IMG/VR virus record: IMGVR_UViG_3300025645_000356
Location: 1 to 28,012 of that record
Length of the DNA stretch: 28,012 bases
Direction: 5' to 3' (one strand)
Source of the DNA: a virus
The notes under the pieces were generated by a model, which saw only the letters and a program-made list of their open reading frames with translations, made no database searches and was not told where the DNA came from. The translations under genes and the position numbers were made by a program. Shown here piece after piece: positions 1 through 28,012 of this stretch (the stretch's first letter is position 1; each line of letters opens with the position of its first letter).

Positions 1-187
1 CCCGTACCTTTGTGGCTACAACCTTACTGCGGCCATCCTCGTAACCAAGGTCAACCTCGCCATCGTAGTAGCGTTGGGCCTTGATACGATCTTGGCTAAT
101 TTCGCCCTCAACAAAGTCCACCGCATCCGAGATTGCGCCCTGCACAATGCCTTCGATTTCGCTGCGTGATTTTGGTTTAAGTTCCAT
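1..187 (-). CDS. Portal (head-tail connector) protein, C-terminus beyond window
   Basis: Only the first 62 codons are inside the window; the gene runs off the left edge. The visible N-terminus ends in a segment of the type KAQRYYDGEVDLGYEDGRSK followed by VVATKVR. This YYDG...EGRS-x-VV signature is typical of the start of podovirus portal proteins, just before the first wing helices. The portal forms the dodecameric ring through which DNA is packaged and ejected. The start ATG (187-185) overlaps the stop of the upstream 548-aa gene as TAATG, which argues for translational coupling. The position at the distal end of the late operon, far from the terminase genes, is unusual. The identification rests on a short segment but the motif is distinctive. 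Confidence 0.75.
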   Translation of the reverse strand, partial: MELKPKSRSEIEGIVQGAISDAVDFVEGEISQDRIKAQRYYDGEVDLGYEDGRSKVVATKVR

Positions 188-1833
188 TATTGCTGGTCCT
201 CTTCAAATGCTCGACCCGTCATTGCGCCAATAGCAGGAGCGCCCTGTCGTCCTAATAAGCCGGGCGCAGCTAGGGCAGAAGTTAAAGCGCCGCGCCCCAA
301 AGGATTTCCATAAATTCCTTGAGAGGCAACGGTAAGTCCGAGGCCGCCGAGGATAGAAGCCTTTGGCCTGTTCTTAACTTGGTTTAAGTAAAGCATGAGC
401 GCTGCGCGGTCAGCTGTCCCAAGATCGGCTGTTGTCAGCCCAAGCACCTCTTCTGCCTCTTGTGCAAATTTCTGCTGAACGCCTTGACCCTTCGCTGTTT
501 TTAACTTTTTACTTGACTTATCAATGGCCTTAGAGGCTTGAGCAAGTTGTTTTGGGGTGAACACCCCTTTCTTAGCGGTTGCATTGGCAACTGCCGTTCT
601 GACGGGAAGCAATGTTTTCCAAGCGTTTTGAACATTTCTGTATTGCTCGGCAACTTCCGAGTTTGCACTGTTCATACTGTCTCGAACTAACTTTTGAACA
701 TTAAACAATGCAGTACCCAACTCCCTTTCAGATGCTGAATTGCTTGTAGAAAAATTTATAGCCTTAGCCCCAAGGTCGGAATCTATAGTGCTTAGTTGCC
801 TTCCCGAAACAAGCCTATCACCAGTCTTGCCAATAATATTGTTAACTATTGTTGAAAATTGCTTTGCTCCCTGATCCCCAAGCTCGTCGCTTTTTACAAG
901 AATTTTAAGCAATTCGTCTTCAAACTCGGAGTCAAAGTTTGCTGATAATTTTGGAATTATTTTATCGTAAGCATTTGAGATTTCGCTGTTTGCAAAATCA
1001 AAAGCATCATTTCCGGTTAAATTCTTTGGAACTTTTAGGCCCGACTTCAAGATTGACAACGCTGCGCGCGTTTTGGTTCCAGACTCATTTAATACTTTTA
1101 GGGCGTTGTTTATTGCAGCTCTATTAAAGTCTGCGGTTGCCCTTACTTGTTGCTCGGCAATAACGTCTCCGGCAAAGGGGACAGACGTAAGCTTTTGCTC
1201 AAACGCGGCTGTTTTCCCACCAAACTTTTGCCCCGGGGTCAAACGAACCCCTTTCTTTTTCAGTTCGCTGGCGGCTTTATTTAATTTTGGAAAAAGAAGG
1301 TCAGACGCCTTACCTGTAACCGCGCCAACAGTTCCGCCGATAGCTGCCGACTTAGCACGCTCAGTCGCACCGCCTTCTCCAGCGCCGAAGCCGTAAAGCG
1401 CGCCCTCTAAGCCCGCAACTTTTGCCGCGCCAGTTACGCCAGCTCTAGCCAAACCAGCTCCACCCAAAAGTGCGGTTGGAAGTGAACCAACAATTTCTGC
1501 GGTTAGTGCTGTGCCGGGATTTTGCTCTGAAAACTGGTCTATAGCTTGCCGGACCTGAGCCAACTTTTCTTCATACGGCATGTCGCCCTTGCGCAAAAAC
1601 GCTTCAATTTCATCAGCAAACCCAAAACTTAAACCCTGTAGCCCCGCCCGCGCCAAGCCAGCACCGTATGAGACCTCTTCAGTGTATTCGCCAGACGCGT
1701 CTATTTTGCCTTCTTTGGGTGATACTGGATTGTTTACTAAATATTGACGCACCACTGCCTCTTGCTCCGCCGCACTCATAGTGTCGGGTATGTCTCGCAG
1801 TATTGTTCCGTCCGGAAGCGTTACATCAACCAT
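187..1833 (-). CDS. Large virion protein, probable DNA-ejection/internal virion protein
   Basis: A 548-aa protein without a recognised enzymatic motif. It opens with VTLPDGTILRDIPDTMS followed by an AEQEAVVRQYL helix, an N-terminal pattern I associate with podovirus ejection proteins. Residues about 110-185 are rich in Gly and Ala (GGAGLARAGVTGAAKVAG, IGGTVGAVTG) and could form membrane-active hairpins. The rest is mostly predicted helix with Lys-rich stretches, and the C-terminus is again Gly/Ala-rich. It sits between another virion-type gene, with start and stop overlapping by one base at 1833, and the portal. A role in DNA ejection or as an internal core protein is inferred from composition and place, not from a catalytic signature. 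Confidence 0.5.
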   Translation of the reverse strand: MVDVTLPDGTILRDIPDTMSAAEQEAVVRQYLVNNPVSPKEGKIDASGEYTEEVSYGAGLARAGLQGLSFGFADEIEAFLRKGDMPYEEKLAQVRQAIDQFSEQNPGTALTAEIVGSLPTALLGGAGLARAGVTGAAKVAGLEGALYGFGAGEGGATERAKSAAIGGTVGAVTGKASDLLFPKLNKAASELKKKGVRLTPGQKFGGKTAAFEQKLTSVPFAGDVIAEQQVRATADFNRAAINNALKVLNESGTKTRAALSILKSGLKVPKNLTGNDAFDFANSEISNAYDKIIPKLSANFDSEFEDELLKILVKSDELGDQGAKQFSTIVNNIIGKTGDRLVSGRQLSTIDSDLGAKAINFSTSNSASERELGTALFNVQKLVRDSMNSANSEVAEQYRNVQNAWKTLLPVRTAVANATAKKGVFTPKQLAQASKAIDKSSKKLKTAKGQGVQQKFAQEAEEVLGLTTADLGTADRAALMLYLNQVKNRPKASILGGLGLTVASQGIYGNPLGRGALTSALAAPGLLGRQGAPAIGAMTGRAFEEDQQ

Positions 1834-3089
1834 TATCTAAAACCCCCTTGTCCGTTGTTAAGGGATTGATCCCATACCCTTTCCCTACCATTGCTTGAAG
1901 AGGCTGCGCTTGCATTGCCTGAAGATGTTGAAGACGCATTAAAAACGCTCATGTCTATCTCGTATGGCTCTATAGGCTCATATCCTTGAGACCCATAAAC
2001 TTGCCTAATTGCATTGTCGTGTACCCTTTTCCTTCGGTCGAACGATGCCATTTTTTGCTCAAGAAGATTTTTAATTTGGGTTGCAACAACTTCTTCATTT
2101 TGAAGAAGATCTACATCGCCACCAAGGTTTTGAATAATTCTGAGCGCGTCTTGTTCGGTCATTACTCCACCGCCAACTACCTCTAATCGAGATCGACCAA
2201 TTAACCCCTGCAAGAGGCTTCCAGCCACTTTAGTATTTAGTTCCGATGGTGAAAGTTCTGTGTATTCATCTCCAAAATAACCACTAAGCAGTGTTTTTGC
2301 GTTTGCGCTAAATTGATCCGCCAAGCGGCGCAAACCCTCGTTGGTGTTCCCTATTGAGCGCATGTATTTTTCAAAAGTTTTAATGCTTGAGCGGTCTGTT
2401 GTTAATTCGTCGCTCAGTTTATTGAACTGGGTAAAGTTGGGAATGGTTTGGCCAAAAGTCGAATCCAGAACCGGAGTGTACTTTGTAATGTCTAAATTTT
2501 TACGCTCACCGCCCTCACCTAGCTGGAAGTATTGGCCGGAGGCTGGGTCAAAGTTGACCTCACCGATAATATCACCTGTTTTAGAATCTCTATAAACTCC
2601 CTTACTCTGAATGCCCTTGGGTGATTTATATTGAGCCAGATAGCTTTCAAAGGTTAAATCTGGCTTGCTGGATTTAACCTGAAGCCAGTTTTTCATGTCG
2701 GTGGTCAAGTCCACTTTGCTGCCAGTACCCATTTGCTTTAGCTGCTTTTGACGACTAAACGCCAAATCAGCAGCCTTCTCACTCTGCATAACGCTAAACG
2801 CGTCCTTAACGCCAATCGTGCGGTTTAACACAGCATCGGCTAAATCATCACGACCTTGCGCTCGAAGCATAGCAACAGTTTTGTTTCGAGACATGTCTGC
2901 TACGCGCTGAACGCCTTGCTTGCGAATATCTGCGCCAATGCGCATGTCCTTCATAATTAAAGGGTCAAGCGCCGCAGCAAAGTTTTGGAAAGGGCTAAGG
3001 CCCGTGTCCTCACTTACCGTTGTTGCTTTGTCGAATAAGCCTAGGAGACCGCCACGCGGTTGACTTGGCTGCTGCGGATTCATGACCAT
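1833..3089 (-). CDS. Putative internal virion protein (418 aa)
   Basis: A 418-aa protein with no motif that I recognise. The N-terminus is low-complexity (PQQPSQPRGGLLGLFDKA), followed by long charged helices (residues about 50-130, many Arg, Lys and Gln) and a Ser/Asn-rich C-terminal tail (about 388-418) that looks disordered. Two ATG codons lie at the start (MVM); the first begins immediately after the TAA of the preceding gene. The composition and the unbroken run of late genes point to a structural or internal capsid protein. An assembly or ejection role is only inferred. Confidence 0.45.
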   Translation of the reverse strand: MVMNPQQPSQPRGGLLGLFDKATTVSEDTGLSPFQNFAAALDPLIMKDMRIGADIRKQGVQRVADMSRNKTVAMLRAQGRDDLADAVLNRTIGVKDAFSVMQSEKAADLAFSRQKQLKQMGTGSKVDLTTDMKNWLQVKSSKPDLTFESYLAQYKSPKGIQSKGVYRDSKTGDIIGEVNFDPASGQYFQLGEGGERKNLDITKYTPVLDSTFGQTIPNFTQFNKLSDELTTDRSSIKTFEKYMRSIGNTNEGLRRLADQFSANAKTLLSGYFGDEYTELSPSELNTKVAGSLLQGLIGRSRLEVVGGGVMTEQDALRIIQNLGGDVDLLQNEEVVATQIKNLLEQKMASFDRRKRVHDNAIRQVYGSQGYEPIEPYEIDMSVFNASSTSSGNASAASSSNGRERVWDQSLNNGQGGFR

Positions 3090-4019
3090 TTACTTATACC
3101 CCATTGCCTTGCGCTTAGCGTCCATAAACGGGCGAATGACAAGTTTAAGCGCTGGCACTTTTGCCACAATTTTTGCCACTCTTTCGCCATATTTGCTGTA
3201 AGCGTTGTAAAACCAGTTTGGTGAATAACCGATAACCCACTCGCGGAACTGCATCCATTTTGGATCATCCTCGCCGTAAACCTCACGGGCCACCCAGCAC
3301 ATTTGCCCTATAGTCTGCAAGTAACTAAGCAGGCCGGGGCTTTGTGATTCCGTAATTGTTTTAGCCCCGCCTTGCTGAGCAATGCCAAGCGCGCTTAGCG
3401 GTGCTTGAAGCGACTGCGCTGGCGCACCAGTGTAGCCAGCGTATTGCTGTCTGGCCGCGTCGATAAGTGCTTGCTGGATGCCCTGTTGCAACAGACCCTG
3501 CTGGGCTTGCTGCTGCTGGATTGCTTGGCTTGTGCCAAATGCCTGCTGGCCGAGTTGACCCATTTGAGACGCGGCACCAAGGCGAGCCTGACGGTCGGAC
3601 ATCGCAGCCTGCAACGCTTGGCTGTAGTTTTGCTGACGCTGCTGCGCTGCCATGTCGCCCGCCATGCGACCATACTCGCCAGCCATAACGCCTTCAGCAA
3701 CACCTTGGCGAGACCCGCCGAATGCGTTGGCCGCAGTTGCCTGCGCGCCGAGCGTGTTCATTGCCATCTGACGTTGCCGCTCAATGTCTTGTTGTGTGCG
3801 GTCAATAACCTCGCTAGTGTACGGGTTTGCGTACGCTCCGACTTGAAGTGGAGCCTGCATTGCGCGCTGCGTACCGCCGATTGCCCCCTGCAACGCCCCA
3901 GCAGCGGCTTGGTTTACGTTGAAACCCGGCTGTGGAGCCATTGGAGCTGGCTGGTATGTTGCGTTGGGCTGTGCAGTAGGCTGCGCCGCCATTGTTGGTG
4001 CTGGAGCTGGTCCTGCCAT
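3090..4019 (-). CDS. Ala/Gln-rich virion protein with C-terminal CWVAREVYG module
   Basis: A 309-aa protein. Residues 1-60 are Pro/Ala/Gln-rich and probably disordered. Residues about 75-215 are helical and extremely Gln- and Ala-rich (QQQQAQQGLLQQGIQQ). The last 70 residues form a distinct compact module beginning CWVAREVYGEDDPKW, with conserved-looking aromatic residues (FREWVIGYSPNWF) and a basic end (FMDAKRKAMGYK). I recall this C-terminal module as one that recurs at the ends of otherwise unrelated phage structural proteins, suggesting a shared docking or membrane-contact function; that is inference. A Shine-Dalgarno-like AAAGG precedes the ATG at 4019. A 53-nt gap separates it from the upstream 540-aa gene. 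Confidence 0.5.
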   Translation of the reverse strand: MAGPAPAPTMAAQPTAQPNATYQPAPMAPQPGFNVNQAAAGALQGAIGGTQRAMQAPLQVGAYANPYTSEVIDRTQQDIERQRQMAMNTLGAQATAANAFGGSRQGVAEGVMAGEYGRMAGDMAAQQRQQNYSQALQAAMSDRQARLGAASQMGQLGQQAFGTSQAIQQQQAQQGLLQQGIQQALIDAARQQYAGYTGAPAQSLQAPLSALGIAQQGGAKTITESQSPGLLSYLQTIGQMCWVAREVYGEDDPKWMQFREWVIGYSPNWFYNAYSKYGERVAKIVAKVPALKLVIRPFMDAKRKAMGYK

Positions 4020-4072
4020 TTTACACGCCTTTCTTTGCTGAAGATATTAAAGTTTTATACATCATGTTTATG

Positions 4073-5695
4073 CTAACTCGTCGCCGCCTTGAGTCTTGCC
4101 TTAGCCTCACTTGATCTCTTTTCGCTGGAAACTAATTGCCCATTAACGTAAACGCTATAACGGTCATTTTCCATAACAACGCCGTCTTTTAAGCCTTGCT
4201 GTAATTGAGACTTTTCAATGTCAGCTACTTTGCTCCGAAGAACATCTGTTGCATCATCTTTATCATAATTCCCATAACCGTTTTCTTTGAGCCATTGCTG
4301 AGCCGAATTTTTGCTTTTTGCTAGATTTAAAACCTCTGAAGTGTCAACGGTTTGGGCCAATGCGTCATCCTTGGCTTTCACAGCCGCTGCTGCCGCTAGT
4401 TCGTTTCTTCGAGAGCCTGAGCTTTCGTAATGTATTCCACCCGGCGCTCTGTCTGCTTCGAATTTCGCCAACGTGGCTGGGTCTGAGTAATCATTTACAA
4501 AGGTTGTAGGTAAGGGAGTAGTGTAACCCGGTATGGCGGTCATGCCTGTGTTTGGAAGCGATGTAAATCCAACAGGAGCAGGCTCTGGCACGGGAGTTAA
4601 GTCAGAAAACCCAAAGTTTGCGCTCCCGTAATCAGAACTAAACGCATTGGGATCAAAGTCATACCCGCCAGCTGTCGTCTTGCCTGTCATTGGGTTTGTG
4701 ATAGCCATGTTTGGATCGTAAGTTGACCCACCAGACTCGGCAAAGTTTTGGCCTTGCAGACCTATTGCATATTCCGGCGCGGCGCTACTTAATATGTTAT
4801 CAGCAATGTTTCCGGCAACCCCGGGAATTCCGGTGAGATTGCCGCTTAATCCACCAGTAACAAGAGAACCACCGTATGAGCCTGCGCTAGACGGGCTGTC
4901 AAAGGAAGGCTCAATATTTAGTAGACCCTTAGCCGTATCAACAATGGTGCTGTTTGCGTTGCCGAGATTGTTCATGTAAATATTGTCAGCAGCCAACTGA
5001 GCTGGATTACTCATAGACTGAGACTGATATGCAGCATACTGCTCTGGCGTCATTTGAGACTCGGCTGTGCGCGTCGGGTCAAAACTGTCAAGGCCGACTG
5101 AGTCAGCTATTATTTGGCTGTAGTCTGCTATTTCATCGTTAGTTAAAGTTGAGCCACTAGCCGTTCCAGCACCCATGCCACCAGTAGCAACACCAGCGCC
5201 AGCACCAGCGCCAGCAACACCACCTCCACCGCCAGCGCCAATCCCACCCAAATCACCCGGAGTAGACGCTACGGTGTAGTCAACTGGAGCTTGCATATTT
5301 GAGCCAGCAGCGCCTGTGAACGGGTCAATAAAGAAGCTATCTATATATTGCTTTTGACCGGGGCGGGCTTGCCCAAAGGCCTCAAGAGCTTGCTCATAAA
5401 TTGGCAGAGCAGAATAACCACGCACACCGCCTGCGTATGTCGTTGGCGCTGGCATACCACCAGAAATATCTTCCATTGACATTCCGCCACCGGGCAGGCC
5501 AAAAGCGCCAGCTGCTTGTGCCGTGCCTTGAAACGCAGCTTCCTGCGAGGGAGTAAACGCAGCAACGGTTGGGCCATACTCAGGAATAAACCCCAACTTT
5601 GAGATCTTGTCAGCTTGGGTTAGATTGCGCCGAGCCGCGTCCTCAATGTACTCTGGGACTGCAACCGTTGAAGAGGTTGATCCACCTTTTCCCAT
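4073..5695 (-). CDS. Gly/Ser-rich virion protein (540 aa)
   Basis: A 540-aa protein that starts MGKGGSTSSTVAVPEYIEDA followed by ARRNLTQADKISKLGF and YGPTVAAFTPSQEAAFQ. This N-terminal block is of the type found in marine and soil podovirus virion proteins. The middle has a Gly/Ala-only linker (residues about 152-185, containing GGGGGVAGAGAGAGV), followed by Asn/Ser/Gly-rich sequence. The C-terminal 100 residues are helical and charged. No catalytic motif is seen. The TAATG overlap with the next upstream gene at 5695 shows coupled translation with it. Function is unknown beyond a probable structural role. Confidence 0.45.
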   Translation of the reverse strand: MGKGGSTSSTVAVPEYIEDAARRNLTQADKISKLGFIPEYGPTVAAFTPSQEAAFQGTAQAAGAFGLPGGGMSMEDISGGMPAPTTYAGGVRGYSALPIYEQALEAFGQARPGQKQYIDSFFIDPFTGAAGSNMQAPVDYTVASTPGDLGGIGAGGGGGVAGAGAGAGVATGGMGAGTASGSTLTNDEIADYSQIIADSVGLDSFDPTRTAESQMTPEQYAAYQSQSMSNPAQLAADNIYMNNLGNANSTIVDTAKGLLNIEPSFDSPSSAGSYGGSLVTGGLSGNLTGIPGVAGNIADNILSSAAPEYAIGLQGQNFAESGGSTYDPNMAITNPMTGKTTAGGYDFDPNAFSSDYGSANFGFSDLTPVPEPAPVGFTSLPNTGMTAIPGYTTPLPTTFVNDYSDPATLAKFEADRAPGGIHYESSGSRRNELAAAAAVKAKDDALAQTVDTSEVLNLAKSKNSAQQWLKENGYGNYDKDDATDVLRSKVADIEKSQLQQGLKDGVVMENDRYSVYVNGQLVSSEKRSSEAKARLKAATS

Positions 5696-6057
5696 TATTC
5701 AAACTCCTTAACATAGGACGTGTGCAGTGGCTTCCAACCGTGCTTCGCCAATGGTTTTTTCCAGCCAAAGCGACCAGTCATGGTTAGGGCCGCGCATCCT
5801 TGCGCTTTTGCCCACTCTATCACATCGTTGTGCATATCCAAAATTTGCTCCAATTCACCGCCGCCAAGGAACACGTTTAAAACTTTCTTTCGCGGATATA
5901 CCACGATTTCAGTTACTATGCACCCCTTTGGCGTTGGCCACAACTGCATCGTACCCTTTTGCAAGCCAACAACCACATCCTCAAAGTTATGAGTGCCACC
6001 GCTGTAGCTTAAAGCTGCCTCAATCCAAGGCCTGCAGCGCGCTAGTTCTTCACTCAT
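5695..6057 (-). CDS. Small GNAT-like phage protein
   Basis: A 120-aa protein with the order beta strand, GGGE turn, helix, then GRFGWKKPLAKHGWK near the C-terminus. The pattern VTEIVVYPRKKVLNVFLGGG, then IEWAKAQGCAALTMTGRFGW, matches the shortened acetyltransferase-like (GNAT fold) proteins found among podovirus late genes. Many of these lack clear acetyl-CoA binding residues and may serve in morphogenesis rather than catalysis. It begins on an ATGA overlap with the upstream gene and ends in a TAATG overlap with the downstream one. The fold assignment comes from pattern recognition only. Confidence 0.5.
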   Translation of the reverse strand: MSEELARCRPWIEAALSYSGGTHNFEDVVVGLQKGTMQLWPTPKGCIVTEIVVYPRKKVLNVFLGGGELEQILDMHNDVIEWAKAQGCAALTMTGRFGWKKPLAKHGWKPLHTSYVKEFE

Positions 6058-6713
6058 CCATGCAGCCTCGTTATTGCAATAGTGGACGCCGGTGCTGCGG
6101 GTGCGAACGCCGTTGCCGCAGTTGCATCAAGAAAACCGCTGGTGCTGTCAACGGCCCACATAGCTTCCAAGTAATCTCCAGCGGAAAGGTCAAGTATTGC
6201 AGATCGGCTAACCACAAGAGTTGCGCCATTTTGATGCAAAGCGTTTTTCATAGTCGAACCAGCAAGGTCAACTCCGTTGACGCGAGGCCAAAACCAGAAG
6301 TTTACAGTTGAACTGGATGTAGACGAAATCTGCGCCGAAAAGCTAACCATGTACTCGCCAGCTTCCTCGAATACCAAGCGCGAGGCTGGTGTGCCGCTAG
6401 TAATGCCATCAGATGATGATAAAGTGTACGTTAAAGCGTACGCTGTGTTTATCGCAACAGCTGTTTGGTCAGTTGTAATTGAGCCGCTGGCATTGCCGTC
6501 TTCTAACACAACCTGAACCCACGCGCCGTTTTTACTCACGACCGGATACAAGTTTTCCCTGTCCCACATCAACGTGCCATCATCGGCAGCGCTTTCGTCG
6601 CCAGTCTGCTGAACCAGCGCAGAACGGGTTTGCGAGAGGTACGACATCATGCGCCGACCCCACGTCTGCCAGTCCTTATCTCGCGGCTCTGGTGGACGGT
6701 TTTGCTGCGTCAT
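6054..6713 (-). CDS. Putative jelly-roll (C1q/TNF-like) virion protein
   Basis: A 219-aa protein. The N-terminal 50 residues are polar and include WQTWGRRMMSYLSQTRS, a possible anchoring helix. Residues about 75-215 read as alternating beta strands with features of phage jelly-roll domains: a Phe-x-Glu-x-Gly-x-Tyr-x-Val-x-Phe-like strand (VFEEAGEYMVSFSAQISS), FWFWPRVNGVDLAGS, LDLSAGDYLEAMWAVDS and a final STIAITRLHG strand. Such domains usually form trimeric tips or decorations of phage particles. The start ATG overlaps the stop of the preceding gene (ATGA). The receptor-tip or decoration role is inferred. Confidence 0.5.
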   Translation of the reverse strand: MTQQNRPPEPRDKDWQTWGRRMMSYLSQTRSALVQQTGDESAADDGTLMWDRENLYPVVSKNGAWVQVVLEDGNASGSITTDQTAVAINTAYALTYTLSSSDGITSGTPASRLVFEEAGEYMVSFSAQISSTSSSTVNFWFWPRVNGVDLAGSTMKNALHQNGATLVVSRSAILDLSAGDYLEAMWAVDSTSGFLDATAATAFAPAAPASTIAITRLHG

Positions 6714-8191
6714 CGACGGCCACCGCCAACAGCTTCAAGCCGATTAATGCCAACGCGCCAGTCAGATAAGCGCTGACCCTCAACGCGCATCCGCACCTGA
6801 CGCCCGGTAAACCGCACCGATGTCGGGTTGCTCATGGAGTAAGGCCCGTATGACCGCTCAGTGCCATTCGGGTAAAAGCGCGTCTTAAAGACGGCATTTA
6901 CGTCACCTTGCGACTTTTCATCCGGCAGAAGCTCAGTCACGCTCATAACTTGATCCCCAGCGCCAATCCGGAACGGACCCGTCTCGGCGTAAGGTGTCAG
7001 CGCACCGTAATCAAAACCAATCTCATGCTCGTAAATTTTGTAATCCGCTGGATCAGCCATCATTGGCTGGCGGAATGCGCTGCGGTCAACGCCAGCTGTG
7101 CGGGCCAGCTCGCCAATGTACCATGTGTTTTCTGTGTAGTTAAACGTCACATAGCGATTGTTTTCCGTTGATGCTGCGCTTGGGTAAAACCAAGTAATCT
7201 CGCCAAACATGGAATTAGACATGCCAAACGATTTGCTGATCTGGCCACGGTTGATGTCGTTGAAAACATAATCTGACACGTCGCAGGGCAACTCCTGAAC
7301 CTGACCGCCCGTGTAAACGTAAAACGAATTAACGCCCATCCAGAATGCACCCGCATCCACAACAACGGCAGCCTGCTTTGCTGCAAGCCCGCAGGACGTG
7401 CCAACGCGCTCAATGCCGTAAACGTATGGCGGGCCAATGTAGTTAGCAACGTGGGCATCGCGTGTTGTCAAAAGCAAGGTTTGCCCGGCAACAGTCACGC
7501 CCTTCATCAATGCGCCAGACGTGTTTAGCTCAAGATCACCCGCCTCGTTTGTAGCGGCTGGCGTCCATGAATTGTTATCCTCACGGTCAGACCACTGCAC
7601 CTTGCGAGGATTGCCGCCCGCGCCAAGCGCAAACAAAAAACGCTCCTCAGTTACAACGCAACCAAGATTGCTTGTCGGCGCGTTAGACAAAACCGCAGCG
7701 GGCGTGCCTGTGCCGAGCTGCCATTCGTAAATCTTGCCATCGTCCTCGTTGCACGCCAGCAAGTATTCGCCCCACGTTTCCAAATCCCAGCTGGTCGCTG
7801 GCTGAATGCGAACTGTGTCAGGCCGAGCAATGCCGTATGCGTATGCGCCAAACTCCGCGCCGCCGTAGCCTGTGAAAGATATTGCGTCCTCACGTCCAGC
7901 AGTTAAGCCAACCGGAGTAATGTCATATCGAGCGCCAGTCTCAGCCCAAGCATAAAGTTTGTTGTATGTGCCAGCGGCAATCCAGCGGCTACTGTCGTTT
8001 GTGATCCAAGTGGCCATGCCGCGTATGCTTGCGTTTGCAGCGTTGTTGTTGCGCGTGCGCCACCCGCCTACCGGGCGCATAACGCCGTCATGCCAGCGAA
8101 TAAGGCTTGCATCACGCCAGCGGCCCATGCTCTGCAAGTCAGTGCCGTTGCGATAGACGCCAGCTGGAATGTTTAGATCAATTAAAGCCAT
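6710..8191 (-). CDS. Tail nozzle/stabilisation-type beta-propeller protein
   Basis: A 493-aa protein. I place the start at the ATG at 8191 (MALIDLNIPAGVYRNGT), which has a GAGAGG ribosome site upstream; a longer in-frame extension to 8248 is unlikely. The N-terminus, containing WRDASLIRWHDGVMRPVGGW, is characteristic of a podovirus virion family that I associate with tail nozzle or packaged-DNA stabilisation proteins. The body is beta-rich with repeated Trp/Gly motifs (TWITNDSSRWIAAGTYNKLY, RFLFALGAGGNPRKVQWSD, FWMGVNSFYVYTGG) compatible with a beta-propeller. The C-terminal 80 residues look like a beta-sandwich (VRFTGRQVRMRVEGQRLSDW). It lies between the fibre group and the jelly-roll gene, as expected for a tail-tip component. 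Confidence 0.55.
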   Translation of the reverse strand: MALIDLNIPAGVYRNGTDLQSMGRWRDASLIRWHDGVMRPVGGWRTRNNNAANASIRGMATWITNDSSRWIAAGTYNKLYAWAETGARYDITPVGLTAGREDAISFTGYGGAEFGAYAYGIARPDTVRIQPATSWDLETWGEYLLACNEDDGKIYEWQLGTGTPAAVLSNAPTSNLGCVVTEERFLFALGAGGNPRKVQWSDREDNNSWTPAATNEAGDLELNTSGALMKGVTVAGQTLLLTTRDAHVANYIGPPYVYGIERVGTSCGLAAKQAAVVVDAGAFWMGVNSFYVYTGGQVQELPCDVSDYVFNDINRGQISKSFGMSNSMFGEITWFYPSAASTENNRYVTFNYTENTWYIGELARTAGVDRSAFRQPMMADPADYKIYEHEIGFDYGALTPYAETGPFRIGAGDQVMSVTELLPDEKSQGDVNAVFKTRFYPNGTERSYGPYSMSNPTSVRFTGRQVRMRVEGQRLSDWRVGINRLEAVGGGRR

Positions 8192-8246
8192 TGTCGCCTC
8201 TCGGAAAACGCATTGCGGCCAATATAGCACATTGTACCAAATATGC

Positions 8247-8269
8247 AAAAGGCCAGCATATAGCTGGCC
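8247..8269 (-). terminator. Weak rho-independent terminator or attenuator in late operon
   Basis: GGCCAGC (8251-8257) and GCTGGCC (8263-8269) form a perfect 7-bp stem with a 5-nt loop. On the minus strand the stem is followed by TTTT (8250-8247). It lies between the 73-aa gene at 8291 and the nozzle-type gene starting at 8191. The short U-tract suggests partial termination, which would lower expression of distal virion genes relative to the fibre group. Confidence 0.55.
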
Positions 8270-8290
8270 AGTTGCGTTATATCGTGCGAG

Positions 8291-8512
8291 CTATTCAGCT
8301 TCGTCTTCCGCTGGCGCTTCCAAAGAGTCAGCCAGCATCTTAACAAACGCCTCACGACCCACTGAAAGCTGATCCAAGTTAAACTGAGCATTGCCCAGCT
8401 TTCGATCTAGGTCTTGCACATGGTTAAGCATAGCCTTCTGTGCGTCAGTGAAGTCTTCGATGTTGTATTCGATGTCGTTGACAGTAATGAGGTTCTTTTC
8501 GTTTTTACTCAT
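8291..8512 (-). CDS. Small fibre-associated protein, DUF6447-like
   Basis: A 73-aa acidic protein. It has a short N-terminal ITVNDIEYNIEDFTDAQKA segment (a beta strand pair typed as 'INGxxYxxxDLSxxAKA' in related small phage proteins), followed by one long amphipathic helix and an acidic Ala/Glu tail. The layout matches what I recall of the DUF6447 family found beside cyanophage fibre genes; the name is from memory and not verified. A strong AAAGGAGA site precedes the ATG. The function is unknown; a fibre assembly role is possible from context. Confidence 0.5.
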   Translation of the reverse strand: MSKNEKNLITVNDIEYNIEDFTDAQKAMLNHVQDLDRKLGNAQFNLDQLSVGREAFVKMLADSLEAPAEDEAE

Positions 8513-8536
8513 AACGGTCTCCTTTCAGGTTTGAGT

Positions 8537-8758
8537 TTAAGAGTTAGCTGCGATTGCAGCGTTTACCGCAGTCATGTCTTCTGTAGTCCAGAAGTCTTTA
8601 GCCACCATGATTTCGAGATGCTCTACGTTGCGTGACACAGTGTCAGCCCAATCAGCATCGTCCATGTCCTCTGGTTGCCCAGCGTTTAGCAAGTCAACAG
8701 AGTGACCCATTGCTGTGTAGTGCTGGGCAATCTCTTCTGCGGTTGGTGTATCCGTCAT
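8537..8758 (-). CDS. Small conserved fibre-adjacent protein
   Basis: A 73-aa acidic, helical protein. The core DMDDADWADTVSRNVEHLEI followed by MVAKDFWTTEDM resembles small proteins that follow tail-fibre genes in marine phages. No catalytic or metal-binding motif is visible. It has its own AAAGGAGAAAGA ribosome site and directly follows the tail fibre gene (28-nt gap). A chaperone or fibre cofactor role is only inferred from position. Confidence 0.5.
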   Translation of the reverse strand: MTDTPTAEEIAQHYTAMGHSVDLLNAGQPEDMDDADWADTVSRNVEHLEIMVAKDFWTTEDMTAVNAAIAANS

Positions 8759-8786
8759 GTCTTTCTCCTTTTCTGACTGGTTACGA

Positions 8787-11390
8787 TTAAGCGTTTTCTA
8801 GGGCAGTGATCCGTGTCTCTAGTGCAGTAATAGTTGCTTGTTGATCTTGGATTGCTTTGATGCAAAGTGATACCATATTGCCATATGCAAGAGCATCTGG
8901 TCTGCCTTCTACATCATATTGCACAAACTCTGTTAAGCCAGCATCATGGACTTCTTCTGCAATTAAACCGCCAAATACCCTGTCCCCATCATTGTTTCCT
9001 TTATAAGTAACTGGGCGAAGTGTCATAAGTTCTGATATGCCAAACGGCGCATCTTCAACACTATGCTTATACCTAATAGAGGAAGTAGACCTTCTATGTA
9101 GCCCATCGGAACGCACATTTATATTTGCGGCATCGGCAGTTGTATCATTATACACTCCCACCATTATGAATTGCCCAGATGGTGTTACACGCAATCTAGG
9201 ATTACCATCCCCATCCGACAGCACGATGTTGTTGCTTGAGGTGCGGATGTCCAAGCCGCCTTGGTTGCCGTTGTAGCTGCCAAGGATGGTGTTTCCCTCG
9301 CCCGATGTTATTAACTTACCAGCGTCTTTCCCGATGTAGGTATTGAAACTTGATGTTGAAGCGTTACCAGCAGCGTCTCCAATAAATGTATTAGACCTAC
9401 CAGTAGTATTACTATACCCCGCCTGATACCCCAAGGCAGTGTTGTTGCTTGCGGTGGTGTTGGAGAACAGTGCTTCACGACCCACTGCAACATTATATGC
9501 GCCTGTCGTATTGGAATATAGAGTACGATATGCGCCTACGGCAGTATTACTTTCGCCTGTTGTTGTGAATTTACCAGCCTCACGACCAACGAATAGTTGT
9601 GGCCCCGTATCGTTGTTATAACCAGCCTGATAACCAATCGCTGTAACCCCTCCGGCATTAGCATTGCTTTGCGTGTATGCAGCCTGATAACCAACAGCAG
9701 TGTTGTTGCTGGCGGTGGTGTTGGATTGTAAGGCATAATATCCAAGGGCCGTATTTGATGTACCAGAAGTGTTTTGATAAGCAGAGCCATAACCCAATGC
9801 GACATTGTTAGCAGCAGTGTTGGATTGTAAAGCATAATACCCCACAGCAGTGCTGTTGCTGGCTGTGGTGTTTGCAGCTAATGCGCTACGCCCAATAGCA
9901 ATATTATTGCTAGAAGTAGTGGCGACTTCTAGAGCAGCATAACCAATAGCAATATTATCATTGCCTGTAGTAAGCGTCTGCAAAGAGAAAGGTTGAAGGG
10001 CCAAGTTTCTTACACCCGTAGTAATAGAATTACCCGCTCGATGCCCAATACCTGTGTTCCAGGAACCCGTTGTAACATCAAGCAACGCTTGGTAGCCAAT
10101 GGCGGTGGTACCTGTCGCAGTGGTGTTCGCATATGCAGCTTGATACCCAACAGCAGTGTTGTTGCTGGCTGTGGTGTTGGAGTAGAGAGCCTCACGGCCA
10201 ATGGCTACTGATAAAACACCTGTAGTGTTGCTATATAATGCTTGAGAGCCAAAAGCGTCTACGTTGTGCGTTGAGTTATACCCTGCTTGATAGCCTACAG
10301 CCGTTGACTTATTAGCGTCACCCGTAGACGACATACTATATAAAGTCTGATACCCAACCGCTACGTTGTTGTTGGAGGTGGTGTTTGCTTGGAGTGCATC
10401 AACACCAACCGCTACGCTGTTACTGCCTGTAGTATTGCTGTCCATAGAGTCTTTACCTACAGATACATTTAAAGTGCCTGTAGTGTTAGCCGATAATGCT
10501 AAATAACCTAACGCAGTATTAGAAGCACCTGTGGTGTTAAGGTCTAAAGCATACGTGCCTAACGCTACGTTGTTACCTCCTGTACTGTTAGTGAATAAAG
10601 CTCTATACCCAACCGCAGTGTTTTGGCTTGCGGTGGTGTTGGAGACTAGTGCAGAAGCACCCATTGCAGTATTGTACTGTCCTGTGGTTGTCAGTGCCAA
10701 GGCATTATAACCAACCGCTACATTATAAGTGTCGCCAGTGGTATTGAGGTTTTGCAGTGCGCTTCTACCAACGGCAACATTTCGTGATGCTGTTGTGTTA
10801 AGCTGTAGTGCCACATCACCTATCGCCACATTGCGAGAGCCGGTTGTATTAGTATAAGCCGCTTGATAACCCACTGCTGTGTTGCTGCTTGCGGTGGTGT
10901 TGGAGAATAGTGCATTAGATCCAACAGATGTGTTTGATTGGCCCGTGCTGTTTGTATATAAAGCGGCTGTCCCCAACGCAACATTGTTTTGACCAGAAGT
11001 GTTTGCTGTCAGTGATTGTGTACCAATAGCAGTATTACTAATGCCACTAAGTGAGCCATCATCTAAGGCTTGATTACCCAACGCCACGTTGTTTGTACCA
11101 ACAGGATAGTTCCCATCAAGCTTGATCGTGCCGCCATCGACTGACACGTTGCCAGCTACAGTTAAACCGTCCGTGACGGCTGTGCCTGTTACGTCTACGC
11201 CTGTGGCAGTCGTCGCCAGCTTCGCGCTATCTGCATAAGACAACGTAGCGGCAGCAGTCTTACCGCCAATTGCATTTACAACCGAATCTAACGTATCAAG
11301 ATCAGTGTTGATCTTTTCGCCCCAAGTATCCTCGGATGCGCCGACCTCTGGCTTCGTTAAGCCATATGCAGTTGTGGTTGTGTCAGCCAT
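8787..11390 (-). CDS. Long tail fibre with beta-roll repeats and S74 auto-cleaving chaperone
   Basis: An 867-aa protein in three parts. Residues 1-95 (ending [20 protein letters not shown]) form a phage fibre attachment region starting [17 protein letters not shown]. Residues about 99-705 consist of about 17-residue repeats of the type [16 protein letters not shown], resembling the left-handed beta-roll repeats of trimeric adhesin heads; this would be the shaft. Residues 770-867 are an intramolecular chaperone of the peptidase S74 family. The SSIRYK segment supplies the expected Ser770/Lys775 pair, followed by [18 protein letters not shown] and a terminal coiled coil ([18 protein letters not shown]). 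In that family the domain trimerises the fibre and then cuts itself off. The protein is the likely host-binding fibre. Confidence 0.85.
9276..11096 (-). repeat. Intragenic array encoding about 17-residue beta-roll units
   Basis: Roughly 35 degenerate units of about 50 nt lie inside the fibre gene. Near-identical stretches recur, for example the codons for [10 protein letters not shown] and YSNTTAS. The DNA similarity between units makes the array prone to unequal recombination and so to length variation of the fibre shaft. Confidence 0.8.
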
Positions 11391-11399
11391 GTTATTCTC

Positions 11400-12119
11400 C
11401 TATGCGGCGTCAGCCCAAGTTTCGCTCGAAGCCGAGGCGGGTGTCCAGTCCGTTGATGTAGGGGGAACAGCCGACCAGCTTTCTGGCGTGCTGCTTGCAT
11501 CTTGCCACACTTTGCTTGACGGATCAACACCAGTCCAAACTTCAGGTGTATCTGGGATTGGCTCCCACTTTTTAACAGCATTGCAAGTCGTACTCAGAAG
11601 AGTGCTAATTAAAGCACTACTCGACTGAACCCGGTTGCACGTTGCTACAGATGTTATAACGCAAACAATGTCAGCGCTGCTAATGTATATCGCCTCAGCA
11701 TGGGCCGACGTGCTGCACGCAGCAGAAATCGCAGCCGCAGTTGGCCTAACGCGAACCATGTCAGAGCTGGCAGTTGACGCAGCGGCAATCGTGCCATCAG
11801 CAGTGCGGACGCGATTACACGCGGCAGACGTAGATGAAGCGCAAGCTGATGCTGCATCGCTCTCACGCACGCGCTGGGCTGCAGATGTAGCTGTGGTGGA
11901 CGCTGTGCTAGATGCCGAAGCCTCACGCACTCTAACGGCCTCAGATGAGGTCGTAGATACGCCTACAACAATAGATGCGTCTAGCCTAACGCGGACCGAT
12001 GCCGCTGCCGTCGTTGTTGTGATAATAATCGTGCTAGCGCCGCCAATAACAGCGCCATCCAGCCCGTAGTTATACGAGCCGTATGTAGCCCTGCCGTAGC
12101 CAGAACGATACTCAGCCAT
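11400..12119 (-). CDS. Repeat virion protein: 20-residue RVR units plus 10-residue Trp units
   Basis: A 239-aa protein with two exact periodicities. After a Tyr/Gly-rich start (YRSGYGRATYGSYNYGLDG), seven units of exactly 20 residues (42-181) begin with x-R-V-R or a variant and are otherwise Ala/Ser/Thr-rich with periodic Ile and Val. From residue 185 a second repeat starts: Trp at 185, 195, 205, 215, 225 and 235, one every 10 residues, in a Pro/Ser/Thr-rich context. No homologous family is recognised. It directly follows the fibre-type gene at 12119 (overlapping by one base) and precedes the long fibre, so a tail appendage or fibre adaptor is the best guess. Ala, Ser and Thr dominate, but the opposite-strand ORF is a shadow. 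Confidence 0.6.
   Translation of the reverse strand: MAEYRSGYGRATYGSYNYGLDGAVIGGASTIIITTTTAAASVRVRLDASIVVGVSTTSSEAVRVREASASSTASTTATSAAQRVRESDAASACASSTSAACNRVRTADGTIAAASTASSDMVRVRPTAAAISAACSTSAHAEAIYISSADIVCVITSVATCNRVQSSSALISTLLSTTCNAVKKWEPIPDTPEVWTGVDPSSKVWQDASSTPESWSAVPPTSTDWTPASASSETWADAA
11403..11996 (-). repeat. 60-nt and 30-nt in-frame repeat arrays
   Basis: The seven 60-nt units (11996-11577) encode 20-residue RVR repeats, and the 30-nt units (11567-11403) encode the Trp-every-ten repeat. The second period is exactly half of the first, which suggests a common solenoid-like rung length or an origin by slippage from one ancestral unit. Confidence 0.75.
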
Positions 12120-12499
12120 TAGTCAAGTGTAACGTCAAGATCACCAGATGGGAGCCTAAACACGTCGCCCGTGTCAATCGCCTTGCTAGTGGTCAGCGCC
12201 GCGTAAGCAATTAAGTTGCCGCCAGTAGACGCATCAAACACGCCAACGTCAGTAACCGTGCCATAAGCCGACGTAGCAACTGGCCACTCAATTGCAGCAT
12301 TGTTTGAGGCAGTGTTGCCGGAAACAGTAAACGTAACAGCCTGACGCGCGTAACCGCCGCCAGATACTTCAGTTCCGCCGCCGGGGTCGGATGGCGATGC
12401 AGTGTAAAGTGCAATATGCCACTCAGTCGGGCGTGTTGCGCTGCTTGTCGTAAAAGACCAAGTTAAAACTGTGGTCTCAAATGTGTCTGAAAAACTCAT
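12119..12499 (-). CDS. Gp80-like phage tail fibre/structural protein
   Basis: A 126-aa beta-rich protein. The sequence W-x-I-A-L-Y-T-A-S-P-S-D-P followed by EVSGGGYARQAVTF, then GTVTDVGVFDASTGGNLIAYA and a final PSGDLDVTLD strand, matches a common small tail/fibre protein family of tailed phages that I recall as 'Gp80-like'. It stops one base into the next gene and starts two bases after the adaptor gene's stop. The role as a tail-tip or fibre network component is inferred from the family. Confidence 0.55.
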   Translation of the reverse strand: MSFSDTFETTVLTWSFTTSSATRPTEWHIALYTASPSDPGGGTEVSGGGYARQAVTFTVSGNTASNNAAIEWPVATSAYGTVTDVGVFDASTGGNLIAYAALTTSKAIDTGDVFRLPSGDLDVTLD

Positions 12500-12500
12500 G

Positions 12501-13121
12501 TTAATAAGCCCTTATTTTCATGCGACGGCCTGATCCGCCAAATTTAGCCTTCTCACCTGACATATTTATAGCATCAATCGCGCTTTGATACAAAGCAGCC
12601 CAAACCTGCAAGCGCGCATCATCCTTCAAGTATGGCGCGGAGTGTATGAGTGAACCATACAAGTATGCGTCAGGGAAGTATTCCAACATCCAGTTGGATG
12701 TATTGCTGTCAGTCAAAGGCTCAATGCGCGCGTTGTAATATAGTTCGGCAGTGTAAGTGCCATCAGGCGCAGGGAATATTTCAATCTCACCGGCAGTAAT
12801 CGCATAGTAGGCTGGCTCGCCGCTGGTGTTCGCTCTCTTATACTTGCGGTCAAGCAACTGAAACTGGCTTATTAACTCAAGCGGACGCGTCTCGCCCGAC
12901 GTAATGTAAAACCGAATAGCCTCAAGAAAGTCAGCGGGGATTGCGCTGTACTGCGTGTCAAGCTCCGCAGTGCTGCGCTTCTCCTGACGCCAGTGACGCA
13001 CCTGACGCTGCATGTCAGCTTCGGCCAGCGATATAAACGTCGGCGTAACCGACGCCAAATCATCACGGTTAAGAAAATCCGTAATGGCTGATTGCAGCTC
13101 TGCGTAAGTTGTGATTGCCAT
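12501..13121 (-). CDS. Head-tail adaptor protein (SU10-adaptor-like)
   Basis: A 206-aa protein. The N-terminus (TYAELQSAITDFLNRDDLAS, then PTFISLAEADMQRQVRHW) is the typical start of podovirus adaptor proteins that bind below the portal and carry the tail nozzle. It continues with a beta segment (AIPADFLEAIRFYI, EIEIFPAPDGTYTAELYYNA) and a helical C-terminal half containing YFPDAYLYGSLIHSAPYLKDD, as in that family. The length is usual for adaptors. It overlaps the upstream gene by one base at 13121. The basic C-terminus (GGSGRRMKIRAY) may contact DNA or portal. Confidence 0.7.
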   Translation of the reverse strand: MAITTYAELQSAITDFLNRDDLASVTPTFISLAEADMQRQVRHWRQEKRSTAELDTQYSAIPADFLEAIRFYITSGETRPLELISQFQLLDRKYKRANTSGEPAYYAITAGEIEIFPAPDGTYTAELYYNARIEPLTDSNTSNWMLEYFPDAYLYGSLIHSAPYLKDDARLQVWAALYQSAIDAINMSGEKAKFGGSGRRMKIRAY

Positions 13122-13981
13122 TACTTATAACCTATTTGCTTTAGGTAGCTATTAAACACAAACGAAGCTTGCTCTGGGTTTTGGAATACAGACTCGTTGC
13201 CTGCTCTTTTCATAATATCAACAAACTGTGGAAACTCAGGGTGCTGCATCATAGGCGATTGCATGGCTTGACCCATAGGGCCATAACCCGCAGCACCCAA
13301 ATCTATTTTTTTATCCAAAAATTCTTCAGTCATTGCGCCGGGGGCGTATCCTGTAGATGCGGAATATAATCTAGGATCTCCTTGATTAGACATAGCATTG
13401 GCGGCGCCACGATTAGCTTCTTGGACTCTTGCAGAATAAATCGCATCATTGCGTGCCACTTGAGAAGCGCGATTACGGTTTGCCATTTCCATATTAGAAA
13501 GCTGACTGCCTAAACTCGGTGCCATCTGTGCAGCACGATTACGGTTTGCCATTTCCATATCAGAAAGCTGACTACCCAAACCCGGAGCCATCTGTGCAGA
13601 ACGATTACGGTTTGCCATTTCCATATCAGAAAGCTGACTGCCCAAACCAGTTTGCAACAAACCAGGCTGGGCCATAGGAGCGCCGCCGGGCATAGCACCC
13701 GTTGCAGAAGCCATAGACTGCGCAGCCTCTTGCTCCGCTACACTGCCAGCAGCATTCAATCCACCGCCGTCAAACAGGTCAACGTACCAAGGAACATACT
13801 CGCGTGTTTGCTCATTAAAGTAACCGGGCAAACTATCTTTGTTTGTAATGCCCATCATCTCATCGCCAATTGCGCCAGCTTGTGCAGCGCGGCGCGTGCC
13901 AAGCAAAGACTGTATGCCGCCAAGGCCAAGCTCTTTGCTGCGCTTTGACGATAAGTCGCCTAAGAAATCAAAAATACCCAT
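13121..13981 (-). CDS. Virion-type protein with three 22-residue tandem repeats
   Basis: A 286-aa protein of unknown family. The N-terminus MGIFDFLGDLSSKRSKELGL is amphipathic. Residues 112-177 contain three perfect-length 22-residue repeats with the core GSQLSDMEMANRNR, rich in Met, Asn and Gln. The C-terminal 80 residues are mixed and end with FVDIMKRAGNESVFQNPEQA and a polar tail. It lies between the small terminase-side genes and the adaptor. The location would fit a scaffold-like, internal or tail-associated protein, but nothing in the sequence proves it. Confidence 0.5.
   Translation of the reverse strand: MGIFDFLGDLSSKRSKELGLGGIQSLLGTRRAAQAGAIGDEMMGITNKDSLPGYFNEQTREYVPWYVDLFDGGGLNAAGSVAEQEAAQSMASATGAMPGGAPMAQPGLLQTGLGSQLSDMEMANRNRSAQMAPGLGSQLSDMEMANRNRAAQMAPSLGSQLSNMEMANRNRASQVARNDAIYSARVQEANRGAANAMSNQGDPRLYSASTGYAPGAMTEEFLDKKIDLGAAGYGPMGQAMQSPMMQHPEFPQFVDIMKRAGNESVFQNPEQASFVFNSYLKQIGYK
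13451..13648 (-). repeat. Three tandem 66-bp repeats
   Basis: The block containing GATTACGGTTTGCCATTTCC recurs at 13471, 13537 and 13603, spaced exactly 66 bp. The units differ by only a few bases each, indicating recent in-frame duplication in the 286-aa virion gene. Confidence 0.9.
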
Positions 13982-13984
13982 AAC

Positions 13985-14065
13985 TTATTTTCCGTATTTT
14001 TTGGCAAGGCATCCGCCTGCACGTTTACACGCTGCGGGGGTGGGGCAACCTTTACATGGTTTCAT
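13985..14065 (-). CDS. 26-aa Cys-rich microprotein
   Basis: A very small ORF that starts MKPCKGCPTPAACKRAG and continues with GCLAKKYGK. It has four cysteines (residues 4, 7, 13 and 19) and seven basic residues, with a good AGAGGATA ribosome site 7-10 nt before the ATG at 14065. The C-x2-C...C...C pattern suggests a miniature zinc knuckle. Similar tiny Cys-rich peptides are encoded beside terminase genes of other phages, to my recollection. A DNA- or protein-binding role in packaging is speculation. Confidence 0.6.
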   Translation of the reverse strand: MKPCKGCPTPAACKRAGGCLAKKYGK

Positions 14066-14134
14066 ATCATTATCCTCTAGCTTTTTTTTTGCACATTAGC
14101 ACAGTTTAATTAATAATACCACGCAGGCTGCATA

Positions 14135-14323
14135 TCACACATCTTCAATGTCCGCTAGAACCTTCTCCATACGCGCATTTAGCTTCCAATGGCCAGCGCG
14201 CCACCTTGCTGCGTGCTGAGCGTCCTCCAAACTTAAACCTCGACCAATATAAGTTTTAATCCACTGGTTCATGCGGATATTTTTCATTTTAGGTGACAGC
14301 TTGTGGAACGGAACTGGCTTCAT
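14135..14323 (-). CDS. Small basic protein downstream of terminase
   Basis: A 62-aa basic protein with two helices, containing LSPKMKNIRMNQWIKTYIGR followed by GLSLEDAQHAARWRAGHW. The start overlaps the stop of the large terminase gene as ATGA, so translation is coupled to it. The family is not recognised. Size, charge and coupling would fit a DNA-binding accessory of packaging, but this is inferred only from context. A 69-nt gap with a long A-tract follows before the 26-aa Cys-rich ORF. Confidence 0.55.
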   Translation of the reverse strand: MKPVPFHKLSPKMKNIRMNQWIKTYIGRGLSLEDAQHAARWRAGHWKLNARMEKVLADIEDV

Positions 14324-15720
14324 GCAATACCCTTCAAATTGCGTTTAATAGATTGCTTCCAACTTGACATCGCGCCAGATAACGCAGTTGCAGCGTCGCT
14401 GGCCATTGTCAAACAGAGCGCATCCGCAAGGTCAGGCGACCTTAGCCCACGCTTGCGCATCTCATCCTTACTCTCAGCCTTCATTTTGCCTGACGATGTG
14501 AAGCTGTATCTAATCGCAGTCAGCTCCGCGAGAAGCTGGTCGTTGTTTGGCAGCTTGCACGACCTATCCTCAAGCCAACCCTTTGTCTTAAACCAAAGCT
14601 CGCTGCGCAAATTCATGTGCGTCTTGCCCATAGCAGGAGCCTCGCCCACGTTAATGCCCCTAACCGGCGCACCAAGCTCACGCAGCCTATCAACCACACC
14701 ACCGCCAACTCCAATGCTGTCAACCAATATCTCGCTAGGCCGCATAGAAGGCGATAAGCCTTCGTATTCGGCCATAACGCGCCCAACAGTTTGCATCAAA
14801 TCCAAACCCTGCCAGCTGGTAATCTCAGTCACAACATTGCCATACCGCTTACACAGCGCAGTCTTGTCCGAACCAAAGCGCGCAACGTCCAAGCCCCAAA
14901 TAGGCTTAACGTCAGGCGTCACCTCAACGTCACGATGTATCGCGCTTTCAACCAAGTGAAACGGAATGATCGTGTCGTCATCCGCCATAGGAAACTCGCC
15001 AAGCACACGAATGCGAAAGGCATTGCTGTCCTCGCCATACCTTGCGCGCATCTCGTCAACAAACTCGTCAGACACAAGCGGACTATCAACGCACGACCAA
15101 CGCCGTGTCCACCAGCTGTTCGCCATCCTCGTCTGACTTTCGTAAAACGTGCCAGACGAGCGCGTTGGGTTGCTCAGCAAAATCGTAGTCGCGGCGTGGC
15201 CAGACATCGAACCAGCAGCAGCCTCAAACACCTTCTCAGGCACACCAGAAGCCTCGTCCACAACCAACAGCACATTCTCCGAGTGAACTCCAGCCAACGC
15301 TTCCGGCGTCTCCGCACGGCTCGTCCTAGCCGAAATGAAAGCCTCGCTCGGAGCCGCGTTCAACTCAACACGGTCAGACTTAACCGTAAGCAACACCTTC
15401 AACTGAGGCGGCAGCTCGTTAATCCAACGCTTCAGCTCGGCAAACAAAGCATCAAACAGCTGGCCACTGGTCGGCGCCGTGACAACAACCTTATTCGGAA
15501 AACGCAGCAAAACAAACCACAGCATAATCCAACTAGCCGACGTGGACTTACCCGTGCCGTGGCCACTGCGGATGCTAACCTTGCGCTCACCGTCTGCAAC
15601 AGCCCGCAGAAACTCAGCCTGATAATCGTGCGGAGTCGCGCCCAACACCTCCTGCACAAACAACGCAGGGTCGTCGCGGTAACGCAGCACAAACTCTTCT
15701 AGCGGATTATCATTGCTCAT
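14320..15720 (-). CDS. terL: Terminase large subunit (packaging ATPase-nuclease)
   Basis: A 466-aa protein from the ATG at 15720 (MSNDNPLEEFVLRYRDDP); longer in-frame starts up to 15783 lie inside the small terminase gene and are less likely. The ATPase domain shows Walker A SGHGTGKST at about residue 56 and Walker B VLLVVDEASG at about 155, followed by a coupling motif (TTILLSNPTR). The C-terminal RNase H-like nuclease has the expected acidic residues in GLDVARFGSDKTA, EILVDSIGVGGGVVDRL and SPDLADALCL. It translocates DNA into the prohead through the portal and cuts concatemers. It overlaps the small subunit gene by 11 bases, a typical terS-terL arrangement. Confidence 0.95.
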   Translation of the reverse strand: MSNDNPLEEFVLRYRDDPALFVQEVLGATPHDYQAEFLRAVADGERKVSIRSGHGTGKSTSASWIMLWFVLLRFPNKVVVTAPTSGQLFDALFAELKRWINELPPQLKVLLTVKSDRVELNAAPSEAFISARTSRAETPEALAGVHSENVLLVVDEASGVPEKVFEAAAGSMSGHAATTILLSNPTRSSGTFYESQTRMANSWWTRRWSCVDSPLVSDEFVDEMRARYGEDSNAFRIRVLGEFPMADDDTIIPFHLVESAIHRDVEVTPDVKPIWGLDVARFGSDKTALCKRYGNVVTEITSWQGLDLMQTVGRVMAEYEGLSPSMRPSEILVDSIGVGGGVVDRLRELGAPVRGINVGEAPAMGKTHMNLRSELWFKTKGWLEDRSCKLPNNDQLLAELTAIRYSFTSSGKMKAESKDEMRKRGLRSPDLADALCLTMASDAATALSGAMSSWKQSIKRNLKGIA

Positions 15721-16213
15721 CGGTGACATCCTCGTAATCCGCGTCAATTGCCATCGCCTCACGCTGGCGGTCCTCAGCATCAATCTGAGCTAAGTCAGCA
15801 TTAACCTTGCGCAGCGCGTCCAAGTGCATGTCGCTCACGCTAATCGTAACATTGGTCTGAGGCCGATTGCCGTAACGCTCCTGATTATACGAGCCAGCCA
15901 TAAACTTGCGCCACTGCACCTTCTCACGCGTGGCAGCAATCTCCTGCGTTGAGCTGCCGCCATCTAGCGCGTCAACCATCTCCAAGCCCTGCTCAACCAG
16001 CGCGTCAGCCGCCTCCTGCCGAGCCTTGTTTATCACGGCAGTATATTCTGGCACCTTGTGCAGTGCCGTGCTGACGTAACCCCTGCTGCACTCGTAATGG
16101 GTCGCAAGTTGCGCCATTGTGCCACCAGAAGAAAAATATTCGAACAGATACTCTGCGCCGCCTTGCTTGGTGACATCGGACAGTATTCGCTTTTGTAACG
16201 CCTTGCCTGCCAT
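15710..16213 (-). CDS. terS: Terminase small subunit (DNA recognition)
   Basis: A 167-aa protein from the ATG at 16213 (MAGKALQKRILSD); the GGGAG at about 16225 provides a well-placed ribosome site, so the upstream ATG at 16228 is probably not used. Residues about 30-60 (SGGTMAQLATHYECSRGYVS) form a helix-turn-helix, as in small terminases that bind pac or cos DNA. A helical oligomerisation region follows (NKARQEAADALVEQGLEMVD), then an acidic C-terminal tail (DRQREAMAIDADYEDVTDEQ) that would contact the large subunit. It is the first gene of the leftward late operon and follows a 440-nt control region. Confidence 0.8.
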   Translation of the reverse strand: MAGKALQKRILSDVTKQGGAEYLFEYFSSGGTMAQLATHYECSRGYVSTALHKVPEYTAVINKARQEAADALVEQGLEMVDALDGGSSTQEIAATREKVQWRKFMAGSYNQERYGNRPQTNVTISVSDMHLDALRKVNADLAQIDAEDRQREAMAIDADYEDVTDEQ

Positions 16214-16376
16214 TTGATAAACTCCCATTTTTTATAATTTTACGCTGGGTGGCATGTGATTGGCAAGGGGGTACGGGGGGGTGGCACCCGTGTGTGTGGA
16301 TTGTATAATAATAACACTACCCGGCAAATGCTTGACCGGGGGGGGTCATTTGACATTCACCATCCTGAATATAAGC

Positions 16377-16390
16377 GAACACTTGTTTAA
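16377..16390. promoter_or_regulatory. Operator-like site 1 (GAACACTTGTTTAA)
   Basis: The 14-mer differs from the site at 16499-16512 by two transitions (A/G and T/C). It is an imperfect dyad of the form GAAC-N4-GTTt. It directly abuts the TTAACATGTTAA palindrome (16387-16398). Confidence 0.45.
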
Positions 16391-16494
16391 CATGTTAAGC
16401 ATTGAGGTACATAGATACCCCAAGCTGCGCGCATTGCATTGCGCCTAACCTGCGCCGCACATGTGCCACACTTTTGCCTCATTCCAGATATTGC

Positions 16495-16514
16495 AATTGA
16501 ACGCTTGTTCAATT
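16495..16514. promoter_or_regulatory. Operator-like site 2, perfect 8-bp dyad
   Basis: AATTGAAC and GTTCAATT are perfectly inverted around a 4-nt spacer (GCTT). Its core GAACGCTTGTTCAA repeats the site at 16377. The GAAC-N4-GTTC form resembles repressor operators in general, including LexA-type boxes of some bacteria, but no cognate repressor is identified in the window. Confidence 0.55.
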
Positions 16515-16573
16515 ACGCGGGCGCGCCTCTGCGCTGCGGTGTTAAGGTGTGTTGCGTGTAGGTAAATCAGTTT

Positions 16574-16619
16574 GTGACGTAACGTCACTATTGCATTGCA
16601 CATATGCTATATATATACA
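16574..16619 (+). promoter_or_regulatory. 15-bp dyad GTGACGTAACGTCAC plus candidate promoter
   Basis: GTGACGT/ACGTCAC is a perfect dyad around a single A (16574-16588). It is followed at once by a possible -35 TTGCAT (16591-16596), a 17-nt spacer and a -10 TATACA (16614-16619). This sits about 35 nt before the ATG at 16654. A regulator bound at the dyad would touch the -35 box, so it could activate or repress the first rightward gene. Confidence 0.45.
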
Positions 16620-16653
16620 TAGGGTACAAACACACAACATGGAGCGAATCAAA

Positions 16654-16884
16654 ATGAAAACTTATCACGCATCAAACTTTACAGGCGAAACAACATTTAC
16701 TGCGACATTGTACGACTATGAGAACGGCACATGCTCCGAATTGATACAGGTCAGCACGTCAATGGGAATGAAAACTATTTCCGAAGCTGATTTTCCAACG
16801 GCAAATTTGGGCAATGCTAAAAAAGACAGTTATTTAAAATGTGCTTTGGCCTCTGTCGTTTACAAGAATAAACATTTGACTTGA
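16654..16884 (+). CDS. Small unknown early protein (76 aa)
   Basis: A 76-aa protein of unrecognised family, the first gene rightward of the control region. I choose the ATG at 16654 because GGAGCG lies 7-12 nt upstream; the track start further upstream has no ribosome site. The sequence is beta-rich (ETTFTATLYDYENGTCSELI) with an amphipathic C-terminus. The position directly behind the promoter candidate suggests an early, host-directed role, but there is no motif to support a specific one. Confidence 0.55.
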   Translation: MKTYHASNFTGETTFTATLYDYENGTCSELIQVSTSMGMKTISEADFPTANLGNAKKDSYLKCALASVVYKNKHLT

Positions 16885-16892
16885 CCTTATAG

Positions 16893-16913
16893 GGCAGGCC
16901 CACGCGGCCTGTC
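16893..16913 (+). terminator. GC-rich hairpin without U-tract
   Basis: GGCAGGCC (16893-16900) pairs with GGCCTGTC (16906-16913), 8 bp including one G-T pair, with loop CACGC. No T-run follows, so it is a transcript-stabilising or attenuating hairpin rather than a full terminator. Confidence 0.4.
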
Positions 16914-16961
16914 TCAATAAGACCAAGACCACAACACAAACACAAACAAGGAGACAATCAA

Positions 16962-17222
16962 ATGCAAATCAAACCAATCGCATCAAACATGACAGAGCTG
17001 CAAATCTTGGGCATGTCTATTCTTTTCTCTTATCAAACTCCGGTTGCCGGATGGGACGACAAAGGCGCATTCCGTACAGAACAAAAGTTTAGTGCCACGA
17101 CATCAAAGCACATTAACAAGTATCTTGGCGGTAAAGATGTTGGTCGCACCGTTCCCCAATCATATATCACCGGGCTTGTTGACTTTGCAGAGGATACAAC
17201 AATGGAGGCATTGATAGCATGA
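16962..17222 (+). CDS. Small conserved phage/plasmid-type protein of unknown function
   Basis: An 86-aa protein with the pattern ILGMSILFSYQTPVAGW...TTSKHINKYLGG. I recall small uncharacterised proteins from phages and plasmids carrying the same FSYxTPVA...TTSKHINKWL signature (possibly DUF8033; not verified). No catalytic residues are evident. A strong AAGGAGA site lies 8 nt before the ATG. The gene ends in an ATGA overlap with the following 38-aa membrane protein, so the two are co-translated. Confidence 0.6.
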   Translation: MQIKPIASNMTELQILGMSILFSYQTPVAGWDDKGAFRTEQKFSATTSKHINKYLGGKDVGRTVPQSYITGLVDFAEDTTMEALIA

Positions 17223-17335
17223 CACGTCGCCAAGAGAAGCAAATCTGCCAGCAAGTCAAGGCCGCTTTAATTCAGATTGTATTAGGCTTTGCCGCTGGGC
17301 TTATCATCGGCGCGGTATTAGCGCTCAATCTGTAA
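17219..17335 (+). CDS. 38-aa single-span membrane protein
   Basis: The ATG at 17219 overlaps the preceding stop. After a basic cytoplasmic-type head (MTRRQEKQICQQVK), one hydrophobic helix follows (ALIQIVLGFAAGLIIGAVLA) with small-residue GxxxG-like packing, so it may oligomerise. It ends LNL and is followed 21 nt later by the terminator. It resembles neither known holins nor spanins closely enough to name. The N-in topology is predicted from the positive charges. Confidence 0.6.
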   Translation: MTRRQEKQICQQVKAALIQIVLGFAAGLIIGAVLALNL

Positions 17336-17356
17336 AGAGTAACAACACAACGCAAC

Positions 17357-17387
17357 AAAAAGCCCGGCCACCGCGCCGGGCTTTTTT
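17357..17387. terminator. Bidirectional rho-independent terminator
   Basis: AAAAAGCCCGGC (17357-17368) and GCCGGGCTTTTT (17375-17386) form a perfect 12-bp arm pair with a 6-nt loop, with T-tracts on both strands. It lies between the plus-strand genes ending at 17335 and the minus-strand gene ending at 17386, whose stop codon overlaps the T-run. Confidence 0.9.
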
Positions 17388-17586
17388 AATGCACGGTTTC
17401 ACCCTCTGGGCTGCTCATTTCATGCAATTCAATTAGGGTTTCAGCCAGCCCTTGAAGCATCCGCTCGACTGGTACGCCAGCAGAAAGCTGCTCTTCAATG
17501 TGGTCAATCAGCTCACCTGTCACAATCTCTTGCGTCTCTGTATCCTCGCAATTGAGCATCATACGAAAATCAATCTGGAATGACAT
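17386..17586 (-). CDS. Small unknown helical protein with structured leader
   Basis: A 66-aa acidic protein (IDHIEEQLSAGVPVERMLQG followed by LAETLIELHEM). The pattern of two amphipathic helices is common for small phage regulators, but no family is recognised. It is the last gene of the leftward block 19139-17386 and ends in the bidirectional terminator. Its ATG at 17586 is only one base from a GC-rich arm that can be paired in two exclusive ways, so translation is probably regulated by RNA structure. Confidence 0.5.
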   Translation of the reverse strand: MSFQIDFRMMLNCEDTETQEIVTGELIDHIEEQLSAGVPVERMLQGLAETLIELHEMSSPEGETVH

Positions 17587-17587
17587 A

Positions 17588-17639
17588 GGCCCGGCCCTTT
17601 AAATATGCCCGGCGCATGGGTTGGGACAAGCGCCGGGCC
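17588..17639 (-). promoter_or_regulatory. Three-arm alternative hairpin leader before 17586 start
   Basis: Reading the minus strand, arm A (GGCCCGGCGC, 17639-17630) can pair with arm B (GCGCCGGGC, 17615-17607; 9 bp) or with arm C (GCCGGGCC, 17595-17588; 8 bp). Arm C lies one base before the start codon at 17586. Pairing A-B leaves the initiation region free; pairing A-C hides it. Confidence 0.55.
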
Positions 17640-17712
17640 AGTTTGGGCGCGACCTTGGGAGGAACGACGCGCCGTGCGCATTTATAGCCACACACAAGCC
17701 CAAAGCGCAAGT

Positions 17713-18054
17713 TTATGCGTCTTTGCCCGGTCTATCATCCTCCCCCGTCCCACGCTCCTCGTATGCAATGAGAAACATAAGGCAGCACGCTGCGTGCCAT
17801 AGGTGTGATACTTGCGTCTCACCATCAAGCCCATCAAATGCAAAATTGCGCGTCGCAGTCTTTCCACCCCACCAAGCCCAGAGATGACGCATAAGCGCGC
17901 CAAACACGCGGCCCCATCTCATACCCTTCTCCCAATTGCGTGCAGCGTATTTATCTGCGCCAAAGCCCAGCACTCGCGCCGTGCCAAATATAAACTCCGG
18001 CGCAACCAACTCGATTGGCTCTTTGCCTTCGTCATTTTTTTTTGCGTCGTTCAT
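17713..18054 (-). CDS. MazZ-like dATP/dGTP pyrophosphohydrolase (DUF5664 type)
   Basis: A 113-aa protein from the ATG at 18054 (MNDAKKNDEGKEPIELVAP); the longer ORF start at 18189 is inside the upstream gene and unlikely. The core pattern GADKYAARNWEKG...ALMRHLWAWWGG...DGETQVSHLWHAACCLMFL is the all-alpha NTP pyrophosphohydrolase type described for phage dATP/dGTP diphosphohydrolases, which cleave purine dNTPs to monophosphates. In some phages this works with PurZ to replace adenine by diaminopurine. No PurZ is in the window, so a general nucleotide-pool role is as likely. It overlaps the upstream gene by 23 bases through an A9 tract. Confidence 0.65.
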   Translation of the reverse strand: MNDAKKNDEGKEPIELVAPEFIFGTARVLGFGADKYAARNWEKGMRWGRVFGALMRHLWAWWGGKTATRNFAFDGLDGETQVSHLWHAACCLMFLIAYEERGTGEDDRPGKDA

Positions 18055-18304
18055 CCCCACCATTCTCCATATCAAACTTGCGCCGCAATATTGCATCACG
18101 CTCGGTTGCATTCCATCGCGGCAATGTCGGATCAAACCTGCGCCGATTGGCGAAGCCCTCAAGCTCTGCCAAATCCCGGCAAGCGTCAAGCCTCGATTTA
18201 AACCCCTGCAGCCGCTCCACCCCTTTGTGATAGCCTACAGGACGGACAATTGCCTCGCCCTTCTCAATCTTATGTCTGACCCATTTAGCCCAATCATATC
18301 CCAT
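18032..18304 (-). CDS. Unknown 90-aa basic protein, possible DNA-binding
   Basis: A 90-aa strongly basic, helical protein (WAKWVRHKIEKGEAIVRPVG; LQGFKSRLDACRDLAELEGF; ending DERRKKK). No family recognised. The start at 18304 has a GAGG site upstream. It sits directly after the iteron and hairpin block (18328-18486), and its basic character would allow it to bind that block, but this is only inference. The C-terminal Lys run is encoded by nine A residues (18043-18035) overlapping the next gene. Confidence 0.5.
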   Translation of the reverse strand: MGYDWAKWVRHKIEKGEAIVRPVGYHKGVERLQGFKSRLDACRDLAELEGFANRRRFDPTLPRWNATERDAILRRKFDMENGGDERRKKK

Positions 18305-18327
18305 ATATTAAACCTCACGTTTCTCGG

Positions 18328-18486
18328 TGTATGAATGTATTATTAATGTGTCTTTCAGACACATTCATACATTCATACAAAATACGCCCATTGTATGAAT
18401 TACTGTATTAATTTGTATTAATTGTACTAAACACACCACCAAACCCCTTGTTTATATGGCTCAGCAATTAATACACATTTAATACA
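18328..18486. repeat. TGTATKAAT iteron array with 21-bp composite stem-loop
   Basis: Seven perfect copies and one single-mismatch copy of a 9-mer TGTAT(G/T)AAT lie in this AT-rich non-coding block: forward at 18328, 18392, 18404 and 18414; reverse at 18363-18371, 18371-18379, 18467-18475 and 18478-18486 (one mismatch). The 12-bp arms GTATGAATGTAT (18329-18340) and ATACATTCATAC (18367-18378) enclose a second hairpin, AATGTGTCT/AGACACATT (18345-18353, 18357-18365; loop TTC). Several spacings are 10-12 bp. The layout resembles a replication origin or a cooperative repressor operator. No gene is present between 18305 and 18501. Confidence 0.75.
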
Positions 18487-18501
18487 CCCACCCCAAACCG
18501 C

Positions 18502-18975
18502 TCAAACCATATTTTCTGCCGCGTACAGACAAAGCAAGGCCGCTTCTGCCCTTCCATCGTGCTTGGCCAGCTTGAACAAGTCACTTTCTTGCGGAAAGCG
18601 ATCCATTGCAATCGCTCGGCTGGCGTTTTTATCTGACCCAATAAGCCCAAAATATTTCTTCCATTTTGCTGGCGTCACATATTGCACCGGCAGTTTGTTT
18701 GCCGCGACTGCCATTTGCAATTGCCCAAAGCCTTGGCCGAAGCGAAAGACTGCGCTTGAGTTTTGGCCGGGTCTGGACGCGACTTGCTCAATTATGCACA
18801 TGCACTTTTCGTCGGCCTCGTTTTCGAACACGTCCAGCAGGGAATGCAGATTTAAAATTGACTTACCTTTTGGATTTTTCATTACCGGCATATCATGAAC
18901 CTCAAGCCTACCCGTGTCGGTCCAATATAACGCGACTGCCCCGGTGAAGCCCGGATCGCATCCGTATATGAGCAT
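18502..18975 (-). CDS. RuvC-like crossover junction resolvase
   Basis: A 157-aa protein from the ATG at 18975, which overlaps the previous stop (TGATG); the TTG one codon upstream is less likely. It begins LIYGCDPGFTGAVAL, the RuvC/RNase H-like first strand with catalytic Asp7, followed by IIEQVASRPGQNSS (Glu63) and a C-terminal AKHDGRAEAALL segment providing the remaining acidic residues (Asp140, Glu144). The length fits phage RuvC-like resolvases. It would cut Holliday junctions or branched DNA before packaging. It is co-translated with the upstream RHH gene and lies next to the iteron array. Confidence 0.75.
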   Translation of the reverse strand: MLIYGCDPGFTGAVALYWTDTGRLEVHDMPVMKNPKGKSILNLHSLLDVFENEADEKCMCIIEQVASRPGQNSSAVFRFGQGFGQLQMAVAANKLPVQYVTPAKWKKYFGLIGSDKNASRAIAMDRFPQESDLFKLAKHDGRAEAALLCLYAAENMV

Positions 18976-19139
18976 CAATCAGCCCTCGGCTGCTGTACAT
19001 GCTCCACAATTGTTGCCGCCTTTTCCAGTGCTGCGCTCCGGCAGAACGCGCTAAAAGATAGCCCTGACCTGCGCGCGGCTTCTGTAATTATGCGGTCATA
19101 TTCTTCCGCGAAATTGATTAGGCGCTTCTTATCCGACAT
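18975..19139 (-). CDS. 53-aa ribbon-helix-helix (RHH) DNA-binding protein
   Basis: A short ORF not apparent as a long frame: MSDKKRLINFAEEYDRIITE followed by AARRSGLSFSAFCRSAALEK. The strand RLINFA, helix EEYDRIITEAARRSG, turn LS, helix FSAFCRSAALEKAA pattern is that of Arc/MetJ-type or DUF1778-like proteins. Such proteins bind short tandem repeats as dimers. No toxin partner gene is adjacent, so an antitoxin function is unlikely and a transcription regulator more so. It overlaps the resolvase gene as TGATG. It is the first gene of the leftward block and could regulate the divergent region 19140-19270. Confidence 0.65.
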   Translation of the reverse strand: MSDKKRLINFAEEYDRIITEAARRSGLSFSAFCRSAALEKAATIVEHVQQPRAD

Positions 19140-19270
19140 GGCTTTAACTCCTCTTGTGTCTGTTTTCTTTATATATGTTTAAAATATAGGGAGCCAGTGA
19201 AAAATATACTTGCGCATGTGTTTTTTATATGCAAATACTGGTGGCACAACACAAACATGGAGTTTAACAA
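19140..19270. promoter_or_regulatory. Divergent promoter region between two early blocks
   Basis: The 131 nt between the ATG at 19139 (minus) and that at 19271 (plus) are AT-rich. For the plus strand a TTGCGC (19210-19215) with AATACT (19234-19239) at an 18-nt spacing is a weak -35/-10 candidate. TTATATATGTTTAAAATATAG (19170-19190) could provide the minus-strand -10. The plus-strand sequence TTGC-N13-ATATGC (19210-19232) recurs at 21870-21892. Confidence 0.4.
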
Positions 19271-19780
19271 ATGACAAACGATACCAAACCCACCGCAGAG
19301 CAAGTTAAATTTTGGGAAGGCGTCAAGCAAAATATGCTTGACCGCGCTGATGTTGCCTCACATTTCACCGATTTGGAACGCAGTAGTTTGCGCGAATTGG
19401 GCTGGGCGTCAATGTGCATTGGCGAGTCACGTTATGCCTTAAAGCACGCAAAATCGCAAAAAGATTTAAACAATTTATTTTCCGTTGACCATTTCGGACA
19501 AGTCATAGTCGCAAATCACATCTTGGTTGAGGAGAATTGTTGGGGCAAGTCAGAAAACGATGACAAGCGCCAGATTGGAAAGTTGTGCGCTGAATTGGCC
19601 TTGGCTATTCAGGATGATTTAAGCGAGGATGGGGATAATTTATCCATCACTAATATAAAACGCTTTAGCCACCTTTGGTCCCTCATCCATAACCTTGAGC
19701 GCACCAAGCCAAACAGTCACCAAATGGAGCGCTTTGCCGAGCATGGCATCACATGGGAGGGCGAAGTCGATGAGCATTAA
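19271..19780 (+). CDS. Unknown early protein (169 aa)
   Basis: A 169-aa acidic helical protein with no recognised family. The core contains LGWASMCIGESRYALKHAKS and a His/Asn-rich middle, then FSHLWSLIHNLERTKPNSHQ near the C-terminus. The ATG at 19271 is preceded by ATGGAG (weak ribosome site). Its end overlaps the start of the next gene by 11 bases, and it opens the rightward early block. A host take-over function would fit the location but has no direct sequence support. Confidence 0.5.
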   Translation: MTNDTKPTAEQVKFWEGVKQNMLDRADVASHFTDLERSSLRELGWASMCIGESRYALKHAKSQKDLNNLFSVDHFGQVIVANHILVEENCWGKSENDDKRQIGKLCAELALAIQDDLSEDGDNLSITNIKRFSHLWSLIHNLERTKPNSHQMERFAEHGITWEGEVDEH

Positions 19781-20048
19781 AATTGGATTGCCCGACGTTA
19801 CGTTTAATGCTTTGTGCAGGATCACAGAGATTGACCGCGAGTTTATTGGCTCGCCGGATTATATGGGTGTGGCTCAGTTCTGGGACTGGTCACACCCGCA
19901 GAACACGCGATTGAGCCGTGCATCTGTTTCAGCCAGGCGCAAGATACACGCAGCGCTTGTGAGGGATGGGCTTGACTTGAATGGCGACACAGGCATTCAC
20001 CGCTCAATCATTAGCATTGTGCTAGAGAAAGAGGAGCAAGGGTTATGA
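19770..20048 (+). CDS. Unknown small early protein (92 aa)
   Basis: A 92-aa protein from the ATG at 19770 (MSIKIGLPDVTFNAL); the longer in-frame ORF to 19695 lies within the previous gene and lacks a ribosome site. The middle, YMGVAQFWDWSHPQNTRLSR, then SVSARRKIHAALVRDGLDLN, is Trp- and Arg-rich; no family recognised. It overlaps both neighbours (19770-19780 and 20045-20048), indicating coupled translation. Confidence 0.45.
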   Translation: MSIKIGLPDVTFNALCRITEIDREFIGSPDYMGVAQFWDWSHPQNTRLSRASVSARRKIHAALVRDGLDLNGDTGIHRSIISIVLEKEEQGL

Positions 20049-20302
20049 ATGAACGCCAGAAGCAAATTGCCGAATGCACCAAGGATTTCTTGGTTTCCCT
20101 TCCTAACAACATGGAGGGCATCGACTTAGGCGCTGTCGTCTGCACGATATTCGAGGGATTCGATCTTGACCATGAAGAACGCGCTCAAATTTGCGAGGGT
20201 GTCGTAGATGTCATGCTTGAGGTTGAAATGCGCCGCGATGAGCGCGCAGCTCAAGCCGCTGACGCTGTGCTTGCGCGAGCTGCTGCGAAGGCTCGCAAGT
20301 GA
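20045..20302 (+). CDS. Unknown small acidic protein (85 aa)
   Basis: An 85-aa, strongly acidic protein (GIDLGAVVCTIFEGFDLDHE), ending in an Ala/Arg-rich helix (AAQAADAVLARAAAKARK). It starts on an ATGA overlap with the preceding gene. No motif recognised. Its stop codon is immediately followed by a compact structured element (20304-20418), so the mRNA 3' end or the next gene's expression may be controlled there. Confidence 0.45.
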   Translation: MNERQKQIAECTKDFLVSLPNNMEGIDLGAVVCTIFEGFDLDHEERAQICEGVVDVMLEVEMRRDERAAQAADAVLARAAAKARK

Positions 20303-20303
20303 T

Positions 20304-20418
20304 TTGGTCTGAGCATCTGCCGACGTTTTTGATGCAAATGTTCGGCCCCGTTTTGCATTTGCGGGAAGCTCAAACCAATAGTGTGCCGGAGCCTTTCGGG
20401 GGTTGGGTTCCGGCACAC
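20304..20418 (+). ncRNA. Multi-helix structured intergenic element
   Basis: Helix P1: TTGGTCTGAGC (20304-20314) with GCTCAAACCAA (20368-20378), 10 of 11 pairs. Inside it P2: GCAAATG (20334-20340) with CATTTGC (20356-20362). P2's loop contains TCGGC (20342-20346), which can pair with GCCGA at 20319-20323, giving a possible pseudoknot. P3 follows after two bases: a 14-bp stem 20381-20394/20405-20418 that includes the perfect 10-bp core GTGTGCCGGA/TCCGGCACAC. No U-tract follows, so it is not a simple terminator. The next ORF starts at 20455. A cis-regulatory RNA or a small RNA is proposed, from pairing alone. Confidence 0.5.
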
Positions 20419-20454
20419 CCGGATCAAGAACCGCCATTTTAGATAGGACACGCC

Positions 20455-20964
20455 ATGCTCGTACACCTAACGCAAAAAGAGGTTGCGCAATGCAATCAAG
20501 CCGCAGCAATGCGCTGGCAATTGGCCCGAGCATCTGGCGTGGCCAATCAGCGCCGGGACAAGGGTAGGTCAGACGCTGACTTGGATTTGCTGGGCGTAAA
20601 GGCAGAGCTTGCCGTGTCGAAGGTGTTTGATCTCGACCACATCCACGCCATAGGCGTAGATGATGGCCGAGACGTATGGCTGGATAATATCTCTGTAGAT
20701 GTGAAGGCCACGTTTTACGCCACAGGGCGGCTGCTGTTTAAGAAGCGCGAGGCATTCAAGGCTGACTGCTCTGTTCTGGTGTGCCAGCAAGCGCCTGACC
20801 GGATGCACGTTGTGGGCTACATACCCCGCACGCATTTTTTAGATCAGGCTTATGAGATTGACCTTGGCCACGGCAAAGGCTGGGCAATGGATCAGGAAAA
20901 TCTGTTGCCACTTGAAAAACTTTGGGCGACTGCCCGCAGCATTAAATTGAAGGAAGCAAAATGA
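20455..20964 (+). CDS. PD-(D/E)XK family putative endonuclease
   Basis: A 169-aa protein. The core GVKAELAVSKVF (Glu51), then GRDVWLDNISVDVKATF (Asp73, and Asp82-x-Lys84) matches the spacing of the E...D...(D/E)xK nuclease fold. The family cuts DNA and includes restriction enzymes, phage resolvases and host-genome degrading nucleases. The N-terminal QLARASGVANQRRDKGRSD is basic and could bind DNA. It starts after the structured element with a TAGGA site and overlaps the next gene as ATGA. Whether it degrades host DNA or processes phage DNA is unknown. Confidence 0.65.
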   Translation: MLVHLTQKEVAQCNQAAAMRWQLARASGVANQRRDKGRSDADLDLLGVKAELAVSKVFDLDHIHAIGVDDGRDVWLDNISVDVKATFYATGRLLFKKREAFKADCSVLVCQQAPDRMHVVGYIPRTHFLDQAYEIDLGHGKGWAMDQENLLPLEKLWATARSIKLKEAK

Positions 20965-21452
20965 ACAAGATCATCATAACAAACGCGCACGCACATGGCT
21001 TTGCATTTGCCTGCGATACCGAAACACAAGGGCAGGTTTTTATCCCGGTTCACATCGCTGACGGCTTTGACCTTGCGCCGGGCGATGAAATAGAGGCTGT
21101 GCTTGTGCCTAACTATCAAGACAAGTCAGACAAAGGCACGCCCTGGCAGGCTGTGAAGTTGCAGCGCAGTAATGAAGTTTGCGAAAAAGAAATCATAGAT
21201 AATTCGCAAACATTAAATAATGAAGCGTTGGACGCAGAAATTATGCGTTATATTCTTGCTGGCGGGTATCACACCACAGCAGAGCTGGCGGATTATTTTG
21301 AGCTTGACCACAAAACAGCAGGAAATGCGGCTCAGCGCTTGTTTAACTCCGGCAAGATTGCCAAGGCAGACGTGTTTAATCGCGTAGGCCAGAAAAGGCC
21401 AACAATGATATTGTGGGCCGCTGCGGCTAAAACATTTATTGAGGTGGTGTGA
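20961..21452 (+). CDS. Cold-shock/OB-like domain fused to winged helix
   Basis: A 163-aa protein with two parts. Residues 1-68 (AHGFAFACDTETQGQVFIPV, then HIADGFDLAPGDEIEAVLVP) look like a cold-shock-type OB fold: the GFxF segment, VFIPVHI and L-x-x-G-D-E-I are in the right order. Residues 88-155 (DAEIMRYILAGGYHTTAELA, DYFELDHKTAGNAAQRLFNS, then GKIAKADV) form a winged helix with a wing. The combination suggests a nucleic-acid-binding regulator of transcription or translation. It overlaps both neighbours. The domain names are by pattern only; I do not know an identical characterised protein. Confidence 0.55.
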   Translation: MNKIIITNAHAHGFAFACDTETQGQVFIPVHIADGFDLAPGDEIEAVLVPNYQDKSDKGTPWQAVKLQRSNEVCEKEIIDNSQTLNNEALDAEIMRYILAGGYHTTAELADYFELDHKTAGNAAQRLFNSGKIAKADVFNRVGQKRPTMILWAAAAKTFIEVV

Positions 21453-21763
21453 TGAGTATATTTCTGAACCCAAAGCAGATTGGAATTGGTCCGGGCAACT
21501 GCGAACATGAAACCATTAGTATAAACGGAACCCACTCAAGCCAAGGTGTTGAGTTCTATGATGATGCAAGAAATTTCTCATACAACAGTCAAGTAACGAT
21601 CTATCGAGGCGAGTCTCCGATTATCTGGCTAAAGGGTATGGTGGTAAACAATTTGATCTGGTCAATAATTGATGGATCGTCCGATACCCACTTGAAGGCT
21701 CTTGGCGCTGGGATCAAGGAGGAGATTGAGCGGAGAGCCAGACAGACACGGACAAAGCCCTGA
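21452..21763 (+). CDS. Unknown protein (103 aa)
   Basis: A 103-aa protein starting at the ATG at 21452 (MSIFLNPKQIGIGPGNCEHE), which overlaps the previous stop (TGATG). It is beta-rich (VTIYRGESPIIWLKGMVVNN) with a charged helical end (KEEIERRARQTRTKP). Family not recognised. Its stop codon at 21761 lies inside the first of three successive hairpins. Confidence 0.45.
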   Translation: MSIFLNPKQIGIGPGNCEHETISINGTHSSQGVEFYDDARNFSYNSQVTIYRGESPIIWLKGMVVNNLIWSIIDGSSDTHLKALGAGIKEEIERRARQTRTKP

Positions 21764-21853
21764 CATGTCCAGCCTGTCCGTTAAGGGGGTAACAACTTCA
21801 CGAAGCCATTACCCCCTTAACAAAATAGAACTTCTAAAAAATAAAAGAAGTTC
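21749..21853 (+). other. Three successive hairpins without U-tracts
   Basis: Stem 1 CGGACA/TGTCCG (21749-21754, 21775-21780) spans the preceding stop codon. Stem 2 is a perfect 13-bp pair, GTTAAGGGGGTAA (21780-21792) with TTACCCCCTTAAC (21809-21821). Stem 3 is a perfect 8-bp pair, GAACTTCT/AGAAGTTC (21828-21835, 21846-21853). They precede the RecE-like gene. The stop-spanning and high-GC stems suggest transcript processing or protection. Confidence 0.65.
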
Positions 21854-21869
21854 CCCCATTAATTTACTA

Positions 21870-21892
21870 TTGCATATATAAAGCATATATGC
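21870..21892 (+). promoter_or_regulatory. Promoter/operator candidate before RecE-like gene
   Basis: GCATATAT and ATATATGC (21872-21879, 21885-21892) form an 8-bp inverted repeat. A -35 TTTACT (21863-21868) with -10 TATATG (21886-21891) is a possible promoter, overlapped by the repeat. It shares TTGC-N13-ATATGC with 19210-19232. The gene starts at 21918. Confidence 0.4.
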
Positions 21893-21917
21893 GAACAATG
21901 AGGAAACGGAGGAAAAC

Positions 21918-22715
21918 ATGACAATTATTAAATCGGAAGACATGTCGAACGAAGAGTATCACGCGCATCATGCGTTTGGCTCGACTTCAATTAAGACCGC
22001 AGCAAACAAAAGTATTGCGCATTTGTTCGGCGGTGAGCGTAAGGAAAGCCCGGCATTTGCATTGGGCAGCGCGGTTCACGCCTACTTGCTGGAGCCAGAG
22101 AAGGAGCTGGTTGTGCGTGGTCCTGAGACCCGGCGCGGCAAGGCATGGTCTGACTTGAAAGATGAGTGCGATGCTGCTGGCAAGATATTGCTCACTGAGG
22201 CTGATTATGATCTGGCAAACAAAATGGCAGATGCCTGCCTAAAGAACCGCATGGCAAATCATTTGCTCACAAATCCTGACATGCTGGCCGAGGCTTCATT
22301 CTTCGCCACTGACCCAGACATTGACATTGACCTAAAGACGCGCCCAGATGGCCTCCTGCGCAACGCAGGCATTGTACTGGACATCAAAACGACACAAGAC
22401 GCATCACCACGAGGTTTTGAGCGTTCTGTGCGTCAGTTCGGATATGATTTGCAGGCTGCATTTTACATGCACGTCTTGAAACTGAACGGCATTCGTGTGG
22501 AGAACTTTATCTTCATCTGCATCGAAAAGGACGCGCCGCACTGCACTGCGTGCCATGAGCTTTCGGAGATGTATTTGCGCCACGCTCACAACCGTATGCT
22601 TTCTGCATTGGTTGACATAAAGCAGGCGATTGAGACTGAGGAATATGTCACGAATTGGCCTGACTTAAACACGATCCACTTGCCAGCATGGATGGACAGT
22701 GAAGAAGCGTTTTAA
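21918..22715 (+). CDS. RecE-like PD-(D/E)XK exonuclease (exonuclease VIII type)
   Basis: A 265-aa protein. The start (SNEEYHAHHAFGSTSIKTAA) and the SPAFALGSAVHAYLLEPEK segment with His54 are typical of the phage RecE/DUF3799 nuclease family. Glu125 in AEASFF, Asp144 in TRPDGLLR and Asp155-x-Lys157 in IVLDIKTT form the PD-(D/E)XK core; GYDLQAAFYMHV supplies the final helix with the conserved Tyr-Gln. Such enzymes resect 5' ends of double-stranded DNA to give 3' overhangs for annealing. The GGAGGAAAAC ribosome site is strong. It is followed by an SSB-like gene. Confidence 0.85.
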   Translation: MTIIKSEDMSNEEYHAHHAFGSTSIKTAANKSIAHLFGGERKESPAFALGSAVHAYLLEPEKELVVRGPETRRGKAWSDLKDECDAAGKILLTEADYDLANKMADACLKNRMANHLLTNPDMLAEASFFATDPDIDIDLKTRPDGLLRNAGIVLDIKTTQDASPRGFERSVRQFGYDLQAAFYMHVLKLNGIRVENFIFICIEKDAPHCTACHELSEMYLRHAHNRMLSALVDIKQAIETEEYVTNWPDLNTIHLPAWMDSEEAF

Positions 22716-22762
22716 CCTATCCCGGTGCAGGGGTGCTGCACAACATTGAGAGGAGTTGCAAA

Positions 22763-23407
22763 ATGCAACACATGATTACAGAAGTCGTCGCACGTTACCC
22801 GCGTCTAAATTCCACTTACAAGTTCGATACTTACGAGAACAAGTCAGTGAAATGCGATGCGTTTGATGACGGCGCAGCATACGAAATGAGCTTCGTAATG
22901 TCCGATGAGAAGGCAAAGGAGCTTCATCGTATCTGTATGGAGGCATATTCTAACGCTGCGGCGTTGGATACAAAACGCAAATGGCCAGAGAAGCCATCAA
23001 TGCTTCCATACAAACGCAATGACGATGGCGAAGTCGTCGGCAAGTGCAAGCTGAAAGGTGCTTATGGCGGTGACAAGACACAGCCACCAAAGCAAGTTGA
23101 TGCTCAGCGCAATAAGTTGCCGGATGATTTCATGCTGACCAGCGGAAGCAAGGTCAACGTGGCCGTGGTTGTTGTGCCATACAATACAGGTAGCCTGAAT
23201 GGCGTGTCGCTTAGGCTGCGTGCTGTGCAGGTCTTGGAGCTTGCAGAGATGCAAGGTTCCGATGATCCGTTCGATTCTGTGTCTGGCGGGTTTACTGCAA
23301 AAGCACCAGAGAACGGTGTGCCAATGGCAAGTGATCCATTTGCAATGCCTGTATCCACACCATCGCCAGCAGCACATGCTGGCCTTGACGACGAAATCCC
23401 GTTTTAA
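22763..23407 (+). CDS. Phage single-stranded DNA-binding protein with acidic tip
   Basis: A 214-aa protein from the ATG at 22763, which is preceded by GAGAGGAG; the longer GTG start at 22733 is unlikely. It is of the kind of phage ssDNA-binding proteins that accompany RecE-like exonucleases (GKCKLKGAYGGDKTQPPKQV; KVNVAVVVVPYNTGSLNGVS; LRLRAVQVLELAE). The OB-like body is followed by a Gly/Pro-rich linker and ends LDDEIPF, which mimics the acidic C-terminal tip of bacterial SSB (DDDIPF) used to recruit partner proteins. It probably coats the exonuclease's product and replication forks. Confidence 0.75.
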   Translation: MQHMITEVVARYPRLNSTYKFDTYENKSVKCDAFDDGAAYEMSFVMSDEKAKELHRICMEAYSNAAALDTKRKWPEKPSMLPYKRNDDGEVVGKCKLKGAYGGDKTQPPKQVDAQRNKLPDDFMLTSGSKVNVAVVVVPYNTGSLNGVSLRLRAVQVLELAEMQGSDDPFDSVSGGFTAKAPENGVPMASDPFAMPVSTPSPAAHAGLDDEIPF

Positions 23408-23430
23408 ATAAATCAGAAAAGGAAACTACA

Positions 23431-23658
23431 ATGGAAGTTACTATCGTTCAAAACATGCCTATCCCAAGAGCCAAAAATGGCCGAGCAGGCTCCGGATCAA
23501 GATATAATGCAATAATTGACCAAGTGTCGGCTGGTGATTGCGTGCAGTTCAAGGAAAGGGGCCAGCAGCGTTATTTTTGGGGTCTTCTTCGTAGGCGAGG
23601 AGTGTCATCGACAACTAGGAAGCATGATGGCATGTACTGCGTTTGGATCACAGCATGA
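23431..23658 (+). CDS. Small unknown protein (75 aa)
   Basis: A 75-aa basic protein: PIPRAKNGRAGSGSRYNAII then GDCVQFKERGQQRYFWGLLR. The order (disordered basic head, then alternating beta and a YFWGLLRRRG helix) is consistent with a DNA- or RNA-binding helper. AAAGGAAAC is the ribosome site. It overlaps the next gene by 4 bases. No family recognised. Confidence 0.5.
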   Translation: MEVTIVQNMPIPRAKNGRAGSGSRYNAIIDQVSAGDCVQFKERGQQRYFWGLLRRRGVSSTTRKHDGMYCVWITA

Positions 23659-23915
23659 GTGAAATGTTTTATGCAACTCCAAACCAGATGTATAGGATCA
23701 ACAAGCTCACACATCAATTGAGCGGTGTTGAAGGTGTACCATCTGTGTCTATGCCCATATCAAAGTCGGACGCTAATAATCTGATACAGGATATGGTTAA
23801 GGTCGGGAAGCTCATAGGCGACTCAGATACCGAAGAGCCTAAAAGGGTTAAGAGGTTGAAGAAGGCGAAGTCAAATAGAGATGACCAAATAAAGGTTATA
23901 AAAATCTCTATTTAA
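23655..23915 (+). CDS. Small unknown protein with basic C-terminus (86 aa)
   Basis: An 86-aa protein from the ATG at 23655 (MSEMFYATPNQMYRINKLTH), overlapping the preceding stop as ATGA; a longer frame to 23643 has only a TTG start. Helical, with a central SMPISKSDANNLIQDMVKVG and a Lys/Arg-rich tail (EEPKRVKRLKKAKSNRDDQI). The pattern PNQxxxINKLTHQ resembles small helical DNA-binding or replication accessory proteins in phages. Its stop abuts a minus-strand terminator. Confidence 0.5.
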   Translation: MSEMFYATPNQMYRINKLTHQLSGVEGVPSVSMPISKSDANNLIQDMVKVGKLIGDSDTEEPKRVKRLKKAKSNRDDQIKVIKISI

Positions 23916-23952
23916 AAAAAGTGTGGCCCGACACTTACATGCCGGGCCACAC
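23914..23952 (-). terminator. Minus-strand rho-independent terminator inside a plus-strand gene block
   Basis: GTGTGGCCCG (23921-23930) and CGGGCCACAC (23943-23952) form a perfect 10-bp stem. The T-tract is present only in the minus direction (7 A residues at 23914-23920 on the plus strand). On the plus strand the stem is not followed by U residues and would act at most as a processing hairpin. Confidence 0.75.
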
Positions 23953-23994
23953 AATATCATAAGAAACCCACCACAATGAAAAGGCGATAAGCAA

Positions 23995-25902
23995 ATGTTA
24001 TCCGATCAGAACAGAGAAAGCAAGTTTCCAGCCGCTCGCTGGTCGGAGTTTGGCAACACAATCATACGCAACCTTGAGCTGAAAAAGACTGCTCAGGGCG
24101 AGTATCATGGACCATGCCCATCCTGCGCTGGCACAGACAGGTTTTGGATTAAAGAGTTTCAAGGCGAGGTCATGGTTCATTGCCGCAAGTGCAATGACTA
24201 TAAGGCCATCAAGGACAGGCTGCGCGATATGTCATTGTGGCCACAGCCCGGACATACGCCTACACTGGAGGTAGCAAGAGTTGACATTGATTGGCCAGAG
24301 CGTGACGCTATGAGCGACCACCCGTACCTCGAAAAGAAAAAGATAAAACTACACAACGCCAAGATTGACGGCGACACGCTAACCATCCCAATCATTGACG
24401 TGAAGGGCAGGCGCGTTGGCGCGCAGTTTATTGATGCTGACGGCAAGAAAAAGTTTTCCTACCAGCTGCCCGTGATTGGCAACTTTAGCGTGATTGGCGG
24501 CCCCATTCGTGAGTTTGCATATGTTGCAGAGGGCTGGGCAACAGCCGCGACTGTGCATGAGGCCACGGGCAAGCCATGCGTGTTCGCTCTAAATGCAGGC
24601 AACATTTTGGCCGTGATTGACAACCTGCAACAAGCCAAGCCAGAGGCAGAGCTTGTGATTGCTGGCGACAATGACGATGCCGGGCGCAAGGAGTGCGAGC
24701 GCGCATTCTCTGAGCTGGGCGTTGAGTACATCCTGCCCGACATGGAGGGTTGGGATTACTCGGACGTGTGGGTGAACCAAGGTCCGGCAGCGGCGAAGAA
24801 AGCATTGACCGTGCAGAGCGTCATGGATCAAATCTTCATGCCGGACGAGGCCATTCCTCAGCTCAGCCGCAACTATCTCGTGAAGGGCTGGCTTGGCGAG
24901 GGTCAAATGTCTGTAATTTACGGACCATCAAATGTGGGCAAATCGTTCTTCGCCCTTGATCTTGCATGGCACATTGCTTGCGGTGAGGAGTGGAATGGCC
25001 ACAAGGTTATTGGCGGCTCTGTTTTATACCTCGCAACCGAGGGCGGCATGGCGTTCCACAATCGCGTTGTCGCGCTGAAGAAAAAATACCCAGAGCATAA
25101 GAATGTGAAGCTGGCTGTGCGCCCGGCCCCGGTCAACTTGCTTGACGGCGAAGTTGACATGGCCGTGCTTGAGAAGCTGTGCCGTGAGGTGTCGAAGAAA
25201 CACGGTCAGGTGAAGTGCATATTTGTTGACACGCTCAGCCGCTCAATGGCTGGCGGCAATGAAAACTCGCCAGAGGACATGACAAAGTTTATAGGCAACT
25301 GCGATAAGCTGCGCGAGATTACAAGCGCACACCTGGACGTGGTTCACCACTCCGGCAAGGATAAAGCCGCTGGCGCGCGTGGCCACTCAAGTCTACGCGC
25401 TGCGACCGACACAGAGATTGAGCTTGATTACGATGAGAACACTGGCCTGCGCACGGCAAAGGCCACGAAACAGCGTGACATGGAAACGGGCGTTATATTC
25501 CAGTTTAAGTTGAACGTCATCGAGCTTGGCGTTGATGAGGACGGTGACAGCGTTACGACTTGTACCGTTGTGCAGGCTACTGAGAGCGAGATTGAAGAGG
25601 CCAACAAGCCACGCATCAAGGGCAAGAACCAAGTCCTAATCCGCAAGGTATTCACGCAGCTGCGCGGTGAGGGCGTCGGGCAACCAAACCCCGGAGGGGT
25701 TGGGTGGCCAGAGCCGAGAACATATTGGGTTATCTCTGAAGAGACGCTGAAAGACCACTTCATCGGCAAGGTGTCCTCAGCCGCAAATCCGCGCTCAACA
25801 TATAAGCAAGCTGTAGACGCGCTTATTGGCGCTGGTCACATGGTCATAAACGATGGCCATGTGTGGTTCGCTGACAACGAAGGCAAATGCAAGAACGTAT
25901 AA
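23995..25902 (+). CDS. Bifunctional primase-helicase (zinc, Toprim, RecA-like ATPase)
   Basis: A 635-aa protein. An N-terminal zinc site (Cys41, Cys44, Cys63, Cys66: CPSC...CRKC) is followed by the Toprim fold (VAEGWATAAT with Glu179; IAGDNDDAGRKECERA with Asp225/227/228), which is the catalytic core of DNA primase. Residues 300-470 form a RepA/DnaB-like ATPase: Walker A YGPSNVGKSFF (309-319), Walker B CIFVDTLSR (408-416), then DVVHHSGKD and SSLRAATDTEIELDY. It would unwind the fork and lay down primers, as T7 gp4 does. The C-terminal 100 residues may be a further HTH-like region (SEETLKDHFIGKV; YKQAVDALIGAGHMVI). Start: ATG at 23995. Confidence 0.9.
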   Translation: MLSDQNRESKFPAARWSEFGNTIIRNLELKKTAQGEYHGPCPSCAGTDRFWIKEFQGEVMVHCRKCNDYKAIKDRLRDMSLWPQPGHTPTLEVARVDIDWPERDAMSDHPYLEKKKIKLHNAKIDGDTLTIPIIDVKGRRVGAQFIDADGKKKFSYQLPVIGNFSVIGGPIREFAYVAEGWATAATVHEATGKPCVFALNAGNILAVIDNLQQAKPEAELVIAGDNDDAGRKECERAFSELGVEYILPDMEGWDYSDVWVNQGPAAAKKALTVQSVMDQIFMPDEAIPQLSRNYLVKGWLGEGQMSVIYGPSNVGKSFFALDLAWHIACGEEWNGHKVIGGSVLYLATEGGMAFHNRVVALKKKYPEHKNVKLAVRPAPVNLLDGEVDMAVLEKLCREVSKKHGQVKCIFVDTLSRSMAGGNENSPEDMTKFIGNCDKLREITSAHLDVVHHSGKDKAAGARGHSSLRAATDTEIELDYDENTGLRTAKATKQRDMETGVIFQFKLNVIELGVDEDGDSVTTCTVVQATESEIEEANKPRIKGKNQVLIRKVFTQLRGEGVGQPNPGGVGWPEPRTYWVISEETLKDHFIGKVSSAANPRSTYKQAVDALIGAGHMVINDGHVWFADNEGKCKNV

Positions 25903-25913
25903 GGAGGAAAACT

Positions 25914-26081
25914 ATGGAAGATTGGATTAACTGCCCTGAGTGCGATGGCGAGGGCGAAGTTGAGCGCGATGTTTGGGTTCGTCAAAGCTCAACTTGGCAT
26001 GGCGACTTTGGAAGCCACATGGAAGAATGCGAAGTCTGCAATGGCGTAGGCCAGATAGACCCCTTGGAGGATTACCAGTGA
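25914..26081 (+). CDS. Small zinc-ribbon (DnaJ-type) protein
   Basis: A 55-aa protein from the ATG at 25914 with a textbook AAGGAGGAAA ribosome site; a longer in-frame start at 25887 lies in the helicase gene. Two CxxCxGxG-type motifs (CPECDGEGEV and CEVCNGVGQI) resemble half of the DnaJ Cys-rich domain, giving one zinc site. Between them a Trp/His-rich stretch (WVRQSSTWHGDFGSH) occurs. Such small Zn proteins are frequent in phage replication blocks; the role is unknown. It ends in a GTGA overlap with the next gene. Confidence 0.7.
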   Translation: MEDWINCPECDGEGEVERDVWVRQSSTWHGDFGSHMEECEVCNGVGQIDPLEDYQ

Positions 26082-26845
26082 AATACGATCCAGATGCGCT
26101 CACCCGCCACGTCCTTGACTGCGCTCAGCAAGGCATGTCACAGATTGAAACCGCAGAATTGCTACGGGTATCGCCATCAACAATAGCTCGCATATGTTCG
26201 GCAGCAAACATAAAACTTGAAAGGAAAAAACGTGAGTACGGACCAAACTCAGATCATTATAAAAAGGCTGGAGCGCAACAACAGCATAATGCTGACGGAG
26301 CAGAAGACGGCGATGAGGCCAAACTTAAAGCAGCGGCTGGAAGAGCAGCAAGCGCTAATCGACGTGCTAAAGCGCGAGATGCAAAAGACGCAGCCGAGCG
26401 ATTGAGGGCCAAGCTGGAGGGCGTTACCGATAAGCATGAGCGCTACGAGATCACATACGGCCACTGCCTGTGGGAGTTTGAAAATCTCATGTACCGCCAA
26501 CGCAAACGTGAAGCTCTGCCATCTGGCCCGCGTAGGCCGACAACTATGGCCCCATCTATGCAGCGCGCAGCCGATGCAAGCAAACAGCACAGCATTGACC
26601 AAGGCAATCGCCTGTTTTCTTTGATCCCATATGACCAGCGTGTGACGGCAGCAGAAGCGGCTGAGCTGCTGGGTGACAGCGTGCCGCGCACATCAAGCTA
26701 TCTCAAGAAAATGTGGCAAGCGAACAAGGTTTACCGCGTGCGTGATTTTGTTGAGGTGCCGGGTTACACAAAACGCCAATGGCGCTGGGTATTTAGCAAG
26801 CAACCTATTCAGCCGTTGAATAACTGCTTTGAGGATGACGAGTGA
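26078..26845 (+). CDS. Two-HTH putative DNA-binding protein (255 aa)
   Basis: A protein from the GTG at 26078, overlapping the stop of the previous gene (GTGA). Residues 19-45 (GMSQIETAELLRVSPSTIAR) form a helix-turn-helix. Residues about 60-105 are low-complexity (Ala, Lys, Arg, Gln) with atypical codon usage. The rest (HERYEITYGHCLWEFENLMY to RQWRWVFSKQP) ends in a winged-helix-like region (TAAEAAELLGDSVPRTSSYL). The track start at 25973 lies in the zinc-protein gene and is wrong. Replication-regulator or transcription-factor function is inferred. A second frame (26232-26405) is embedded; the middle part might not be translated as one piece. Confidence 0.55.
   Translation: MKYDPDALTRHVLDCAQQGMSQIETAELLRVSPSTIARICSAANIKLERKKREYGPNSDHYKKAGAQQQHNADGAEDGDEAKLKAAAGRAASANRRAKARDAKDAAERLRAKLEGVTDKHERYEITYGHCLWEFENLMYRQRKREALPSGPRRPTTMAPSMQRAADASKQHSIDQGNRLFSLIPYDQRVTAAEAAELLGDSVPRTSSYLKKMWQANKVYRVRDFVEVPGYTKRQWRWVFSKQPIQPLNNCFEDDE
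26232..26405 (+). CDS. Embedded overlapping ORF, putative coiled-coil protein (57 aa)
   Basis: In the frame +1 to the surrounding gene, from the GTG at 26232 to TGA at 26405. AAGGA lies 6 nt upstream. The protein VSTDQTQIIIKRLERNNSIM, ending ALIDVLKREMQKTQPSD, reads as one amphipathic helix. In this segment the embedded frame has codons ending mostly in G or C, like its neighbours, while the surrounding frame becomes AT-ending and Ala-rich. A TTG (26402) for the host frame overlaps its stop. Overprinting, or two genes with the segment as a junction, are the two options. The call is tentative. Confidence 0.4.
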   Translation: MSTDQTQIIIKRLERNNSIMLTEQKTAMRPNLKQRLEEQQALIDVLKREMQKTQPSD

Positions 26846-26955
26846 TGATTGACGAAGAGGTGGAGCGTAAAATTCACATCGCCGGACTTGTAGGAGCCAT
26901 CTTTGGCTTTGCAAGCGGCGCTGGCTTGATGGCGCTGGTGGGCATTATATTTTGA
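26845..26955 (+). CDS. 36-aa single-span membrane protein
   Basis: The ATG at 26845 overlaps the preceding stop (TGATG). A short charged head (MIDEEVERKIHI) is followed by one hydrophobic helix (AGLVGAIFGFASGAGLMALV, then GIIF) full of small residues, suggesting helix packing. It is the last rightward gene, beside the endolysin gene across the convergent gap. A pinholin-like or regulatory membrane role is conceivable but unproven. Confidence 0.55.
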   Translation: MIDEEVERKIHIAGLVGAIFGFASGAGLMALVGIIF

Positions 26956-26961
26956 AGTCGT

Positions 26962-27053
26962 GTGGGTGGCGTGATGTTGGCACATTCGGTAACGCACAAC
27001 CAATAAACAACGGTTACGGTTGAGCCACCCACTCAGACTTTTTAATCAACCGT
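26962..27053 (+). ncRNA. Possible H-type pseudoknot between convergent genes
   Basis: S1: GTGGGTGGC (26962-26970) with GCCACCCAC (27024-27032). S2: ACGGTTGA (27016-27023) with TCAACCGT (27046-27053). The second arm of S1 lies inside the loop of S2 and directly abuts S2's first arm, the order of an H-type pseudoknot. T5 (27039-27043) after S1 could also act as a weak terminator on the plus strand. No gene lies between 26956 and 27071. Confidence 0.45.
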
Positions 27054-27071
27054 ACACCAACCCACAAGCGA

Positions 27072-27455
27072 TTATTTGAAGCTGTCGAATGTTTTTTGCA
27101 TTGATTGCTTTTCATCCATAAATTCTTCTGGCGAAATGTATGTTGTCACAGAAGTCAGCTCATCACCTCGGCGGAAGATCACAGCGCCTAATTCAATGGA
27201 TACAAACGCAAACACGTCTGACACATCTACATTCTTTTTGGGCGTGTGGAATGCGTAACTTCTGCTGGTTTTATGCGTCTTGCTGGCCGTCTTAACCTGT
27301 AAGGTCAACGTCTGTGTATCCGTCTGTATATACGCATCGTGATCTTTGATCTGGCAGAGCGTGCAGATGTAGCCAGCCAGCGACAGGTAGGCGAGGGCTA
27401 AATGCTCTCCGGCCCTACCTACCGCCGCGCTGGCTTTTTGATCTTGCTTCGCCAC
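27072..27455 (-). CDS. PD-(D/E)XK-like protein (127 aa)
   Basis: A 127-aa protein with the pattern VGRAGEHLALAYLSLAGY (Glu17), DHDAYIQTDTQTLTLQVKTA (Asp40, Gln53-x-Lys55). This is the E...D...(E/Q)xK arrangement of small phage and archaeal Holliday-junction-like nucleases; the Gln variant is frequent in the superfamily. The N-terminal MAKQDQKASA is basic. It is the last gene of the leftward lysis-side transcript, 18 nt downstream of the endolysin gene. It is the third PD-(D/E)XK protein in the window, distinct from the others in sequence. Confidence 0.6.
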   Translation of the reverse strand: MAKQDQKASAAVGRAGEHLALAYLSLAGYICTLCQIKDHDAYIQTDTQTLTLQVKTASKTHKTSRSYAFHTPKKNVDVSDVFAFVSIELGAVIFRRGDELTSVTTYISPEEFMDEKQSMQKTFDSFK

Positions 27456-27473
27456 TTAGCTAACTTAGCTAAA

Positions 27474-28012
27474 CTAAGCCATGAGCCAAGTGTGGATTTT
27501 CTTGCTTTGGTTGCTTCGATCATCCAGACCGTGATAGCCGCCGTTCACACGCTTGGTTATGCGCTTGATAGCATCATCCGTCACGCCCTCGTCAGCGATG
27601 GCAAACAATCCATTCTTATTGAAGAACCACAGCGCAGTCTCGAAGGCATATTCGTTAGCCACCAAGTCTGGGTCTGTCATAACCTTTGGCATGCCCATAT
27701 CGGACGCAAACGCCCGATAATTATTCCGCCCGGTCAACTGAAGAAATCCTCGACCAATGTACAGGCTGGCCTGCGCTTCATTCTCATTGCCCATGCGGCC
27801 AGCGTAAACCTTGCCAGCAAGCCCGGTTGGGTTTTTGGCATACGGCTCTGCATCGGCAACGGTTGGGAAACGCGAAGGCCAGACAGCTTGGATGCGTTCT
27901 GGCGTGCTGTAATACAGGCTTTCACGGGTTCGCTTGAAGCCACCACTCTCATGAGATGCCTGACCCATCAAGTGTGCGCCACGCGCCGGGGATAGGTTGA
28001 AGTGCTTTGCGA
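27474..28012 (-). CDS. GH19 endolysin (lysozyme/chitinase-like), N-terminus beyond window
   Basis: The reading frame is open to the window edge (the residues before the first visible Met read AKHFNLSPARGAHLMGQASH), so the start is outside. The catalytic core shows SHESGGFKRTRESLYYSTPE with the general-acid Glu, and IGRGFLQLTGRNNYRAF, both hallmarks of glycoside hydrolase family 19. It would cleave peptidoglycan for host lysis. The C-terminal ITKRVNGGYHGLDDRSNQSK completes the fold. No signal peptide can be judged because the N-terminus is missing. It is leftward, converging on the early block. Confidence 0.9.
   Translation of the reverse strand, partial: AKHFNLSPARGAHLMGQASHESGGFKRTRESLYYSTPERIQAVWPSRFPTVADAEPYAKNPTGLAGKVYAGRMGNENEAQASLYIGRGFLQLTGRNNYRAFASDMGMPKVMTDPDLVANEYAFETALWFFNKNGLFAIADEGVTDDAIKRITKRVNGGYHGLDDRSNQSKKIHTWLMA

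Follow-up and report, generated by a model that had tools for sequence, protein, structure and literature searches.

In the IncQ plasmid RSF1010 the RepA helicase, the RepB' primase and the iteron binder RepC are separate proteins; the alpha protein of phage P4 combines primase, helicase and origin binding in one protein, with iterons and with a second site, crr, that is also needed. It is a long-standing question how the origin sequence of a replicon can change while its initiator, which must read this sequence, keeps working. The C-terminal domains of SaPI Rep and of Cch2 bind iterons at known or putative origins (PMC7581432). In geminiviruses, closely related members have different iterons, each fitting its cognate Rep (PMC12548392); this Rep is a rolling-circle endonuclease of ssDNA viruses and is unrelated to the primase-helicase discussed here.

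The locus described here belongs to a marine phage and comes from a linear IMG/VR record, 28,012 bases in length, which was analyzed over its whole length (the window). As for SaPI Rep and the SCCmec protein Cch2, a helicase is predicted, from the sequences and from a structure model, to read short repeats at its own origin through a C-terminal DNA-binding domain, the match between this domain and the iterons being seen in the covariation and in the model. The location directly downstream of the helicase gene is also shared with these systems in most of the relatives found here, but in the clade of the window the array is, unlike in SaPI, 5.5 kb upstream of the helicase gene. The helicase families are different: SaPI Rep and Cch2 have DUF927 and D5/Primase_Cterm domains, whereas Pfam here gives AAA_25 and Toprim, so that a RepA-type ring with RecA fold is joined to a Toprim primase. 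A conserved hairpin tip inside the array is likewise a feature of the present system and not of the SaPI Rep/Cch2 origins. By analogy, the system would work like SaPI Rep and Cch2, but outside their helicase families. The RepA-type hexameric helicase is a property shared with RSF1010, but unlike in that plasmid all three roles are apparently present in one chain, and the coupling is to the helicase polypeptide itself. P4 alpha and the present protein are both single multi-role proteins associated with iterons, with different primase and helicase folds.

The iteron array and its composite hairpin

The features of the array region are as follows.

18328..18486, no strand: iteron array, seven exact copies of TGTATKAAT and one near-copy, four per orientation; proposed replication origin
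18478..18486, minus strand: eighth iteron, near-perfect, TGTATTAAA, identified from the sequence
18328..18379, no strand: composite hairpin, 13-bp iteron-built outer stem and 9-bp inner stem, loop TTC (GAA on the opposite strand)
18032..18304, minus strand: p90, gene of a 90-aa protein, located after the array in relatives; conserved neighborhood, not the specificity determinant

The exact copies start at 18328, 18392, 18404 and 18414 on the plus strand and at 18363, 18371 and 18467 on the minus strand. Since the near-copy is also on the minus strand, the count of the original prediction, seven perfect and one near-perfect 9-mers with four in each orientation, is correct. All seven exact matches of the 28-kb contig are within 18328-18475, where 0.38 matches are expected in the contig and none is found elsewhere; seven copies are reached in none of 100 shuffles (the whole record gives the same outcome) and in none of 2000 local dinucleotide shuffles. 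The repeats are therefore clustered and absent elsewhere, as expected for an iteron origin.

In the outer stem, 18328-18340 pairs with 18367-18379 over 13 bp with 100% complementarity, one base pair more than the 12 bp originally proposed, and the enclosed perfect 9-bp hairpin is found as described (18345-18353 pairing with 18357-18365 across a 3-nt loop). The DNA folding energy is -15.7 to -16.1 kcal/mol, compared with -4.0 to -4.6 kcal/mol in shuffles. The AT-rich and non-coding character of the array is also confirmed: its AT content is 71%, compared with 50% for the contig, the 160-nt segment with the highest AT content in the contig begins near 18330, and the array is intergenic, between ruvC (18502-18978, minus strand) and p90. 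An AT-rich region within the repeats, here the maximum of the contig, is also a property of iteron origins.

Conserved layout and replaced repeats in relatives

Relatives were collected via RuvC, p90 and the hairpin itself. Upstream of p90 they have bidirectional repeats together with a hairpin whose stem contains the repeat, whereas the repeat sequence changes by lineage; the hairpin is usually tipped by CCTWWAGG. In close relatives with shared ruvC and p90 flanks, two types are found, T1 (TGTATKAAT, as in the window) and T2 (ATCATAATT), and the T2 repeat is restricted to the array locus in the T2 contigs checked, as is the T1 repeat in the window. Other relatives have AATGTTAT, AATGGTAGT, or GTGCA-, GCGCTTCAC-, TTGGGACAG- and GGTACGC-like repeats, and GATACTAAT is seen among further RuvC relatives. 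Most sister arrays have CCTTTAGG or CCTATAGG at the hairpin tip; the tip of the window, TCTTTCAGA, deviates from this, the sister T1 arrays having CCTTTAGG. The copies are confined to this locus, and the relatives keep the layout and swap the repeat.

T1 and T2 occur in otherwise near-identical, freely recombining phages. The genes orf66, ruvC, orf169 and orf85 (window 17386-20302) each occur as clearly distinct alleles, and these are found in new combinations from one close relative to the next, which is a sign of frequent recombination.

The repeat type follows the recognition helix of the primase-helicase

The residues that separate T1 from T2 phages are in the following protein.

23995..25902, plus strand: 635-aa primase-helicase with Zn ribbon, Toprim, RepA-type RecA-fold helicase (AAA_25) and C-terminal winged helix (Pfam, PHROGs, Foldseek, covariation)
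25624..25869, plus strand: C-terminal winged-helix domain of the primase-helicase (AlphaFold2 domain model)
25774..25800, plus strand: putative specificity determinant, residues 594-602 (SSAANPRST), including Arg600, separating T1 from T2 phages

Among the 24 window genes compared, a cluster of type-separating residues is found in the primase-helicase only, at residues 594-602, which are SSAANPRST in T1 and TTASNKSQV in T2. At the DNA level the difference between the helix types is concentrated in about 11 codons. In the AlphaFold2 model of the winged-helix domain alone (H-E-H-H-E-E, mean pLDDT 93.3), these residues form the turn before the recognition helix and its first turn, the helix starting at Pro599. 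A 350-residue AlphaFold2 model (mean pLDDT 85.6) has the RecA-fold domain followed by the winged helix. The helicase domain is nearest to RSF1010 RepA in fold and sequence, this being the best Foldseek match and the closest solved structure; when only the winged helix was compared with PDB folds, generic winged-helix domains were obtained, none below E 0.03.

Helix and array are concordant in all 11 close-relative contigs that carry both, the recognition helix being about 7.3 kb from the array in the clade of the window. On a tree of the rest of the protein, five changes of helix type are needed, of which at least four are forced by well-supported branches. An independent-pairs test in the closest group, for which only three pairs are available, gives agreement in 3/3 (p 0.25). 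The ruvC gene ends 15 bp from the array, and its alleles occur in all four combinations with the array type, so that physical linkage fails to explain the match between helix and array. Near-identical phages have thus switched repeat and helix together several times, which is a natural experiment.

Other proteins do not show such a relationship. The original prediction named the RHH protein (54 aa, not the 53 aa given there) and the 90-aa protein as candidates for binding the array, and listed RuvC with them as flanking it; the primase-helicase was not mentioned there. No residue of RuvC tracks the repeat type, and no other module gene has separating residues. The same holds for the 254-aa HTH protein (22 versus 11 sequences, the helix type serving as proxy for the array type). 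Single scattered columns are seen at mazG position 83, which separates the types incompletely, and at position 165 of the HTH protein, in both cases with only two sequences of one type. The orf85 alleles have a weak association with the array type (p 0.02, uncorrected), with no separating residue.

A second group (L097-L119), in which the array is just downstream of the helicase gene, is in agreement with these observations. Its 23 contigs have one of two array types, which in every case match W versus N/S at one residue, and this residue, which is at the position homologous to Arg600, is the only one of the 28 variable columns of the helicase half that separates the types. With the array next to the gene in this group, linkage may play a part, but there is no reason why linkage should single out the Arg600 position. 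One residue position therefore accompanies the switch in two separate groups, and the joint switches together with this position make it possible to test directly by which rule the repeat is recognized and why switching occurs. It is possible to speculate that switching avoids interference or replication theft by co-infecting phages or satellites.

Arg at position 600 accompanies TGTATNAA in the clade of the window and also in lineages down to 56-62% identity, namely L131, L262 and L269 (73-74%), L276-L278 (67%) and L285 (56%), of which L262 and L269 additionally carry TGTAGGAA. In the cultured phages CRP-831 and CRP-821 (62%), Arg is found with TGTATAAA in an array directly downstream of the helicase gene, and the related CRP-811 and CRP-823 have Asp with ACTACAAA. 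In the records of CRP-831 and CRP-811 the array is at about 3.9 and 4.5 kb, next to the helicase gene. In a text search, the roseophage paper (PMC12629253) mentions no iterons or repeats and has nothing on a replication origin.

Arrays beside helicase homologues in phages and bacterial genomes

A search of bacterial genomes with the aligned helicase half gave 78 relatives, and the 72 distinct ones were scored for a bidirectional 7-mer with at least five copies within 350 nt downstream of the gene. Such an array is present for 35 of the 72 homologues, compared with 0.76% of 2381 background windows from these loci and 0/1440 shuffles; at this threshold roughly every second homologue is without an array. 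The CCTWWAGG palindrome, usually at a hairpin tip, is found for 24/72 homologues, compared with 0.7% of the background. Arrays with hairpins span Proteobacteria to Mycobacterium, and the CCTWWAGG tip is retained inside arrays with wholly different repeats (L286-L363, L364-L368). This tip is a candidate for a common priming or helicase-loading site; a search for the hairpin tip sequences found nothing relevant in the literature covered.

Among named phages, an array is present in five of the eight tested, and Rhizobium phage 16-3 has at least 12 copies of CGTGACA. The array is directly downstream of the helicase gene in the cultured roseophages, in Rhizobium phage 16-3 and in many prophages. 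The more distant helicases of BFK20, Vibrio 1.210.O and Caulobacter GB2A have no array. In a group with NPKTS or NPKTT in the helix (L228-L243, L268), neither array nor p90 is seen in the contigs, which are fragments of up to 25.7 kb; a different small gene is present downstream of the helicase gene in this group.

These data make it a somewhat better than even proposition that a widespread new class of phage replicon is present, in which a single protein is primase, RepA-type helicase and reader of the origin, acting at a hairpin-centered array. That the repeat and a few recognition-helix residues are replaced wholesale together within this class, giving close relatives separate origin-specificity types, with the CCTWWAGG tip as common loading or priming site from Proteobacteria to Mycobacterium, is favored to the same slight degree. 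With this finding, origins can be assigned for numerous phages and prophages, among them the long-studied Rhizobium phage 16-3 and the newly cultured roseophages.

Function of the array

The array is interpreted as the replication origin of the phage, with iterons that a self-loading primase-helicase would recognize, with a probability of roughly 0.87. An iteron cluster recognized by the winged helix of such a protein has the appearance of a self-loading initiator's origin, for which SaPI Rep and Cch2 are the characterized precedents. Since iterons and recognition helix change jointly, close relatives would belong to different origin-specificity types. The 635-aa primase-helicase is proposed to be the initiator, and it is very probable that its winged helix reads the array directly, the covariation with the recognition helix being strong but indirect. 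The comparisons described above establish that the array exists, that relatives keep its layout and that its repeat sequence is coupled to the recognition helix; we infer that the protein binds the array directly, that the helicase is loaded and primes at the hairpin, and that replication starts at the array. In such a mechanism, several protomers of the hexameric primase-helicase would bind the 9-bp iterons via their C-terminal winged helices, and the bound protein would melt or extrude the AT-rich DNA and the hairpin. The RepA-type ring could then be loaded onto the strands by the protein itself, with no separate loader, after which the Toprim domain would prime and a host polymerase would extend. 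The GC skew of the contig follows the gene strand and turns at the divergent promoter near 19150, not at the array.

It is also conceivable, although improbable, that the array is an operator through which the primase-helicase or another phage regulator controls p90 and the downstream genes, with replication starting elsewhere. The array is indeed upstream of p90, in the same orientation, with the hairpin ending about 20-30 nt before the p90 start codon, and clustered sites in both orientations fit operators as well as origins. However, the protein coupled to the array is a helicase-primase and not a repressor, and the RHH, the 254-aa HTH protein and p90 do not follow the array type; the array of the CRP phages and of the prophages follows the helicase gene, whichever gene is next, and the hairpin tip is conserved while the repeats vary.

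Binding of the array by the RHH or the 90-aa protein, as in the original prediction, has very little probability. Both genes are nearby and the RHH is NikA-like, but RHH proteins that are 100% identical occur in phages with two unrelated repeats, and separating residues are absent from the RHH (21 versus 12 sequences) and from p90 (22 versus 12 sequences), p90 of the second group also having no separating column. The origin reading of that prediction is retained on the conserved layout, the restriction of the copies to this locus and the covariation with the helix, with a different protein as the reader. Equally hard to sustain is a role of nucleic-acid pairing alone, for instance through alternative pairings within an mRNA or a single strand, in which no protein reads the repeats and every self-complementary sequence would serve. 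The hairpin is strong, and the repeat sequence varies freely while complementarity is kept, as pairing would require, but the coupling to a recognition helix 7 kb away would be left unexplained, as would the fact that Arg600 and TGTAT are found together again in distant phages, and an Rfam search of the window matched no family.

Additional observations

The 54-aa NikA-like RHH (window 18975-19270) adjoins the divergent promoter region and likely regulates early genes rather than the array. In the tail structural region (8543-11206), pieces have about 92% identity with Roseobacter phage CRP-7, whose 58-kb genome has no further DNA-level match to this contig. The small p90 protein carries the motif ELxGFANRR, matches neither Pfam nor PHROGs, and is possibly an accessory replication factor. 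Its gene follows the array in many lineages (L068-L127, L368), and in the cultured phage CRP-406 it is also downstream of the array.
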